DNA from: Metallosphaera hakonensis JCM 8857 = DSM 7519
GTDB taxonomy: Archaea > Thermoproteota > Thermoprotei_A > Sulfolobales > Sulfolobaceae
Assembly: GCF_003201675.2 (NCBI RefSeq)
Contig: NZ_CP029287.2
Span: 744,001 to 808,000, forward strand
Reading direction: 5' to 3'
DNA: 64,000 nucleotides
Part shown: piece after piece, positions 1-64,000 of the stretch
Position numbering within the stretch: position 1 is the first letter of the stretch
How the letters are laid out: the number at the start of each line of letters is the position of its first letter
The notes under the pieces: model-generated
Seen by the model: only the letters and a program-made list of their open reading frames with translations
What the model was told of the DNA's origin: nothing
Database searches by the model: none
Program-made: the position numbers and the translations under genes

Positions 1-293
1 GCCCTTTTATCGTCCATTATCAGCTTCGCGTTCTCCGCTATTTTGTTCTTTACTCTCCTTATTCTCCTATAATACTCCTTATCATTATATCTTACTTCAA
101 TGTATCCTGAGTCTGAGAAAACGTTCAGAAGGTCCTCTGGCTTAATTTCCGAGGTTAACATTGATACCATGGCCCTGGACAATGAAGTCTTCCCATAGGC
201 GTTAGGTGCAGTATAAACATTTACGCCTTTGTTTATCTCTATGTCCAGAGGTCCAGCTATTCCACCTATATTGCTAATTTTGACTCTCATCAT
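1..293 (-). CDS. Archaeal SMC-related (Rad50-like) ATPase, N-terminal part
   Basis: The gene runs off the left edge, so only about 97 N-terminal residues are visible. The protein begins [20 protein letters not shown] and has a Walker A-like stretch, [15 protein letters not shown], at about residues 31-45, followed by a segment with [12 protein letters not shown]. The N-A-x-x-K/R-T-S form of the nucleotide loop and this layout resemble the N-terminal head of archaea-specific SMC-related proteins, a group that I believe includes the Sulfolobus chromosome-organising protein coalescin (ClsN). Which member this is cannot be decided without the coiled coil and C-terminal head. Tandem ATG codons at 293 and 290 are both possible starts. 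The gene is divergent from the nucleoside hydrolase. Confidence 0.6.
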
Positions 294-617
294 GGGTAAT
301 AAGTTTTTGACCTTTAAAAAAATTATCTCAAGACATAGCCATGTTTGGACAAAATTCAGAATGATTTTTAAAAGGCAAAAAGATTGATTTATTTCATTGG
401 ATCGGCTCTTAATTTAATATTATAGATTCAATGAAAAATGTATTCACAGGCAGATATAATCGTTTAGGATACTAGGGGGATAATTAGGATATAATTGATT
501 CATCTGAAAATGACGTTATCTACACATCTACGTAGGGAAGCCTCTACGCATATTTGATCACCCGCGATATTCATGAGTTCTAAAATAGTTATAATCTATT
601 TACCCTATTTGTTATTA
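294..617. other. Intergenic region with one copy of a 40 bp repeat
   Basis: This AT-rich gap lies between two divergent genes and must hold both promoters. The only clear structure is the 40 bp sequence at 506-545, which recurs at 55230-55269. I see no RNA gene and no convincing small protein here. The open frame before 618 in the next gene looks like untranslated leader. Confidence 0.6.
506..545. repeat. Dispersed 40 bp repeat, copy 1
   Basis: The sequence starts GAAAATGACGTTATCTACAC and ends GGGAAGCCTCT. It matches 55230-55269 in the same orientation at 38 of 40 positions. The two differences lie in one short block: CTACGTAG here and CTATATAG in the other copy. Flanking sequences do not match, so the repeat has sharp borders. 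It could be an end of a mobile element, a recognition site or a small RNA; nothing here decides among these. Confidence 0.75.
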
Positions 618-1535
618 ATGTCTCGTAAGGTTATAATTGACTCGGATACGGCATCCGACGATACACTGGCGATTCTTTTGGCCTCACGATTTTTTGATTT
701 AGTAGGGGTTACTGTTGTTGCCGGAAACGTGAAATTTGAGAACCAGGTTAGAAACGCGCTATTTACTTTGGAATATATAGGTAGAGCTGACATTCCAGTT
801 TATTTGGGTCAGGATAGACCAATACTAAACAGATGGAGAACTGTAGAAGAGGTTCACGGGATCAATGGGATGGGCGGTTGGGTGTTTCCAGATCCAAATA
901 AGAGACCGGAAAAGGAAAGCGCAGTTGACGCGATTATTAGAATGTCTAAGGAATACTCTGGCGACCTAGAGATCTTGGCAGTGTCTCCTTTAACTAATCT
1001 AGCGTTGGCGTATCTCAGAGATCCTTCTATCGTCAAAAGGATAAGAAAGGTCTGGATAATGGGTGGAGCCTTTACAAAAGGTAATACGACTCCAATAGCG
1101 GAATTTAATTTCTGGGTCGATCCTGAAGCAACAAAGATCGTCCTAGAGTCAGGGATGGACATAACCATAGTTCCTTGGGAAACGACTGAGAAATATGGTA
1201 CATTGGACCAAAACTTCTGGGAAACCGTGAAGGGTTTAGGAACTAAACTGTCTCAGTTCTTCGTTAACGCAAATAGAACACTCTTAGATTTCTCTTTGTC
1301 ACAAGGAAATTCTGGGAGTGTACATCCAGACTCGCTCACTGTCTACCTGGCTTACGATCAAAGCGCAATTTTACGTAAGGAAAGAAGAAGGGTTGACATT
1401 GAACTGTGCTCTGAATCTAGAGGAGCAATGTTGGTGGACTGGTATAAATCTGGGAACGAGAACGCTGACTTGGTCCTAGAGGCAGATTCTAGAAAATTTA
1501 GGGATCAAGTAACTTCTATCCTTTCCTCATTTTAG
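618..1535 (+). CDS. Inosine/uridine-preferring nucleoside hydrolase family protein
   Basis: This 305-residue protein of the IunH family would cleave the N-glycosidic bond of ribonucleosides in purine or pyrimidine salvage. The N-terminal metal and ribose site reads [17 protein letters not shown], the family's DxDxxxDD signature with T and A in place of the more usual P and G. WIMGGAF and [11 protein letters not shown] further along match the active-site loops with the calcium- and ribose-binding Asn and Asp. I chose ATG 618 ([10 protein letters not shown]) because the family normally begins a few residues before the signature. An in-frame ATG at 573 would add 15 hydrophobic residues. The 3' end overlaps the convergent Fur-type gene by 20 bases. 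The preferred nucleoside cannot be read from sequence. Confidence 0.85.
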
Positions 1536-1920
1536 AACATTCAGCATAAACTATAACACTAAGGTTTCTTGGCTCTATCCCTTTCTCCATTAAGTTCTTC
1601 TCTAGCGTCGAGAGATCCAGATCCACGTCTACAATATCTCCTATATCCTCGCAATAGACGTTGACGTGCGGTTCCATTCTCATTTCGTACCAAGTTTTGC
1701 CTCCGGCCTCAAATGATCTGATAATTCCTGCATCCTTTAAAGTCTCCAGGGCATTGTATACAGTCGATAAACTAATACTGGGTTCCGTCTTCTTTAGTTC
1801 ACTATAGATCTGTTCTCCACTGAAGTGACCCCCTTTGATCATGGTCTTTATGACCGCTATCCTTTGGGGCGTTACCTTCAATCCCTTTTTCCTTAACGCC
1901 TCAGCTATATCAATTTCCAT
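1516..1920 (-). CDS. Fur-family metal-responsive transcription regulator
   Basis: This 134-residue protein has the Fur layout: an N-terminal winged helix ([17 protein letters not shown], then [20 protein letters not shown]) and a C-terminal dimerisation and metal-binding half ([18 protein letters not shown]). Such proteins repress iron, zinc or peroxide-stress genes in response to bound metal. The structural zinc site of most Fur proteins needs two CxxC pairs, but here only single cysteines remain (in VYCED and AECSK), so a structural zinc site of that type is unlikely. A TATA-like TATATAG lies just before the start. The target genes are not evident from the neighbours; the ferritin-like gene and the CCC1-type carrier are possible but unproven. 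Confidence 0.85.
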
Positions 1921-2120
1921 TATATAGTAATTGCTAACTCGGAGTAATTAAAATTTACCATTCGACTTCTCTTAATGTTTGTTAAACCTATCTTTGAAGT
2001 TATTGTGTCATTCCTCACAGGTAACGGAAATTCTACAGATCTTTACACCGAACATTTGCCTTAACCAAACTTAGACTGAGAGGGATCATTTTAAGTGTCA
2101 TAAAGACCTAACACAAAACA
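1921..2120. other. Divergent promoter region
   Basis: This gap carries the promoter of the minus-strand Fur gene at its left end and a TATA-like box at 2089-2095 for the small ORF and CBS gene on the right. I see no other structure. Confidence 0.5.
2088..2096 (+). promoter_or_regulatory. TATA-like box for small ORF
   Basis: TTTTAAG is centred about 29 bases before ATG 2121. That spacing fits a near-leaderless archaeal transcript starting at this ATG. Confidence 0.4.
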
Positions 2121-2288
2121 ATGTATGAGTCGTTTAGTACAATACTACAAAGTCCTATTCTTTCCTTGAGCCAAATAAAAGGCACACAATCTTCAATACA
2201 GTCTGATAGTAGGCCCTACTTACCAAATAGTTCCTTAAGAAATGAGGAAAAAGATAGGATTTTAAGCTTCCTCTTTAATTCGATATAA
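2121..2288 (+). CDS. Candidate 55-residue protein upstream of CBS gene
   Basis: This ORF reads [16 protein letters not shown] at its start and ends [15 protein letters not shown]. It stops one base before the ATG of the CBS-domain gene, and a TATA-like box sits about 29 bases before its own ATG. The placement fits a small leader gene co-transcribed with the CBS gene, which also has its own TATA-like box inside this ORF (2259-2267). I recognise no family. Its shortness means it could be chance, and conservation in related genomes would settle this. Confidence 0.4.
2259..2267 (+). promoter_or_regulatory. TATA-like box for CBS gene
   Basis: ATTTTAAGC is centred about 27 bases before ATG 2290, so the CBS gene may also be made as a leaderless transcript. 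Confidence 0.4.
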
Positions 2289-2289
2289 T

Positions 2290-3099
2290 ATGGGAATTGT
2301 ACGTGAGTTCGCGGTACTAAGACCTTACGATACGCTTCTTTACGCCTCTAAATTGATGGTCTTGGAACACGTCCCGAAGTCAATAGTAGTCGATGAAAAA
2401 GGATCTCCTGTAGGTGTAATAACTCAGAAGGACATAATTAAATTCGTTTACCAAATGGGAGAAGAAAGACCGATGGAAAACGTGATGCTGTCCGAGGTCA
2501 TGCGAAAGGACGTTACATGTGTTAGCCCCAACATAGATCCGTTTGATGCTGCTCAGATAATGATAGATAAAAAACAACCCCTATTGGCCGTATGTAACGA
2601 AGAGGAGAAAGCAATTGGAATAATAATTAAAAGTGATCTGAGCAATTTCTATGCTTCTCAAGTTAGGGGTCTTCAGAGAGTTAAGGATTTCATGAGCTCT
2701 CCAGTAGTCACAATTGAGCCCACAACAAAATTAGATGAGGCAGTCGAAAAACTTGTTCAAAGTAACCTCAGTAGGTTAGTGGTCTTCACTCCTGGTAAGG
2801 TACAGGGAGTAGTTACGACTACGGATCTTCTTTATATGGCTGCAGCTCTGAAGTATAGAGATCTAAAAATAGAGGTTAGAGACGTGATGAGCCCAAACGT
2901 TATTGTAGTGGATGGAAACGAAGACATGGCTAACGCAGCTAGACTAATGGCTTCAAGAAAGATAAAGGGCATCCCAGTAATGGAGAAAGATGGTAAACTT
3001 GGGGGGATAGTAACTACAACGGACGTAGTGAGGGCAATGATGGATCAAAGTGTAAAGAAATACCTTTACGAGATTAAGATGTATACATCAACGTTTTAA
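2290..3099 (+). CDS. Four-CBS-domain protein
   Basis: This 269-residue soluble protein is made almost entirely of four CBS motifs in two pairs. They start near residues 1, 72, 136 and 200, with the typical closing strands [36 protein letters not shown] and [12 protein letters not shown] and the D-V/F-M openings [20 protein letters not shown] and [13 protein letters not shown] pairs bind adenine nucleotides or SAM and act as energy or ligand sensors. No catalytic or DNA-binding domain is attached, so it probably regulates a partner. The partner is unknown; the neighbours do not point to one. Confidence 0.85.
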
Positions 3100-3339
3100 A
3101 CTAGTTCTCCTACCTCATAACTTAAGAACACGGGGCAGAATTCACGGTCATAACTTGAAACTTTGCGGGTACGATGTATTCTTAACAAAAATTACACATT
3201 CTTCATGAGTCTAAATCATAGTCAAGTCAAATATTGATTGAAAGGGAGATGACGACAATCCAATGATAAATTCAATGAGCCAAGAAAGTATGTATCTAGA
3301 GAAGCTTAATTTACTTCAGTGCTATCTAAATATATAAGT

Positions 3340-3807
3340 ATGGATGATTTTAGAAGCCTTATAATTGACATTTACTTGACCTCTAAGATCCCCAACTATC
3401 AAAAAATTCTACGAGATGGAACAATTAGGCGTAATAGGTGTAATCACTACGATGGTAAGTACTGCAAACTTGTGAAAACTGGTGACTGGATACTCCTATC
3501 TTGGACATTGAAAGATCAAGTATCTCCCCATCCGGTTCTTTGTTACCTGTGCCCGTATTATGGATCAAATATTGATGAAACCGTTAATACCTCGCTTCTG
3601 CAACTGCTGAGGGACTATATTTCTATCAGAAATGGTATTGAAAGAGAGATATCAAACATAGAGGGAAAGATTGGCGAGATGCTTTATTCCTCTTTGGTTC
3701 TAAAAAGGAGGAGACAAGAACTATTGACTATGCTCGATGAGATCGATTTTAAAATAAATATTATAAAACTCCTTATAAGATATCAGGAGGAACATGACGA
3801 TATTTGA
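3340..3807 (+). CDS. Uncharacterised protein with four-cysteine site
   Basis: I do not recognise this 155-residue protein. The N-terminal half has cysteines arranged CNHYDGKYC and, about 30 residues on, CYLC, which would suit a zinc or Fe-S site. The C-terminal half is charged and predicted helical (IRNGIEREISNIEGKIGEML and on), possibly a coiled coil. It overlaps the methyltransferase gene that follows by 14 bases, so the two are surely co-translated, and it may be that enzyme's partner. I chose ATG 3340. A GTG at 3319 would add seven residues, but the TATA-like AATTTA near 3307 fits ATG 3340 better. Confidence 0.6.
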   Translation: MDDFRSLIIDIYLTSKIPNYQKILRDGTIRRNRCNHYDGKYCKLVKTGDWILLSWTLKDQVSPHPVLCYLCPYYGSNIDETVNTSLLQLLRDYISIRNGIEREISNIEGKIGEMLYSSLVLKRRRQELLTMLDEIDFKINIIKLLIRYQEEHDDI

Positions 3808-4405
3808 TGATCCTGATGGTTATCGCAGATGGTACATATCTCATAACGTAACATATGAGAACGAAAGGAAAGCAGTGGAGCAGTTTAAACTCAGGGATTG
3901 TCTAGATATAGGATCAGGGCCATCCATATTTCACGAAAGTATGGGAGGTAATATAATATCTCTTGATATCTCTGAGTTCGTACTTCAAAGAATTGAAGGC
4001 GATAAGGTACAGGCCGACGCCCATTATCTCCCTTTCAGAGATGGAGCGTTTCCATGTATTTTTACGTCTGTGACGATTTGTTTCATGGATAAATTGGAGG
4101 AGTTCATGAGAGAAGTGGAACGCGTTACGAAGGATCACTTCGTTGGATGCATAGTTAAAGCCGATTCCAGTTGGGGGCAGTTCTACACCGAGCTTGGTAA
4201 GAAGGGACACAAGTACTACTCTCACGCTCACTTTATCACGGGAGAGGAGTTCGTTAAGTTAGTGAACAAATTCTTCGAAATTGATAGAATTGTCTCCACT
4301 CTGCGCTATAATCCAAATGGGACGGAGGTTCCTGAGACCCCTCAAGAAGGTGGCGATGGAGCTTTTGTATGCGTAAAGGGTGTGAAGAGAGGTTCTAGAA
4401 TTTAG
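3794..4405 (+). CDS. Class I SAM-dependent methyltransferase
   Basis: This 203-residue Rossmann-type methyltransferase has motif I LDIGSGPSIF (about residues 37-46), an acidic end of strand 2 in IISLDIS, motif III QADAHYLPFRDGAF and the strand 4 region CIFTSVTICFMD. The arrangement matches the Methyltransf_11 type of small-molecule or undefined-substrate enzyme. The C-terminal region (EVPETPQEGGDGAFVCVKG) closes the fold. The substrate is unknown. The 14-base overlap with the upstream cysteine-containing protein suggests the two work together. Confidence 0.75.
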   Translation: MTIFDDPDGYRRWYISHNVTYENERKAVEQFKLRDCLDIGSGPSIFHESMGGNIISLDISEFVLQRIEGDKVQADAHYLPFRDGAFPCIFTSVTICFMDKLEEFMREVERVTKDHFVGCIVKADSSWGQFYTELGKKGHKYYSHAHFITGEEFVKLVNKFFEIDRIVSTLRYNPNGTEVPETPQEGGDGAFVCVKGVKRGSRI

Positions 4406-4835
4406 AGGTGTTAGGCACTGGTTATTCATGTCTTATCTCAAAACAAGCTAATCTCATGCAATCTGTGACTTTTCCGATCACTTAAATGGGACATTTCACC
4501 TCGAATCAATGAAGGGGAACCTCTCCTCTTTCGTGTAGAAGTTAAGTCGGTCAGATCAATTTCCAAGCCATCCAAATCATGAACTATCACGATAAAATTC
4601 TATGCTCTTAACTGAACGAACCAACAACATTTAATTTTAGGTCGTTAAAGTTGCATTAGGCAGGATCACTCCTGTGAGGTTTGCCCACAGAGGCAACTGT
4701 GAGCAGGAGGCCGATCTCACGGAGAATTTTGAGAAGTGTAAGTAGGGAAAGAACATTATGTTTAACTTGGTGCGGAGAATTACATGTTGTCCTCAATGTT
4801 TATCTCAAAAAATCCGCTCTTCATACCCTATGGCT

Positions 4836-4870
4836 ATTCAGGTATTAATTGCTAATTGTAATTATGGCTA
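4836..4870 (+). repeat. Direct repeat, copy A
   Basis: It begins ATTCAGGT and contains the core AATTGTAATTATGGC. It matches copy B (5326-5361), about 490 bases away in the same orientation, at most positions, with differences clustered just after the first eight bases. Identity fades beyond the core. Confidence 0.55.
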
Positions 4871-4956
4871 AGACAGGCTAAATAAAGGAAGCTATAAATT
4901 ATGGTGTGCGTTCTCATGTAGACATCTTATTCGATAATCAAAGGTAAAAATATTAG

Positions 4957-5100
4957 AATATAGCGAAAATCATTCCTTTAACGATACATACACCAGAAGA
5001 TTTAGAACGTAAAGGTATAAACGTAATCCAAATAAACGTTAACTGACAAGGACTAGGAGACTTAACACAAAAGCCGGCGTTATACTTCCTGAGACTTTAA
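4957..5100 (+). pseudogene. Protein-coding remnant with one internal stop
   Basis: This frame encodes IPLTIHTPEDLERKGINVI, then after a single TGA, QGLGDLTQKPALYFLRL. The TGA falls where a TGG Trp codon would restore a continuous frame. The codon pattern looks protein-like, but I do not recognise the family. It lies inside the IS-like inverted ends and has no start codon. Confidence 0.3.
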
Positions 5101-5325
5101 AGGTCAACGTAACTTTCTCTGATGCATCGAGTGGTTTTGGACGTTGCATTGCACTTTATACCATGACTAAGTATATTTTGTCGCCTTACAGAGTTTAAAA
5201 ATCTCAAGCGTTCGCTGTATTTGTTGAAGAGAATTCCCTCCAATAAGGCCTTACCCTAGGTATTGTAGTATATTGAGATAATCTGATATAATTTTATAGA
5301 TCCATTTCGAATGGATGACTGGGGC

Positions 5326-5361
5326 GATTCAGGTTTCCATTGCGAATTGTAATTATGGCCA
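5326..5361 (+). repeat. Direct repeat, copy B
   Basis: This is the second copy of the repeat at 4836-4870, sharing ATTCAGGT and AATTGTAATTATGGC. Its downstream flank has the short dyad CCTCAC...GTGAGG at about 5399-5418. Confidence 0.55.
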
Positions 5362-5562
5362 AAATTGATCAAATATAGGAAATTGTTAAGCGCGAATCCT
5401 CACTCAGTCCATGTGAGGGCGTTTAATTAAATTCATTCTAGTTCGATAAATAAACTGAATTCGCAAAGGAGACGTGAATCGCCCGATGACTGCATGATAG
5501 CACTCTAATGAGCTTTACACATGAGAAAATTGGACCGACCCACAAAGCATATCAACTAGGTT

Positions 5563-6558
5563 TTAATAGAACTGTCCGGGCCACCAATCTACACTTCTCT
5601 TTCTCTTGAGATTTAATATCTCAATTATCCTTTTCCTATCTCTGCTTGACACCTTTACATCGTAATGAACCCTGACTAGAGGGTATGGATACCCCTTAAC
5701 TGAAACCGACTGAAGGTCACTCAATAGTTGTTGTATAAACTGTTCATCTGACCTCCCTATTATGTCAAATCTTAAAACGTTCTCATCTTTATCTAATCGT
5801 GCGTAAAAGCTACACACCTCTACCTTCTCTAGATCCTTTCTTGGATCTCCACCCTCAATTTCTCCTCTCACGATAGGCCTACACTTAGTTGTGGAGAAAC
5901 CTGGGCTACTTGTGAAGGTCTCCAATAGGGTAACGTCTGAAAGGTCGTGGTGGAACAGGTCCCTTGATCTGCTGACCTTTGAGATCCATACGACCTTTGA
6001 TCCATATCTCTTTATTAGTTCGGTCAAATACACCTGTTTTTCAAATATCAAATGTGAGAGCATAATATCTTCGTCCTCCTGCTCCAACCCCTTTATCTCT
6101 CCTTCAACAAACTCAAAGTTCGTCTCCAACGGTTTCACTTCTCCTAGTTTCTTCTTAAGACTGCCATCAACTAAGATCCAATCACCCTTTGCCCCATTGG
6201 CTAAGGCTAGCTTCAACTCCATCACGGCCATGAGCTCTCCAGCCCTATCCTTGGCCTTATTGCCTGGTCTAAAAACTCCAGTTTTAACTTCTTGGTCGGT
6301 ATCTAAGACGTTCACTCCCTCAATGATCAGGGCCTCTCCATTAAGTATGAACAGAGCTCCAGTTCTCATCTCTTTTACAAACTCCCCACCGTCCACTGCT
6401 ACCATTTTTTTCTTTGTCGTAGAGGAGGGGGTGATCTCTTTCCAGTTGTTTTTAACGATTGCCTGAAATTTTTTATCCAGATCATCCTGGAAAATATTCA
6501 ACCTCCCCACTAGGTCAGTCCTATGGGCGACTAGCTCTTGATAAACTCTATCTATCAT
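5563..6558 (-). CDS. nurA: NurA 5'-3' nuclease
   Basis: This 331-residue archaeal NurA is the nuclease that pairs with the HerA translocase to resect DNA double-strand breaks and leave 3' overhangs for RadA. The N-terminal catalytic aspartate motif appears as MVAVDGGEF (about residues 50-58; DGS is more usual). A second acidic cluster occurs in DWILVDGSLKK, and C-terminal KGYPYPLVRVHYDVKVS fits the family's closing region. It is the last gene of herA-mre11-rad50-nurA and overlaps rad50 by four bases (ATGA), so its translation is coupled. Length is normal. Confidence 0.93.
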   Translation of the reverse strand: MIDRVYQELVAHRTDLVGRLNIFQDDLDKKFQAIVKNNWKEITPSSTTKKKMVAVDGGEFVKEMRTGALFILNGEALIIEGVNVLDTDQEVKTGVFRPGNKAKDRAGELMAVMELKLALANGAKGDWILVDGSLKKKLGEVKPLETNFEFVEGEIKGLEQEDEDIMLSHLIFEKQVYLTELIKRYGSKVVWISKVSRSRDLFHHDLSDVTLLETFTSSPGFSTTKCRPIVRGEIEGGDPRKDLEKVEVCSFYARLDKDENVLRFDIIGRSDEQFIQQLLSDLQSVSVKGYPYPLVRVHYDVKVSSRDRKRIIEILNLKRKRSVDWWPGQFY

Positions 6559-9137
6559 TGGTTCACACCCTCTATTACTTCGCTCTTTCCACCAACCTTC
6601 TCTACTCTAATTACATATTCAGCTATTCGTAGAACCTCCTCATCGTGGGTCACCACGATTATTTGGGGTACTACCCTCATGGACTCTTGGATCACAGATA
6701 GTAACTCCGCTCTCCTTTGTGAGTCCAAATGTATAGTGGGCTCGTCCAATATCATGAAGCCTAAGCTGCCCATCAGAGACCTCGCTATTGCCAGTCTAAG
6801 ACCTAGAGCTATCGCTATTTTCTCTCCTCCGCTTAACATGCCTATGGGAAGACTTTGGCCATTCTGATCCAGGGCCTGTATATCAATCTTTCCTGATAGC
6901 GACCTACTCTCTTGAAAGGTAAGGATCACCCTGGCAAAGGACATATTAAACATCGACATGATGTCGTTCAAATTGTTCTCAATTCTTCCCTTCAATGTGG
7001 AAATAAGGTAGGACTGAAGACCTCCTTCGGACAGAATCCTGCGAAGCTTTTCAAGTCTCTCCTTGGCCCTCGACAAATCTTGAACTTGCTTAACTTTTTC
7101 CGTTAACTCAGTGATTTCACTCTCCAGTTGCTTTCTCCTTTCTATGATCTCATGTAATTTCCCTCTCTTCTCACCAATATCTCTCTGGAGAGTCTCTATT
7201 TGAACCCTAAGAGCATCGCGGTCTTTCCGTTTCCTATCCAGCTCCAATTGATCGAAACTGAGATCTTCAATCTCCTTTCTTAACTCGTCTCTTTGTTTAA
7301 GTAGACTCTCAATTCGTTCAGAGATTTGCTCAACCCTACCTTTCTTCCTTATAAGTTCGGATAACGCCCATTCCAAGTCCCTGAGCTCTTTCTCCGCTTT
7401 GCCGATGTCCTCCCTAGTTAGACCTCCCAATCTCGAAGAGAGTTGTTGAATCTTCGCGGATACCTCCTCAATCTCATGGTTAATTGTAGCTATCTCCTCT
7501 TCCCTCCTGTCCAACTCCTCTTCATTTACTCCAAGGAGACTGAGATATTCCCTCTCAGACGAATCCAGTTCCTTTAGTTTGTCTGAAGCTTCCCGATATT
7601 TTTCCTCCAAGCTTTGGAGACGATTAACTTTTTCTTGTAGTTCAGAGATCTCTCGTGATAGGTTACTGATTTGTTCCTTATAATTCTCAGCCTTACTCTG
7701 ATTATTTTGAGCGTTCTTCAACTCAAGATTAAGTCTTCTCATTCTCTCTTGAAGCGAGTCTTGAATTTCCTTTAGTCCTTTTAATCTCTCCTTAAGTTCC
7801 TTCTCCCTGCTATTGTATTGTTCAAGGAGTTGTTTCTTATGGAGTTCGTCCAAGGGCCCTCCACAGACTGGACATTTGTCCTCCTTTGCCGAAATTAGGG
7901 CGTTCATGCTTTTCCCTATTTGGTCCAATTCTGAATTGATTGCTCCCATATTCGTGTTGAGATCGTTAATTTTCTGGCTTATCTCCTCGATCTCCTTCTG
8001 AATCTCATCAATTTTCCTGGTGACCGGCAAAGCCCTTAGTTTCGTTTCGATCTCGTTCAAAGACTTCCTCTTATCGCTCAGTGACCTGCTTGTAGAAATG
8101 AAGTCCTCGTGGATATGTTTCAACTCGTCGTAATTCTTTTTGTATTTCTCATACTCAATGTGAAAACGCTCAAGCTCTTTCTTCTTCTTCAGATCTGCGT
8201 GAATCTTGTCTCTCTCCTGAACAAGTTTTTTGAGCCGATTGTTGAGGTCTTTCAGACTTTTTTCCGCGTTTTCCAGGTCTATTATATCGGGTTTCTTTTC
8301 AACGATTTCCTTTAATTTTCTTTGTCTTTTTTCTAGTCTTTCAATCTCTTGTGGGATGTTGGCTAAGTCTTTTCGTTCTTGATCCAATTTGCTTAATTCC
8401 CTTTCAACACGATCCAATCCAGTTTTGAGTCCATGAAAGATCTTGGCCTTTTCTTGTAGCTGGTTCACCTCGGTAGCCAGTCTACTCTCCTCCTGCTTAA
8501 GAGCGGATAATTCATCGTCAAGTTTCCTTATTAATTGCTCCAGGTTTAAAATTTCCTTGTCTTTACTGTCTCTTTCCTCTCTTAGTTCCTTCAGTCTTTT
8601 CTCGGAATCTTGAGAAGCTTTTATCTTAGCGTCATATTCCATAATGATAGACCTAATCCTTCCATTGGATTCAGTGAGTTTCTCTAAGTTATCTATCATC
8701 ATGACTTTTTTAAGAATATCGGATAAATTTTCAAAAATATTCTCTATTTCCCCCTGTCTTACGATCATCGTGGTAAGGACTACCCTGCTATCTAAGCCCA
8801 ATTCCTCGACTTTCTTGTTTACTTCTTTGGCAGATCTAGCTATTAGCTTATCATTGATGAACAGCAACTCTTTCCTTGATGGGATAGAGCGCTGAATCTT
8901 CACTAGGGAGTTTCCCATCTTCAGTTCAAGTTCCACTAGAGCCGAAGCTTTCCCCCTCTTTACCATGTCATCAATTTTCCCTCGGGTGGCCTTGAACAAC
9001 GCAAAGTTAATTGCGTCGATGATGGAGCTCTTACCTGCGCCGTTATGTCCAATTATAACGTTGATATCACCCTTGAACGTGACTGTGGTTTCATCATGAC
9101 TCAAGAAATTGATTAATTTTACCTTATCTACCCTCAT
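6555..9137 (-). CDS. rad50: Rad50 DNA double-strand break repair ATPase
   Basis: This 860-residue SMC-like ATPase has its head split between the two ends: Walker A GHNGAGKSS near residue 29, the ABC signature LSGGEKIAIALGLRLA, Walker B LGFMILDEPT and the H-loop VVTHDEEV. The middle is a long antiparallel coiled coil broken at about residue 420 by the zinc hook CPVCGG, through which two Rad50 molecules join. It tethers DNA ends and controls Mre11. The start overlaps the mre11 stop (ATGA). All catalytic motifs are intact. Confidence 0.97.
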   Translation of the reverse strand: MRVDKVKLINFLSHDETTVTFKGDINVIIGHNGAGKSSIIDAINFALFKATRGKIDDMVKRGKASALVELELKMGNSLVKIQRSIPSRKELLFINDKLIARSAKEVNKKVEELGLDSRVVLTTMIVRQGEIENIFENLSDILKKVMMIDNLEKLTESNGRIRSIIMEYDAKIKASQDSEKRLKELREERDSKDKEILNLEQLIRKLDDELSALKQEESRLATEVNQLQEKAKIFHGLKTGLDRVERELSKLDQERKDLANIPQEIERLEKRQRKLKEIVEKKPDIIDLENAEKSLKDLNNRLKKLVQERDKIHADLKKKKELERFHIEYEKYKKNYDELKHIHEDFISTSRSLSDKRKSLNEIETKLRALPVTRKIDEIQKEIEEISQKINDLNTNMGAINSELDQIGKSMNALISAKEDKCPVCGGPLDELHKKQLLEQYNSREKELKERLKGLKEIQDSLQERMRRLNLELKNAQNNQSKAENYKEQISNLSREISELQEKVNRLQSLEEKYREASDKLKELDSSEREYLSLLGVNEEELDRREEEIATINHEIEEVSAKIQQLSSRLGGLTREDIGKAEKELRDLEWALSELIRKKGRVEQISERIESLLKQRDELRKEIEDLSFDQLELDRKRKDRDALRVQIETLQRDIGEKRGKLHEIIERRKQLESEITELTEKVKQVQDLSRAKERLEKLRRILSEGGLQSYLISTLKGRIENNLNDIMSMFNMSFARVILTFQESRSLSGKIDIQALDQNGQSLPIGMLSGGEKIAIALGLRLAIARSLMGSLGFMILDEPTIHLDSQRRAELLSVIQESMRVVPQIIVVTHDEEVLRIAEYVIRVEKVGGKSEVIEGVNQ

Positions 9138-10306
9138 TTTCTCAACTCCGCAAACTTCCTTAAGAGTTCGTCAGCCTCGTCAGAATCGTGTTTCTCTATG
9201 ATCTCAAGAACCAGTTTTACCTCATCATCATTATAACCCTGAGATCTTAGATAAGATTCCATCAATTCGCGCACAGTGCCTGCATTATCAGGGGCATCAA
9301 CGGGTTTTCTGGGATCCTCTGTCTCATCTTTGTAGATTCTATAAAATTCAGCGAAATCCTGGAGACTTGCCAGTTTCTTAATCGCTGTACCCCTCTTGAT
9401 TGAATCTCCTTTCAGGACAACGTGAAGTATAGGCCTTTTCTTAGAATCTATTAAGTTATTTTCCAGCATTTCGCTTTCAATAGATCTTCTAATATTGGCA
9501 ATATCCTGCTCCACCGAATCAACGTTTATGTTAATGACTTTCTGGAGTCTTACCTTAACATTCAATGGTAACACCTCAGCTTCCTTTTTGCTAAGATCTA
9601 TTAGGAAAGCCCCCTTACCTAACTCGCTCCAGCCCTTTATCTCTTCCTCCCTTATGATTTCAGGGGAACCAGATATTGCGAGTTTACCTCCACCGGGCAA
9701 ATTATGAAGCCTCCGTGAGTGTAAGTGTCCGCAAGCGTAGTACTGGAAGCCTGAAGGTAATGAACCCAGTTCCAACTGCCATGACTCATCGTAGGGTAGG
9801 AACTCCCTGATACCTTGGTGGAGCATTAATACGTTTCTGTCTCCGTCTGGCTTAATGGAGGATAGCAGTTCTTGTAGAGCATCCTTGTACACATTGCTCA
9901 TGTGTCTAATTCCATATATCTTAACCCTAAGCCCATCCTCATTCAGCTCGATGAATTTCGGTCCCTGATCTCCCATTATTACCTTGATTAAGCCCAAAGA
10001 TTCGCCTAACAACCGCTGGGGATACAACTCTTCTTTAACCTTAGGGGTATCATGATCCCCAGGAATGTTGATGAAGTGTATGCCCTTATCCCTTAAGGGT
10101 TTAGTGCTGTCAACAAAGAACTTCAGCGCCTTATTACCGGGCTTGTATACGTCAAAGAGGTCCCCAGAATGAATTACTGCCTTCACGTGTTCCTTGACAG
10201 CTATCTCCACTAGCTGAGTGAAAACATCGAAAACGTCCTGCTCCCTGAACTCCTTGTCATATCTCCTACTCCCTAGATGGGTATCGGATATGTGAAGTAG
10301 GAGCAT
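9134..10306 (-). CDS. mre11: Mre11 DNA repair nuclease/phosphoesterase
   Basis: This 390-residue calcineurin-like phosphoesterase is the endo/exonuclease partner of Rad50. The metal-binding motifs appear in order: HISDTHLG, HSGDLFD, PGDHDTP, LHQGI and ACGHLH. The third motif is GDHD where most Mre11 proteins have GNHD, so the metal-bridging Asn is replaced by Asp. This may be a Sulfolobales trait rather than a defect. The C-terminal helical region (RKPVDAPDNAGTVRELMESY and on) would bind Rad50. I chose ATG 10306 (MLLLHISDTHLG), four bases after the herA stop. An upstream non-ATG start at 10330 would overlap herA. Confidence 0.95.
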   Translation of the reverse strand: MLLLHISDTHLGSRRYDKEFREQDVFDVFTQLVEIAVKEHVKAVIHSGDLFDVYKPGNKALKFFVDSTKPLRDKGIHFINIPGDHDTPKVKEELYPQRLLGESLGLIKVIMGDQGPKFIELNEDGLRVKIYGIRHMSNVYKDALQELLSSIKPDGDRNVLMLHQGIREFLPYDESWQLELGSLPSGFQYYACGHLHSRRLHNLPGGGKLAISGSPEIIREEEIKGWSELGKGAFLIDLSKKEAEVLPLNVKVRLQKVININVDSVEQDIANIRRSIESEMLENNLIDSKKRPILHVVLKGDSIKRGTAIKKLASLQDFAEFYRIYKDETEDPRKPVDAPDNAGTVRELMESYLRSQGYNDDEVKLVLEIIEKHDSDEADELLRKFAELRK

Positions 10307-10310
10307 GAGT

Positions 10311-11789
10311 TCACCCGAACTCTTCCCCAATCCTATTGGGGTTTAGGAAGGTGCTCCATTCTCCCTTGATGTCAGGATCCGATCCACCAAGCTTACCTGT
10401 GAACTTAGATATCTTAACGAAAGCGGGAAGCCTGACCAAGTTTCCTATAATTATAGCCTCCCCGATTCCGAGCGATGAAAGTTGCTCCACCAGGTCCTCC
10501 GTTAAATTATCGCTGGCCTCAAGAACGTATTTTTTATCAGTGGGCTCAACCATTCTTAAGATGATTTTGTTAGTCATTTGGCTAAGAATGGTTTCATCCA
10601 ATCCCTTAGGTCTTTGGCTAACTATAACCATACTGACTCCAAATTTTCTTCCCTCCCTAGCAATCTTAGAGGCATAGTATTTTGTTAATGTATCTTGATT
10701 CTTTGATATGAAAACGTGCGATTCCTCTATAACCGCAACAACTGGAAAACCTAAACCCGTTCCCCTATGTCTAAACTCTTTTCTGCTGTCCAATAGTCTT
10801 CTTAAGTAATGAGAGACAACGGCATCCATGGCTTCCTCGTCCATGTGGCTTATATCCACAACATTAACAGAAGCCGGCTTAATCCTAGACGTTATATCTG
10901 GGACGGTGAGATTTATTGTACCCCCAAATCTGTCCACGAATTCCTCGAGCTTGTTTTTTACTTCATCTGCGGCGTCCTTTTGTTGTCTCTGCTTCTCGCT
11001 CGACGCAATTTCATCAATTTTATCCTCGATGTGCTTGACAAAATTAGTATTGAGCTCTTCGTAATCGACGTTGCCATCTTTGAGTTTTTCTTTTACTTCT
11101 TTAACATAATTGACGAAAGCATTCCTTAAAAATCTGTACTGTATAGTAGCGTTGGGTCTAATTTCTAAAAGTGTTGCAAATTCTCTCGGTTGAAGATGTA
11201 AAGGATTTAGATTAGGAACGATAGTATTTAAAGGCCTTATATCGGAGTCGTAATACTCGCCGTGATAATCAAATATTACCACTGATCCGCCTATGGAGGC
11301 GATGGATTGCGAGAGGACAGCCACGGTGTTGGATTTTCCGCTACCTGTAGCTGCAAGAATGGCCAAATGCCGAGATAAGGAGTTAACCTTTATCTTTACC
11401 GGTATGTTCATCCCTATAACAGAACCTATTACTATGTCTCCCTCTGAGAAAATGTCCCTTAGCTCATCCTCCTCTGCGAACCTCACTGGGGTCCCTGGAC
11501 CTGGCGGTAAATCTGGTATCATACCCGAATTAATCTCGTGAAGGAGTTTCACGTCAGCCCTCACGAATTGCGGAATGGACGTATCCAGGTTCTTAAGTTT
11601 TTGAACAATTTTGATGTCATTTATTGTTAGATCAAGTAGAGGACTACCCCTAGTCACGGAGGTAATGAGTCCCAGAACCTTTACCCCATCGTACTCGAGA
11701 ACAACATACCTGCCAACCCGAACCGGTTTCTCAGCGAGAACCAACGCCTCCTGGGGAGAGGCCTCCCCTATTACGTAACCTACGATCAC
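10311..11789 (-). CDS. herA: HerA hexameric DNA translocase/helicase
   Basis: This 492-residue FtsK/VirB4-like ATPase forms a hexamer that drives NurA during end resection. It has an N-terminal HAS-barrel (IVGYVIGEASPQEALVL), Walker A AATGSGKSNTVAV (about residue 150), Walker B VVAVIEESHVF with its Glu, and an arginine-finger region near ASKIAREGRKFGVS. I chose GTG 11789 because the family starts right before the IVGYVIGEA strand and a TATA-like box sits about 25 bases upstream. In-frame ATG codons further upstream (11834, 11813) fall before or inside that box. It is the first gene of the operon. Confidence 0.93.
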   Translation of the reverse strand: MIVGYVIGEASPQEALVLAEKPVRVGRYVVLEYDGVKVLGLITSVTRGSPLLDLTINDIKIVQKLKNLDTSIPQFVRADVKLLHEINSGMIPDLPPGPGTPVRFAEEDELRDIFSEGDIVIGSVIGMNIPVKIKVNSLSRHLAILAATGSGKSNTVAVLSQSIASIGGSVVIFDYHGEYYDSDIRPLNTIVPNLNPLHLQPREFATLLEIRPNATIQYRFLRNAFVNYVKEVKEKLKDGNVDYEELNTNFVKHIEDKIDEIASSEKQRQQKDAADEVKNKLEEFVDRFGGTINLTVPDITSRIKPASVNVVDISHMDEEAMDAVVSHYLRRLLDSRKEFRHRGTGLGFPVVAVIEESHVFISKNQDTLTKYYASKIAREGRKFGVSMVIVSQRPKGLDETILSQMTNKIILRMVEPTDKKYVLEASDNLTEDLVEQLSSLGIGEAIIIGNLVRLPAFVKISKFTGKLGGSDPDIKGEWSTFLNPNRIGEEFG

Positions 11790-11808
11790 AAGATAGTAGA
11801 CGGGATAA

Positions 11809-11819
11809 AGCATAAAAAG
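11809..11819 (-). promoter_or_regulatory. TATA-like box of herA-mre11-rad50-nurA operon
   Basis: Read on the minus strand this is CTTTTTATGC, centred about 25 bases before GTG 11789. It supports a leaderless GTG start for herA and one promoter for the four-gene repair operon. Confidence 0.5.
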
Positions 11820-11866
11820 AATTCTAGTCGCCAAAAAGTAGTACTCAACGAGAAAAAAAGATAGTT

Positions 11867-12718
11867 TTAAAGTGCCCTCGCTACCTTCTTTGTGGCCTCA
11901 GCTATGTCCTTCTCCTGTTCTGCGTACGCGCACAGCATGGCTTCAACGTCCATATGTCCCTCTGCCTTGGCCTTCATGGCCACGTTGTTGTACTCACTGA
12001 CGTGCTCTTCGGCCTCCTCTCTTGTGAACTCATTTAACATGGACGCTACCTTCTTTGTGGCCTCAGCTATGTCCTTCTCCTGTTCTGCGTACGCGCACAG
12101 CATGGCTTCAACGTCCATATGTCCCTCTGCCTTGGCCTTCATGGCCACGTTGTTGTACTCACTGACGTGCTCTTCGGCCTCCTCTCTTGTGAACTCATTT
12201 AACATGGACGCTACCTTCTTTGTGGCCTCAGCTATGTCCTTCTCCTGTTCTGCGTACGCGCACAGCATGGCTTCAACGTCCATATGTCCCTCTGCCTTGG
12301 CCTTCATGGCCACGTTGTTGTACTCACTGACGTGCTCTTCGGCCTCCTCTCTTGTGAACTCATTTAACATGGACGCTACCTTCTTTGTGGCCTCAGCTAT
12401 GTCCTTCTCCTGTTCTGCGTACGCGCACAGCATGGCTTCAACGTCCATATGTCCCTCTGCCTTGGCCTTCATGGCCACGTTGTTGTACTCACTGACGTGC
12501 TCTTCGGCCTCCTCTCTTGTGAACTCATTTAACATGGAGTTCCCAGCGTGAACGTAGAGTTTTTCAAATATCCCTCTGGCATGCCCTAACTCAACCCTTG
12601 CTTTCTCCCTAAGAACCTTAGCTTCCTCCTTCTTTCCTGCAGCCTCTAATTTGTCAGCCAGGAAGCTGAGGAGCATGTAATCCTCAGCATTTGCCTTAAA
12701 TAGTTCCTTTAGACCCAT
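11867..12718 (-). CDS. Ferritin-like (rubrerythrin-type) protein with fourfold internal repeat
   Basis: The first 70 or so residues (MGLKELFKANAEDYMLLSFL to VELGHARGIFEKLY) look like the first two helices of a ferritin-like di-iron protein, with a candidate ExxH in VELGHA. The rest is four copies of a 55-residue helical unit, running from MLNEFTREEAEEHVSEY to EQEKDIAEATKKVA. A single-copy protein of about 118 residues would be a normal small four-helix member, so this gene has grown by three in-frame extra units. The DNA copies are identical. Whether the long protein folds is unknown. The start is uncertain: ATG 12718 fits a strong TATA-like box near 12758, but ATG 12742 and GTG 12751 are also in frame. 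It may act in oxidative stress or iron handling. Confidence 0.7.
   Translation of the reverse strand: MGLKELFKANAEDYMLLSFLADKLEAAGKKEEAKVLREKARVELGHARGIFEKLYVHAGNSMLNEFTREEAEEHVSEYNNVAMKAKAEGHMDVEAMLCAYAEQEKDIAEATKKVASMLNEFTREEAEEHVSEYNNVAMKAKAEGHMDVEAMLCAYAEQEKDIAEATKKVASMLNEFTREEAEEHVSEYNNVAMKAKAEGHMDVEAMLCAYAEQEKDIAEATKKVASMLNEFTREEAEEHVSEYNNVAMKAKAEGHMDVEAMLCAYAEQEKDIAEATKKVARAL
11879..12538. repeat. Perfect 165 bp tandem repeat, 4 copies
   Basis: The units are 11879-12043, 12044-12208, 12209-12373 and 12374-12538, each exactly 165 bp and, as read, identical. The length is a multiple of three, so the reading frame of the ferritin-like gene is kept. Absence of synonymous changes means the expansion is recent or kept uniform by recombination. 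Confidence 0.95.
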
Positions 12719-13362
12719 TTCGGTCTCTTTTCCGAGAGTCATATTGATCACTATATATTAGGAATTATCACAAGCTAATAAACTTTGATTATCGCCCATT
12801 ATAATACATATCCCTTAAAATCAGTAATTGGATTTAAAATAAATAAAACATGTCAACAAGTCTAGCGGTTAATATTAAATGATTTTGAACTATTTAAGTT
12901 TTGAGTATAAAGGTTCAATTTGAGAACCAGGAATCTCCTAGGACTTTCATGGCTCCATACTCTGGTGAGGAATACCCGATAACCGAAACTTGATTCATGA
13001 CAGAACTCCATTGAGTCCCGTTTGAAACTTCTGCTGAACAATCTTCTTCATAAGGAATAGATTCAAAATCGAAGCATATTACGGAAATCTCAGGAGTTCA
13101 ATGGTCGAGGTCGGCAAAAGTCGGCTCATACGACGAGCTCAAACGGTATTATTATCGAACTTCTTCTTGCCCTTTATAACCTGAGCTAGTGTAAATCGAG
13201 GATAAATTAATTATACCTCCTCCACTAATGTCGATGTAAAGTGTAAGCATCAACTTGGGGCATTTGACAAATATCCGTGAACCTTCGCGTGGAAAGATGA
13301 GCAAAGAATCAGGAGGGCTATCCCTGTGATAGGATGGATGATACTCCCTAATGCCATTTGGT
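12719..13362. other. 650 bp intergenic region
   Basis: At the left end is the AT-rich promoter of the ferritin-like gene. A 60-codon open stretch on the minus strand (12915-13097) looks like a gene remnant. The rest shows no gene. A candidate C/D box RNA follows at 13363. Confidence 0.5.
12915..13097 (-). pseudogene. Possible gene remnant
   Basis: This minus-strand frame encodes VICFDFESIPYEED, then WSSVMNQVSVIGYSSPEYG and a stop. It has protein-like composition but no plausible start codon near its beginning and a stop just upstream. The family is not recognised. It may simply be chance. Confidence 0.2.
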
Positions 13363-13420
13363 TCAGGTGATGAGTGACTCCAATATTGACTTGGATGAGA
13401 ACGTAACTCGAATCTGAAAA
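13363..13420 (+). ncRNA. Candidate C/D box guide RNA
   Basis: The boxes occur in the right order and spacing for an archaeal 2'-O-methylation guide: C box GTGATGA (13367-13373), D'-like TTGA (13386-13389), three bases, C'-like GGATGA (13393-13398) and D box CTGA (13414-13417). The guide stretches are 12 and 15 bases. D' and C' differ slightly from consensus, and I see no strong terminal stem. It ends just before the TATA-like box of the next gene. Confidence 0.4.
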
Positions 13421-13430
13421 GATATTTATC
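13421..13430 (+). promoter_or_regulatory. TATA-like box of NAD(P)HX repair gene
   Basis: GATATTTATC is centred about 27 bases before ATG 13452, which supports that start and a leaderless transcript. Confidence 0.45.
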
Positions 13431-13451
13431 TTTCTCTCTGTTTATAATTGC

Positions 13452-14951
13452 ATGATATCTTCGTCTCAGATGAGAGCACTTGAGATTAATTCGGAGGTCT
13501 TCGGAGTATCTACTCTCCAGCTGATGGAAAACGCAGGAAGATCAGTGGTAGAGGAAATAGAGAAGATAATGAGTGTGGACGATGCAAAAGCCGTAATTTT
13601 TGTGGGTCATGGAGGCAAAGGGGGAGATGGTCTAGTCGTTGCACGCCATCTCTCAGACATGGGTGCCTCGGTTGAGGTCGTAACTCTCGGTGAAATCAAA
13701 CATAAAGATGCGATAGCCAATTTCAACGCAATAGAGGATATGGATTATTCAATAAAACTGACTAAATTTGACTATAACATGAAATCGTTAACTGCGGATA
13801 TTTTAGTCGATGCGATGCTCGGGACAGGTGTGAAGGGAATAATTCGGGAACCTTTCGCCTCGGCGATTTCATTGTTCAACTCTTCCAAAGGGTTCAAGGT
13901 CTCCATAGATGTTCCATCGGGAATCGATCCCGACTCTGGAGATGTCTTAGGTGACCATGTTCGTCCCGATCTAGTGGTTACTTTTCATGACGTCAAGCCA
14001 GGTCTGCTTAAGCATGACTTCAAGGTAGTTGTGAAAAAGATAGGAATACCCAAGGAGGCTACAGTTTACGTTGGCCCAGGGGATCTGCTCGTTAATGTTA
14101 AGCCCAGGGAGATGAGGAGTAGAAAGGGCGCAGGGGGAAGGGTCTTAGTAGTGGGAGGTAGCGCTACTTTCTCTGGAGCTCCGGCTTTGTCCGCTCTCGC
14201 TAGCCTAAGGACTGGAGCAGACCTCGTTTACGTAGCCTCACCAGAGAGGACAGCGGAGGCTATATCATCCTATTCGCCAGATTTGATAGCTCTTAAGTTA
14301 ACGGGGAGAAACTTTAATGAGGCCAACCTCAAGGAGTTGGAGAACTGGATAGAGAAAGTAAACGCGGTGGTCTTTGGACCAGGTCTAGGCTTAGCTGAGG
14401 AGACTCTGAAAGCTACCCGACCCTTCGTTGAAATGGTAATGAAAATGGGAAAACCCTTGGTTCTAGATGCAGATGGGCTCAAGATAATGAAAGGCTCTCG
14501 TCTAGCTAGGAATGTAGTGATTACACCTCATCCAGGAGAGTTCAAGATCTTCTTTGGGGAGGACCCAAGGGAGAAAGAGAGAGATAGAATCCAACAAGTG
14601 ATTGAAAAGGCCAAAGAGTGCAACTGCGTAGTTCTCCTTAAGGGTTACATGGACGTGATAAGCAATGGAGAGTCCTTCAAGATAAATAAGACGGGGAACC
14701 CTGGAATGACTGCAGGTGGTACGGGCGACACATTAACGGGAATTGTGGCCACCTTTCTCGCTCAGGGAATCGACCCCTTCATGTCTGCCGGGTTGGGAGC
14801 CATGGTGAACGGTTTGGCGGGCACGTTAGCATATAAGGAGTTGGGTCCTCACCTTACAGCGTCAGATGTTATCTCGAGGATACCCAAGGTTCTAAATGAT
14901 CCAATTAACTCATTTAAGGAAAAAATATATAAGAGAGTTATAATTTCTTAA
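13452..14951 (+). CDS. nnr: Bifunctional NAD(P)H-hydrate epimerase / ADP-dependent dehydratase
   Basis: This 499-residue fusion repairs hydrated NADH and NADPH, damage that heat favours. The N-terminal YjeF-N epimerase half (residues 1 to about 210) shows LMENAGRSV, VGHGGKGGDGLVVARHL and SIDVPSGIDPDSG. The C-terminal ribokinase-like dehydratase half starts with KGAGGRVLVVGGSATFSGAP and ends with the nucleotide and catalytic motif NPGMTAGGTGDTLTGI. Length and domain order match the archaeal fused enzyme. It has its own TATA-like box. Its 3' end overlaps the convergent bcp gene by 14 bases. Confidence 0.95.
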   Translation: MISSSQMRALEINSEVFGVSTLQLMENAGRSVVEEIEKIMSVDDAKAVIFVGHGGKGGDGLVVARHLSDMGASVEVVTLGEIKHKDAIANFNAIEDMDYSIKLTKFDYNMKSLTADILVDAMLGTGVKGIIREPFASAISLFNSSKGFKVSIDVPSGIDPDSGDVLGDHVRPDLVVTFHDVKPGLLKHDFKVVVKKIGIPKEATVYVGPGDLLVNVKPREMRSRKGAGGRVLVVGGSATFSGAPALSALASLRTGADLVYVASPERTAEAISSYSPDLIALKLTGRNFNEANLKELENWIEKVNAVVFGPGLGLAEETLKATRPFVEMVMKMGKPLVLDADGLKIMKGSRLARNVVITPHPGEFKIFFGEDPREKERDRIQQVIEKAKECNCVVLLKGYMDVISNGESFKINKTGNPGMTAGGTGDTLTGIVATFLAQGIDPFMSAGLGAMVNGLAGTLAYKELGPHLTASDVISRIPKVLNDPINSFKEKIYKRVIIS

Positions 14952-15381
14952 TTATTTCAAGAGCTTTATCAGCGTGGTCCTCTGCCTTCTTTAGTCCACT
15001 TAGTACAGACTTTATCGTCCCGTCTTTATCAATTATGAACGTGACTCTTTGGGCGCTCGTCCCCTTCTCGTTTAGGACACCGTAGGAAATTGAGATCTTC
15101 TTTTCCTTATCCGATACCACAGGGAAACGAGCGTTATACTTCTCGCTGAACCTTTTCTGAGTTTCCACAGAGTCAACGCTTACGCCTATAACCTCAGCTC
15201 CAAGCTCCGTAAACTTATCATGAAGCTCCGCAAATCTCTGGATTTCCCTGGTACAACCTGGAGTGAAGGACTTTGGATAGAAGTAGAGGACAACAATTTT
15301 CCCTCTCAGATCCGAAAGTTTAATCTTCCCCTTGGAGCTTTCTGCCTCAAAATCAGGGGCAGGTTTACCCACTTCCAGCAT
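14938..15381 (-). CDS. bcp: Peroxiredoxin, Bcp/PrxQ type
   Basis: This 147-residue thiol peroxidase would reduce hydrogen peroxide and organic peroxides. The peroxidatic site is YFYPKSFTPGCTREI, with the catalytic Cys in the family's P-x-x-x-T-x-x-C form (Cys near 46). No second cysteine occurs five residues later, so resolution must involve another thiol (a 1-Cys mechanism or a partner). The remaining fold markers are VIGVSVDSVETQKRF and VTFIIDKDGTI. It is transcribed away from the PEP carboxylase gene. Confidence 0.93.
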   Translation of the reverse strand: MLEVGKPAPDFEAESSKGKIKLSDLRGKIVVLYFYPKSFTPGCTREIQRFAELHDKFTELGAEVIGVSVDSVETQKRFSEKYNARFPVVSDKEKKISISYGVLNEKGTSAQRVTFIIDKDGTIKSVLSGLKKAEDHADKALEIIKKL

Positions 15382-15436
15382 GTTATAACAATTTACATTG
15401 AAATCCTTAAAAGCATGTGGTTACAGTTAACTTGAA

Positions 15437-16966
15437 ATGAGACTCATACCCAGGACAATGTCTACGCAACATCCAGACAATGCGTTGGTTCCAGAGTGGG
15501 CTAAAGGAGAGGTTATAGAGGGAGAGGACGAGGTAATAGAGGCATATTACGCTCTTTCGAATCTAGGTGTTCACGAGGTAATGTGGGACGCAGAGGGAAA
15601 GGACGTTGACACCCACGTGGTAAGGAAGCTTTTCTCTTCCTTTGGGGATTACTTCAAGGCTAACGTTTTGGGGGAAGACCTCTTTCTGACCTATAGGGTT
15701 CCCAACCCTAAGATAGAGGGGGCGGAGAGAAAGGTATTCGCGGAAACAATGGAGAGCATACCCATTACGTATGACGTTGCAGAGAAATTTTACGGAAGGA
15801 ACGTAGTTCCAGTTTTCGAGGTCATACTTCCGTTTACCACAAATGCCCTCGATATCATCTCTGTGGCAAGGTATTACGAGAGAGCTGTAGTGATGGAGGA
15901 GAACATAGAGCTTCACGACGGCGTGCACGTAAAGGATCTTGTAGGTGAAATTTATCCAAAGAGAGTGGAAGTAATTCCACTCATTGAGGATAAGGACTCG
16001 CTTCTCAATACGGGGAATATAATAGAGGGCTATTACCAGGCCATTAAGCCCACATATATGAGGCTTTTCATTGCTAGATCTGATCCGGCAATGAACTACG
16101 GTATGCTGTCAGCAGTTCTTCTAGCAAAATACGCGCTTAGCACGGCAGGAAAGCTATCCCAGGAATTAGGTATTCCAATATACCCAATAATAGGAGTCGG
16201 GTCCCTCCCCTTCAGGGGACACATGAATCCAGAGAACTATCAGAGGGTTATGGAGGAATATGAGGGCGTTCACACGTTCACGATTCAGTCAGCTTTCAAG
16301 TATGATTATAGCGAAGAGCAGGTAAAGGGAGCAATTTCCCACATCAATAGGGAGGAAGTCAAAGAGCCAAAGATCCTCTCCATGGAGGAAGAGAAGGTAA
16401 TCAAGGAAATAATAGAAAGATATACTGCGAGGTATCAACCAGTTATAGAGGCCATGGCAGATCTAATCAATTCAGTTGCGCTCCATCTTCCAAGGAGAAG
16501 AGCAAGAAAACTTCACATTAGCCTGTTTGGCTACGCCAGAAGTACAGGGAAGGTTATCTTGCCTAGGGCAATAACTTTCGTGGGTTCGCTTTACAGTATA
16601 GGTCTTCCTCCAGAGATAATAGGGATTTCCGTGCTAGGGAGTCTAAACGAGAATCAATGGAATGTCCTAGAGGATAACTATAAGTTTCTCAGGAACGATC
16701 TTCAGAGAGCTTCCGAATTCATAAATTGGGAGGGGATATCTTCCCTTTCAGCTCACGGGCTCCTGAGCGAAGAAGTTCATAAGAAGATCGAGGAGGACAT
16801 AAAGTACCTGGAATCTCTTGGTGTTAAAATAGGACCTAGAAGCTACGAGTCCAAGAAACACTCCCTCCTCTCTCAGCTACTGATTCTCTCTCTAAAAGAG
16901 AAAAAATACAATGAAGTAAAGCAGTACGCAAAGGAGATGGCTCTAATAAGGAAGTCAATTGGATGA
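15437..16966 (+). CDS. ppcA: Archaeal-type phosphoenolpyruvate carboxylase
   Basis: This 509-residue protein is of the short archaeal PepcA class, much smaller than the roughly 900-residue bacterial enzyme. It makes oxaloacetate from PEP and bicarbonate to feed the TCA cycle and autotrophic carbon metabolism. It starts [20 protein letters not shown], the typical N-terminus of the class. Other conserved stretches are [17 protein letters not shown] and [10 protein letters not shown]. Its end overlaps the convergent amidase gene by 12 bases. Confidence 0.96.
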
Positions 16967-18118
16967 TAGTAAATATTTCGAAACACCTAGTACTACACCA
17001 TCCTTATAGGGTTCTCCACTAATCATTAAACCCATGGGGAGACCATTCTTCTCAATGAAAGGGATACTTATTGATGGTGCTCCTACTAAGTTGAAAAGTT
17101 CCGTATTTGCCACAAGGTCTTCGCGGTATTCCCTTTCCCTCCCATGGACTTCGGATATTTTGGGAGCAGTTATCTTGGTAGTAGGCGAAACAATAACGTC
17201 CACCTGTCTGAATATGCTGATGTACTCTTCAAGGATCAATCTCCTTACTCTAAGTGCATTGATGTAATCAACTGCAGGAATAGTAAGCCCAGACTTCAGG
17301 ATCTCTCTTACATCGGTGAAATAAAGATCACTCATGCTGTTCAACCACGTCCGATGATATGACGCTCCCTCGCTTGTAGCGATGATTCTCCTAGCCTCTC
17401 TCCCATATTGACTGAGGAGAGGTAAATTTATCTCTTTGGCACCTGGAAAGAACTCGAGTACCTTTTCCTTCATTTCCCTAGTCTTATCATCGAAGAGGAG
17501 AAGCCCTACTCTCAATTCCGATCTGGGCAGGTGAAGATAGGCAGTCTTTCCTTGTGATGGGGTCAACCAATTTAAGCTATTCCAAAGGGTCTCGTAATCT
17601 CTTGTAATGACGCCAATTGTGTCCAAGGTCCAGCTAAAGGGAATCACGCCCTCTGTTGGGATTAGACCAAAGCTAGGTTTGAAGCCTATAACTCCACAAA
17701 GAGAGGCAGGTATCCTGATGGAGCCTCCAGTGTCAGTCCCTATCCCCACGTCCACCATATTAAGGGCCACAGCAACTGCTGATCCACCACTGGATCCACC
17801 GCTTATTCTCTCTCTGTCCCTTGGATTCCTTGCAGGACCAACTATAGATGAAGTGTTTGTGGCGCCTACAGCGAATTCATGGGTGTTGGTTTTCCCCAGA
17901 ATAACCCCACCGAGTTCCAATACCCTGTCCACAATCCAAGCATTTTTGCTAGGAACGTAGTCCTTGAGTATCCTAGACCCTGCGGTAGTTCTAACATCCT
18001 TGGTTTCTATGATGTCCTTTATCCCAAAGGTAAGCTCCGACAGAGGTCCTTTTCCACCCTTAAGTTCTTGGATAGTGATGAAAGCGTTGTACTCTGAATT
18101 CAATCTCTCTAACGACAT
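16955..18118 (-). CDS. Amidase signature family protein
   Basis: This 387-residue amidase has the Ser-cisSer-Lys triad: Lys in [14 protein letters not shown], then the signature [16 protein letters not shown] and [16 protein letters not shown] carrying the two serines. It is shorter than GatA (about 480), and no GatB or GatC neighbour is present, so a free amidase acting on small amides or peptide amides is more likely than tRNA amidotransferase. ATG 18118 is preferred; a TTG at 18127 would add three residues. Confidence 0.88.
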
Positions 18119-18141
18119 CCTGATCAATCCTCTGAATGGGT

Positions 18142-18573
18142 TCAGGTAACTTTGTTGAGTCCAAGTTTTCTAACGTTTTCCATCACCCTATTCACGAATT
18201 CCTCTATTCTTTGCCTTGAAATACCCTTCTCTTCTGCCTTTTTAAGTACCTTTTCCTCTACAAGGGAGTAATTTTTCATTTCCTCATTCAGCCTTCTCCA
18301 CGGTAATCCCTTTAAGGCCATGGCTATCTCTTCGTCATAGGGTATCCTTCCCTCTAGCATAAGCACAGATATAATGGGGTAGCCCACGTAATTTCTGAAC
18401 TTGGTTCCATTGTCGTCACTGCTTACGTTATTTCCGTCGACCTTTACAGTGTATTGCCTATCTCCCTCAGAAGAGGTAACGAGATAATGATCACCAGATC
18501 TCACTACCCTGCCATCGGCTATGGCGCCAAGTGCTTCAAGGACCTTAATTCTAGGGGGTTGTTTAAGTCTCAT
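18142..18573 (-). CDS. Uncharacterised protein
   Basis: I do not recognise this 143-residue protein. It begins MRLKQPPRIKVLEALGAIAD, continues with a basic beta-rich part (DRQYTVKVDGNNVS) and ends in a charged helical tail (EEKGISRQRIEEFVNRVMEN). No cysteine or membrane segment is visible. ATG 18573 directly follows the stop of the upstream DUF998 gene; an upstream in-frame start at 18612 would overlap that gene. It is probably in one operon with it and possibly with the amidase. Confidence 0.6.
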   Translation of the reverse strand: MRLKQPPRIKVLEALGAIADGRVVRSGDHYLVTSSEGDRQYTVKVDGNNVSSDDNGTKFRNYVGYPIISVLMLEGRIPYDEEIAMALKGLPWRRLNEEMKNYSLVEEKVLKKAEEKGISRQRIEEFVNRVMENVRKLGLNKVT

Positions 18574-18575
18574 TT

Positions 18576-19109
18576 TTAATCCCTTACCGATGAACCAAAC
18601 GATATTGCCCAAATAATATCCGGGATAACTATTAATCTCTCCATTCCTCCAGGTCCCAGCGATAAGTAGTTATGAGAAACGAAAAGGGCTAGGGAAACCA
18701 ATGAGATCAATCCCAGGACAGGATAGGCATATCTTATTGGATGTTTACTCAATGAGAACGCTGGAAATGATGCCAAACCTGAAAAGAGGAACGTTATTAA
18801 CGCCGAGATTTCATGAGGTGTCCCCGTGGTCTCAGGGAAAAGACCAACCCCCATCATCCCTATCCCTCCAATAATGAGTAGTGAAGAGAATAATCTCCTT
18901 GAGATTAATACGCCACTTATAATTACTAAAATCCCCAAGATAATAATCGATGAATTAAATATGTTAGCTGTGCTCCCAACGCCTAGGTCGCTAATGTAGT
19001 TCCGAGTTAAGCTGTATCGAGGATAAAGCTCCTCAGCTATCAACATAAAAATGTAGAACTGTAAAGCGCCTAGAGTTAAAAGTGTTCCACCAAGGGTAAG
19101 TTTCCTCAT
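18576..19109 (-). CDS. DUF998 family membrane protein
   Basis: This 177-residue protein has about six hydrophobic segments. YPRYSLTRNYISDLGVGSTA followed by NIFNSSIIILGILVIISG matches the conserved opening of the DUF998 family (SDLG loop, then N-S in the second helix). The function of the family is unknown. It heads a run of minus-strand genes that continues into 18142. Confidence 0.75.
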   Translation of the reverse strand: MRKLTLGGTLLTLGALQFYIFMLIAEELYPRYSLTRNYISDLGVGSTANIFNSSIIILGILVIISGVLISRRLFSSLLIIGGIGMMGVGLFPETTGTPHEISALITFLFSGLASFPAFSLSKHPIRYAYPVLGLISLVSLALFVSHNYLSLGPGGMERLIVIPDIIWAISFGSSVRD

Positions 19110-19246
19110 TACAAATTAGAATGTCTTTCAAACCTAAAAATCATCTCCCTTACTCGATTTCCTTTGTAATAACCATGTGTCATTGCTCATTCTCTACCAT
19201 GGCTCTCTAATCACTTCGTAAATCTGTGCGTGAGCTTAGATATTGG

Positions 19247-19606
19247 TTAGAGAAGTGCAAGAGATAATCCCAATGCCGTTAGGATGGTAAGTATTATTAT
19301 AACGATTACTAGCGACACTATCGCAATCCCTAGAGACTTGAGCCAGCCCACATCAAATACTATCTTGAATATCCATAATATCCCAACGAAACCCACTAAA
19401 AGTGCAATTAAATGACTAAACGGGCTAATGAGTCTGTCCAAGATAAGAAAAATTAATAGACCAACGAAAGTCGCGATCAGTGCTTTCCCCAAACTCGCCT
19501 TTGATGAAAACAACTTGGCTGATAACCATACGGGGACAGAGGCAATTATCCAAGAAATAAACAAAGACAATATAAAAATCAGGATCCCTATCAAGATATG
19601 AGGCAT
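19247..19606 (-). CDS. Small polytopic membrane protein
   Basis: This 119-residue protein is almost entirely hydrophobic, with about four membrane helices (ILIGILIFILSLFISWIIA at the start, VIVIIILTILTALGLSLALL at the end). No motif or family is recognised. It stands alone on the minus strand. Confidence 0.55.
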   Translation of the reverse strand: MPHILIGILIFILSLFISWIIASVPVWLSAKLFSSKASLGKALIATFVGLLIFLILDRLISPFSHLIALLVGFVGILWIFKIVFDVGWLKSLGIAIVSLVIVIIILTILTALGLSLALL

Positions 19607-19640
19607 TATAGTTCTTTAAGCAACTTACCTCATTATAAGA

Positions 19641-19994
19641 TTATTCAGGGTACGCCTCTGCATACATTTCTTCGTCCAATTCTTCTCTAATGTTCTTTTT
19701 AACCTCCTCTAAATGATCCAATATCTCCTTTAGGGTATTGAACGTAGTGGGAATGTATTTCAATCTTCCATAACTCATCATATAAGAACCTGGGCAGAGA
19801 AACTGGTTCTTCACCACTATTGCCTCGGGCTCTAACTCTAGGATCGCTGCCATTGTAGCCTCCTTGCTCATTGCGTAGGCTGGATTTTCGTATTGTTCTA
19901 CTTCCTTTTTCTCCTCGTCAATTATTGCAATTATTTCTGATTCCTCTAGTGGCTTCAAGTTCTGATCTTTATCATATGTGAGAGCTATTCTCAT
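19641..19994 (-). CDS. NifX/NifB-like fold protein (tentative)
   Basis: This 117-residue protein starts MRIALTYDKDQNLKPLEESE and has EPEAIVVKNQFLCPGSYMMS in the middle, a pattern like the small dinitrogenase iron-molybdenum cofactor fold (strand, loop, helix, A-I-V-V strand). The match is loose and only a weak call is fair. The C-terminus is acidic. I chose ATG 19994; an upstream ATG at 20054 would add 20 residues that look unlike the family start. Confidence 0.5.
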   Translation of the reverse strand: MRIALTYDKDQNLKPLEESEIIAIIDEEKKEVEQYENPAYAMSKEATMAAILELEPEAIVVKNQFLCPGSYMMSYGRLKYIPTTFNTLKEILDHLEEVKKNIREELDEEMYAEAYPE

Positions 19995-20122
19995 GTAGAT
20001 CAATCTACTAAAGAGTTCAAGCTTATAAAATAATGTATAAGCGCTTTCTTTCAATTCTATATGTATGAAAATATTAGCATCATAAATGGAATATAAAAGA
20101 AAACAATTTATTAAAATGGGCC

Positions 20123-20311
20123 TTACTTCTTCCCGATCATCTTTATTAGTTCAGCTGGAGCGTCCTTTTCACTTACGGCTCCTCTTCCTGTCTTTCCATT
20201 GTCGTCGTAAGTGAAGGACACCATTTTGCCAACTTTCCAGACTTTCTTTACTTTGCTTATATCTACTTCTAGGTCCTGGCCCTTATACTTGAATTTTACT
20301 TTGGTTGCCAT
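20123..20311 (-). CDS. sso7d: Sso7d/Sac7d-type 7 kDa DNA-binding protein
   Basis: This 62-residue basic chromatin protein binds the DNA minor groove, kinks and stabilises the helix and raises its melting point. [35 protein letters not shown] and [13 protein letters not shown] are nearly those of Sac7d and Sso7d, including the intercalating Val-Met pair and the DNA-contacting Trp. The family is restricted to Sulfolobales, so it fixes the organism's order. A TATA-like box lies about 27 bases upstream, with a perfect palindrome between box and start. Confidence 0.97.
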
Positions 20312-20316
20312 TGAAT

Positions 20317-20333
20317 GTTAATACGCTATTAAC
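20317..20333. promoter_or_regulatory. Palindrome between TATA box and sso7d start
   Basis: GTTAATA and TATTAAC form 7-base arms around CGC. The site begins six bases before the ATG and ends two bases before the TATA-like TTTATAAA (20335-20342). A factor bound here would block transcription start, so it may be an operator. Confidence 0.5.
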
Positions 20334-20342
20334 GTTTATAAA

Positions 20343-20707
20343 CCTTGCGATACTAACACAAGTACTACTAATGATAATACCTTAATAGAAAATTCGTTTC
20401 AAGGAGACCAAATTTTATCATGAACTAATGGATAACATTATATGTCAAATAAAAACTGCTCTCCACGTAGCTAAAGAAACAAATTGTTCTGCAAGTGATA
20501 GGAGGGGATCCAGGTAAGTAAAGGAACCATCTAAACAGTTGATCAGTTTGGACTAGATGCCTCTCGGGCGTTTACAGATAATCTCACCTATTTGGGCCTC
20601 AAGAGGGCATAATCTTTTGGACTTTAATTTTTTAAGAAACTAATAATAAAAACGAATGTAAATGTGCATTACCTCAAAATGTAAGAACGGCCTTTGGTAA
20701 TATAAAA
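20343..20707. other. Gene-free gap upstream of sso7d
   Basis: I see no gene, RNA or repeat in these roughly 365 AT-rich bases beyond the sso7d promoter at the left end. Confidence 0.5.
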
Positions 20708-21583
20708 CTACAACTTCTCGATAATATACTCAAATATCTGGAATGCTGAACTTGGTTGTGCCTGTATAAGGACAACGTAATTACCCTTTAGTCCCACGTA
20801 ATAGAAAGTTTCCCCAAAAGTCCCATTTATAGATAAATTGAAATACCTGGCACCATTTAAGGTTCCGTTTACGGCCAACGAGTGAGAACTTGTGTTACCC
20901 GATGCAGGGACGACGGTTGTTGAGTATAGATAATTATAAAGTTTGGTGGAATTGAGGCCATGAAGAACGTCGACTCCTACCGATTCGCCGGACTGTGCAG
21001 TTGAGGCTACAAAATACGCTGAGTACTGAGTGAAGTTACCTTGTTGAGAGGTTATGTTATCTACAACGTACTCCACTAGGGGGAGATTAGGTGAGCTGGG
21101 GTAAATGAAGGACGGTATCTCTATTGGAGTGCCGTTATGTCCATTGAAAACCGATTTAGCCAGGGAAAGTATTCCTTGTGTAGTTGTGGGCGACACGTTA
21201 CCAGTGGAGTTTACTTCTATAACGTAATTTCCCAAGATGACATGGGGAAGAGATTCCGTTGAGTTTGGTTTACCTGGATAATGGATAATAGATATTGATA
21301 CCAACGAGCCGTTAACTCCCGGTGCCTGGATATACTCTTGATATAGAGAATCTGCATTCGGATATAACCCTGACAGCACTTGAGACGAATTGATTTCCCC
21401 CATAGAAATCACTCTCCAGCCCGGAGCAACTTGCTGTATCTCTGCCTGAGTTGGCAGATTAATTTGAGAGCCCACAGGACTAGTTAAGACTGCGGATCCT
21501 CCATGATCGCGATATATTAATACCACAGCACCTACTATTATTACAACAGCTAATACAATTAGAACAATGCTAATTTTATTCAT
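20708..21583 (-). CDS. Membrane-anchored extracytoplasmic protein
   Basis: This 291-residue protein begins MNKISIVLIVLAVVIIVGAV, a single N-terminal membrane anchor, followed by a Thr/Ser/Asn-rich domain with many N-x-S/T sequons (GNTSSHSL, NGTLNG, NSTGNV), typical of glycosylated exported archaeal proteins. The family is not recognised. ATG 21583 is chosen because the ORF upstream runs into the HAD gene and would put basic residues before the anchor. The gap to the HAD stop is 41 bases. Confidence 0.65.
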   Translation of the reverse strand: MNKISIVLIVLAVVIIVGAVVLIYRDHGGSAVLTSPVGSQINLPTQAEIQQVAPGWRVISMGEINSSQVLSGLYPNADSLYQEYIQAPGVNGSLVSISIIHYPGKPNSTESLPHVILGNYVIEVNSTGNVSPTTTQGILSLAKSVFNGHNGTPIEIPSFIYPSSPNLPLVEYVVDNITSQQGNFTQYSAYFVASTAQSGESVGVDVLHGLNSTKLYNYLYSTTVVPASGNTSSHSLAVNGTLNGARYFNLSINGTFGETFYYVGLKGNYVVLIQAQPSSAFQIFEYIIEKL

Positions 21584-21624
21584 TAGATTAAGGTCATGCG
21601 CAACATAAAAAACTCTTCCATAAC

Positions 21625-22248
21625 TCAGAGACCTAGCTCCTGCATAACGTCGCACGGTGTTCTGACTATTATTGCACCTCTCTTTGCCAGATCCTCGAGA
21701 TCCAGATTCAGCTCACCCTTGATGATGAAGATTTTGCCTAGTCCTGCACTCTTAAATGCTTGAAAATCATTCTGGGTATCGCCCACACCTACGCTCATGT
21801 ATTTTTCACCCTTCAATATATTTAAGGCAAGAAGTACTGGGTAAGGATCAGGCTTTCCTCGCTCCACATCGTCCCCTGCAATTAGGAGATCAGGTGTTAT
21901 TCCAGTTACTTCGAGGCTCCTTTTAGCTGATCTCCTTAACGAAGAGGTCACTACGGCGATGGAATAGCCCTTGGACTTCGCAGCCTCTACCATTTCCTTT
22001 GCGCAAGGAAGAGGCCTAGCTTTCTTTGGCACCAATTCGTCATATATCCTGTTCTTAAGTTCAAAGAGCTCGAGGTATCTATCCTTCGCTAAGATCTTCG
22101 CAATGTCCATTGTTCTTCTCCCCATTAACAGATCCAAATCAACCTCCACTGGTATGCCCAGCTCCTTCAATGCTATCTCCCACGCCTCCTTATGGACGTT
22201 AGCAGTCGTTGCAAGCGTTCCATCTAAGTCAAGTATCATGACTTTCAT
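21625..22248 (-). CDS. HAD-superfamily phosphatase
   Basis: This 207-residue enzyme resembles the beta-phosphoglucomutase/phosphoglycolate phosphatase branch. Motif I is MILDLDGTLA (nucleophile Asp and general-acid Asp), motif II is VVTSS, the motif III Lys lies in RGKPDPYP and motif IV in VGVGDTQNDFQA. A helical cap follows motif I. The substrate cannot be told. The start overlaps the bax1 stop (ATGA), so it is in the XPB-Bax1 operon, but no repair role follows from that alone. Confidence 0.85.
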   Translation of the reverse strand: MKVMILDLDGTLATTANVHKEAWEIALKELGIPVEVDLDLLMGRRTMDIAKILAKDRYLELFELKNRIYDELVPKKARPLPCAKEMVEAAKSKGYSIAVVTSSLRRSAKRSLEVTGITPDLLIAGDDVERGKPDPYPVLLALNILKGEKYMSVGVGDTQNDFQAFKSAGLGKIFIIKGELNLDLEDLAKRGAIIVRTPCDVMQELGL

Positions 22249-23690
22249 TTTATGACCACGGCCTCAACAATATTTAACCATTTTATCTTATAACCCAATT
22301 TCTCCAGTACCTCAGTCATGAAATCTCCCTTTTCCTTAATTATTTCATGCAGTTTTTTTCCTGAAAAATCCTGTTTCGAAAGTTCGTCCAGGAACTCTCT
22401 CTTTATGTAATAATTCTTTAAAAGAACGTAACCAGGGAACTCCTTGAGGTTCTTCCTAAGCAAAGTTTCTGACACCCCATATTTATTGGCAAGATCCTTG
22501 ATTGAAATAATGTCCTCCCCGTCAAGCTCATAATCTACAGGTTTGTGCGGAGATGTCTCCTCGATCTCCTTGAGTGCCTTATATACCTTAACTGGGTCAA
22601 TCTTCCTCCTATACTTTATAACCGGTAGGTCCTCAATCTTTCCCGTTCCTAGCTCCTCGCTCACTATTGGTATAACAACCGAGGATGTACCCCTAAGTTT
22701 CTTTATCTTTTCCCTGAGGTATTCCTCAGTCCAGAACCCTACTATCTCTATGTAAACCTTTAGGTCGTCCTTTACTGCTACGAAGTCTGGTAGAAATATC
22801 CTTCCATTGACCACCAAGGGGCCAGGTTCCCTCTCTAATTTCCAGTCCTTGACTGCGCTTCGAAAATTCCAGAAAAAGTCTTCTTCAGTTGAGCTATCGA
22901 AAACTCTTTTATCCTCCTCTCCACGAGCTATTGGCTCTAGGTTCTCGACCTTCATTCGGTATAACCTTCTTTTCTTTTTGCCAAGAATTATCTCAGCTTC
23001 AACAGTCCAGTTGGATTGGCTAACTACTAGGGGAATCAGAAGGGCTAGGTCTCTCCCATACTTTTCGGATGGTTTGACCAGTGTGTAAGGTCCCATGACC
23101 TCTATTCTAATGGGGTTTGGATAGGCAGTATACATTAGACCCAGCCTCTTCACGTTCCTAAGCAGTTGTTTCCAATTACCCTCTGTAATTATGGTAACTT
23201 TGTATGATTTGAAAAGAATGGTCTGGAGTAAGGATAGATTATACTCTCCGATCACCTCTTCTGGGGAACCTAGCTTAACCTCAGATATCGTCTTGCTCTC
23301 ATCCATGTCTCCGAACATGAACTTCTCCGCATCAACCCCAAGCCTCTCGCTAACTTCCTTTACTCTGGAGTCTCTCTCTTGCAGGGTCAAGGCTGGACCC
23401 TTGGAAAACAGTTCAGCCCTTATTCTCCTGGGGTCTACGGGCGATTCACCCGAGAGGACTAAATGTCTCAAGATGATCCTGTGTAATCCCCTAATCAATT
23501 TGGCTCCTTGAAGGGTCGTTCCGTAAACTCTCTCGAACAATTTCACCTCTTCTTCAACTTCGCCTAACGTAATCCCTTCCCTATATAGAGAAATCATCTC
23601 CCTAACAAGGTCAAGCTCTCTCTCCCCAGCGAACTGCGGATAGACCCAGTCATCCCGAATCTTGAACCTAGCCAGTTCACTTGGTAGCAT
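22245..23690 (-). CDS. bax1: Bax1 (DUF790) nuclease partner of XPB
   Basis: This 481-residue protein of the DUF790 family is the structure-specific nuclease that forms a complex with archaeal XPB and cuts bubble or fork DNA. The restriction-endonuclease-like core is visible as RIFLPDFVAV (Asp) and KVYIEIVGFWTEEYLREKI (E-x-V/I with Lys), the PD-(D/E)xK layout. It overlaps the 3' end of xpb by 14 bases, the arrangement expected for this pair. The C-terminal DLANKYGVSETLLRKNLK looks like a helix-turn-helix. Confidence 0.9.
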   Translation of the reverse strand: MLPSELARFKIRDDWVYPQFAGERELDLVREMISLYREGITLGEVEEEVKLFERVYGTTLQGAKLIRGLHRIILRHLVLSGESPVDPRRIRAELFSKGPALTLQERDSRVKEVSERLGVDAEKFMFGDMDESKTISEVKLGSPEEVIGEYNLSLLQTILFKSYKVTIITEGNWKQLLRNVKRLGLMYTAYPNPIRIEVMGPYTLVKPSEKYGRDLALLIPLVVSQSNWTVEAEIILGKKKRRLYRMKVENLEPIARGEEDKRVFDSSTEEDFFWNFRSAVKDWKLEREPGPLVVNGRIFLPDFVAVKDDLKVYIEIVGFWTEEYLREKIKKLRGTSSVVIPIVSEELGTGKIEDLPVIKYRRKIDPVKVYKALKEIEETSPHKPVDYELDGEDIISIKDLANKYGVSETLLRKNLKEFPGYVLLKNYYIKREFLDELSKQDFSGKKLHEIIKEKGDFMTEVLEKLGYKIKWLNIVEAVVIK

Positions 23691-24975
23691 TGGATCTCCT
23701 CCTGCTTAGGTTATGGTCAGTTGTTCCCTTGGTCACTATCTCTATTAGTGTGGCAACTTTGCCTTCCTTCTTTCTCAGTATCCTACCCAGTCTCTGCATC
23801 ATCTGTCTTGACGTACCGTATCCGCCTAGGATCACTCCAACGCTGGCATCTGGAACGTCTACTCCTTCATCGAAAACGTTGGAGGCCACTATTGCCTTGT
23901 ACTCTCCTTCCCTGAACTTGGATAGAATCTCTTGCCTCTCGTCCTTGGGAGTAAGGTACGTGACAGCGGGAATCAGAAACTCCCTAGATACCCTATAAGC
24001 CATATCCACGTCCCTAGTGAACACGATAATCTTTTGATCGTTATAATCTCTCAGGATTTCTCTCAGCTTTATCAATTTGCTCTCTGAATTGATGGCGATC
24101 CTCAGGGATTCATTCCAGGCCAATAGGGCCTCCCTAGCCTCCTTATCCTTGGAGGCCATGAAGATAAACCTTTGAAAGTCTCTTGGACCGGCCATCCTGA
24201 TTTTTTTCTTCTTGAGATAGGTAGTGAATTTCTCCCTCAATTTCTGGTACTTTTCCCTCTCTTCGGGAGTGAGCTCCACGTAGATTCTTTGGGTTTTAAA
24301 TTCAGCTAGATATTTTCCGGCCAGCTGTGAAGGAGAAAGCCTAACCAGGATGGGCCCCACCACATCCCTAAGGTAAACATGTCTTCCATCATCCCTTTCG
24401 GGAGTCGCAGTGAGACCCATCCTGTATGGAGAGACCATCATTTCGCCAATGTTGATATATCCTACTGAGGGTAGATGATGTACCTCATCGAATATTACAA
24501 GGGGAAACCTATTCCCCAACTGTTCAACCTTAATATAAGCCGAGTCATATGTGATTACAGTAACTCCCTTGAGCGAATCCTCCCCCCCACCCACGATTCC
24601 TGCCTCTATTCCGAGCGAATCTCCTATCCTCTCAGCCCATTGGTGAAGGAGTTCAATCGTGGGAACCACAATCAGGGTCGCGACTCTCACAGTGGACATG
24701 GCCTTAATTCCTACCGCTGTCTTGCCTGCTCCAGTAGGCAAGACAAGTACTCCCCTCTTCTTGGCTAACCAAGCCTTAAGTGCTCGTTCTTGATAGTCCC
24801 TTAACTTGAGGTTATCCTTGATTATTGGGAAAGGAAGGGGATCCATAACCTTATCCTCAACGTTTATTCCCCCTTTCCTGAAGTACTCAAGCACATCAAG
24901 GTAGAGTTTTCCGGGCCCGATATACTGGTTATACTCTTCGCTCCACTTGAGTCCCGGCGCATAGTAATCCGACAT
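23677..24975 (-). CDS. XPB-type superfamily 2 DNA helicase
   Basis: This 432-residue archaeal XPB is a 3'-5' translocase homologous to the TFIIH subunit and acts with Bax1 in excision repair. The motifs are LRDYQERALKAW (Q-like), VLPTGAGKTAVGI (Walker A), IFDEVHHLPS (DEVH), GLTATPERDDG (motif III) and QRLGRILRKKEGK (motif VI). I chose ATG 24975 (MSDYYAPGLKWS); the in-frame ATG at 25008 adds 11 unlikely residues. Sulfolobales often carry two XPB genes; this is the one paired with bax1. Confidence 0.92.
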   Translation of the reverse strand: MSDYYAPGLKWSEEYNQYIGPGKLYLDVLEYFRKGGINVEDKVMDPLPFPIIKDNLKLRDYQERALKAWLAKKRGVLVLPTGAGKTAVGIKAMSTVRVATLIVVPTIELLHQWAERIGDSLGIEAGIVGGGEDSLKGVTVITYDSAYIKVEQLGNRFPLVIFDEVHHLPSVGYINIGEMMVSPYRMGLTATPERDDGRHVYLRDVVGPILVRLSPSQLAGKYLAEFKTQRIYVELTPEEREKYQKLREKFTTYLKKKKIRMAGPRDFQRFIFMASKDKEAREALLAWNESLRIAINSESKLIKLREILRDYNDQKIIVFTRDVDMAYRVSREFLIPAVTYLTPKDERQEILSKFREGEYKAIVASNVFDEGVDVPDASVGVILGGYGTSRQMMQRLGRILRKKEGKVATLIEIVTKGTTDHNLSRRRSNATK

Positions 24976-25066
24976 TAGAAGCCCCTTAAAATATTTCAGT
25001 AAGACCAACTTAGTTTCTATTTAATACTTTACCTAAAGTTAAAAATCATTATGTTATCCTTAACAT

Positions 25067-25990
25067 ATGGAAGTCACTCCGTTAGCCTTTGAAAGCCTTG
25101 GAGTGAGATCTCAGGCCACCCTGGTGGAAACCAAGGATGTCAGAATCGTAATAGACCCTGCCGTGTCCTTAGCGCCAAGAAGATATGGATTGCCTCCACA
25201 CCAGATGGAAGTTGACGCATTAACCGAGCTCGCTCGAAGGATCACAGAGGTATCAAGCCTGGCCGACGTCCTGGTAGTTACCCATTACCACTACGATCAC
25301 CACGATCCAGGTTACGTTATACCCAAGGATATTTATAAGGGGAAGATTGTTCTCATAAAAGATCCCGAATCATATATTAACCCAAGTCAGGGAAAGATAA
25401 GAGCCCCGAAATTTCTTAGGTCCATTAGGGATCTCCCGAAGGAGATCAATTACGCTGATGGAAAGGAGTACAGGTTCTGGAACACCAAGATAAAGATATC
25501 CCATCCGGTTCCGCATGGAGCAGATGTGAGGCTCGGATACGTTATTCAAGTTCACGTCAGTGATGGAGATTCCTCAGTCCTCTTCACTTCGGACGTTGAG
25601 GGTGTTCCCAGCGAGCAACACGTGGAATTTACATTAAAGACGAGCCCCAATCTTATTGTTATTGACGGACCCCTAAGTTACTTAGTTGGTAGAGCCCTCA
25701 CGGAGGACCAACTACAGACTTCCATCAAGAACATGGAGAAATTAGCTAAGTCGGGTCTTGAAACAATGGTAGTTGATCACCACGTCTTAAGGGATTTGAA
25801 ATATAGGGAGGTACTCTCTGAGCTTTACACAGTTGCAGGCTCATCAGGAGTGAAAGTCGCAACTGCGGCTGAATTGCTGGGAAAAGAGGTAAATCAATTG
25901 GAAGCGAGGCGGAGGGAGTTGTTCTCCAAAGATAATAGACCCGCTAGGATACCCAGAAACCTTGCGTCTTTACTTAAAACAGACCAGTAG
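25067..25990 (+). CDS. UPF0282-type metallo-beta-lactamase-fold protein
   Basis: This 307-residue protein of the archaeal UPF0282 group has the MBL signature [11 protein letters not shown] (two-metal site HxHxDH) near residue 77, FTSDVEG for the bridging Asp and VVDHH near the C-terminus. Family members are predicted hydrolases of unknown substrate. ATG 25067 directly opens [21 protein letters not shown], the usual family start. It is divergent from xpb and overlaps the convergent carrier gene by 17 bases. Confidence 0.85.
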
Positions 25991-26714
25991 GAACTGGGAA
26001 CAATAAGGAGAGGGCATATCCTGCAAGGTAACTTCCCATTAGAGCCAATATCCCCGTACCAACCTGTTCTAGGGCTCCTCTAGGCCTCGACAAACCCGTG
26101 TACCTTGTTGAAGCAACTCCAAATACGCTCAAGGTGATCAAGATGAAGGCCACAGAGATGATTAGGGCGAGATCGAAGCCTATTTTTAGGGCTACGTCTA
26201 CTCCAAAGGGGATCAACGGTATTAAACCACCAACCACTAGGTAGAAAGCCATAATGAGGCCCAGCTTTGCTGGACGCTCAAACTCCTCTGGAAATATTTT
26301 CAGCTCATGGATTAGCATTTCGTGAAGCACGACGTCCTTGTTCTTCATTAGTATCTCAGCTATCCTCTCAGACTCTTCCCTAGAGAATCCCTTCTCTTGA
26401 TAGAAGGAGATCAATTCGTCCTTTTCCTTCTCTGGGTAGTTCTCTATCTCATAGTTCTCCTTCTTAATCTCGTTCCCGAACACCTGCATCCTGACCCTCG
26501 TGGAGATGTACTCTCCAACACCCATTGAGAAGGCCTGTGCTATTGTAGCTATGAGACCAGTTATTAATACGAGTAGGGAGTTATGGGAGAAACCCGCTGC
26601 ACCCAGCGCAATGCTCCCCACACCGATTAGACCGTCCTGAACCCCGAAAACCTTGGTCCTAAATACGTCCGCTTCCTCAGTTCTATGTTGAACCTCTTTG
26701 TGCTGTTCAGCCAT
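25974..26714 (-). CDS. VIT1/CCC1-family iron or manganese transporter
   Basis: This 246-residue protein has five hydrophobic helices. The first pair contains [17 protein letters not shown] and [18 protein letters not shown], the CCC1 signature. Between helices 2 and 3 is the charged cytoplasmic metal-binding loop with EEs ([18 protein letters not shown]). Such proteins export Fe2+ or Mn2+ from the cytoplasm or into compartments. ATG 26714 is preferred; GTG 26720 is two codons upstream. Confidence 0.9.
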
Positions 26715-26755
26715 ACACACGATTTGCTCTTATTCATTTAAAAGTATTGCGTAAT

Positions 26756-27235
26756 TTACGATTTATCGTAGTTAACCTTGTAAGTTTCTTCGTCCACCCT
26801 GGAGATCAGTCCAGAGTAAACACCCCATTCAAGAAGGATAAGTTGAAGCTCGTATCTTCCCTCCGGTTTGTTGTAGGCCTGAACCCCTTTCTTCTCCAAG
26901 GCTTCCATGAGCTTATCAATGGTGAACTGGCCTAACTCTAAGGCAGTGGCAAAGGGTTCAGTTCTCATGAGGCTACCCCTCAATATTTCCTTTCTCCTCC
27001 TGATGTTAGACTTAAGGAACTCGGATCCCTTATCTGTTATAATGATGTCTCCCTCACCAACGGTAGCAAAGCCCATATAGTTGGCAGCGTAGACTATGGG
27101 CATTAAATCATCTACGTCCACTTCCATCTCCTTCTCCACCTGATATAGATCTGCTTTACCCCCGAAAACGTTTTGAAGAATAGACAAGAGGCCAAGAAGA
27201 TCAGCTATTCTTGCATCTGAGCTAATAACGTTCAT
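26756..27235 (-). CDS. Stand-alone AAA-associated C-terminal (PF09821-like) domain protein
   Basis: This 159-residue protein, starting MNVISSDARIADLLGLLSIL, resembles the domain that follows some nitrate/taurine-type ABC ATPases. ITDKGSEFLKSNIRRRKEIL and LLEWGVYSGLISRVDEE are typical of it. Here no ATPase is attached, so it may be a free sensor or regulator. It lies just upstream of the CCC1-type gene on the same strand (41 bases), so it might regulate that carrier. That link is inferred from position only. Confidence 0.75.
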   Translation of the reverse strand: MNVISSDARIADLLGLLSILQNVFGGKADLYQVEKEMEVDVDDLMPIVYAANYMGFATVGEGDIIITDKGSEFLKSNIRRRKEILRGSLMRTEPFATALELGQFTIDKLMEALEKKGVQAYNKPEGRYELQLILLEWGVYSGLISRVDEETYKVNYDKS

Positions 27236-27686
27236 AACTAGTAAGGTATGTCAAATCCAATATTTCAATCTTTCTTAATTATTGGAGACTCTCGATTCCG
27301 TGAACCTCTGAGCATCCCTAGCGATTCTGTAAACTCCTTATGTGGATCTGGTGGTTAGAAAAGATATCCACTGGAAGTCTAGCGAGCAGAGTATTTCCAT
27401 ACTCTTCATGGACATGTTTCCTAGATCTTGGTACACCAAGATCTCTCTTTGCCCATAACGAGGATCTAAGGCTTCTACGAACAGATGTGTAGAAAACTCA
27501 ATTCTGGGCGAAAGACGCAACAGTATCCCATTGCTCCCGAGTTTTAGTAAGAGATCGTTCCCTCACATCTCTACAGAGAAGAGATTACGGATGTTCAACT
27601 TCCATAGACTCATATTACAGGAACGTAATTTGGCTTAAGCAGCGTGGACGGTAATATTCTTAGTTATCCCTGAAGGTTATGGCGTC
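27236..27686. other. 450 bp gap with long palindrome
   Basis: A 60-codon minus-strand frame (27338-27520; FVEALDPRYGQREILVYQDL) could be a remnant of a gene but has no supporting context. The palindrome at 27423-27444 lies inside it. I see nothing else. Confidence 0.45.
27423..27444. repeat. 22 bp palindrome
   Basis: AGATCTTGGT and ACCAAGATCT are perfect 10-base arms around AC. It could be a protein-binding dyad or an RNA hairpin. No T-run follows to suggest a terminator. Confidence 0.7.
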
Positions 27687-28085
27687 TTATCCACCCTCCA
27701 CGGAAGGTGATTTTCGTTCTCTTAACTTGCGTCGAGTTAGGGCCTCCTTAGTCCATAAAATAACGTAAGAGCCTGGAAAAACGTAAAACCCGAGTAACAT
27801 GAGTACGTCTAGGGAAGTGATACGCGGGTTAGTGCCAAATTCCTCTAATGCAACGATATGCGCTCCAGAGAGGGTGGAGGCCAGGATAGCGAGGATACCT
27901 AGAATCACACCTACGTTAATGGCCCATGTAACTCCTCTCTCAATTAGATAAGCTAACGAAATTAATACTAAAGTAACCATGTATGTGCTTACAGTGAGAA
28001 ATGACGGAACAAGGTTAAGAAGCAGAGCGCCCCCTAATGCCAAGGAAACGGCCGAACCCAAGAGGAGCCAGGAGTAAGTCCTCAA
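27687..28085 (-). CDS. Small polytopic membrane protein
   Basis: This 132-residue protein has four predicted helices (WLLLGSAVSLALGGALLL, MVTLVLISLAYLIE, VGVILGILAILASTLSG, LLGFYVFPGSYVILW) and a basic tail (RRKLRERK). The family is not recognised. It is divergent from the APC permease gene by about 100 bases. Confidence 0.6.
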   Translation of the reverse strand: MRTYSWLLLGSAVSLALGGALLLNLVPSFLTVSTYMVTLVLISLAYLIERGVTWAINVGVILGILAILASTLSGAHIVALEEFGTNPRITSLDVLMLLGFYVFPGSYVILWTKEALTRRKLRERKSPSVEGG

Positions 28086-28187
28086 TTTAGATATGAAATA
28101 CTCCGCAGTAATTAATATTCTTATGCCGGTATCAAGTTCGCGGGAGGTTTAGGGTAGATTTATATATTACACCTTGCCGGGATTCAT

Positions 28188-29489
28188 ATGGATAGCCTAT
28201 CCAATAAATTAAAGATTCTCGAGTCGTCTCTGCCATCATACCTTGTCCTTAGCGAATCCCTATCCTCAATAGCTCCGTTGAGCTCGGTAGCTGCTTACTT
28301 AACTATTACATTGGCAATATCTGGTTCATCGAGCGCTCTAGCATCTCTCATGGGCGTTGGGATTTACGGGTTTTGGGTTTATGTGGGCTATCAACTGGCC
28401 AAGCTTTTCCCCTCAGAGGGGGGAACTTATACTTTCTCGAGGCAGATGTACTCTGAGAGAATTGCTTCAGCGGTAGGGTGGGTATATTGGGGTAGTTATA
28501 TGTTTTACATGATCTCTACTTCTACCTACGCATCCAGCGTACTTCTCCCCCTATTTGGAGTCTCTGGACTATACGCTCGATTAGCGGAAATAATTCTCCC
28601 CTCTTTGATTATTCTTATGATGATAAGTGGGATCAGACCACCTCTCTATTACAGCCTCGTGACATCAATGATTGAAATAATTATCATCTATGTTCTGGGC
28701 ATCTCAGTTTTGAGGGAGACCGGGGTGTCTTTATCTCCATTTCTACCCCAGGAGAATTTCTCGAAATTGGTGAGCGGGGCATTAGCGACTTCGTTTACCG
28801 TAGCTGGTGGTGGGGCTTCCTTCTTCTTGGGAAAAGAGGCCCGAGGGAAAGGTAGAGATGTAAGTAAATCTTTCTTGATAGCTTTCGTGTTATCCTCTTC
28901 CGCGATTGTTTTCTCCTCGTTTTACTTGGTTAAGGCAGGGGAGCTAGAACCCCAAATTATTGGCTCCGGATTTCCCGGTCTACTAGCTGCTAGAACTTTC
29001 GAGGGAGTGAGCTTTGAAGAGGTCATGTTCATATTGACTTTCAATAGCGTGATCGGATCGTTAATTTCTGCTTATGTGGCTCTATCTCGACTTTCCTTTT
29101 CATTGACAGGATGGCCTCTCTCTAAGTCCATTGGCCTGATAGGGGCTCTGTTTCTTCTCCTTGATTCCCTTATTGCCATCTCGGGAGACCCGGCTCAATG
29201 GTATATCTACTTCTTTATAGCCTCCCTATTCACGCTCTTGAGTGCGCACATAGCTCTCTCCTTAGGATTCATTAAGGTCAGAAGGAAGTCGAATTTTTCT
29301 TACCTAAAGCTAATACCAGGCCCCATTGCAGGAATTCTAATTACAGCGAGTCTTTTCTTCCTTTACGAGAGCCTCGGGGACTTGGTGATTATCGGAATAG
29401 TCGTAACTTGCTTATTGGGTATTTTCGGCTTCATCCATAAAACTCGGGGCTTACGGGGGAAGGGAAACTTCGTTCATCAAGGAGACTAA
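28188..29489 (+). CDS. APC-superfamily amino acid permease
   Basis: This 433-residue protein has about 12 hydrophobic segments. The helix 1 region SSIAPLSSVAAYLTITLAIS and LFPSEGGTYTFSRQMYSERI (the conserved PxxGGxY-F loop after helix 2) identify the amino acid/polyamine permease superfamily. The substrate cannot be told. It starts at ATG 28188 with a TATA-like TTTATATATT about 30 bases upstream. Confidence 0.85.
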   Translation: MDSLSNKLKILESSLPSYLVLSESLSSIAPLSSVAAYLTITLAISGSSSALASLMGVGIYGFWVYVGYQLAKLFPSEGGTYTFSRQMYSERIASAVGWVYWGSYMFYMISTSTYASSVLLPLFGVSGLYARLAEIILPSLIILMMISGIRPPLYYSLVTSMIEIIIIYVLGISVLRETGVSLSPFLPQENFSKLVSGALATSFTVAGGGASFFLGKEARGKGRDVSKSFLIAFVLSSSAIVFSSFYLVKAGELEPQIIGSGFPGLLAARTFEGVSFEEVMFILTFNSVIGSLISAYVALSRLSFSLTGWPLSKSIGLIGALFLLLDSLIAISGDPAQWYIYFFIASLFTLLSAHIALSLGFIKVRRKSNFSYLKLIPGPIAGILITASLFFLYESLGDLVIIGIVVTCLLGIFGFIHKTRGLRGKGNFVHQGD

Positions 29490-29574
29490 TAGTTTCCTAT
29501 TTCTATGTGGAGATAAGGAAAAGCGTAATATTCGATGACTCTCTTAAAAATGATCACCATTTAATATATTATAC

Positions 29575-30003
29575 GTGAGACTTCCCGAAGCTATAATTGA
29601 AATTGGAAGAGAGACAAGAAATGAAACAAACGACGCCTTAGAGGGAAAGCTATCCGTAGAAGAGATTGTTCAAATCAGGCTGGAAACTGCAGACTTCTAC
29701 ATGGAAAGGGCTAAGGATTTAGTGAAGACCTCCCATATATTAGCGAGCGAGATGCTCTTCAAGTCCATTGCGGAGGGCATTAAGGCACTAGGAGACTATT
29801 TCGGAGTTAAGAGAGATCTGAGAGAATTACCACTCTTCCTCTCAGATATCCTAGGAGAATGGGTAGAGAATGCCTGGGAGATCGGAAAGAGGCTCCATTA
29901 TGACGGCTACATCTTCGAATTCCTTCAGAGGGATGACGTAGAACAATACATTAAGTTCGTCGACGAATTCCTGGCCAATTGCAAAACGGCCGTACTTTAT
30001 TGA
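29575..30003 (+). CDS. PaREP1-family (HEPN-like) protein
   Basis: This 142-residue helical protein starts with GTG (VRLPEAIIEIGRE). AKDLVKTSHILASEMLFKSI followed by AEGIKALGDYFGV is the family's core, where substrate-sized HEPN bundles occur. PaREP1 proteins are widespread in Crenarchaeota in many copies, and their role is unknown, though HEPN domains often pair with nucleotidyltransferases or act as RNases. No R-x4-6-H RNase motif is obvious here. Its 3' end overlaps the convergent gene by seven bases. Confidence 0.7.
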   Translation: MRLPEAIIEIGRETRNETNDALEGKLSVEEIVQIRLETADFYMERAKDLVKTSHILASEMLFKSIAEGIKALGDYFGVKRDLRELPLFLSDILGEWVENAWEIGKRLHYDGYIFEFLQRDDVEQYIKFVDEFLANCKTAVLY

Positions 30004-30416
30004 TCTTGACCATTAGTCTGTTTAATTACGCTCAGATTTATACTGTTCATGAGGGTGTTCGTAGAGAAGTTTCCGCCAGAAAATATACCCGTCACATAGA
30101 ATTGGACCTGATACACTCCCTTGTGAAGGTGAATTAACGCTGACGGTGATGATGAAGTTAATACCACTACTCTATGGTCGTCTTTGTTCAACCCTAGAAT
30201 CGCTATCACATATAAGGACTTTACAGAGCTTATGTTGTTATTTAACTTGATTAAGTACACGCCCGAGTGATCAATCACAAACGTCTCGGTGAAGTTTAAG
30301 CTAAACGATCGACCTTGCTGGACAGGTATAGTGGTGGTGTTTATGAGTTTCACAGATGAGTAAACCGTGAAACCCAATGCAACTAAAAGCATTATGATGA
30401 TGATGTAAGTTCTCAC
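29997..30416 (-). CDS. Membrane-anchored secreted protein
   Basis: This 139-residue protein begins MRTYIIIIMLLVALGFTVYS, an N-terminal anchor or signal, and the rest is a beta-rich extracytoplasmic domain with N-x-S/T sequons (FSLNFTETF, NNISSV). The family is not recognised. It overlaps the upstream winged-helix membrane gene by four bases (ATGA), placing it last in the surface-protein operon. Confidence 0.6.
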   Translation of the reverse strand: MRTYIIIIMLLVALGFTVYSSVKLINTTTIPVQQGRSFSLNFTETFVIDHSGVYLIKLNNNISSVKSLYVIAILGLNKDDHRVVVLTSSSPSALIHLHKGVYQVQFYVTGIFSGGNFSTNTLMNSINLSVIKQTNGQDQ

Positions 30417-31141
30417 CTGGTACCACCCTTCGCCACATATCTAACTTTCCCTTTCTCCCTTATCTCCTCTATCATACCCATGTTCACCAACCTCTTCACT
30501 CTTCTGTACACTGTTGTGCGTGGAAGTAAGGAGACCTCGGAGATCTTATTCAGATTGTCGGCGCCGGATTTTATTGCCTCAAGTATCTTAATGTCTCTAT
30601 CGTCTAGATCATTGGATTGAACCAGCTGGGGGGAAGGCCTCCTCCTAAAGAGGAGGTATCCTAGGTATGCCGTGATTCCACTGCTAACCGCTGTGGAATA
30701 AACGTAAGGATTCTCTGTGAAAACGTTCTGATCAACCAGGTAATATGCTATTGTTACATTGCCAGTATCGAAGGTTATATTGAGCTCGTTTCCCTCTTGA
30801 ATAAGTGACGAGGGTACAGGTTCCATATATGTTATTCGAGAATTAAGGGGAAGTAATACCGTTACCTTAGAAACGTTAGGTTCATCGATGGAAAGGATCC
30901 CTTGCGTTTTCACTTTAAACTGAACTTGGGCTGGTGTATACATGGGGGATATGTAATTTCCGCTTCTGGTTACCCCTTGAGTCGTTATTAAGGTCCAGTT
31001 TGCTGGAACGTAGATCCATTCACGCGTTTGAAAATCCAGGATTACAGTTCCGTTATACGACAATACCGCATTTACCTGTGCGCCTATAACTGGAACCAGA
31101 AGCAAAAGGGCCACCAGAAGAATCATTAACTTGTTACGCAT
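30413..31141 (-). CDS. Membrane protein with C-terminal winged-helix domain
   Basis: This 242-residue protein has a signal or anchor (MILLVALLLLVPVIGAQVNA), an extracytoplasmic beta-rich domain, one membrane segment (SSGITAYLGYLLF, followed by RRR) and a cytoplasmic winged helix (DLDDRDIKILEAIKSG, SLLPRTTVYRRVKRLVNMGM, KGKVRYVA). This layout could sense something outside and act on DNA inside. It lies in the surface-protein operon, so autoregulation of that operon is a reasonable guess. The membrane segment is short and the topology needs a prediction program. Confidence 0.7.
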   Translation of the reverse strand: MRNKLMILLVALLLLVPVIGAQVNAVLSYNGTVILDFQTREWIYVPANWTLITTQGVTRSGNYISPMYTPAQVQFKVKTQGILSIDEPNVSKVTVLLPLNSRITYMEPVPSSLIQEGNELNITFDTGNVTIAYYLVDQNVFTENPYVYSTAVSSGITAYLGYLLFRRRPSPQLVQSNDLDDRDIKILEAIKSGADNLNKISEVSLLPRTTVYRRVKRLVNMGMIEEIREKGKVRYVAKGGTR

Positions 31142-31269
31142 GAAGCCAACACCGTTATCCCAGCTAAGAATAAGAGTCCAAGATAGAGAAAAAAGGCCAA
31201 TACCAAAGATATGCTGGGATAGGCAGGTACAATATACGCTAACAGTCTCAATAAAGACTCAATAGCCAT
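31126..31269 (-). CDS. Candidate 47-residue membrane peptide
   Basis: This ORF opens MAIESLLRLLAYIVPAYPSI and continues with the hydrophobic run LVLAFFLYLGLLFLAGITV, so it would be a one- or two-helix membrane peptide. It fills the gap between the large surface-protein gene and the winged-helix gene and overlaps the latter by 16 bases, as co-translated small genes do. Family unknown; ORF length alone does not prove it. Confidence 0.5.
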   Translation of the reverse strand: MAIESLLRLLAYIVPAYPSISLVLAFFLYLGLLFLAGITVLASCVTS

Positions 31270-31303
31270 AAGTAGAAAAAAGATTTCCGAATAAAAAATA
31301 TTG

Positions 31304-33886
31304 TTACTTTTTCCTCCTTACGAGAACTAGCGCAACTACAACAATAATGATTACTATTATTATGGCAATATAGAATGCTGGGTTCTCCAATAGGACAGTA
31401 GTGAGAGGTGGACTCACGTTAACAGTGAAGTGATCGTTCTGTACGAATGGCACAAAGGAACCTGTTTGATTCCACACTAGGGTAAGTGTAAGCGGATAGG
31501 AACCAACTGAAGCTCCTCCACTAACGTCAACCACGTACGTAACGTTGATCTCCTGTCCCGGTGCAATATCTCCTAAGCTCGCCTCGGATGCAGTAAGTCC
31601 TTGTAGTGGATTCGACGAGCTCACATGTGGGTATATCACGTCAGAGGTTCCCAGTACTGCTCTAACGTTCTTAGCGGTGACGTTACCGACGTTCTTTAGC
31701 ACCAAGGTAATTGGGACCTTAGTGTCTCCAGGTTGTAAGGGCGAGTAAATCACATTTACTATGGAGAGGTTAGCCTTGGGATAAACCGTTAGGGTGTATG
31801 GCTTAGTGTAGCTTCCTCCATCATAAAACACTGTGAAATTAAGCTGATAACTACCTGGCTTGAAATTATCTGGGACGTTTATTAGGAACGAGATATTGAG
31901 AGGAGTCCCTGGGGGGATAGCTCCCACCGTGACGTTACTCTGAGAGACCACGGGGAATGGAGATCTTAAAATCAAGTATGAGTTCTGTGCGGTCGCGGAA
32001 CCGTAGTTAGTTAGTAACACTCCCACTCTAACATCGTAAAAACCAGGGAAAACTTGAGGAGGAACAGTGAAAATCGATAGAGTGACCTTGGGTGGATAAA
32101 TTGTGACGGGCACATATTGTGTCACGTTAACCTGACTGTAATGAATTATAACAGGAATGTAATAAGTTCCAGGAGTGGCATTGGGATAAACGTTAGCTGT
32201 TACGGATCCCTCATTAATTTGACCAGCGGGGATTATTCCTAGCATCAAAGAGTTTTGAGTGAACTGGATTGGAAACTCTGAACTGTTGAAATAAAGTGAA
32301 ACGTTGAGCGCATTAACGTCTCCCAGATTTCTCACTATGAACGTTAGAGGTAAGTTGGTCTGGCCAGGGGCAGCAGTGAGTAGAGAAGATGAGGAACCCC
32401 AAAGGCTGGAAACAGAGAACGTCTCATAACCTACCACTGGCACAGTTATGAATGTATTAATAGTCTCGCCAGAGAAGTACTCTATTTCGGCAGGAATCTG
32501 GTACACTCCCGAGGTCGCGTTGGGGTAGACTGAGGCGTAAGTTGTGACCTCAATGGGCTGTCCTGGAGGTAGGTAACCCACGTTGAGGTAGTTCTGCATG
32601 AATCTCACAGGATAAGTTGAGGTAAGCAGTATTGAGGCGTTGGACAACTGGACGTTTCCCTGATTGTCAATGATCAAGGTTATTGGAACGTTGTTGTCCC
32701 CAGGTGCCACAAGTTGAGGAGATGAGGGAGCACCCCATACTGCCTGCACTGAGGCTCTAGCGTAGCCTAGAATGGAAACAGGGACATAGATGGTCTGTTT
32801 TTCACCAAAGTAGTTAACCGTACCCACAATATAGTAAACTCCTGGTGAAGCATTTGAATAGACTGAGGTGATCAATGTGGTCTCAGAATAAAGGCCGGCT
32901 GGGATAATACCCATGTAGCCTGACTGTTGTAGGAAATGCAAGGGATAATCATTTTGAGGAAATGTGATAGAGACGTTATCTACGTTAACGTCGCCTAGGT
33001 TGCTCAAGATTATGGTAAGCGGTTGCCTGGCACTTCCAGCGCTAACAACTAATGGATTGCTTGAACTGCCCCAAAGGGAACTCGCTGAGAAGTTCGTGTA
33101 ACCGGTTATTGGAATTGAGACCGTAGTGAAAAGTTTAGATGTAGAGAAGTACTCTATTTCGGCAGGAATCTGGTACACTCCCGAGGTCGCGTTGGGGTAG
33201 ACTGAGGCGTAAGTTGTGACCTCAATGGGCTGTCCTGGAGGTAGGTAACCCACGTTGAGGTAGTTCTGCATGAATCTCACAGGATAAGTTGAGGTAAGCA
33301 GTATTGAGGCGTTGGACAACTGGACGTTTCCCTGATTGTCAATGATCAAGGTTATTGGAACGTTGTTGTCCCCAGGTGCCACAAGTTGAGGAGATGAGGG
33401 AGCACCCCATACTGCCTGCACTGAGGCTCTAGCGTAGCCGAGAATGGCCACTGAAGAATTCAATGTTTTGTGGAAGTGGCCATATAATCCGATGGGACCC
33501 GAGACCTTAACGCTTATGTTATAGACACCTTGAGATGCGGTATTCTCTATGTTGTAGTAGTAGATTACGCTGATCGCTTGTCCTGGACTCCATTGGAGTA
33601 TGGATATATTTTGAGTATTGTTATAATAATTTATGAGTTGAAACGGATAAACGCTAAATCCAGTAATGTTGACGTTTGTTAGTGTAAAGCCATTGGCGTT
33701 AATTAATGTGAAGTTGATGGGAACGTCGGTCATTCCTGGAGCTAAGGGTTCCTCCAGGGGTTTAGCGTACATAATGAAATGAAATTGCGGTGAGTAAATC
33801 CCAAATCCAAGGGAAGTCATCCCGAAAAAAGAGGAAAGAAGCATTAGTCCTATTATCGCCTTTACATATATCGATCTAAACTTCAT
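31304..33886 (-). CDS. Large surface protein with repeated beta-sandwich domains
   Basis: This 860-residue protein has an N-terminal signal (MKFRSIYVKAIIGLMLLSSF), then some seven CARDB/COG1361-like beta-sandwich domains, each with a LxPGxxxxPITLxxxNxGNVxxxN-type pattern (e.g. VAPGDNNVPITLIIDNQG), and ends with a membrane anchor (AIIIVIIIVVVALVLV) and RRKK. N-glycosylation sequons are dense. It is probably an S-layer-associated or adhesion protein. Residues about 149-248 and 373-472 are encoded by identical DNA. I chose ATG 33886 because the TATA-like box at 33911-33918 lies 28 bases before it; the ORF extends to 33928. Confidence 0.8.
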   Translation of the reverse strand: MKFRSIYVKAIIGLMLLSSFFGMTSLGFGIYSPQFHFIMYAKPLEEPLAPGMTDVPINFTLINANGFTLTNVNITGFSVYPFQLINYYNNTQNISILQWSPGQAISVIYYYNIENTASQGVYNISVKVSGPIGLYGHFHKTLNSSVAILGYARASVQAVWGAPSSPQLVAPGDNNVPITLIIDNQGNVQLSNASILLTSTYPVRFMQNYLNVGYLPPGQPIEVTTYASVYPNATSGVYQIPAEIEYFSTSKLFTTVSIPITGYTNFSASSLWGSSSNPLVVSAGSARQPLTIILSNLGDVNVDNVSITFPQNDYPLHFLQQSGYMGIIPAGLYSETTLITSVYSNASPGVYYIVGTVNYFGEKQTIYVPVSILGYARASVQAVWGAPSSPQLVAPGDNNVPITLIIDNQGNVQLSNASILLTSTYPVRFMQNYLNVGYLPPGQPIEVTTYASVYPNATSGVYQIPAEIEYFSGETINTFITVPVVGYETFSVSSLWGSSSSLLTAAPGQTNLPLTFIVRNLGDVNALNVSLYFNSSEFPIQFTQNSLMLGIIPAGQINEGSVTANVYPNATPGTYYIPVIIHYSQVNVTQYVPVTIYPPKVTLSIFTVPPQVFPGFYDVRVGVLLTNYGSATAQNSYLILRSPFPVVSQSNVTVGAIPPGTPLNISFLINVPDNFKPGSYQLNFTVFYDGGSYTKPYTLTVYPKANLSIVNVIYSPLQPGDTKVPITLVLKNVGNVTAKNVRAVLGTSDVIYPHVSSSNPLQGLTASEASLGDIAPGQEINVTYVVDVSGGASVGSYPLTLTLVWNQTGSFVPFVQNDHFTVNVSPPLTTVLLENPAFYIAIIIVIIIVVVALVLVRRKK
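32471..32767. repeat. 297 bp perfect direct repeat, copy 2 in gene
   Basis: It is identical, as read, to 33143-33439 (offset 672 bp, 224 codons), with mismatches beginning exactly at both ends. It encodes one beta-sandwich domain of the surface protein. Confidence 0.95.
33143..33439. repeat. 297 bp perfect direct repeat, copy 1 in gene
   Basis: This is the partner of 32471-32767. The neighbouring domains are clearly related but diverged, so only this stretch has been duplicated or homogenised recently. Confidence 0.95.
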
Positions 33887-33891
33887 GAGTG

Positions 33892-33909
33892 CTAAAGATA
33901 TATCTTTAG
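33892..33909. promoter_or_regulatory. Perfect 18 bp palindrome at surface-protein promoter
   Basis: CTAAAGATATATCTTTAG is its own reverse complement. It sits between the TATA-like ATTTAAAG (33911-33918) and ATG 33886, over the expected transcription start, the classic place for a repressor of an archaeal gene. Confidence 0.6.
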
Positions 33910-33918
33910 TATTTAAAG

Positions 33919-34334
33919 TCATGGACATAGTGGTTTAGAGTAAACCTAAAAAATAAGGATAGAAAGATGATGACGTTGAATCTGAAGGACTTTAGATACG
34001 TAGGTTAGCTGGTCAACTATTATCGATGGGACGAAGAAAGTCTAGCTTAGAGCAAAAGGAACCATGTAAATTGCTACGGCTATTCAACTTCGATGTGTCT
34101 TGGATATTTTCATTGTATTTGGTATATTACTTACGTATATCTCAAAAAATTAACCCATATTCTGTATCTCTCGTGATAACTTGTTATAAAATGAAAACAA
34201 TCTTGCTACTCTCGGATTCCCAGCGTGACCAGGGAAAATTGTAAGACCGCTGTGAATTATCTTGGGATAGATTACGCGTAACTTCTCAGTGTGCCATATG
34301 TGGTACATTTAACTCAACAGGGTGGATCGAATCC
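33919..34334. other. Intergenic region, nothing assigned
   Basis: The right side carries no promoter because both neighbours run on the minus strand. A 72-codon plus-strand frame at 34026 is not supported by composition or context. I see no RNA gene. Confidence 0.5.
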
Positions 34335-35210
34335 TTATTTCCCCTTTAGCTCCCAATAAGCCTTTTCAAACGATTGATTTATTATACTGAGGTAATGATT
34401 CAGGTTCTTTATTTCATCGAGCTTTATTGAAACTAGGAACACGTTAGTCGAACCGTTTTTGCTATAAAAGGATATATCAGGGGGCTGAGCCTTTATTCCC
34501 TTGAACTCGTCTTCAATAATATTACGAACCCTTTCCATGAGTACGTTTCCAGGTACATCTGCATTTACAGTGAGCTGATACGGATATACAAGTTTGTCTT
34601 CCTCCCTCAACTTAGTGAAAACGGTATTCCCTAAAAACGCCGAATTCGGGACTTTCACAAGATTACCAGTCACAGTGCGCACTTCGGTGAATAATAGGGT
34701 CACTCTCTCAGCCTCTCCCACTATTGGTGGAGACCAAATCCATGACTGCAAAATTATCGCGTCTCCTGGCCTAACTGTCCTGCTCGATGTTACCATTATT
34801 CCAGAGAGAATATTGGAGACAACTGTTTGTGCCGCGAGACCAATGGCAACGCCACCAACTGCACCTCCAATCGCCGCTCCTGTTAGGTTTACGCCCAGCG
34901 CTGAAAGAATCGCTAGTACCAGGAGAGTGTAGAGAGCCAAGTCCACTATGAGGGAAACAGACCTTATTGTTACCTTGTCTGCTCTGGTTGAAAGATAGTT
35001 CTCCAATGCGTACTTGATTATCCTTATAATTATGTACCCACCTATTCCCACCAGTGCGGCGTCTAGACCCAGTTGAATATCGGTAACATAAGGGAGGATC
35101 TTAGAGTTTGAAACAATTAAGGCTGATAAGACCACATGTAGAACATAAACTACAGCACCGATTATAATCAGAAGAAGGAGGACTCTGATTAAGGGTCTGG
35201 TGGAACTCAT
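34335..35210 (-). CDS. MscS-family mechanosensitive channel
   Basis: This 291-residue protein has three N-terminal hydrophobic helices and then the pore-helix signature GAAIGGAVGGVAIGLAAQTV (Gly/Ala packing) followed by SNILSGIMVTSSRTVRPGDA, the MscS beta-domain start. The C-terminal alpha/beta cytoplasmic domain follows. It would open under membrane tension to release solutes on osmotic downshift. It is a compact, single-domain member. Confidence 0.88.
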   Translation of the reverse strand: MSSTRPLIRVLLLLIIIGAVVYVLHVVLSALIVSNSKILPYVTDIQLGLDAALVGIGGYIIIRIIKYALENYLSTRADKVTIRSVSLIVDLALYTLLVLAILSALGVNLTGAAIGGAVGGVAIGLAAQTVVSNILSGIMVTSSRTVRPGDAIILQSWIWSPPIVGEAERVTLLFTEVRTVTGNLVKVPNSAFLGNTVFTKLREEDKLVYPYQLTVNADVPGNVLMERVRNIIEDEFKGIKAQPPDISFYSKNGSTNVFLVSIKLDEIKNLNHYLSIINQSFEKAYWELKGK

Positions 35211-35563
35211 GAGTATTACTAGACATGACTTGATATATCTTTATCGGATCATTCTGGTCTGACTCGCCTCTTCGTCTTATGAGGTATCCAGGGTTTCAGG
35301 TTCCTTCTTAACTTGATTTACTTTTCTTCTGCTTAGCGACATGGCACTTAAAGGAACGCGAAAGGATGAATACCAACAGCCTTATCGTCGGGTCATAGTG
35401 AATACTAAATTTCCCAAGAGTAAAGTTTAGGTAAAATACATGACGTAAAAACTATACTTCCCATTGGACTCCGTAATTAGCTTAACACGCGGGGATTTGC
35501 AGGGACTCATAAGGTTGAACAGAGCCATAGTCAGAATAATGGCTTTTCGATTCTATATGTATT
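35211..35563. other. Intergenic region, nothing assigned
   Basis: The left end holds the mscS-type gene's promoter (AT-rich, TATATCTTTAT about 20 bases upstream). No other structure is seen. Confidence 0.5.
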
Positions 35564-36679
35564 CTACACTCTCAATAACAAGAAATACGAGATAGCAGAG
35601 ACCAAGATAATTAGACCGCAAATTACCCACAACATATGGAACCCCAGAGCGGAGATTGCGATCGAAGCTATAATAGGTGCCACCACTCCACTACTCTGCC
35701 AGAAAAAGTTGGCGAAACCTGATATGCTTCCAGCGTTTTTACTATCGATTAGTGATACAGCACTTGAGTTCGCTGGTGTTATAATGAATCTCACGAAACC
35801 CATTATTGTTGCTATTAACATAATTTGCACAGATATTACGAAATATGCTAGGGCTATTGTGAGTGCGCCGTAAATACTTTCAAAAAGAGATAATGTGCTT
35901 CTCACCCCTATGTCCTTTATAATGTAGCCAGCTATCACAGTGGAAGGTATGCCCGCCAAAGCTAAGAGCGAATATGCGAAACCTGCAGTATATGGATTCA
36001 ACCCCACATCGAGGAAGTACTTATATGCGTATAGGGTTATTATCCAATAAGACAAAAAGAAGAGAAAACCAGATAAACTGATTGTAATTACGTTCCTATT
36101 CCTTACAAGCGTAAATACTCCTCCACTTTTATTCCCTTCCACTTTAACATTTAAGGGGAGGTATAGAAGGGCAAGAAGCAATGAGACGATCGCAACAAGA
36201 TAATAGGCCCATCTCCAACTTATATTTATACAAATGAAGGGTAAGATCAATCCAGAGAGGACTATTGATAGGGGCCACGCTAAACTATAATAACCTATTG
36301 CTACAGGCAGTTTTCTTGGACTAAATGACGCTGAAAGGACCTTGATTGTAACAGGGTATATCCAACCGGCGCTTAGTCCCATAAGAAGACTCGCCAAATA
36401 CTCCTCAACAATGTTAGTGGACATACCTGATATAAAGGACGAAGCACTTAACCCTAGTAGAGAGGCAAGACCCACAGACCTCGGGAACTTGTTGCTCACT
36501 ACACCTGCCGGGATCTGAACTACCACGTAACCTAAGAAGAAGAGGGAAAAGATCACACTGTCTTCGACCTGTGTAGGCCTTAACGTTGAGTACACCGATA
36601 CTATACTCCACGCGATCCTTGAGAAGTAGCTTAGGAAGAACGAAGCAGAAGTAATAAAGACTATTAAAAACTTCCTCAT
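35564..36679 (-). CDS. Major facilitator superfamily transporter
   Basis: This 371-residue protein has 11 or 12 hydrophobic segments. The helix 2-3 loop VVQIPAGVVSNKFPRSVGLA is the MFS motif A in a weakly conserved form, and the second half repeats the fold (SLLALAGIPSTVIAGYIIKDIGVRS). The substrate is unknown. It stands alone. Confidence 0.85.
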   Translation of the reverse strand: MRKFLIVFITSASFFLSYFSRIAWSIVSVYSTLRPTQVEDSVIFSLFFLGYVVVQIPAGVVSNKFPRSVGLASLLGLSASSFISGMSTNIVEEYLASLLMGLSAGWIYPVTIKVLSASFSPRKLPVAIGYYSLAWPLSIVLSGLILPFICINISWRWAYYLVAIVSLLLALLYLPLNVKVEGNKSGGVFTLVRNRNVITISLSGFLFFLSYWIITLYAYKYFLDVGLNPYTAGFAYSLLALAGIPSTVIAGYIIKDIGVRSTLSLFESIYGALTIALAYFVISVQIMLIATIMGFVRFIITPANSSAVSLIDSKNAGSISGFANFFWQSSGVVAPIIASIAISALGFHMLWVICGLIILVSAISYFLLLRV

Positions 36680-36769
36680 GGGGTCAAGATCGTCCTGATA
36701 CTAAAATTTTTAATTTGTCTGGGCCGAAGTTTCATAGTCCGAGTACTTTCACCATTGCATTCCGCGATG

Positions 36770-37168
36770 TCAAGGACGGGTTACTGTAACAAGATCCCTA
36801 ATCCTGTCGTAGTCTTTGTCTTCGCTTACTATTACTAAATTAAGCCTCTTCGCGACGGCTACGTTTATCGCATCCCCTACGTTTAAGTCTCTTTCAAAGA
36901 CTAAACTCCCAGCGTGAATAAAGTCGTTAGAGGTCACGTCAATAATTGAGCTTTTAATCTCACCGAGCACTAAGCCTAAGAACCTCAAATAACCCTTAGC
37001 CCTATCCTTATTACCAAAATGATATAGCTCGAGGTATCTCTCTCTAATAACTGTTAAAAATTCGTAGACTGACGTAGCAGTGACTAGTCCATCTCCTTTA
37101 TACTTCAGGAATTTTTTGGAAAACAAAACGTCTGTATCTATTAAGTACCTTCTATATTCCATTGTCAT
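36770..37168 (-). CDS. VapC-type PIN-domain toxin
   Basis: This 132-residue PIN ribonuclease has the acidic residues spaced as in VapC: Asp in LIDTDVLFS, Glu in TSVYEFLTVI, Asp in NVGDAINVAVAKRLN and the last in VSEDKDYDRI. It overlaps the upstream antitoxin gene by four bases, the usual VapBC coupling. The target RNA is not known. Sulfolobales carry many such modules, several linked to heat response. Confidence 0.88.
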   Translation of the reverse strand: MTMEYRRYLIDTDVLFSKKFLKYKGDGLVTATSVYEFLTVIRERYLELYHFGNKDRAKGYLRFLGLVLGEIKSSIIDVTSNDFIHAGSLVFERDLNVGDAINVAVAKRLNLVIVSEDKDYDRIRDLVTVTRP

Positions 37169-37419
37169 TTCCTACTAACTGCGTTATTGACAATACGTTC
37201 TATTTCAGCTGGAGTAATGCTGAGCTCTTCTACCATCTTCAGGAACTCCTCCTCAAATGCCTTAGATGCCTTCTCTGCCACTTTCTCGGCCACTTCCTTC
37301 TTATCTGTAATAAAGTACCCTGATCCCAGGTCTATGAGGTAAATTTCTTTATTCTTGTAATCAGAAGTCAAGATCCTGCCCTTTTCGTCTACCTTTCTGA
37401 TCAATATCTGTCCTATCAT
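37165..37419 (-). CDS. VapB-like antitoxin with AbrB-type N-terminus
   Basis: This 84-residue protein begins MIGQILIRKVDEKGRIL, a swapped-hairpin AbrB DNA-binding start, and ends in a helical charged tail (EEEFLKMVEELSITPAEIER) that would wrap the VapC partner. It would bind its own promoter and neutralise the toxin. ATG 37419 is chosen because the family starts right before the first strand; an upstream in-frame start at 37458 adds 13 basic residues. Confidence 0.78.
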   Translation of the reverse strand: MIGQILIRKVDEKGRILTSDYKNKEIYLIDLGSGYFITDKKEVAEKVAEKASKAFEEEFLKMVEELSITPAEIERIVNNAVSRK

Positions 37420-37761
37420 ACGATGTCGTTTAGCCAACTGTTTAATAAATGTTCCCACAAGAGGGTCCCACCAGTTTACGCTTATTCCAGTTTAGCATAA
37501 TGGAAACAGAAGTTTCACGTTAGATCTAAATACTTACTCTAGCTTAACGGGGAAGAGCTGGAAAAATTCCCTTCAGTGAGCAGACCACACTTAAACTTCT
37601 TTATGGGTCACCAATTTTCTTAATTGTTAGACGCATTGAATTCTCTCAAATTCAAAATTTACTGTAGATTTAAAAGCAGATTTAGCTCCGGTTTTTGGAA
37701 ACCTTGAAACTTTGACCTCTTTTCGTTAACTTTTTCAGCGAACTCTTCATCTCAGCTTTTA

Positions 37762-38358
37762 ATGAAATTTATTAAATTCCCTAAGCGCGAAAAGGATGTT
37801 CACGTTGCCCTGGAAATAGCGTCAGAACTTTTCTCATCCAGGTTGGGTATAGCCTTGGGTTTACCGATCAATGAGACTGAACTCATGGAGTTTGAGCCCG
37901 GTAAGTACGCTCTTTCAATGGATCGTCTTGAGGAAGTTGGAGGAAATGTCGTGACCAACATTCGTGAGTTGGGTATGAGCCTGCCCTTTGAAGAGTTCCT
38001 GCTCAATATAGACCTCAAGAAAGAACACGTAATGATGAAACATGGAAAAGGTTACATAATAGATCACGGCCATGCCCTCGATGCTTGGAAACCACTTTAT
38101 TACGTGGAGCAGATCCTTTACTCTCCAGTTACCAGGTTTAACTTGTGGGCCACAGAGGATACTTTAAAAGAAGGAGTGGAGATAGTCAAGGGAATAAACA
38201 TCGATGAGGCAATCAAGGAGTTGAGAGCCTCAATGAAAAGCGTGATGGAAGCTAAGATATGTGACCTATTTACCAAGGAAGTTATGGAAGAACACCTAAA
38301 CATATCCTCTAAAATTCTAAGGTCCAGGAAAAACATTGTTCCTAGATTCTATGGTTAA
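37762..38358 (+). CDS. HipA-like kinase-fold protein
   Basis: In this 198-residue protein, ELFSSRLGIALGLPINETEL resembles the helix found in HipA-type kinases, FEEFLLNIDLKKEHVMMK fits the catalytic loop and GYIIDHGHALDA the metal-binding DxG-like segment (compare PF20613, the archaeal and bacterial HipA_2 group). The loop has N-x-D-x-K where N-x-D-x-x-x-N would be expected, with His in place of the second Asn, so activity is doubtful. No HipB-type neighbour is present; it follows VapBC by about 300 bases on the other strand. The call rests on motifs only. Confidence 0.45.
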   Translation: MKFIKFPKREKDVHVALEIASELFSSRLGIALGLPINETELMEFEPGKYALSMDRLEEVGGNVVTNIRELGMSLPFEEFLLNIDLKKEHVMMKHGKGYIIDHGHALDAWKPLYYVEQILYSPVTRFNLWATEDTLKEGVEIVKGINIDEAIKELRASMKSVMEAKICDLFTKEVMEEHLNISSKILRSRKNIVPRFYG

Positions 38359-38415
38359 TTTTCAAAGTTTTAGTCCTAAGAATAATATATAATCGTTGGC
38401 CAACATTATCTAATT

Positions 38416-38889
38416 ATGGAATGCGACGCTGCTGTGGTACTGATAATTAGGGGTGATGGAAAATTCCTTGTAATCAAGAGAGCCGATCAGAAGGGGGATC
38501 CGTGGAGTGGTCATATGGCACTACCAGGGGGCCACAGGGACGGTAACGAGACCTGTGAGGAAACGGCTGTAAGAGAATCAAAGGAGGAGGTCGGAATAGA
38601 ACCCAAGGACTTGAGGTTCTTCGGGATATATTGGCCCAGTAATAGGAGGGATCTTCATGTGGCGGTCTTTATAGGTTACACCGATTCCAATGACGTTAAT
38701 CCCGATCGTGAGGTTGCCAAGTGGTTCTGGATAGATCCAAGAGAACTTAAAGAAGAAGACAATCATTTCCTTTATCAAGATTATGTAATTTGGGGTATGA
38801 CGTACAGGATCTTGAAAGACTACCTTTCAGCCCGGCAACGATCAAGTCATCAAATCCAAGCCGTCGACCAGTCATCACTTGAGGAATAG
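38416..38889 (+). CDS. Nudix hydrolase
   Basis: This 157-residue protein carries the full Nudix box GX5EX7REUXEEXGU between [15 protein letters not shown] and [10 protein letters not shown] (about residues 40-62). The N-terminal stretch [20 protein letters not shown] and the loop after it resemble CoA pyrophosphatase-type members. It would hydrolyse a nucleoside diphosphate derivative such as CoA, NADH or an oxidised nucleotide. Its end overlaps the convergent TIP49 gene by 15 bases. Confidence 0.9.
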
Positions 38890-40233
38890 ATTTTCGTAGT
38901 CCTTTACATATTTTACGCTTCTTTTGACGTCACTGAACAACTTCGATGCCTCCTTAACGTCATCCGCCTTAACTACAGCCCTCCCAGCCTTTCTAGCTAA
39001 GACTTGAGAGGGTTCCAGAAGTTGAATTGCGTATCGTAAGCTCTCCTCTGAGGCCATATTCGTTAGTTCGTCTAAAGCCATGGGCTCCAACTCTATGTCA
39101 AGCTCTTCCGCTCTGATCGCAATTATGTCCTTACTTTCCTCCTTAGTATAGGGCCTCGTGGTTATTATCAACAACCTATCTAGGAGATCCAGGGGCATTC
39201 CGTGTGGCGATTCAACGTCAGTTCCCCTAATCCTAGTAGTTCCGCGGTTTGTGGCTAGAACTAAGATTGGTGCCAATTCCGCCTCTAAGGCTTTAGTTAG
39301 GAAGGAGAATGTCTCGATATCGAGCATATGGGCATCGTCTATGAAGAGTACCCCAGGAATGAGTTCTGCCGAACCCTTACTTATCATATCTTTCACGTAA
39401 GCGTCAACCTGTTTCCTTACATCTTGACTGATCTCCCTTTCACTCCAGAGGGAGAAGATGGCCGTAATAGAGAGACTCTGTGCGGCCAACGTCATATCTA
39501 GATCATAAAGAGTGAACGTGTTAGTGAGCTCCTTTTCCTTCTTCACGGGCCCTGAGGGAATATCCACCAGCTTTCCGGCTTCAATATCATATGTTTTGGC
39601 TCCCTCGAATCCCTTGGCCTTTCCCATCTTCACTACATTACCTGTCTCTGCGTCTATCCAGATCACGTCTCCCTTCCTTATTCCCATCTTGTTGATTTGC
39701 TCTGCAATGCTCTCCCCTGCAGTCAAAGTTCTTTCCTCCTCAGTTGTCCCCAATTTTATCTCCACTTCTCTAGGGATCTGAACGTATGGATTTACTTTGC
39801 TCCTGGCGATTTTTACCCTTATCTCCTTTACTACGCCCTCATAGACCATTCTCCTTTGCCTTACTCTCACGCCTATGGACTTCCTCAAGGCTTGTGTTAA
39901 GACCTCTGTTTTCTTGATATCCACAGAGTAGATCTCTGAGGCATTCAAGGTATTGAACGGAGTGTCCTCTCCCAACTCCTTTGCTATGCCCACAGCCAGA
40001 GCAGTCTTACCTGTTCCGGGAGGTCCCACAAGAAGGATCCCCTTCCCGGCCATCTTTCCTTGCCTTATTAATTGGACAACTATCCACGCAGCTTCGCGGG
40101 CTTCAAGCTGGCCAACCAACCCATCGGCCTTGGGCTTGGGTTTACCGCTCTCGTCTATACCTAACCCAGTAATGTGACTATGAATACTTGCTCTCTCAGT
40201 TTCAACTCTTCGTATTTCCTTTATCTCAGCCAT
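38875..40233 (-). CDS. TIP49/RuvB-like AAA+ ATPase
   Basis: This 452-residue archaeal homologue of the eukaryotic RuvBL1/2 helicases has Walker [17 protein letters not shown] (about residues 69-84), an OB-like insertion in domain II (residues 125-230), Walker [12 protein letters not shown] and sensor 1 ILVLATNRG. In eukaryotes this family works in chromatin remodelling and complex assembly. The archaeal role is not defined. The length matches the family. ATG 40233 opens [20 protein letters not shown]. Confidence 0.93.
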
Positions 40234-40630
40234 GGGCCATCATTAACTTAGTGGAAGTAAAACTTTTGAATTTAACTATTAGAACTGGGTAAATGACCAG
40301 GCATATGAACAGTTTCAGATTCGGGTGACTGAGCGTCATTAAATTTTAACGATCTTGGAAAATTCTCAATCTATTATTGACCCATTTTAGGTAGACAAGG
40401 GAGATAGTTGTTTGAATCTCCTTGTGCGTTGTTCAAGGAGTTTCTCGACGTAGGAAATTTCATTATTATTTAAGTAAAAATATTTCGTAGCACTATCAAA
40501 TCTGTTACCACTATTTTCACGTAGTATTACACTCTCTGAAGTTTAACTCCACTAAAGTTATAGTCTTTTTATCCATTCTAATCCTGTGATGATAACCTTT
40601 GGGTCAGAAAAGTGACGAGGTGGCGGCTAA
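40234..40630. other. Intergenic region, nothing assigned
   Basis: Divergent promoters for the TIP49-type and PfkB genes must lie here. I see no gene, RNA or repeat. Confidence 0.5.
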
Positions 40631-41485
40631 CTGACTGTTCCAGTTCATCTTTCGGTTGGAAAATTGAACGTCGATATTATTGTGAAGGCTGATAGGGTTC
40701 CAGAGCCAGACAACCCGTTCTACACAGACGTCTTGACTCTTCTCCCTGGAGGGGCAGCAACGAATTACGCGCTGAGCGTGCATAGATTGGGTCACGGTTC
40801 CAAGGTCCTAGCGAAGATAGGCAAGTCTCCTATAGTTAAAGCGTTGATGACGCAGTTGGCTGAGGAAGGGGTAGGATTGGACTACGTCGAGGAGATTGAG
40901 ACTGAACCCAGTATGGCGCTAATCTTCTTGAGGAGCGATGGTAAGATCTCCATGATAAGGAAAATTGCCAGTAATCTTATTCCTACAGCAGAGGACGTCA
41001 GTAAGATGAGGGGCATGTTCGATGTCATTCACTTTGCATCTGTTCCGCCCACATCTGTAATATATGATGAAGGCGCCAAACTGGTAACCTATGATCCCGG
41101 CCCGTATGCTTCAGAGTACAGCGGGGAGAAAGTTGACGTAATTTTCACCAATGAAGCGGAATATGGTAGGTTGGGTTCTAGAATAAATGCTAGATTGACT
41201 GTAATCAAAAGAGGTTCCAAAGGTGCAACGGTTCTAGGAGATGGCACAGAGTGTGAAGCTGAGGCTCATAAGGTTAACCCTGTAGACACCACAGGTGCGG
41301 GAGACGTTTTCGACGCCGCTTTTAACGTAAAGTACTCCGTTGACGAACCCATAGAGGAAGCGTTACGTTTCGCCATAACGGCCTCCGCTTTGAAAGTTCA
41401 AAGGCTTGGGGGAATCAGTTCGCCGACGTTGGAACAGGTGACGGAAAGACTCAAAAGATCCAGTGTAAAAGTAATTTGTAGATGA
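40631..41485 (+). CDS. PfkB-family carbohydrate/nucleoside kinase
   Basis: This ribokinase-fold enzyme has an N-terminal strand VGKLNVDIIVKADRVPEPDN, GGAATNYALSVHRLG for the substrate loop, and the C-terminal PfkB signature NPVDTTGAGDVFDAAF with the catalytic Asp. The substrate is unclear (sugar or nucleoside). The start is odd: the conserved frame extends upstream of TTG 40664 through HLSVGK to CTG 40631, right after an in-frame TAA, and no ATG or GTG is available. I therefore give CTG 40631 as the boundary; TTG 40664 is possible but would cut into the first strand. Confidence 0.8.
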   Translation: MTVPVHLSVGKLNVDIIVKADRVPEPDNPFYTDVLTLLPGGAATNYALSVHRLGHGSKVLAKIGKSPIVKALMTQLAEEGVGLDYVEEIETEPSMALIFLRSDGKISMIRKIASNLIPTAEDVSKMRGMFDVIHFASVPPTSVIYDEGAKLVTYDPGPYASEYSGEKVDVIFTNEAEYGRLGSRINARLTVIKRGSKGATVLGDGTECEAEAHKVNPVDTTGAGDVFDAAFNVKYSVDEPIEEALRFAITASALKVQRLGGISSPTLEQVTERLKRSSVKVICR

Positions 41486-42534
41486 TTGTATTATTTGTTG
41501 ATATTGATTACTTCTTTGCCCAAGTAGAGGAGGTTCTGAATCCCTCGCTCAGGGGAAAACCTGTGGTCGTATGCGTGTATTCTGGGAGAACGGAGGACAG
41601 TGGGGCGGTAGCCACATCAAATTACGTTGCAAGGAAACTGGGAATTAAGGCAGGTATGCCCATAGTTAAGGCAAAAGAGTTAGGGAAAGACGCGGTTTTC
41701 CTTCCCATGAGGAAGGAGCTGTACCAGGAAATATCAAATAGGGTCATGGAGATAATATCGAAATATGGCGAATCCCTTGAGGTAGCCAGCATAGACGAGG
41801 CCTATCTGGATATAACTAACAAGGTTAGTAATTTCTCTGAGGCCGAAATCCTAGCCCGCAAACTGAAGGAGGAAATCCTAGAAAAAGAGAAACTTAGGGT
41901 CACGATAGGCATAGGGCCTAACAAGGTTCTCGCTAAAATAATCGGGGATAAGAGTAAACCGAACGGATTAGGAGTGGTCACTCCAGAGGACGTATCCAGG
42001 TTCATAGACGAGCTGGACATATCGGACGTGCCTGGAATAGGAAAAATAACAGAAGGTGTACTGAGAAAAACTGGAATAAATAAGTTGGCCGATATTAGGA
42101 AGTTTAGCCTTGAGGAGTTATCTAAACTCGTAGGGAGGAGCAGATCGATCTATCTCATAAGTCTTGCTAACAACACTTACAGAGAACCGGTCAAACCTAG
42201 GGAGTTAACTCATAAGGGGAGGTACCTCACGTTAACGGAGAACACCAGGGATATTAGGATTATCATGCCCTTTCTCAAGAGGGCCTTAAGCGAGGCCTAT
42301 GGAAAGATACAGGGAATTCCCATGGAGATATACGTCGTGGCCATAATGGAAGACTTGGACATCGTGAGCAAGGGTAGGAGCTTCAAATTCGGCATCACTC
42401 AAGATTTAGCTTTAAGGACAGCCGAGGATTTGCTAAGGAAAATTCTCGATACCGATACCAGGAAAATTAGGAGAGTTGGAGTGAGACTAGGTAAAATACT
42501 AAGGTCTTCAACTCTAGAGGATTTCTTCCACTGA
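41482..42534 (+). CDS. dpo4: Y-family DNA polymerase IV (Dpo4/Dbh)
   Basis: This 350-residue lesion-bypass polymerase is of the Sulfolobus Dpo4/Dbh type. The palm carries VLFVDIDYFFAQVEE (first Asp) and SIDEAYLDITN (catalytic Asp-Glu); the fingers region is AVATSNYVARKLGIKAGMPI. DVPGIGKITEGVLRKTGI is the helix-hairpin-helix of the thumb. The last 110 residues form the little finger. It has four-base ATGA coupling to the PfkB gene. Dpo4 and Dbh cannot be told apart reliably by eye. Confidence 0.95.
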   Translation: MIVLFVDIDYFFAQVEEVLNPSLRGKPVVVCVYSGRTEDSGAVATSNYVARKLGIKAGMPIVKAKELGKDAVFLPMRKELYQEISNRVMEIISKYGESLEVASIDEAYLDITNKVSNFSEAEILARKLKEEILEKEKLRVTIGIGPNKVLAKIIGDKSKPNGLGVVTPEDVSRFIDELDISDVPGIGKITEGVLRKTGINKLADIRKFSLEELSKLVGRSRSIYLISLANNTYREPVKPRELTHKGRYLTLTENTRDIRIIMPFLKRALSEAYGKIQGIPMEIYVVAIMEDLDIVSKGRSFKFGITQDLALRTAEDLLRKILDTDTRKIRRVGVRLGKILRSSTLEDFFH

Positions 42535-42963
42535 TAGAGTTACTACTCCCCTAAGTTTGTTCAGGTCAGGCTTGCCGTACCTCTCCACGTAATTTATGTA
42601 GCCCAATACCCCTCTGTCTAGGCCTTCTATTTTGGAGCTAATCTGTGGTGAGAGGATCAAAGGAATCCAATTAGTATACCTAAACTTCTCTATTTTTATG
42701 GATCTCGAGATTTTGTCCACGTCCTCTCTCACACCTTCTGCCCTTACAAGAACTTTATCTCCCTCTATAACTTTAACGTCGTTTAACTCTCCATACCGGT
42801 CCTCCGCAATTACGAACCTAGCCTCCCTTCCCCCTTCCACATCTTCAAAGAAGTTCAAGCCGAGGACAAATCTCCCGCTCTCTGACAAGGGTATTAAAAC
42901 AAGCCTCTCTTTTCCCGCAAGCTTAGCTAACGACTTTAATTTGATCAACATCTCTGAAAGCAT
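42514..42963 (-). CDS. Uncharacterised protein divergent from rtcA
   Basis: I do not recognise this 149-residue soluble protein. It begins MLSEMLIKLKSLAKLAGKER and contains FVLGLNFFEDVEGGREARFV and the tail KPDLNKLRGVVTLSVEEIL. The start is ATG 42963 (or 42951, twelve bases later); starts further upstream would overlap rtcA. The two start codons of this gene and rtcA are two bases apart, so each promoter must lie inside the other gene. It overlaps the end of the dpo4 gene by 21 bases. Confidence 0.6.
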   Translation of the reverse strand: MLSEMLIKLKSLAKLAGKERLVLIPLSESGRFVLGLNFFEDVEGGREARFVIAEDRYGELNDVKVIEGDKVLVRAEGVREDVDKISRSIKIEKFRYTNWIPLILSPQISSKIEGLDRGVLGYINYVERYGKPDLNKLRGVVTLSVEEIL

Positions 42964-42965
42964 AC

Positions 42966-43976
42966 ATGATAGAAATAGATGGGTCTTTCGGTGAAGGAGG
43001 AGGGCAAATTCTACGAACATGTTTAACCCTGTCGTCTCTCCTTGGAAAGCCTTTCAGGATCAGAGGAATTAGGAGTAACAGGGAGAACCCAGGTCTTCAA
43101 GCGCAACATTTGGCCAGTGTAAGGCTAATGAAGATGTTGACTGATGCCAGAGTTAAGGGAGACTATCTGGGCTCAACGGAACTTGAGTTTGAGCCCGGTC
43201 CTATTAGAGAGGGTGAATTCTCTATTGATGTGGGGACAGCAGGGAGCGTGTCCCTTGTCGCAGTTACCGCTATTCCGATCATGATCAATAGACGAATAGC
43301 CCTAAGGATTAGGGGAGGGACTGACGTTCCCTTGGCTCCTCCAATTGATTATATGAGACTGGTCTTTCTTGAAGTTCTTGAGATGGCAGGAATTAAAGGG
43401 GAAATTGAGGTTGTGAGACGAGGTCATTATCCTCAAGGTGGAGGCGAGGTAATAGTGAAGGAATTCAGAGGAAATCTTGAGGAGTTTTCATTTAACGAGT
43501 TTGGTGACCTAAAGGAGATATCGGGTATTTCCCACTCGACGTCATTGCCGACACATATTGCCAGGAGGCAAATTGATGGAGCTAGGGAAATCCTTGCAGA
43601 CCTCAACGTTCCGTTAAAAGTCATTGAGGACGTCACAACTCCCGGAAGCAAGGGGACAGGAATTGTATTGGTTGCACGTGGAAAATCCATAATGGGGAGT
43701 AGTAACCTTGGGGAGAAGGGAGTTATGGCTGAGACCGTGGGTCGCATAGCAGCTCAAGAGTTGGTCAGAGAGCTAAGATCTGGAGGGGCAGTAGATTCCC
43801 ACATGAGTGACATGTTAGTTACTTTTTCAGCTATGGCTAACGTTGACTACACAGGTTCTATCCTTACACCGCACGTGGAAACTAACGTTCAAGTAGTGAA
43901 GAAGTTTATCAACGCCGAACTCTCATTGCAGGGTAGAAGCCCCTTTAGACTTAAGAGCAGGGTTCAGGCTCGGTGA
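42966..43976 (+). CDS. rtcA: RNA 3'-terminal phosphate cyclase
   Basis: This 336-residue RtcA converts 3'-phosphate RNA ends to 2',3'-cyclic phosphate through an adenylated histidine. IDGSFGEGGGQILRTCLTLS is the conserved N-terminus, and RSNRENPGLQAQHLAS follows. The inserted domain lies in the middle, and AVDSHMSDMLVTF near residue 280 carries the His that is adenylated. Length is normal. No RtcB is near. Confidence 0.94.
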   Translation: MIEIDGSFGEGGGQILRTCLTLSSLLGKPFRIRGIRSNRENPGLQAQHLASVRLMKMLTDARVKGDYLGSTELEFEPGPIREGEFSIDVGTAGSVSLVAVTAIPIMINRRIALRIRGGTDVPLAPPIDYMRLVFLEVLEMAGIKGEIEVVRRGHYPQGGGEVIVKEFRGNLEEFSFNEFGDLKEISGISHSTSLPTHIARRQIDGAREILADLNVPLKVIEDVTTPGSKGTGIVLVARGKSIMGSSNLGEKGVMAETVGRIAAQELVRELRSGGAVDSHMSDMLVTFSAMANVDYTGSILTPHVETNVQVVKKFINAELSLQGRSPFRLKSRVQAR

Positions 43977-44251
43977 ACTTAACTCGACTCGACGGACAGG
44001 ACCCTTCTCACTGAAGGATCCCCTTTTAATCACATGGAGATAGGATTTAGTACTATTTAGTATCAATCACTTACCTGAAGGCTTCACTGTAATCACGGGC
44101 GATACTATCCATCTCTATCTTTCTAATCCTCGGAAAACGAACGAGGCACACTCAGATTCTTTGGATATTTCGGCAACTTCCTCGTAATACATGAGTTTCA
44201 ATTGTATATATAGAATATATTAATTAAATGGAAGATATCGAATTTTACAGC

Positions 44252-45226
44252 TCAGCCGAATTCATCAGAGTCCGGATATATAACAGCCCTACCCACTATT
44301 TTCCCCTCCATGAGATCCGAGATTGCAGTGTTTATCTCTTTGAGGGAGTAAGGTAAAGCCAGTGTCTTTAGCTTACCGGCCTCATAGAACTTAATAGCCT
44401 TTAGTAGATCCTGATAGGTACCATAGAGGACCCCCCTTATTCTAAGTCCCCTCAAAACCAAGAGTTGTTCTGAGATCTTCAATTCTCCCCCAAACTCTCC
44501 CACAACTCTGAGTTCTCCTGTCCTTTCAAGCAACCAGGGAAGTTCCCTCAGCGTATTGTCGCTCCCCACATAGTCGAGTATAAAATCAAACTTCCGTAAA
44601 CCGACTGATCCAGATAAGTCCGTGGAGTACTCCCCTTTAGAGAACACCAGCTCGTCAGCCCCTAATTCCTTGGCCTTCTTTAACTTGGCTTGGTTTCTAC
44701 CGACTACCCAGACTTCTGCCCCTATGTTTCTCAAAAGCTGAACTGAAAGAAGTGCAACGGCCCCCGTTCCCAATACTCCCACTCGATCACCCTCAATTAT
44801 ACCATGGACTGAGCTAACCGCTGTAACTCCTGCGTCTGCGAGAGGGGCGGTCTCAGCGGGAGACCCATTAACCGGCGCTAGGAGTAGATCTGAGACGTCC
44901 ACTCTCTCAGCGAACCCTCCGTCCCTATGGACTCCTATAACGTTGAGTCTCTCGCAGTATTGCGGATTACCTGATTTGCAGGCTTTGCAGTTACCACATC
45001 CACGAGCGTTATATACAAGGTAGGTCTTGCCTTCTTTGACCACTGCTATTTCGTGCCCCAAAATAATGGGTAATGACAGTCTGATGTCCCAACTCCATTC
45101 ACCCAACAAAATATGTAAGTCACCGTGGCATAGCCCCGTAGCTCCCACTTTCATTGAATTGGAGGGATTAGGTACTTCCACTAGGCTTAAGGGCTTGCCG
45201 AACTCCGTGAGAACAGCCGCTAACAT
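44252..45226 (-). CDS. Zinc-dependent alcohol dehydrogenase (MDR family)
   Basis: This 324-residue medium-chain dehydrogenase has the catalytic zinc ligands in GATGLCHGDLHI and GHEIAVV, the structural zinc loop GCGNCKACKSGNPQYC with all four Cys, and the Rossmann signature VGVLGTGAVALLSV. I chose ATG 45226 because it forms TAATG with the stop of the GS-like gene; an ATG two codons upstream is also in frame. Coupling to the GS-like gene suggests a shared path, perhaps amine or alcohol degradation, but this is inferred. Confidence 0.88.
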   Translation of the reverse strand: MLAAVLTEFGKPLSLVEVPNPSNSMKVGATGLCHGDLHILLGEWSWDIRLSLPIILGHEIAVVKEGKTYLVYNARGCGNCKACKSGNPQYCERLNVIGVHRDGGFAERVDVSDLLLAPVNGSPAETAPLADAGVTAVSSVHGIIEGDRVGVLGTGAVALLSVQLLRNIGAEVWVVGRNQAKLKKAKELGADELVFSKGEYSTDLSGSVGLRKFDFILDYVGSDNTLRELPWLLERTGELRVVGEFGGELKISEQLLVLRGLRIRGVLYGTYQDLLKAIKFYEAGKLKTLALPYSLKEINTAISDLMEGKIVGRAVIYPDSDEFG

Positions 45227-46512
45227 TACCATCCTGCCTTTAGATAAGCGTCTCTTTCCCATTGGGTGATAAAAGATTCATAGTCCTCAATCTCCCTAGC
45301 CTTTAATTCTAGGAATAGCCTCACAAGATCCTCCCCCAAGGAATACTTTAAGGTACCGTCCCTCTCCAGGTTATTTAGCGCCTCCCTAATGTCCCTCGGT
45401 ATAGTTGTTACAACGTTGTTGATCTCGATGTCCAATCCCCTTTCTATCCCGTCTATGCCAGAGAGAATGATAGCCGCCAATAGCAGGTAAGAATTTGTCA
45501 AGGGGTCAGCAAGCCTAAACTCAATGGACTTGCTTTCCTTCACGTTGCTAGGTATTCTAAGGAGGAAGTGTCTCTCGGTTCCCATACCTCCCAAATTGGG
45601 AGTTATCAGCTCCTTGAACCTTTTGTAGGAATTTATGGTAGGCGATGCTATGGCCAATATGCTACCCAAATGTTCCAGTATACCGCTGAAGAACGAATAC
45701 GCTGTCTTACTGAGTCCTATTCCCTTAGGGTCGTTTGAATCCAGCATTGCATCAGAACCATCTGTTTTAACTAAACGAAGGTATATGTCCATACTACTCC
45801 CTGGCGTATTACTGAAGGGTTTCGGCATAAAAGTCGCTACCTTGTTATATAATTTGGCAACATCACGTATTACTTCCCTAGCAGTTATGAGATAGTCTGA
45901 GGATACCATGGCGTCGCTCGAAGAAAATGTGATCTCGTATTGACCAGGTCCGTAGTGTTTATTGATCATTTCAACCTGAACTCCAACCAATTCGAGGTAC
46001 TTTATAACGTCCTTCAGGAAGCCCTGTTGGTCCATAAGACCCTCAGGAGAGAAGGCCTTGCCTTGATCTGATGGTTCCATTCCGTTTTGGTCGTCCTTAA
46101 GGAGATAGAAGGTGGGTTCAAAGGAGGTCTCAAGTCTCAATCCGTGCTCCTCGAGTCTGCTGATTGCCCTTTGAAGGAGACTTCTTGTACAGTACTTTAA
46201 TGGGGTTCCATCCGGTGAAAATAGAAATGAGAGGACCCTAGCTGTCCTTTCTAGATAAGGAATGATAACGAACGATTGGGGATCTGGAATCGCCAACATA
46301 TCTTCGTACTTTGTCCTCATGGGACGATCTAAGTAATCTAACATGACCAGAGATTCAGCATAGGGTACGCCTTGATTCGTGCTCATGACTTTCTCAAACT
46401 CGGCTCTTCTCAGCGATCTCCCTCTTACGTGACCCAAAAGGTCTATGAACTCAACCCTAACGTAATCTATCCTGCCTGACTTGAGTGTTTCCATGAGATC
46501 TGTCCTGGACAA
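45226..46512 (-). CDS. Glutamine synthetase-like ligase
   Basis: This 428-residue protein of the GS superfamily keeps the metal-binding GPGQYEITF and the later [17 protein letters not shown], but the histidine of the GSGxH loop is replaced (PGSSMDIYL) and the NSYKRF-to-RIP segment is altered. The N-terminal [18 protein letters not shown] and [16 protein letters not shown] are typical. It may be a gamma-glutamyl-amine ligase rather than the ammonia-assimilating GlnA. It is coupled to an alcohol dehydrogenase. The start is ATG 46512; a weak TATA-like box precedes it. Confidence 0.8.
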
Positions 46513-46790
46513 TTTAATCTGCAGATTAGTGATACGTTGGAATTAAAAGTCTTAAATAGGTCTCAAGGATTCGCTAAGGTCAAGGGAGATGTGCGGAGTA
46601 CCTACCTTTAAGGTGAGGAGAAAGTGGATTGGTACAGCATTAAGTGTCATGATATTCGTAGCTAAAGTTTTTTACAAATTCATAGTTAGGATTAGAGGCG
46701 TTCCCAGCTCATATTAATTGGAAAATAAATTCTGCAACGGAAGATGAAAATTAAGGATTGAGTAAATCTCTTCTAAAAGGTCTTGGCATG

Positions 46791-47522
46791 TTAAAGTGAG
46801 ATCAAGAGTTGACCTAAAAATATGGATAATAAGCCTGAAATGAAAATCCCATCGAAAGTCCCCATACCTCCCACACTTATTATCTGGGGTCTAGCCTCTA
46901 GAATCTTCTTTGTATTAAGTAAGTCAGCTCCAACTAAAGTGCCTATAACGCTACTTACATAAGCCGACATTGGGACTAATATGGGCTCATGAAAGAAAAG
47001 GATGTAACTCAATAGAACGGAAAATACGGGCGCAATTAGTGGGTTCATTACAACTCCCACTCCGTTTACGACCTTAGAGAATACCTTCGATATCAAAATT
47101 AGGACGAGAATGTCAATTAAGACAAATATTTTTTCTGGCATTAGAATAAGAAGGGTTATCGACAGGAGAAGAGGGATTATGGCGCCACCAATATTAAATG
47201 CGAAAAGAGTCTTCACTCTAGATCTCTCCAACCTCGGGACGTAAATGGGAAATCCAAACACGTACATCACATCATATTCAGGCACAATCACAGGGTTCTC
47301 AAATTCCTTAACAACTACGTTTACTGGGCTTAACGCCAAGCTCAAAAACGAGATTTCCACAGCTAAAGCGTAACCGAGGCTCGGAGGAAAACCAGCGTAA
47401 ACAAGTAGATCTCGAAAGTAACTTATCGATATAACTAACAGAATTAAACTTAAGATGAGATATACGGGAAAGATTAGCCCCCTTACGGGCGAGATTATTA
47501 TGATTCTATCCAAGTATCTCAA
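46791..47522 (-). CDS. DUF1614 membrane protein
   Basis: This 243-residue protein has about seven hydrophobic segments, and its C-terminus IISVGGMGTFDGIFISGLLS matches the DUF1614 signature (GGxGTFDGIFxxG). Function unknown. It overlaps the cobY-like gene by four bases and follows it on the same strand; the family occurs near cobamide or nucleotidyltransferase genes in some archaea, but the link is not proven. Confidence 0.75.
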   Translation of the reverse strand: MRYLDRIIIISPVRGLIFPVYLILSLILLVISISYFRDLLVYAGFPPSLGYALAVEISFLSLALSPVNVVVKEFENPVIVPEYDVMYVFGFPIYVPRLERSRVKTLFAFNIGGAIIPLLLSITLLILMPEKIFVLIDILVLILISKVFSKVVNGVGVVMNPLIAPVFSVLLSYILFFHEPILVPMSAYVSSVIGTLVGADLLNTKKILEARPQIISVGGMGTFDGIFISGLLSIFLGQLLISL

Positions 47523-48028
47523 GGACTTTTGTCATGGCACAATTTATTTATTTCCTGAAGGTCCTCTTGAGTGTTTACGTTTATTATTCTTTGGGGAAAA
47601 GGGATGTCCTGATAGTCATTGAGCCTCATTTGGTTCCATAGACTTACACCTATGAAAGATGTTTCACAAATGAGGGTACAGATTGATGCCTTGCACTGAT
47701 TCAACAAGGTTTCTATTGCTTGCCTAGATATGAAAGGAACGTCGGAAGGTAGAACAAGAGCGGGTAGTTCCACCGAGGACAGGGCTTCTATTACGTCGTT
47801 CTCATATCCCAATCCACTGGTGTATATCACTCTAGAGTGGATACTCCAGAGTTCTCTCTCAGCTGGATGCCCTTTAACTGTGGCCACATATACATTGTTG
47901 GCGAATTCCTTCGCAATCTCAACCACCCACCATATCATGGGCTTTTCACAGACCTTTAATACGGGCTTCAAGGGTGACAGTCTGGTTCCCTTGCCTCCTG
48001 CCATCACAACTGCACTGGGCAACTTCAT
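47519..48028 (-). CDS. cobY: CobY/MobA-type nucleotidyltransferase
   Basis: This 169-residue NTP transferase starts MKLPSAVVMAGGKGTRLSPL, the nucleotide loop GGKGTR. LPALVLPSDVPFIS carries the metal-binding Asp and RIINVNTQEDLQEI closes the domain. Archaeal CobY attaches GMP to adenosylcobinamide phosphate; MobA-type activity on molybdopterin is the alternative. The short form and absence of a MobA GTP-loop extension favour CobY. It is divergent from the SQR-like gene with a 62 bp gap. Confidence 0.75.
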   Translation of the reverse strand: MKLPSAVVMAGGKGTRLSPLKPVLKVCEKPMIWWVVEIAKEFANNVYVATVKGHPAERELWSIHSRVIYTSGLGYENDVIEALSSVELPALVLPSDVPFISRQAIETLLNQCKASICTLICETSFIGVSLWNQMRLNDYQDIPFPQRIINVNTQEDLQEINKLCHDKSP

Positions 48029-48090
48029 GGTTGATTGAATAAATAGAGATTAACTTAAATATTCTTTCTACAAGATAAAGTGCGATAACT

Positions 48091-49158
48091 ATGGACAGAG
48101 TTATCATTGTTGGAGGAGGAAATGGAGGGACTGTAGTGGCAAACAGGCTTAGCGGGAAAGGCTTAGACGTCACTGTAATCGAGCCTTTAGACTACCATCT
48201 TTATCAACCAGGAATGGTTGATTATGTACTGGGGGAAGAGACTGAAGAGTCTATAGTTAGGACTCTAGACTCCTTACTTCCCGTGAAAAGGATGAAGGGA
48301 AGAGTGACGAAGGTAGACGTTGAAAATCATTCAGTCTTTATGGGAGATGAAAGGGTAGAGTATGATTATCTCGTTCTAGCTCCTGGCGTAATCAGTAAAA
48401 GACTCGAGGGAAGCTATGGTTGGCATACCCTTGAAGAAGGAAAGAAGTTGAGGGAGGATGTTTCTAACTTCTCTGGTAAGTCTATTGTTGTCGGCTATTC
48501 GGGGGTTATAAAATGCCCTGCTGCCCCATTTGAGTTTTCCTTCCTATTAAAGGAAAAGTTCCCCAAAGCTCAAGTTACGCTTCTTAATCCAGTAACGAAT
48601 CCTCCTGAGATTCAAAGACCCATGGCGGAAGCCTTTGGGAAGAAGTCTAAGGAGCTTGGAATAGAGGTCAAACGTGGATTCAAAATAGCTAGAATAGACC
48701 AAGCGAGTAAGGTTATTGAGTCTGACTCAGGTGAGAAGGTATCCTATGACTTGGCTCTAATAGACCCTCCAGTGAAAGTCGGTGAGGAGTTTAAGGATTT
48801 AACCGATCAATCTGGTTTCATCCCAGTGGATAGGAGCACATTGAGGTACAGAAATTACGATAACGTCTATGTAATAGGTGACGCTAACAATATCCTGACT
48901 CCGCCGAAAACTGGATCCAAAGCCCATTACGAAGCAAAGATAGTTGCGGATAACATTATTGCAAGTGTCAAAGGTGGGGAGAGAAAGAACTATGATGGGA
49001 GTGCCATATGCGCAGTATACGCTAGTTCCAAGAAAGGATACCTGATTAGAATGAACTTTGAGAAAAGCAATATATACGGAGCTTCACCATTATTTTACGA
49101 AATGAAGAAAATGTTCACTCATATGTACTGGGCCTCATTAAGGGGATTTTTCCCTTAA
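48091..49158 (+). CDS. Sulfide:quinone oxidoreductase-like flavoprotein
   Basis: This 355-residue FAD-dependent oxidoreductase starts RVIIVGGGNGGTVVANRLSG (FAD GxGxxG). DYLVLAPGVISKRL follows, and VIKCPAAPFEFSF near residue 142 matches the Cys-containing loop of SQR proteins. NVYVIGDANN is the second FAD motif. Only one other Cys (SAICAV) is seen, so the three-Cys sulfide site is incomplete and sulfide oxidation is not certain. It may feed electrons into the quinone pool in a sulfur-oxidising organism. Confidence 0.75.
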   Translation: MDRVIIVGGGNGGTVVANRLSGKGLDVTVIEPLDYHLYQPGMVDYVLGEETEESIVRTLDSLLPVKRMKGRVTKVDVENHSVFMGDERVEYDYLVLAPGVISKRLEGSYGWHTLEEGKKLREDVSNFSGKSIVVGYSGVIKCPAAPFEFSFLLKEKFPKAQVTLLNPVTNPPEIQRPMAEAFGKKSKELGIEVKRGFKIARIDQASKVIESDSGEKVSYDLALIDPPVKVGEEFKDLTDQSGFIPVDRSTLRYRNYDNVYVIGDANNILTPPKTGSKAHYEAKIVADNIIASVKGGERKNYDGSAICAVYASSKKGYLIRMNFEKSNIYGASPLFYEMKKMFTHMYWASLRGFFP

Positions 49159-49254
49159 AGACTATGCCTAAATTGGTTCATGCATAGTGGAAATAGACCT
49201 TGTTAATTCAAATATGGTTGAGGAGTGAACGCTACGGCTCGTATTACGGGGTGT

Positions 49255-49264
49255 AGTCTAGACT
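49255..49264. promoter_or_regulatory. AGTCTAGACT palindrome (SegB-site-like)
   Basis: This perfect 10 bp palindrome lies downstream of the segB-like gene. It matches the central part of GTAGAGTCTAGACTGA, the SegB site I recall from Sulfolobus. A second perfect copy with longer arms is at 54227-54240. Confidence 0.45.
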
Positions 49265-49398
49265 CTTCGGTTACTGGATTTAAGTAGGTCCTAGGAAGGG
49301 CAATCTGATTGAATAGATCAACATAAGGGGTTTCATGAGAGGAATACAAATTAGAAATGCTTATTGAACAAGTTAATATAAACCTGAATATCTATCAG

Positions 49399-50301
49399 TT
49401 ACTTTAACAGCCCCTTCTTCCTGGAGAGCTCTTCAGCTTTAGAATAAAGGTCAGGAAATAGTTGTCTCATTCCTAATTCTAGGGCCTCCTTGGCTATCTT
49501 GCTCATTTTAAATCCAGGCTTTACATGATAGAGGTATTGAAGAACGATGTAGCTGGGATAACTCCAAACGCCAATTTTTGGATCCTTATCTAGGAAGTTT
49601 TCCATAAGATCTAGGTTCACTGAAGAGCTTTCCTGTGCGATCCCAGTCCCCACATAAGATACCGCTCTAGACTCAGGAGTTCTCACTATACCAGTAGAAT
49701 CTAGAGTAATATCTATAGTAGTCTGTGCTCCACTCTCTCCTCCCTGAACTCTACTCTCTACTCTCTGTGCTCCACTCTCTCCTCCCTGAACTCTACTCTC
49801 TACTCTCTGTGCTCCACTCTCTCCTCCCTGAACTCTACTCTCTACTCTCTGTGCTCCACTCTCTCCTCCCTGAACTCTACTCTCTACTCTCTGTGCTCCA
49901 CTCTCTCCTCCCTGAACTCTACTCTCTACTCTCTGTGCTCCACTCTCTCCTCCCTGAACTCTACTCTCTACTCTCTGTGCTCCACTCTCTCCTCCCTGAA
50001 CTCTACTCTCTACTCTCTGTGCTCCACTCTCTCCTCCCTGAACTCTACTCTCTACTCTCTGTGCTCCACTCTCTCCTCCCTGAACTCTACTCTCTACTCT
50101 CTGTGCTCCACTCTCTCCTCCCTGAACTCTACTCTCTACTCTCTGTGCTCCACTCTCTCCTCCCTGAACTCTACTCTCTACTCTCTGTGCTCCACTCTCT
50201 CCTCCCTGAACTCTACTCTCTACTCTCTGTGCTCCACTCTCTCCTCCCTGAACTCCTTCATTCTTTTTCTTCCTTTTAAGTAGAAAGTCTATCTCACTCA
50301 C
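49399..50301 (-). CDS. segB: SegB-like partition protein with 14-residue tandem repeats
   Basis: This 300-residue protein starts from GTG 50301, overlapping the segA stop by eight bases. After a basic start (EIDFLLKRKKKNEG) come about 12.7 copies of VQGGESGAQRVESR, a charged disordered-looking array (about residues 16-192), then a linker and a C-terminal ribbon-helix-helix-like domain (PSYIVLQYLYHVKPGFKMSK and KIAKEALELGMRQLF). SegB proteins I know of are about 110 residues, so this one is nearly tripled by the array. The gene pair and the RHH-like end support SegB; the identification rests on context. The ORF also reaches ATG 50340, inside segA. Confidence 0.65.
   Translation of the reverse strand: MSEIDFLLKRKKKNEGVQGGESGAQRVESRVQGGESGAQRVESRVQGGESGAQRVESRVQGGESGAQRVESRVQGGESGAQRVESRVQGGESGAQRVESRVQGGESGAQRVESRVQGGESGAQRVESRVQGGESGAQRVESRVQGGESGAQRVESRVQGGESGAQRVESRVQGGESGAQRVESRVQGGESGAQTTIDITLDSTGIVRTPESRAVSYVGTGIAQESSSVNLDLMENFLDKDPKIGVWSYPSYIVLQYLYHVKPGFKMSKIAKEALELGMRQLFPDLYSKAEELSRKKGLLK
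49724..50255. repeat. 42 bp tandem repeat, about 12.7 copies
   Basis: The array has twelve full 42 bp units and one 28-base partial unit, all identical as read. The unit encodes 14 residues, so frame is preserved. There are no spacers, which rules out CRISPR. The plus strand is also fully open through the array, simply because of the periodicity. Confidence 0.95.
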
Positions 50302-50956
50302 TAAGTGCCACCTTGGCAAGCTCCTCGTAAAGCCTTCCAACCCTAGGTCTCTTCAATTTAATTTCCTCATATCTAGACGCCGGAACCCCAAGTCTAGAGG
50401 ATTCAGAGAAGAGTTTGGATGGGGGTATTGATAACTGAACGAACTTTACGGCCTTGAGATCTAACTCCAGCGGTCTCTTGGACATGCTGGCGAACGCGAT
50501 AGCCTTCTTCTCTAGACTCTGTAACCTGGAGTCTAGGTTTCTTACAGCCTCGATAGCTAGAGGTTGAGGAGTTACGGGGGAGACGACCTTATCCGCTGAA
50601 ATCATCGAAGCCACTGCCAGTGTACCCAAATTTGGAGGTGTATCTATTACAAGGACGTCAAAGTTCTCTGCAACGCTCTTCACGGACTTTACCACATCTT
50701 CAACCTCTCCTCCAAGCTCCAGTTTTAAGAGCCCGAGATGTGCTGGAAACACCTCAATGTTGAATATGTTCACGCTTTTGTCTCCTATCCCATACTCTTT
50801 CTTATCTCTTCGTATCCCAAAGGAGAAGGAAGTTCCTCCTTCCGGGTCCATGTCTAGAAGTCCAACGTTCTTCTGCTTAGATAAGACGTAGGCTAGATTA
50901 ACAGCCGTGGTTGTTTTTCCTACTCCACCTTTCTGATTAATAACTGTCACAATCAT
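50294..50956 (-). CDS. segA: SegA/ParA-type partition ATPase
   Basis: This 220-residue Walker-type ATPase starts MIVTVINQKGGVGKTTTAVN (deviant Walker A with the signature Lys, GGVGKTT), with LLDMDPEGG for switch I and VLVIDTPPNL for Walker B. It lacks a long N-terminal DNA-binding extension, as in SegA of Sulfolobus. With SegB it would move and segregate chromosomes. A 21 bp inverted repeat lies directly upstream of the ATG. Confidence 0.88.
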   Translation of the reverse strand: MIVTVINQKGGVGKTTTAVNLAYVLSKQKNVGLLDMDPEGGTSFSFGIRRDKKEYGIGDKSVNIFNIEVFPAHLGLLKLELGGEVEDVVKSVKSVAENFDVLVIDTPPNLGTLAVASMISADKVVSPVTPQPLAIEAVRNLDSRLQSLEKKAIAFASMSKRPLELDLKAVKFVQLSIPPSKLFSESSRLGVPASRYEEIKLKRPRVGRLYEELAKVALSE

Positions 50957-50960
50957 GTCT

Positions 50961-50981
50961 AGAGTATTCCCTGAATACTCT
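50961..50981. promoter_or_regulatory. Inverted repeat upstream of segA
   Basis: AGAGTATTC and GAATACTCT are perfect 9-base arms around a 3-base spacer. The site ends five bases before ATG 50956, in the position of a leaderless promoter's start region. It is a candidate operator. Confidence 0.6.
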
Positions 50982-51105
50982 TAAAAGAAGACTAATCTCG
51001 TAATACAGGACAAAACGTATACTACCAACATTAAATTAGTTAAAATAATAAAAATAACTTTAATTACCATCATGTATATATATCTTAGGTTTAAAGTGTA
51101 TAAGC

Positions 51106-51585
51106 ATGTACCAGTTAAATAGGGGTCTGGTCAAGGCATTCTTTGAGGCAGAGTGGTTCTCCAAGATAGTTCTGGGGAGGAATCAGTATGCAGATGAGAT
51201 AGCGGCGCTCTATCTTGCTGGGGAACTTCCCTGCCCTGTGGTAGGGAGAAACATTGGGGTCGGCTTCCTTAGATTAGGTCTAGAGGCAGTGAAGTGGTTC
51301 CACCCAGCTGGATCCATTGTTATGCCCAGAGCAGGTCTTTATCGAGTTCCTAGACCAGGAAGGAAACAAATATGTGTTGGATGTGACTGGGGGATATCCA
51401 TAAGGATATCGGAAAACGGGAAGGATCTACAGGACTTACATGAGGTGAACGATTGCCCAAGGATTTACGTGAAGCCAGAATTAAGCCGAGAGTTTCTAGA
51501 GGCCATTAGAGAGAGTGGTTACAACGTAATGGAGGAAAGTCTCTCGGCTAGGAGCGATATTTTGTCTGCACTCGGCCGAAATTAG
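51106..51585 (+). CDS. Uncharacterised protein divergent from segA
   Basis: I do not recognise this 159-residue soluble protein. It starts MYQLNRGLVKAFFEAEWFSK, has a Cys-containing stretch (RKQICVGCDWGISIRIS, then NDCPRIYVKPELS) and ends GRN. CxxC plus one later Cys may bind a metal. It is transcribed away from segA from a shared 150 bp region with a TATA-like TATATATATC about 30 bases upstream, so it could be co-regulated with segAB. Confidence 0.65.
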   Translation: MYQLNRGLVKAFFEAEWFSKIVLGRNQYADEIAALYLAGELPCPVVGRNIGVGFLRLGLEAVKWFHPAGSIVMPRAGLYRVPRPGRKQICVGCDWGISIRISENGKDLQDLHEVNDCPRIYVKPELSREFLEAIRESGYNVMEESLSARSDILSALGRN

Positions 51586-51755
51586 CGATTTTCGGTTTTA
51601 ATCTAGTGTTCTCTAACCGAGATTTAAAGAAGAGCTAACAGTATATACCTGGACTTAGGTTAGTGTTTCTGATAAGTTCTTGGCTAGTGACAGAGGTGCT
51701 TAGGGTAAAACATTTAGAAATACTAGTGAAGCTCCACATGATTTCATGTCTGCTC

Positions 51756-52772
51756 TCATCTCAATTCATGGGTCTCAATACTCAGCAAATCTGCCAAATG
51801 AATTGGCCTGAATCCCTTGAAGGCTAAGGCAATAGAACAGGCTGGGTTTGTCGAGACTACTAGGTTAACTCCACTTTTCTTCACCTTTTCAGCCTTGATC
51901 TCCATGACTCTATCGGCTATTTCAGGGTGATAAATGAAGTATCCGCCGCCAGCGCCACATTCAAAGGACGGTTCGTCCATCTCCCTAACGTTTATGCCCA
52001 GCCTCTCAATCACTCTTCTTGTTGTCTTGTTGATTCCGAGGAGATTGGCGTGACATGGATCGTGCAAAGTCACCGTGAGGTTAATCTTTTCGTCCTTGAG
52101 CTCATTTAAAGCGAACTCAGAAAAGTCCTCAACTTGAAGTCCCATCTCCCTCATATGGGCAGTGCAGTTAGATGATAACGAAACGACTCTTCTTCCCCTG
52201 AACTTCTCTTTCAAACCTCTGATCAGGAACTCACTCCTGTCTTTATCCCCTTCACTATAATGTGACAGACCGCAACAACCGTTAACCACTTCAACCTTGT
52301 AACCCTTTGATTTGATAAAGTTCAGAGCCCTTTCCACTGTCTTCCTGAAGGAAATCGACATTAAACAGCCGGGAAAAAGGATCAGGTCTGGACTCTCGTC
52401 TCTATACTCTAGAGGCTTCTCCACCGAAGGGAGAAGACTGTGTACCCTTTTCAAGAGCGGGGAGTTTAGACCCTTGCTTGACCTAATTAATCTAAAGGCA
52501 ATAGATGGTTTCTCCATAATTACGTTAACGGCCTTCTTTAATGGCGCCTCTTTTCTAACGTTATGAATCAGCTTACCATACTCGACCCCACTGGGACAGG
52601 CTAGTTCGCATCTTCTACAGAACATACAGGTCTCTATTCCCTCGGATTGGACTGCGAGGCGGACAGACGTTATTCTTCCTCTGGGAGAGTGAATCTCAGA
52701 CCTCGTGACCACGTAGGTGGGACATGCCTCGAGACAGAAACCGCAGTGAACGCATGTGTCCTCTAATCCCAT
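51756..52772 (-). CDS. glcF: Glycolate oxidase iron-sulfur subunit (GlcF-like)
   Basis: This 338-residue protein has two [4Fe-4S] motifs, CVHCGFCLEACPTY and CMFCRRCELACPSG, then two CCG domains (LFPGCLMS to NGCCGLSHYSEGD and HDPCHANLLG to FECGAGGGYF). It would accept electrons from the GlcD/GlcE FAD subunits. It overlaps the end of glcD by ten bases. ATG 52772 is chosen; a TTG at 52811 adds 13 residues. Confidence 0.88.
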   Translation of the reverse strand: MGLEDTCVHCGFCLEACPTYVVTRSEIHSPRGRITSVRLAVQSEGIETCMFCRRCELACPSGVEYGKLIHNVRKEAPLKKAVNVIMEKPSIAFRLIRSSKGLNSPLLKRVHSLLPSVEKPLEYRDESPDLILFPGCLMSISFRKTVERALNFIKSKGYKVEVVNGCCGLSHYSEGDKDRSEFLIRGLKEKFRGRRVVSLSSNCTAHMREMGLQVEDFSEFALNELKDEKINLTVTLHDPCHANLLGINKTTRRVIERLGINVREMDEPSFECGAGGGYFIYHPEIADRVMEIKAEKVKKSGVNLVVSTNPACSIALAFKGFRPIHLADLLSIETHELR

Positions 52773-54145
52773 TCCCACATCCACCTCGTGATGTCTGATG
52801 TGGGTTGGCAACCCCCCAGAAGTTTACAAGGATTTAAGAGATTTGAGGGGTCGAACACGTTCTTTATCCTTCTAAAGACGGCTAATTCCTCGTCCCCGTA
52901 GTACACGTTCATGTATTTCAACTTCTCTATTCCTATGCCGTGTTCGCCGGAAGGAACTCCACCCATCTTTAAGGCTAACATCATTATCTCCGAACTCGCC
53001 TCCAAAGCCTGCTTCAAGCTCTGGGGGTTATGGGGTTCGTATGGTATGAGGGGATGAAGATTTCCATCTCCAGCGTGAAATACGTTAGCGACGAAAACGT
53101 TCTTCCTTCGGGCTATATCCTCTATTCCTGTCAAGACATCAGGAAGGGCTTTTCTTGGAACATTGCAGTCTAAGGTCAGATAGGCTGGAGCCACAACTCC
53201 CATTGCAGGAAATGCTCCTTTCCTGGCATTCCACAGCTTAGTCCCGCCATCATCTGGTGATATCCTCTCTCCTCCATTATCCCTTATGACTTCTGTCACT
53301 ATTCTTTCCTGCTCAGCCACAGCCTCTTCGCTTCCGTCTAACTCTATCAGGAGAATAGCCTCCACCTCTGGAATTCCAGCCTTATATCTACTCCTCTCAA
53401 CAACCTTGATTGTGTTCCTATCCATCATCTCCAGAGCCGACGGTATTACGCCTCTCTTAAATATTCCAACCACAGCTTCACCAGCATCCCTCACGTTATT
53501 GAATATAGCGAAGATGTTCCTCCTTGATGCGGGCTTAGGGAAAAGCCTCAATCTGGCTCTCAGAATCGTACCTAAAGTTCCCTCTGCTCCCACGAAAATG
53601 GGAAGAGATGAGGTGATGGGCCCGTACTCTACGTCCTCCACAGAGCCGTTAGGCAATAACACCCTAACGGAGACTACACTGTTGACTGTTGGCCCATACT
53701 TAACCACGTGGACCCCACCGGAGTCGTGGGATATGTTTCCTCCAATGGAGGAGACAGTGTAACTTGAGGGATCTGGAGCGTAAAAGAGAGTAGGTGGGGC
53801 GTTCTTTGAAACCATAACGTTCGCGATTCCTGGGCCTACCTCAATCTCTAAACCCTCCTGAGAATATATCCTGTTTAGTCGAGACATTCCTACTATTACC
53901 TCACCGTTGAGAGGTACCGTAGCTCCGCTTAAGCTGGTACCTGTCCCTCTCATGATAAACTTCGCTCCCTTGTTCAGGAGTAGTCTAACGACTTTGATCA
54001 CCTCCTCCTCGTTTCCAGGAAGCACCACGAATGAGGGATCCCCTTCGACTGCGGTGAAGCCGTCGTAGGCGTAGAGCTTCCTGTCGTCACCTGAGATTAC
54101 CCATCTCTCTCCAACAATTGAGACTAGTTCGTCACGGAGATTCAT
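52763..54145 (-). CDS. glcD: FAD-linked glycolate/D-lactate oxidase (GlcD-like)
   Basis: This 460-residue VAO-family flavoprotein has an N-terminal FAD domain (VLPGNEEEVIKVVRLLLNKG, then RGTGTSLSGATVPL and SSIGGNISHDSGG) and a substrate domain ending with FHAGDGNLHPLIPYEPHN and PSGEHGIGIEKL (metal and acid-binding His). The start at ATG 54145 lies 27 bases from a TATA-like CCTATAAAAC (minus-strand sense), so it is likely leaderless; ATG 54163 is an alternative. Substrate may be D-lactate or glycolate. Confidence 0.9.
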   Translation of the reverse strand: MNLRDELVSIVGERWVISGDDRKLYAYDGFTAVEGDPSFVVLPGNEEEVIKVVRLLLNKGAKFIMRGTGTSLSGATVPLNGEVIVGMSRLNRIYSQEGLEIEVGPGIANVMVSKNAPPTLFYAPDPSSYTVSSIGGNISHDSGGVHVVKYGPTVNSVVSVRVLLPNGSVEDVEYGPITSSLPIFVGAEGTLGTILRARLRLFPKPASRRNIFAIFNNVRDAGEAVVGIFKRGVIPSALEMMDRNTIKVVERSRYKAGIPEVEAILLIELDGSEEAVAEQERIVTEVIRDNGGERISPDDGGTKLWNARKGAFPAMGVVAPAYLTLDCNVPRKALPDVLTGIEDIARRKNVFVANVFHAGDGNLHPLIPYEPHNPQSLKQALEASSEIMMLALKMGGVPSGEHGIGIEKLKYMNVYYGDEELAVFRRIKNVFDPSNLLNPCKLLGGCQPTSDITRWMWEWD

Positions 54146-54176
54146 TACCTTAAATAATTCCATGAACCTATAAAAC

Positions 54177-55187
54177 ATGATGTGGATTGATCAGCTGGAG
54201 AAGATAGCCCCAGTAAGGTCTTCAGGAGAGTCTAGACTCTTCGTTGTAGAGCCAAGAAGTGAGGAGGAGTTCAGGAACGTCGTGAATTTGATTAGATCCA
54301 ACGGTCTTAAGGCTCACGTGATCGGTACAGGAGAGAACGGTATTGGAGAACCAGTTACTGCGGACGTGTACATTTCCACGAGGAGATACGTGGGAATTTC
54401 GGAAAGCTCCGATTCAGATCTATACGTCAAAGTCAAGTCTGGGACCGTTTTCCTGGATCTTTTAAAAAATCTCGAGAGAAATGGAATGTGGATACCCTTT
54501 TGGCATGAAGGGACAGTGGGTGGATTCGCATCAATTAATCGCCCGTTTCACTACAGTCTGTTTCACGGATATCCAAGGGATTGGTTGCTCGGAGCAAGGA
54601 TTGTCACGGGACTGGGTGAAGTCATAAACTCAGGAAGTAGAACGCCGAAATTTTCCTCAGGATACAAGATATGGAAGGCCATGTCTGGGGCTCTTGGAAA
54701 GCTAGGAATCTACTTGGAACACATCATCAGAGTAATCCCTAAGCCAGAGGAGATCTTCGTTGCCGAGATAGCTTCGGAGAAGGTTAACGATGCTATCATG
54801 AAGGGAGCGTCTGGAATAACGGTTTTTATGGTTGAGAAGGAACTCTGGACTGCCTGGTTCATGGGTCATTCCAGGTTCATTCGTAAGGTGTCCGAGGAGT
54901 ACAGGCAGGCGGAAATTCCTCAATGTGAGGGGGAGAGGATAACGTCCGTAATCAATAGTAGGGGAGAGGAAGCCGAGAGTGTGAGGAGGCTAAAAGCTAA
55001 ATGTATTGTCTCATTTTATGGTACTGGATACTCTAGAGTCTACAATGGAGATGAGGTTTCTGAGTTGAGGAAACAAGGCTTCAAAGTTATAGGGGAGAAA
55101 GGATGTAGAGCCGAGTGTATCCCTCAACCTTCTCAATCGTTTCTACTTCTAAAGAGGGCCTTAGACCCTGAAGGAATATTTCTTTAG
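54177..55187 (+). CDS. glcE: FAD-binding oxidoreductase subunit (GlcE-like)
   Basis: This 336-residue protein has the VAO-type FAD fold: FRNVVNLIRSNGLKAHVIGT, then GENGIG and LERNGMWIPFWHEGTVGGFA. It lacks the C-terminal half of GlcD, as in GlcE. It is divergent from glcD, with the two promoters interleaved over about 30 bases. A TATA-like CTTAAATAA near 54153 fits its ATG 54177 or 54180. Together the three genes supply a membrane-linked 2-hydroxyacid oxidase. Confidence 0.8.
   Translation: MMWIDQLEKIAPVRSSGESRLFVVEPRSEEEFRNVVNLIRSNGLKAHVIGTGENGIGEPVTADVYISTRRYVGISESSDSDLYVKVKSGTVFLDLLKNLERNGMWIPFWHEGTVGGFASINRPFHYSLFHGYPRDWLLGARIVTGLGEVINSGSRTPKFSSGYKIWKAMSGALGKLGIYLEHIIRVIPKPEEIFVAEIASEKVNDAIMKGASGITVFMVEKELWTAWFMGHSRFIRKVSEEYRQAEIPQCEGERITSVINSRGEEAESVRRLKAKCIVSFYGTGYSRVYNGDEVSELRKQGFKVIGEKGCRAECIPQPSQSFLLLKRALDPEGIFL
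54227..54240. promoter_or_regulatory. AGAGTCTAGACTCT palindrome (SegB-site-like)
   Basis: This perfect 14 bp palindrome lies inside the glcE-like coding sequence. It contains the AGAGTCTAGACT core of the SegB site I recall from Sulfolobus, and is about 3.3 kb from segA. Being in a coding region, it is not explained by promoter function. Confidence 0.4.
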
Positions 55188-55643
55188 ATCGTTTTACGGG
55201 GCTATCAGGCACAGTTGTGTATTTCACCCGAAAATGACGTTATCTACACATCTATATAGGGAAGCCTCTCGTTTTACTACATCCCAACCCTTTGTCTTCT
55301 TTGATAGCTTTGAGCAAATGTCTTTAACCATTTGAAACTTCCCTTACATAACTAGTCTAACATCACTAGGAAAAATCTCATAACTACTACAATATAATTA
55401 TTATATTTTAAATTATTAAGATAGGCATTCCATTGATTGAGTTGCTCCAATTAAGGTCCAATAATTCTCTTTATCAAGGCTCAATAACGATTTAAGTCTT
55501 TGATTACTAAGGCATGGAAAGATTCTACACTTTAGACGGTAAAAAGTAGGGTGTTTCCTCTATAAAGAGCTTATCAAAGTAGAGTGGCATTAAATGTGAA
55601 AATGGCAAATATTTATAATCCATTGTGTCAAGTATTATCTAAA
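55188..55643. other. AT-rich gap with 40 bp repeat copy 2
   Basis: The repeat at 55230-55269 is the only clear element. The remainder is AT-rich and holds the promoter of the ribbon-helix-helix gene at its right end. Confidence 0.5.
55230..55269. repeat. Dispersed 40 bp repeat, copy 2
   Basis: It matches 506-545 at 38 of 40 positions, same orientation. It lies about 40 bases beyond the glcE-like stop. Confidence 0.75.
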
Positions 55644-55958
55644 ATGAGGGTATTATCATTTAAAGTTGAAAAGGGTGTAGCAGAAGAGGCACGGGGTATA
55701 GTTGAGAGGCAGAGGACCTCTCTGTCTTCCGAGATAAGGAAGGAATTAGAAAAAATAATAAGAGAAGGGGTTCAATTCGACTCCTCGATAAAGGGTGACA
55801 AGTTAGTAATCATTACAATTAAGTTGCCGGAGGATCTTTATCAAGAGATGATCTCATTCATTGCTAAAAAGGGAATTTCGCAAAGCGAAGTATTGAGAGG
55901 AGCACTTAATTTATTCATACAGAAAAATAAACCTGAAAACGTATCTATCCAACAGTGA
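55644..55958 (+). CDS. Protein with two ribbon-helix-helix-like domains
   Basis: This 104-residue protein has two short strand-helix-helix units: MRVLSFKVEKGVAEEARGIV with TSLSSEIRKELEKIIREG, then KLVIITIKLPEDLYQEMISF with ISQSEVLRGALNLFI. The second is a clear RHH (CopG-like) domain; the first is a plausible weaker one. Two fused RHH units would give a built-in dimer that binds a dyad. ATG 55644 is chosen; GTG 55584 would add 20 unlikely residues. No toxin partner is adjacent. Confidence 0.65.
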   Translation: MRVLSFKVEKGVAEEARGIVERQRTSLSSEIRKELEKIIREGVQFDSSIKGDKLVIITIKLPEDLYQEMISFIAKKGISQSEVLRGALNLFIQKNKPENVSIQQ

Positions 55959-55991
55959 GGTCTATGAAAGCCTAGACCTTTCAGCTGGGAA

Positions 55992-56966
55992 TTAGGTCTC
56001 CCTTAAAGGCCTTATTTTGGGCCTGATCTCCCCTGGGAAGATTTCCTTGGGAAGATAAGCGGTGACTATCCAGTTGGGAACGTCAACTACCTGGCTCACT
56101 TTCATATCCACTGCGACACTGGTCAACATGTATGCCTCTACTGGAGTCATGAAGTCTGAAAGAATTGATATTATACCTTTAATTGCTTTCTTCGCTGCTT
56201 CCCAGAGATTCGAATCTATTCCGGGATACGCTAAATATTCCCTGAAGACATTTTCGTTCACTGAAGCAGTTTCAAATAACGGTTGAGATATCCCAGCGTT
56301 CTTATGAAGACTCACCTTGATGGAGACCTCCATGGGAGCCTCTATGGCAGTCCCGCAGACCTCTCCATCACCCTGAGCTACATGAGTGTCTCCTAAGGAG
56401 AGAAGGGCTCCTCTCACGAAAACTGGTAGGAAAAGTTTAGTTCCCTTGGTTAGATGTTTTACGTCCATATTACCCCCGTTCTCCCTGGGTGGGATTGTGC
56501 TGAACTTTCCAGGTGTTGGAAGTGCCGTCCCTATGACTCCTGGAAATGGTCTTGATGGGATCCTCACCTCTATGTCACCGAATTTAGCTGTGGCGTCGTC
56601 TCCAACTTTCCAGATCTTTAAAGCTGGACCAGCCAAATCAATCGGGGCAGTGTAGGGTTCGTTAGCCAAGAAACCGAAACCCGGTAGAACTCCTGTCCAT
56701 CCCCAACCCATGGTTCTGAAATCAAGAAACTCGATCTCTAGAGCATCACCCGGCTCCGCTCCCATAACTTCTACTGGACCAGTTAGAGGATGAATCCTGG
56801 AGAAGTCCAGTTTGAGTAAATCAGAGGCTGAGGACGAGGGCGTTACTTGACCATCTGAGGCCTCGCGGGACTCTATGGTTATGGTTTCTCCTGGTTTAAT
56901 GGAAATAACCGGCTTAAGGGAGTTATCCCACTTATTGTGGATTTGGTTTGCGTGGATTGTGTACAT
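55992..56966 (-). CDS. Formamidase/acetamidase (FmdA family)
   Basis: This 324-residue protein matches the acetamidase/formamidase family. NQIHNKWDNSLKPVISIKPG is its N-terminus, and GDTHVAQGDGEVCGTAIEAP carries the family's catalytic and zinc-binding His/Asp/Glu residues. It hydrolyses formamide or acetamide to ammonia and acid. It lies upstream of APC and MFS carriers, but on position alone. Confidence 0.92.
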   Translation of the reverse strand: MYTIHANQIHNKWDNSLKPVISIKPGETITIESREASDGQVTPSSSASDLLKLDFSRIHPLTGPVEVMGAEPGDALEIEFLDFRTMGWGWTGVLPGFGFLANEPYTAPIDLAGPALKIWKVGDDATAKFGDIEVRIPSRPFPGVIGTALPTPGKFSTIPPRENGGNMDVKHLTKGTKLFLPVFVRGALLSLGDTHVAQGDGEVCGTAIEAPMEVSIKVSLHKNAGISQPLFETASVNENVFREYLAYPGIDSNLWEAAKKAIKGIISILSDFMTPVEAYMLTSVAVDMKVSQVVDVPNWIVTAYLPKEIFPGEIRPKIRPLRET

Positions 56967-57182
56967 GAACTTTTTTTATCGAAGAACGAAATAAAGCTTA
57001 TACATGATCAGTTTCATGCGGAGTTTGAAAGATCTCAGGTATGTTATACCGAATGTTACTATGATTACGAGCTAAAGGCCACCACATTCTGTTTCTACCT
57101 TAAGCTTCAGATATGTCCTTTTCATCTAGGAGAGAGGAGAAGTTGTTTCCCTACTGCTCTCGAGATTGACGATAATGGATAA
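56937..57182 (+). CDS. Possible small cysteine-rich protein
   Basis: This 81-residue frame starts with GTG inside the opposite-strand formamidase start. It has seven cysteines (VCVDCVH, QVCYTECYYD, ICPFHLGERRSCFP), which might bind zinc. The overlap with a known gene start and absence of any family make it weak; a shorter protein starting downstream of the overlap is possible but shows no clear start codon. Confidence 0.25.
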   Translation: MDLVCVDCVHELFLSKNEIKLIHDQFHAEFERSQVCYTECYYDYELKATTFCFYLKLQICPFHLGERRSCFPTALEIDDNG

Positions 57183-57230
57183 GCAATGGTCTTTAAGTAA
57201 GCTTTCTTTTAAACAAAAACCATAAAAAAA

Positions 57231-58766
57231 TTATTGATTTTCAATTTGTTCTTTAGTCGGCAATTCTATGTTTTTCTTAGAAGACAAAACTCCCCATGGG
57301 AAGAAAATTGCAACTGAGAGGAGAGCTACCAGGGCCGAGGCCACATAGAAATTGACCAGCGATAATGCGCCGTCGCTCCCAATATATGTCATCAAGGTGA
57401 TAAAACCTATATATGCCATGTACCAGAGCGAGTTTAAGGTGTTCTGAAAGCCCTTGTAAATTGCACCGAACACCCCTACGGCAACGGTAATTAGTATAAC
57501 AGAATATGGTACAGAGGGCCATCCACTCCAGAACGCAATAAGCGATGCTGAGGCGAAAGCTATTACAGATATTATGGGGCCTCCCTTTAATTTATATTGA
57601 AAACTTTTCCTAAGGGCCATCATTGCTACAGGGTTCACAGCGGATCCCAGATATCCTGCCACTACCGCATCGCTGATTAGGCTATATATTGTTGGAATAG
57701 GGGAAGTTAGAAAGGTAATAATAGCCCCTACGATTCCGAAAACTACCAGTGCCCACACCGGAATGGAGTAGGTGGAGTGAAGTTGCTTCATCAACTTGGT
57801 CACTATGCCTGTTCTTCCCATGGCGAAAAGTACCCTAGTTCCTGCTCCCAGGTAAATGTAACCTGTAACAAACGGTCCTATTATTGCAACGATTAAGGCC
57901 AATATCAGCAGAGCCGAGTTGGCTTGAGAGATGTCCACGAAGGGGTTCCCAGGAAGGGCAGTAGTGACGTTGCTCCATTCCCCAGGAGTTAAGCTGATTT
58001 TTGTCCAGTTTATCCCCCCTACGAACGCAACTGCAAATAGCACATATATCAAGGTCTGCCCTATCACTGTGAGAATGATTGCAGAGGAGAGCTTATGCCT
58101 ATCCTTGGTCTCCTCGGCGTAATCTGGGATCACCCTAATTCCACCAAAGGCGAACATGGCCAGAGGTATGGCGGTGAACATTCCTGCAAGCCCGAAAGGT
58201 GTTACTCCCCCATAGCTCACGAAATTCCTCGCGGAGAAGAAAACTCCCATGACACCTAATGCCAGAGCGATGTAGAATATTAACTTCAAGGAACCGATCG
58301 AGGTGGTAGACCTACCGAAAGCCTTTACTCCAAAATAATTGAATGGGATAAACAGAAGAAGGAGCACCACTCCCACAATTCCGCCTAGAAGTGTTGGAGT
58401 CCCAGAAGGGGTGAGAAGGGACGGAAAGAAGTAAGTCAATCCTTCCACCACCGCAAGCGCCTCGATGGGAGGAATGAAGAGATACCAAACGAGATCTGAC
58501 ATGGCATTAATTAGATTAGTCAACTTACCGTGGGAGTAAAGGCTATACCTAGATGGACCTCCCGCTTCTGGTAAGTTCATGGATATCTCACTGTAGGTTA
58601 GACCTATGAAGAGATAGAAAATACCACCGAGAATCCAAGCTAAAACTGCTGCAGGACCAGCATCGGCAGTCATTCCAGCTGTGCTGAACAGGGCTCCAGT
58701 ACCCACTGCTCCTGAAATACCCAAGATTATGAGATCCAAATAGCTTAATTCTTTTTTAAGAGGCAT
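57231..58766 (-). CDS. APC-superfamily amino acid permease
   Basis: This 511-residue protein has 12 hydrophobic segments. The helix 1 signature GISGAVGTGALFSTAGMTAD and NLPEAGGPSRYSLY after helix 2 are typical of amino acid permeases. The substrate is unknown. It starts MPLKKELSYLDLIILGIS. Confidence 0.88.
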   Translation of the reverse strand: MPLKKELSYLDLIILGISGAVGTGALFSTAGMTADAGPAAVLAWILGGIFYLFIGLTYSEISMNLPEAGGPSRYSLYSHGKLTNLINAMSDLVWYLFIPPIEALAVVEGLTYFFPSLLTPSGTPTLLGGIVGVVLLLLFIPFNYFGVKAFGRSTTSIGSLKLIFYIALALGVMGVFFSARNFVSYGGVTPFGLAGMFTAIPLAMFAFGGIRVIPDYAEETKDRHKLSSAIILTVIGQTLIYVLFAVAFVGGINWTKISLTPGEWSNVTTALPGNPFVDISQANSALLILALIVAIIGPFVTGYIYLGAGTRVLFAMGRTGIVTKLMKQLHSTYSIPVWALVVFGIVGAIITFLTSPIPTIYSLISDAVVAGYLGSAVNPVAMMALRKSFQYKLKGGPIISVIAFASASLIAFWSGWPSVPYSVILITVAVGVFGAIYKGFQNTLNSLWYMAYIGFITLMTYIGSDGALSLVNFYVASALVALLSVAIFFPWGVLSSKKNIELPTKEQIENQ

Positions 58767-58901
58767 ATTTTTACGAGAGATTTAAAATGATATAAGTTTT
58801 TTTGATTATAGGCCTTGAAATCTTAAAGTCACTACGCTTTCAAGAGTTGAGTATCTAAAAATTTTTAATTCATAAAGGGTTATAAACTAAAAAGAAATAC
58901 C

Positions 58902-60311
58902 TTATGTTCCAGCCTCAGCCTCGTTAACACTCTCCAGACTTCTCCCGATGGTATTTGGAAGCACCTTTATGAGTATGAGTCCCATTATGACCATAGGAAT
59001 CTGGAACAGAACCCAGGTCTGTAAGTTCCCCAGTACTGGTATGAAATCGAAAATTATTGCAGTGGAAATAGCTGCGCCTAGATGAGCAAATCCGTCAGAA
59101 AAGGCAAAAGATGTAGCTCTGGCGTAAGTAGGCACGTTCTCTGTCCCATTGAGGTAATTCAATTGGTTAGACCAACCTACACCAATGAAATTGGTTAAAA
59201 GTAATCCTACGAAGGTTAACTGTATATCCCTGATAATCGCACCAAATACTGCTATTAGTACCCCCAACAACATGCCCACGAAGTAGGCAAAGGTCACAAG
59301 AATCGCTCTCCTGACCTTTTCCACCACGAATCGAAGCCCTATCGCTCCTAGGAAAGTCGCGATTCCTGCTAGACCGAACAGGAAGGTTATTTCATTTCCC
59401 AATTGCCCAGAGTAGTGCAGGAAGCTCGACGTCCATAAGGGATATTCGGTCAAATATGGATATTCGCCAAAGTAGAAGAAGAAAATCGACAGCATCACTG
59501 CTAGCACTCTAACTCTGTACACGGGGTTCTTGAAAACTGCAAAGGGATCGGCCTTTTTCACTTTATAGGTAAAAATGGAAGGAGGTGGAAGTTCTGGTAT
59601 TCTAGTTTTTCTCTTAGCCTCCTCCTCCATGTTGGTAACGACTTTCTCTGCCTCTTGTATATGACCCTTGAGGGCTAACATTCTCACGGTCTCAGAGGCA
59701 TGAGACCTTATAACTAATACAATGAACGCTAGAGTGGCTCCAACTGCAAATACCACTCTCCATCCTATCGCTGGATTGGCTAGCACTATTTCTGAAGCTA
59801 GAAAGGGGCCAAGTCCCAAACCTGCCCAACCTGCTATATATACCAGATTAAAGTAAGAGGCCCTCTTTATGGCAGGTACCATTTCGACTAAGTAGACAGG
59901 AACTAGGATCAGATCTCCACCGATTCCCATTCCTGTTATAAATCTGAATACTACGAAGCTTAGGAAGTTAAATGACAGGGCATTTCCTAGACTTCCCACT
60001 CCCGTGAGCAGGGCTGTGAGTATTAAGGTCGGTTTCCTGCCTAACTTATCGGCTAGATATCCGAGTATAATGGCACCTGGGATATAGCCGAACAGGCCCA
60101 TGGAAACAACAGTTGGGGCCTGAGATGCTGTCAGACCTGTGTAGGGTAATGACGTAGGCGAAAAGGCTAAGCCTATATCAATTACATCATATAACGCAAT
60201 AAAGTAACCGAAGGCTAGGGATAGTATAACCGAGATAGGTAGGACTATTGTTGGAAGCCTATCTACCCTGGCCGTAAGTTCGGCCACCTTTTTGTTCAAT
60301 TCCTCTGACAT
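58902..60311 (-). CDS. MFS metabolite/H+ symporter
   Basis: This 469-residue transporter has 12 hydrophobic helices. Motif A appears as LGYLADKLGRKPTLILTALL after helix 2, and RFITGMGIGGDLILVPVYLV after helix 4 is the sugar-porter/metabolite:H+ type. The central cytoplasmic loop has KGHIQEAEKVVTNMEEEAKR. The substrate is likely an organic acid or sugar. Confidence 0.9.
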   Translation of the reverse strand: MSEELNKKVAELTARVDRLPTIVLPISVILSLAFGYFIALYDVIDIGLAFSPTSLPYTGLTASQAPTVVSMGLFGYIPGAIILGYLADKLGRKPTLILTALLTGVGSLGNALSFNFLSFVVFRFITGMGIGGDLILVPVYLVEMVPAIKRASYFNLVYIAGWAGLGLGPFLASEIVLANPAIGWRVVFAVGATLAFIVLVIRSHASETVRMLALKGHIQEAEKVVTNMEEEAKRKTRIPELPPPSIFTYKVKKADPFAVFKNPVYRVRVLAVMLSIFFFYFGEYPYLTEYPLWTSSFLHYSGQLGNEITFLFGLAGIATFLGAIGLRFVVEKVRRAILVTFAYFVGMLLGVLIAVFGAIIRDIQLTFVGLLLTNFIGVGWSNQLNYLNGTENVPTYARATSFAFSDGFAHLGAAISTAIIFDFIPVLGNLQTWVLFQIPMVIMGLILIKVLPNTIGRSLESVNEAEAGT

Positions 60312-60635
60312 AAATGATCAGTAGTTTATGATCAAAATTGTTTATAAGAGATTTTTATAATCATTTCACTTCTTTGTCTAAGAAGAACATTTCGTACTTA
60401 AAACTCGAACTTATGTTTTAAAAGGTCGTGAATAAGTTTAATTCTATATATCGGAAAGTTTAAATGATCAAATACTATTAATCGCTATTTTAACATAGTT
60501 TTACCATAAAACCGCACAACTATAAAAGCTTAATTTGCAAGCGATATCCTAGTAATCACTAAAAACAGACGTAGGGTCTCTTATTTGTACAGACTTAACT
60601 TTGAAGAGTGATCTCTACCTTCCGTCTCTTATAAC
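60312..60635. other. Intergenic region, nothing assigned
   Basis: The left end carries the AT-rich promoter of the MFS gene (TTTTTATAATC near 60350). No other structure is seen. Confidence 0.5.
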
Positions 60636-62285
60636 CTATACGAATTTTACTCCGCTCCTCTGATCTCCTCTAAGTACTCTGTCCACCGCTATCATCGTAA
60701 TTACCATTACCGGTAGAGCAGCAACTAGGGCTGAGGAAGCTAAAAGTCCCCAATTCAACGATTGATCACCTATTGCGTCCAATGCGTAAACTGTAATTGT
60801 GAGAGCGCCTTCTGGTGGAAATTTCATATTATATGGCGTATCCGCAAAAATCAATGGATAAAATAGGAGATGCCAATTGAATACAAAGGATAACAGAAAT
60901 ACCGTAAACACGGCTCCCCTTGAAAGCGGGATCACCAGCCTAGTAAGCTTTCTCTTTATTCCAAATACTGAGGCCGCATCGTCGTATGCCCTAGGAAAAT
61001 CCAGGTAGAAGTTATAGAATATCCAGGTAGCGAAGGTTGCCGTAAATATGGGAGTGGACAAAATCAGTGCCCACCAGGTGTTAATCAGCTTGATTGATGT
61101 AAAGAGTAAGTAAAGAGGTATAATGAAAGAGGCTGCAGGGAGCGAATAGAGGTAAATGGATAGGAAGAGCATCCAACTCATTCCCTTTCTACTGGCCTCA
61201 TAGGACGCGGGAAGGGACACGAATACGGTGAAGATAGAAGCCAATATTCCCACGACGGCACTTGTTATGAGATAGGGAACGGCACCCTCAATTGAAGTGT
61301 AGAAATACGAGGGAGTAATCTGGGTAGGGAGCAAAACGGGTGGAGCCCTGAAATCCAGCGAAGCGTTCCTAAAAGCAACGAGAACCATCCAGTACACTGG
61401 AAAGTCCAGGAGGAATAGAATAAACGCCGACAAGGCGTATAACAGCCCTTTAAATACAGGATCAGGTATTCTTAGATTCAAGGATGGAAGGTACTTCTTC
61501 CTCTTGGATCTGAAGAGGAAAATCAGGGCCAGGGAGGGTAGAGTTGCCATTAGTCCAAGGATTGAGGCTACGACTTCCCCACCGGAGAAATTCCCAGTGA
61601 GAAAGATCTCATCGAACACCAAGAGGGGTAACGTAGTTGAGGAGTAACCTGGTCCTCCTTGAGTAAGCACATAGGGAAGATCGAAGTTACCCATGGCCAA
61701 AACGAATTGAAGAAGAAAGGATATCCAGAAAGCTTTCCCGATCATGGGAACCGCCACCTTAGCGTAAAACTGGGATATGGTGAGTCCGTCCATCAAGGAA
61801 GCCTCTCTAACCTCTCTGGGAATAGATCTCAGTGAAGACAAGATAACAAGGAAGGAGACGGGTATGGAAGACCAAACACTTACACCTGTCACTGCCCAAA
61901 TTGATGTGGTACTTAAGTAGAGTGGATCAAATGGGACGTGAAATATGTAGGAGAACCAACCGTATTTTCCATATAGGCTAATTGTCCAAATAAGAGCCGA
62001 GGAAGTGAAGGGAATAGTATAGGGTAACATGGTAAGTAGGGACAACAACCTTGATCCTCTCTTCACTAGATCCACTGTTATTGCCAATATGGTTCCGATT
62101 ATTGCGGAAAATAGGGCAGTACAGAAGGAGAATATCAACGTGTTAACAACTATCTCCCCAACGGGGACAAGATCGAAAATTGAGAACGCAGATCTCAGAT
62201 TCACACCCAGTAAAACGAAGGCACCCAGAAATGGGATTATTCCGAACACGGAAACGTAAACAAGGTAAGGATAGCTATACCTCAT
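60636..62285 (-). CDS. ABC transporter fused permease
   Basis: This 549-residue protein joins two binding-protein-dependent permease halves. Each half has the cytoplasmic EAA loop that docks the ATPase: EVREASLMDGLTISQFYAKV in the N-terminal half and RAYDDAASVFGIKRKLTRLV in the C-terminal half. It would form the whole membrane pore with the ATPase encoded upstream. ATG 62285 overlapped the original stop of the ATPase gene (ATGA) before the IS inserted; GTG 62294 is three codons upstream. The substrate may be a sugar, phosphorylated solute or metal. Confidence 0.88.
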   Translation of the reverse strand: MRYSYPYLVYVSVFGIIPFLGAFVLLGVNLRSAFSIFDLVPVGEIVVNTLIFSFCTALFSAIIGTILAITVDLVKRGSRLLSLLTMLPYTIPFTSSALIWTISLYGKYGWFSYIFHVPFDPLYLSTTSIWAVTGVSVWSSIPVSFLVILSSLRSIPREVREASLMDGLTISQFYAKVAVPMIGKAFWISFLLQFVLAMGNFDLPYVLTQGGPGYSSTTLPLLVFDEIFLTGNFSGGEVVASILGLMATLPSLALIFLFRSKRKKYLPSLNLRIPDPVFKGLLYALSAFILFLLDFPVYWMVLVAFRNASLDFRAPPVLLPTQITPSYFYTSIEGAVPYLITSAVVGILASIFTVFVSLPASYEASRKGMSWMLFLSIYLYSLPAASFIIPLYLLFTSIKLINTWWALILSTPIFTATFATWIFYNFYLDFPRAYDDAASVFGIKRKLTRLVIPLSRGAVFTVFLLSFVFNWHLLFYPLIFADTPYNMKFPPEGALTITVYALDAIGDQSLNWGLLASSALVAALPVMVITMIAVDRVLRGDQRSGVKFV

Positions 62286-62346
62286 GGGTTCCACGGTCCT
62301 GAGAACTTTCTGAACTTGAGTTTAACTTCTTCTCCAACCCTAAGTC
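62282..62346 (-). pseudogene. Severed 3' end of ABC ATPase gene
   Basis: Joined to the ATPase reading frame at the 9 bp target duplication, this sequence continues the frame with VGEEVKLKFRKFSGPWNP and a TGA that overlaps the permease ATG. It is thus the original C-terminal tail, now cut off by the IS. Confidence 0.85.
62338..62346. repeat. 9 bp target-site duplication, left
   Basis: CCCTAAGTC here and at 63521-63529 directly flank the inverted ends of the IS. IS1-family elements commonly make 8-9 bp duplications. Confidence 0.92.
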
Positions 62347-62392
62347 GGGAGTGTTCTCATGCAGTCATCTTATTCGATAACTACCTGTAAAA
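62347..62392. repeat. IS terminal inverted repeat, left
   Basis: This 46-base repeat pairs with 63475-63520; the single mismatch is at position 35 from the outer end. Confidence 0.92.
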
Positions 62393-63352
62393 TTATATCA
62401 GATGTTCTCTAATATGCTGTACTCCCCTCAAATAGGCCAGGTTCAAGGGAGTCTCCTCGTCCGAGAAAACATGCGGGTTCATGACGTTCAACAGGGCCAG
62501 GCTGTAGTCCGTCATCCCTCTGCTCCTGTTGACGGCCTTCGTGTCCCTGGCTAGCCGAGCTAAGTGCGACCTACAGAACGAGTTGTAACTCTCCGCGGTG
62601 TGGGTGTACTTCTTGCCCACGACGTGGTGATCTAGGACTTGATAGATTGAGTAGGCGTCGGTGTAGTGGACCTCGCACTTGGGAAGAGAACTCCAGAGGA
62701 AGCGGAAGGTGTTGTAGTCCCTGTCGCCGGTGACGAAGAAGGGAACTCCGTCGACCAGGGCGTTCCAGATCCAGAGGTTCTGTCGTCTAGGACCGCGTCT
62801 CACGTGTACGTAAGTCCAGCTCTCGTCTAGAACCGCGAACTTCGCCCTGAAGGCCTTCAATTGGGCTTGCAGGATCAACAGGTTAACGTAGGCCTTCAAG
62901 CCGGCCCTCTTCACTAAGCTGTAGACCGTGGTCAAGGGCCTTCCCTCAACCTTGGATATTCCCCTCAAGCTCATCCTGTTGGTGTACTCCTTCAAGATTC
63001 TCTCCCTCTGCTCCCTGCTCATCCTGTGACTCGCAGTTCCGTAAAAGGTCCTCCCGCAGACCTTACACCTGTACTTGCTCTTCCCTCTTGACGAACCGTT
63101 CCTGACCACGCGGTCCGAGTTGCAGGACGGACATCTCGGCCTCGCGTCCTTCCTCCTCTTGATCCCGAGTTTCTTGATGTAATAATACAAAGTGGAGGGC
63201 GGTATCTTGAGCTTGGTGACCTGCACTCCCATCACGTAAGCCGCGAGGGCGAAGGCGATTTCCTCTGGTCTGTGCTTTCGGGGCTTAAGGTTTAAATTTC
63301 TTAGAACGAGAAGTATAAGTTGTGCGAGGGCTACGAGGTTCATGGCATACAC
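62393..63352 (-). CDS. IS1-family transposase
   Basis: This 319-residue transposase joins the InsA-like zinc-ribbon (CPSCNSDRVVRNG to YRCKVCGRTFYG) and helix-turn-helix with the InsB-like DDE domain: Asp in VLDESWTYVHVR, Asp in YTDAYSIYQVL and Glu in HTAESYNSFCRSHLARLARD. The latter closely follows the IS1 H-x-x-x-E pattern. All look intact, and no frameshift is needed, unlike in E. coli IS1. Codon use is richer in G+C than in the neighbours. Confidence 0.92.
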   Translation of the reverse strand: MYAMNLVALAQLILLVLRNLNLKPRKHRPEEIAFALAAYVMGVQVTKLKIPPSTLYYYIKKLGIKRRKDARPRCPSCNSDRVVRNGSSRGKSKYRCKVCGRTFYGTASHRMSREQRERILKEYTNRMSLRGISKVEGRPLTTVYSLVKRAGLKAYVNLLILQAQLKAFRAKFAVLDESWTYVHVRRGPRRQNLWIWNALVDGVPFFVTGDRDYNTFRFLWSSLPKCEVHYTDAYSIYQVLDHHVVGKKYTHTAESYNSFCRSHLARLARDTKAVNRSRGMTDYSLALLNVMNPHVFSDEETPLNLAYLRGVQHIREHLI

Positions 63353-63474
63353 CTAAAGAACCTCGAGGTCCTCGCACATAAGTCTTTTCGATCCCACGCG
63401 TCCTCAAGTATTCAAGTCCACTCGTTGTAAGGACCACAAAAGCCCTTGAAGAGATTTCTGCCTCGCATTAATAT

Positions 63475-63520
63475 TTTTACAGGTACTTATCGAATAAGAT
63501 GACTGCATGAGAACACTCCC
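63475..63520. repeat. IS terminal inverted repeat, right
   Basis: Partner of 62347-62392. It now also encodes the last 14 residues and stop of the interrupted ATPase. Confidence 0.92.
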
Positions 63521-64000
63521 CCCTAAGTCTGTAGGGATAAAATGCCCTGACCTCTTCTTCTCCTAAGGAAATATAGACCAAGTATCTATCACCTAAAAAT
63601 TCCACATCGCTAACTCTTCCCTTCACGTTGCCTTCCCCAATTTCCACGTCCTCAGGTCTTACACCAATCTTCCCCGTCAAATCAAGCAAGCTCCCATCAA
63701 TTAAGGACATGGGAGGGTTTCCAAAGAAAGTGGCGACGAATCTATCCTTGACATTTGAGTATATTTCCTCAGGAGTTCCGGTTTGGATCACCTTGCCAGT
63801 GTTCATTATTGCTATCCTGTCTGCCAACGCCATCGCCTCCACCTGATCGTGGGTAACATAGAGCGTTGTTATGTTGTTCTCCCTCTGTATATCCCTTATT
63901 AATTTCCTAGCAGAGACCCTTTGGATAGCGTCCAGATTAGACAGCGGCTCGTCCATAAGGAACACGCTTGGCTTCTTCATCAGTGCCCTGGCTAGAGCGA
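63477..64000 (-). CDS. ABC transporter ATPase (MalK/UgpC-like), IS-altered C-terminus, partial
   Basis: The gene runs off the right edge. The visible part reads ALARALMKKPSVFLMDEPLS (Walker B), then TTLYVTHDQVEAMALADRIA (H-loop) and a C-terminal regulatory OB-type domain (GKIGVRPEDVEIGEGNVKG, YLVYISLGEEEVRAFYPY). The last residues GECSHAVILFDKYL and the stop come from the IS end. They replace the original 18-residue tail beginning VGEEVKLKF, which lies at 62282-62346. Walker A is beyond the window. The core ATPase is intact, so function may survive. Confidence 0.92.
   Translation of the reverse strand, partial: ALARALMKKPSVFLMDEPLSNLDAIQRVSARKLIRDIQRENNITTLYVTHDQVEAMALADRIAIMNTGKVIQTGTPEEIYSNVKDRFVATFFGNPPMSLIDGSLLDLTGKIGVRPEDVEIGEGNVKGRVSDVEFLGDRYLVYISLGEEEVRAFYPYRLRGECSHAVILFDKYL
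63521..63529. repeat. 9 bp target-site duplication, right
   Basis: CCCTAAGTC, the right-hand copy of 62338-62346. Confidence 0.92.

Follow-up and report, generated by a model that had tools for sequence, protein, structure and literature searches.

Why does segB of Metallosphaera hakonensis carry a long, perfect tandem array within its coding sequence, and does this array matter as protein or as DNA? We examined this locus in a window of 64,000 nucleotides (contig NZ_CP029287.2, positions 744,001 to 808,000), and coordinates are those of the window unless stated otherwise. The segB coding sequence (49399..50301, minus strand) has a GTG start at 50301 and specifies 300 aa. It is directly preceded by segA (50294..50956, minus strand), which encodes a ParA-type ATPase (ParA/AAA_31, E 1.4e-27) and whose stop at 50294 overlaps the segB start by 8 nt. 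Comparison with PDB sequences using phmmer matches the C-terminal 75 aa of the segB product to the solved SegB structures 7duv (E 4e-24) and 7dv2, the SegB ribbon-helix-helix (RHH) domain being encoded at 49402..49626 (minus strand). This match, and the position next to segA, bear out the SegB-like C-terminus proposed in a preliminary description of this stretch. The array, located by TRF at 49722..50255 (minus strand) with period 42, 12.7 copies, 100% match, 0% indel and a score of 1068, encodes 14-aa polar repeats (VQGGESGAQRVESR) between a basic start (VSEIDFLLKRKKKNEG, 50254..50301, minus strand) and the C-terminal domain, again as had been described, and the identity of its copies agrees with the recent homogenisation suggested there. 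The basic N-terminal motif is conserved, reading [MV]SELDFLLxxKK in relatives, where almost every SegB protein compared shows it on visual inspection; in M. hakonensis this SELDFLL-KK motif is present as VSEIDFLLKRKKK. No domain is named by Pfam or NCBIfam in the repeat region, matches there to tropomyosin and SMC proteins were dismissed as low-complexity noise, and the 42-bp DNA unit has no further occurrence in the 2.54 Mb genome. Two long antisense frames (184-192 aa) are also open across the array (49725-50279, plus strand), as is expected of a perfect 42-bp repeat, and there is no evidence of a gene here.

The protein repeats themselves have been published before: direct repeats of 14 aa are a feature of Metallosphaera SegB in the work of Kabli et al. 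2025 (PMC12284271), the largest example being the 300-aa protein of M. hakonensis with 12.5 identical repeats, which is very likely the protein considered here. In the open-access literature that we searched, that paper is the only source for tandem repeats in SegB of this genus. The repeats are read there as a protein fold: a beta-helix is predicted by AlphaFold2 (AF2), membrane association is offered as a speculation, and the published dimer models disagree with one another. In the main text of that paper we found no mention of a 7-bp DNA periodicity, of Sulfolobales archaeon HS-7 or of a nonsense-frame control. The present analysis adds a cross-species survey of the arrays that includes HS-7, an AF2 control on a nonsense frame, and a 7-bp AGA(G/C) signal at the DNA level, which was overlooked in the preliminary description.

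Searching 229 genomes of the class identified SegB in 30 at the threshold used, all of them Sulfolobaceae, and these 30 SegB-bearing genomes were compared. Perfect 42-bp segB arrays are present in five of six Metallosphaera species, with differing units in 3.9-12.7 copies. Besides M. hakonensis these are M. sedula (10.9 copies, VQGGESGGQRVESR), M. javensis AS-7 (3.9 copies, encoding the same peptide as in M. sedula), the Metallosphaera genome G004 (8.5 copies, VQSGESVEKRTEGR) and M. cuprina (11.0 copies, VQGVDNSPQRVDNR); segB of M. yellowstonensis has no perfect array. Arrays of the same period occupy the same place in independent genomes of four other species, and it is therefore improbable that the array arose from misassembly, although this does not extend to the exact number of copies in the strain. 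Array units are identical within species and different between species, which is the signature of concerted evolution. In another genus, HS-7 has an independent, perfect array of 13.2 copies of a 36-bp unit (KGLESTLKREEE) at the same place in segB (L052:2504-2980). The expansion proposed in the preliminary description is thus upheld by the identical copies, but with five of six species affected and an analogue in a second genus it is more than one strain's recent accident. The length of about 110 residues given there for SegB holds mainly for Saccharolobus, the Saccharolobus-type frames (genus g6) having 109-138 aa and no arrays; open frames in related genera reach 120-190 aa, however, and long SegB proteins have been published.

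The M. hakonensis unit divides into six 7-bp steps (GAGTAGA, GAGTAGA, GTTCAGG, GAGGAGA, GAGTGGA and GCACAGA), so that the coding strand of segB carries six AGAS-like half-site steps in every unit and about 76 in all. The steps are degenerate, and four-step heptad matches with one mismatch are found throughout the array. Since 7 is not a multiple of 3, such a rhythm is not demanded by protein repetition alone. Lag-7 self-match of the unit is 25/42 compared to 16.9 for synonymous recodings (P 0.005), and the same comparison gives P values of 0.0008 for M. sedula, 0.008 for M. javensis and 0.0008 for G004. Under this synonymous null, lag-7 self-match is not significant in the units of M. cuprina or HS-7. 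Heptad tests of the M. cuprina array give P 0.10-0.22, short of significance; the unit of HS-7, at 36 bp, is not a multiple of 7 and lacks an AGAS pair at exactly 7 bp. In the array unit TAGAS scores 25/30 in 7-bp phase (P 0.0004), and the period-6 control is not significant. Unit-level P values are given throughout, whole-array z-scores being inflated by identical copies; they are partly post hoc because the heptad idea came from the array units, so that the tests on linkers and genomes are cleaner, and the units of the array species share ancestry and hence are not independent of one another. Mere codon usage or protein repetition was rejected as the source of the periodicity, proving insufficient under synonymous draws and codon permutation. 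Moreover, all 13 residues shared by the units of M. hakonensis and M. sedula use the same codon (13/13), as against 44% (P 2e-5) for codons of segA and the RHH domain, and 12/13 unit codons are identical between M. hakonensis and M. javensis (P 6e-4). Because homogenisation by itself is not expected to retard synonymous change, this conservation suggests constraint on the DNA itself.

The 7-bp AGA(G/C) signal extends beyond the arrays, to non-array segB linkers of related genera and to segA, in excess of synonymous nulls. With codons permuted among synonymous positions as reference, non-array segB linkers hold 40 AGAS pairs at lag 7 against 12.5 (z 8.7), and 144 at all multiples of 7 against 51, a count that 0/1000 permutations reach. 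Plain autocorrelation of 15 non-array linkers places lags 7, 14, 28 and 35 as the top four of 22, and random sets of 15 pieces of window genes did not reach the linker value in 5000 draws. A plain autocorrelation signal at lags 7 and 14 is also present in segA. The RHH domain of segB shows no comparable plain periodicity, and the 7-bp AGAS signal is absent from the short segB linkers of genus groups g6, g7 and g11. In the non-array linkers, the three-base stretches that separate successive heptads resemble one another no more than randomly drawn pairs do (likeness 1.00 versus 0.91 of 3), which argues against a simple slippage relic, and this origin of the heptads was rejected.

Across genomes, we defined a four-heptad cluster as (AGASNNN)x3 AGAS, allowing one mismatch at most, outside arrays. 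There are 73 such clusters in 27 genomes, and 28 of the 73, in 14 genomes, lie within 10 kb of segB, where 0.59 are expected; with 8-bp spacing as a control, 0/61 clusters are near segB. The binomial P for this proximity (3e-39) ignores the fact that some clusters are orthologous, and the contrast with the 8-bp control outweighs it for that reason. Near segAB the bases between heptads lean toward T-V-W, i.e. TVWAGAS, which is compatible with TCTAGAS, and T at the second between-heptad place falls to 1% from 23% elsewhere. A heptad matrix built without Metallosphaera, from 21 clusters in other genera, when scored against synonymous recodings, gives P values of 0.005 for the M. hakonensis unit, 0.003 for M. 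sedula, 0.004 for M. javensis and 0.0006 for G004, with 0.10 for M. cuprina and 0.03 for HS-7; scores on the opposite strand of the array units are strongly negative. One heptad string, ATACGTCAGACAGAAGAC with its variants, recurs at G011 2976600, G008:C6 99263, G018 571389 and G025:C93 18482; in two of these four genomes its distance from segAB is about 16-18 kb, and it is possibly a conserved distal SegB site.

Within the 64-kb window, the best places for six heptads outside the array are all around segAB, which is not singled out likewise by other spacings. They comprise an exact four-heptad cluster in a neighbouring Fe-S protein gene (AGAGTATAGAGACGAGAGTCCAGAC, 52386..52427, minus strand), which has similar exact counterparts near segB in four other Metallosphaera; matches in a neighbouring FAD-oxidoreductase-like gene (48236..48277, plus strand), at 50372 (plus strand) and at 46868..46909 (minus strand); and a site in segA (50503..50544, minus strand). 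The last of these is also a SegB-like site; it falls within codons specifying LDSRLQSLE, roughly 235-245 bp ahead of the segB start, and recurs in most Sulfolobaceae examined. Two further SegB-like sites are of the palindromic kind: a near-consensus one beside the array and inside segB (GTAGAATCTAG, 49694..49704, plus strand; 793694 in genome coordinates), with 10/11 matches to STAGASTCTAS, and one downstream of segB (CTAGACTCTTC, 49258..49268, plus strand; 10/11).

How, then, do the heptads relate to known SegB sites? The published SegB motif (TCTAGASTCTAGA) has the core AGASTCT, of which the AGA(G/C) of the arrays is one half, and AGA recurs at 7 bp within the motif; the S1 oligonucleotide, which has been used experimentally, has AGAG and AGAC 7 bp apart. 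The sites of Saccharolobus and Sulfolobus (TCTAGASTCTAGA; STAGASTCTAKAG) share with the array the AGA(G/C) half-site, the 7-bp spacing, the clustering around segAB and a mostly intragenic location, but they are discrete palindromes whereas the Metallosphaera array consists of direct half-sites only. The palindromic 13-mer is matched at 9/13 in Metallosphaera units, which is not above the synonymous null (P 0.12-0.54), and the reading of the array as a run of full palindromic sites was rejected for this genus. Each HS-7 copy contains TCTAGAGTCCACA, with 11/13 matches to the SegB motif (P 0.03 under the same null). Because the full palindrome is missing from Metallosphaera units, any binding there would rest on half-sites and cooperativity. 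Kabli et al. 2025 (PMC12284271) describe SegB sites that adjoin one another in a single footprint, sites inside genes and, in S. acidocaldarius, sites in segAB itself. In the open-access literature searched, nothing was found on binding or genetics of Metallosphaera SegB, and SegB, heptads and archaea came up together only in a ParA-family review.

A close parallel is with plasmid pSM19035 (PMC9499535), in which an RHH-type ParB occupies contiguous 7-bp repeats and four or more of these are needed for full activation of the ParA ATPase. The segB array likewise contains four or more contiguous, degenerate 7-bp half-site repeats, as in a centromere of the pSM19035 parS type. As judged from sequence, both systems combine an RHH centromere-binding protein, a ParA-type ATPase and contiguous 7-bp repeats, although the heptad sequence differs. 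The parS of pSM19035 is a separate DNA site and does not itself encode the protein that binds it.

On this basis we favour, with a probability of roughly 0.52, the reading that the array is a centromere-like run of SegB-type heptads embedded in segB and translated through as a polar linker. The array DNA would act as a long run of AGA(G/C) half-sites spaced by 7 bp, like the heptad clusters that mark the segAB locus across Sulfolobaceae, and SegB RHH dimers might sit side by side and cooperatively on neighbouring heptads, by analogy with the RHH ParB of pSM19035. We infer that SegB may bind degenerate heptads in this manner and that the array may have centromere function; the gene would then offer a nucleation site of centromere-like type near segA, and no other landing pad at the locus would be as dense as the array. 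Translated, the same DNA would give a polar, net-neutral linker joining the SELDFLL-KK motif to the DNA-binding domain. In this view, a portion of the centromere-like landing pad of the chromosome may lie within segB itself. Since 42 is divisible by 3 and by 7, gain or loss of a unit preserves the reading frame and the heptad phase. The fuller proposition, in which a centromere-like array lies inside the gene of its own binding protein, the linker codons are dual-coded with up to about 76 heptads in Metallosphaera, and the 42-bp unit is kept as the common multiple of codon and heptad, is more tentative, and we place it a little below even odds. Its real difficulty is HS-7, whose 36-bp unit does not hold the heptad phase, which weighs against a strict 42-bp rule. 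These ideas touch on how archaea mark the DNA that is segregated by SegAB. If they are correct, SegB sites would also take the form of 7-bp-spaced clusters, as for RHH plasmid ParBs, rather than isolated palindromes only, the densest SegB heptad cluster would sit inside segB, and the "protein repeats" of the SegB family would be a by-product of a DNA code.

Other explanations take the protein, or nothing at all, to be what is selected. A disordered spacer role for the array, as proposed in the preliminary description, is plausible given its composition, and in its strict form this explanation holds that a disordered polyampholyte tether extends the reach of SegB or aids clustering of SegA and DNA-bound SegB, the DNA sequence being irrelevant. 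The units do vary by species yet stay polar and net neutral (2E2R, 2D2R and 3E1K2R by count), the unrelated unit KGLESTLKREEE is at the same place in HS-7, and the flanking N-terminal motif and RHH domain are conserved. A spacer acting only as protein predicts neither the 7-bp spacing of AGAS nor the conservation of unit codons, however, nor the same signal in segA and unrelated neighbouring genes, and we regard it as unlikely. Neutral slippage in a permissive linker, by which 7-bp repeats resembling SegB sites were expanded and then homogenised by unequal recombination to a functionless length, would account for the perfect copies, for copy numbers from 3.9 to 12.7 and for M. yellowstonensis having no perfect array. 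Against this stand the retention of arrays in five species at a constant 42-bp period, the unlike bases between the heptads of non-array linkers, and unit codons that are more conserved than those of segA; we consider this explanation rather improbable.

The folded beta-helix of Kabli et al. 2025 (PMC12284271), which would connect SegB with the membrane or a partner, appears highly improbable. When AF2 is run on M. hakonensis SegB (no alignment), beta-strands are indeed obtained over the array with pLDDT of about 80-90 (pTM 0.62 overall), in line with the published prediction. Nevertheless, when the HS-7 array is translated out of frame (GREGSRVHTEER repeats) and submitted to the same pipeline, the predicted solenoid is more confident still (mean pLDDT 87, pTM 0.83), and AF2 is known to give such folds to perfect random repeats (Pratt et al. 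2025, PMC11795689). Because AF2 is more confident on this nonsense frame, the published beta-helix is no evidence of function, and the main support for the beta-helix and membrane-tether model is thereby removed; the mutually inconsistent dimer models in that paper also count against it.

A second protein-coding array is present elsewhere in the window, in the gene at 11867-12751 (minus strand), where four perfect copies of a 165-bp (55-aa) stretch occupy 11879-12538. The protein is small and, by eye, ferritin-like in appearance. Its orthologues in all five other Metallosphaera species have one or two further copies of that stretch, so that the domain duplication is genus-wide there also.
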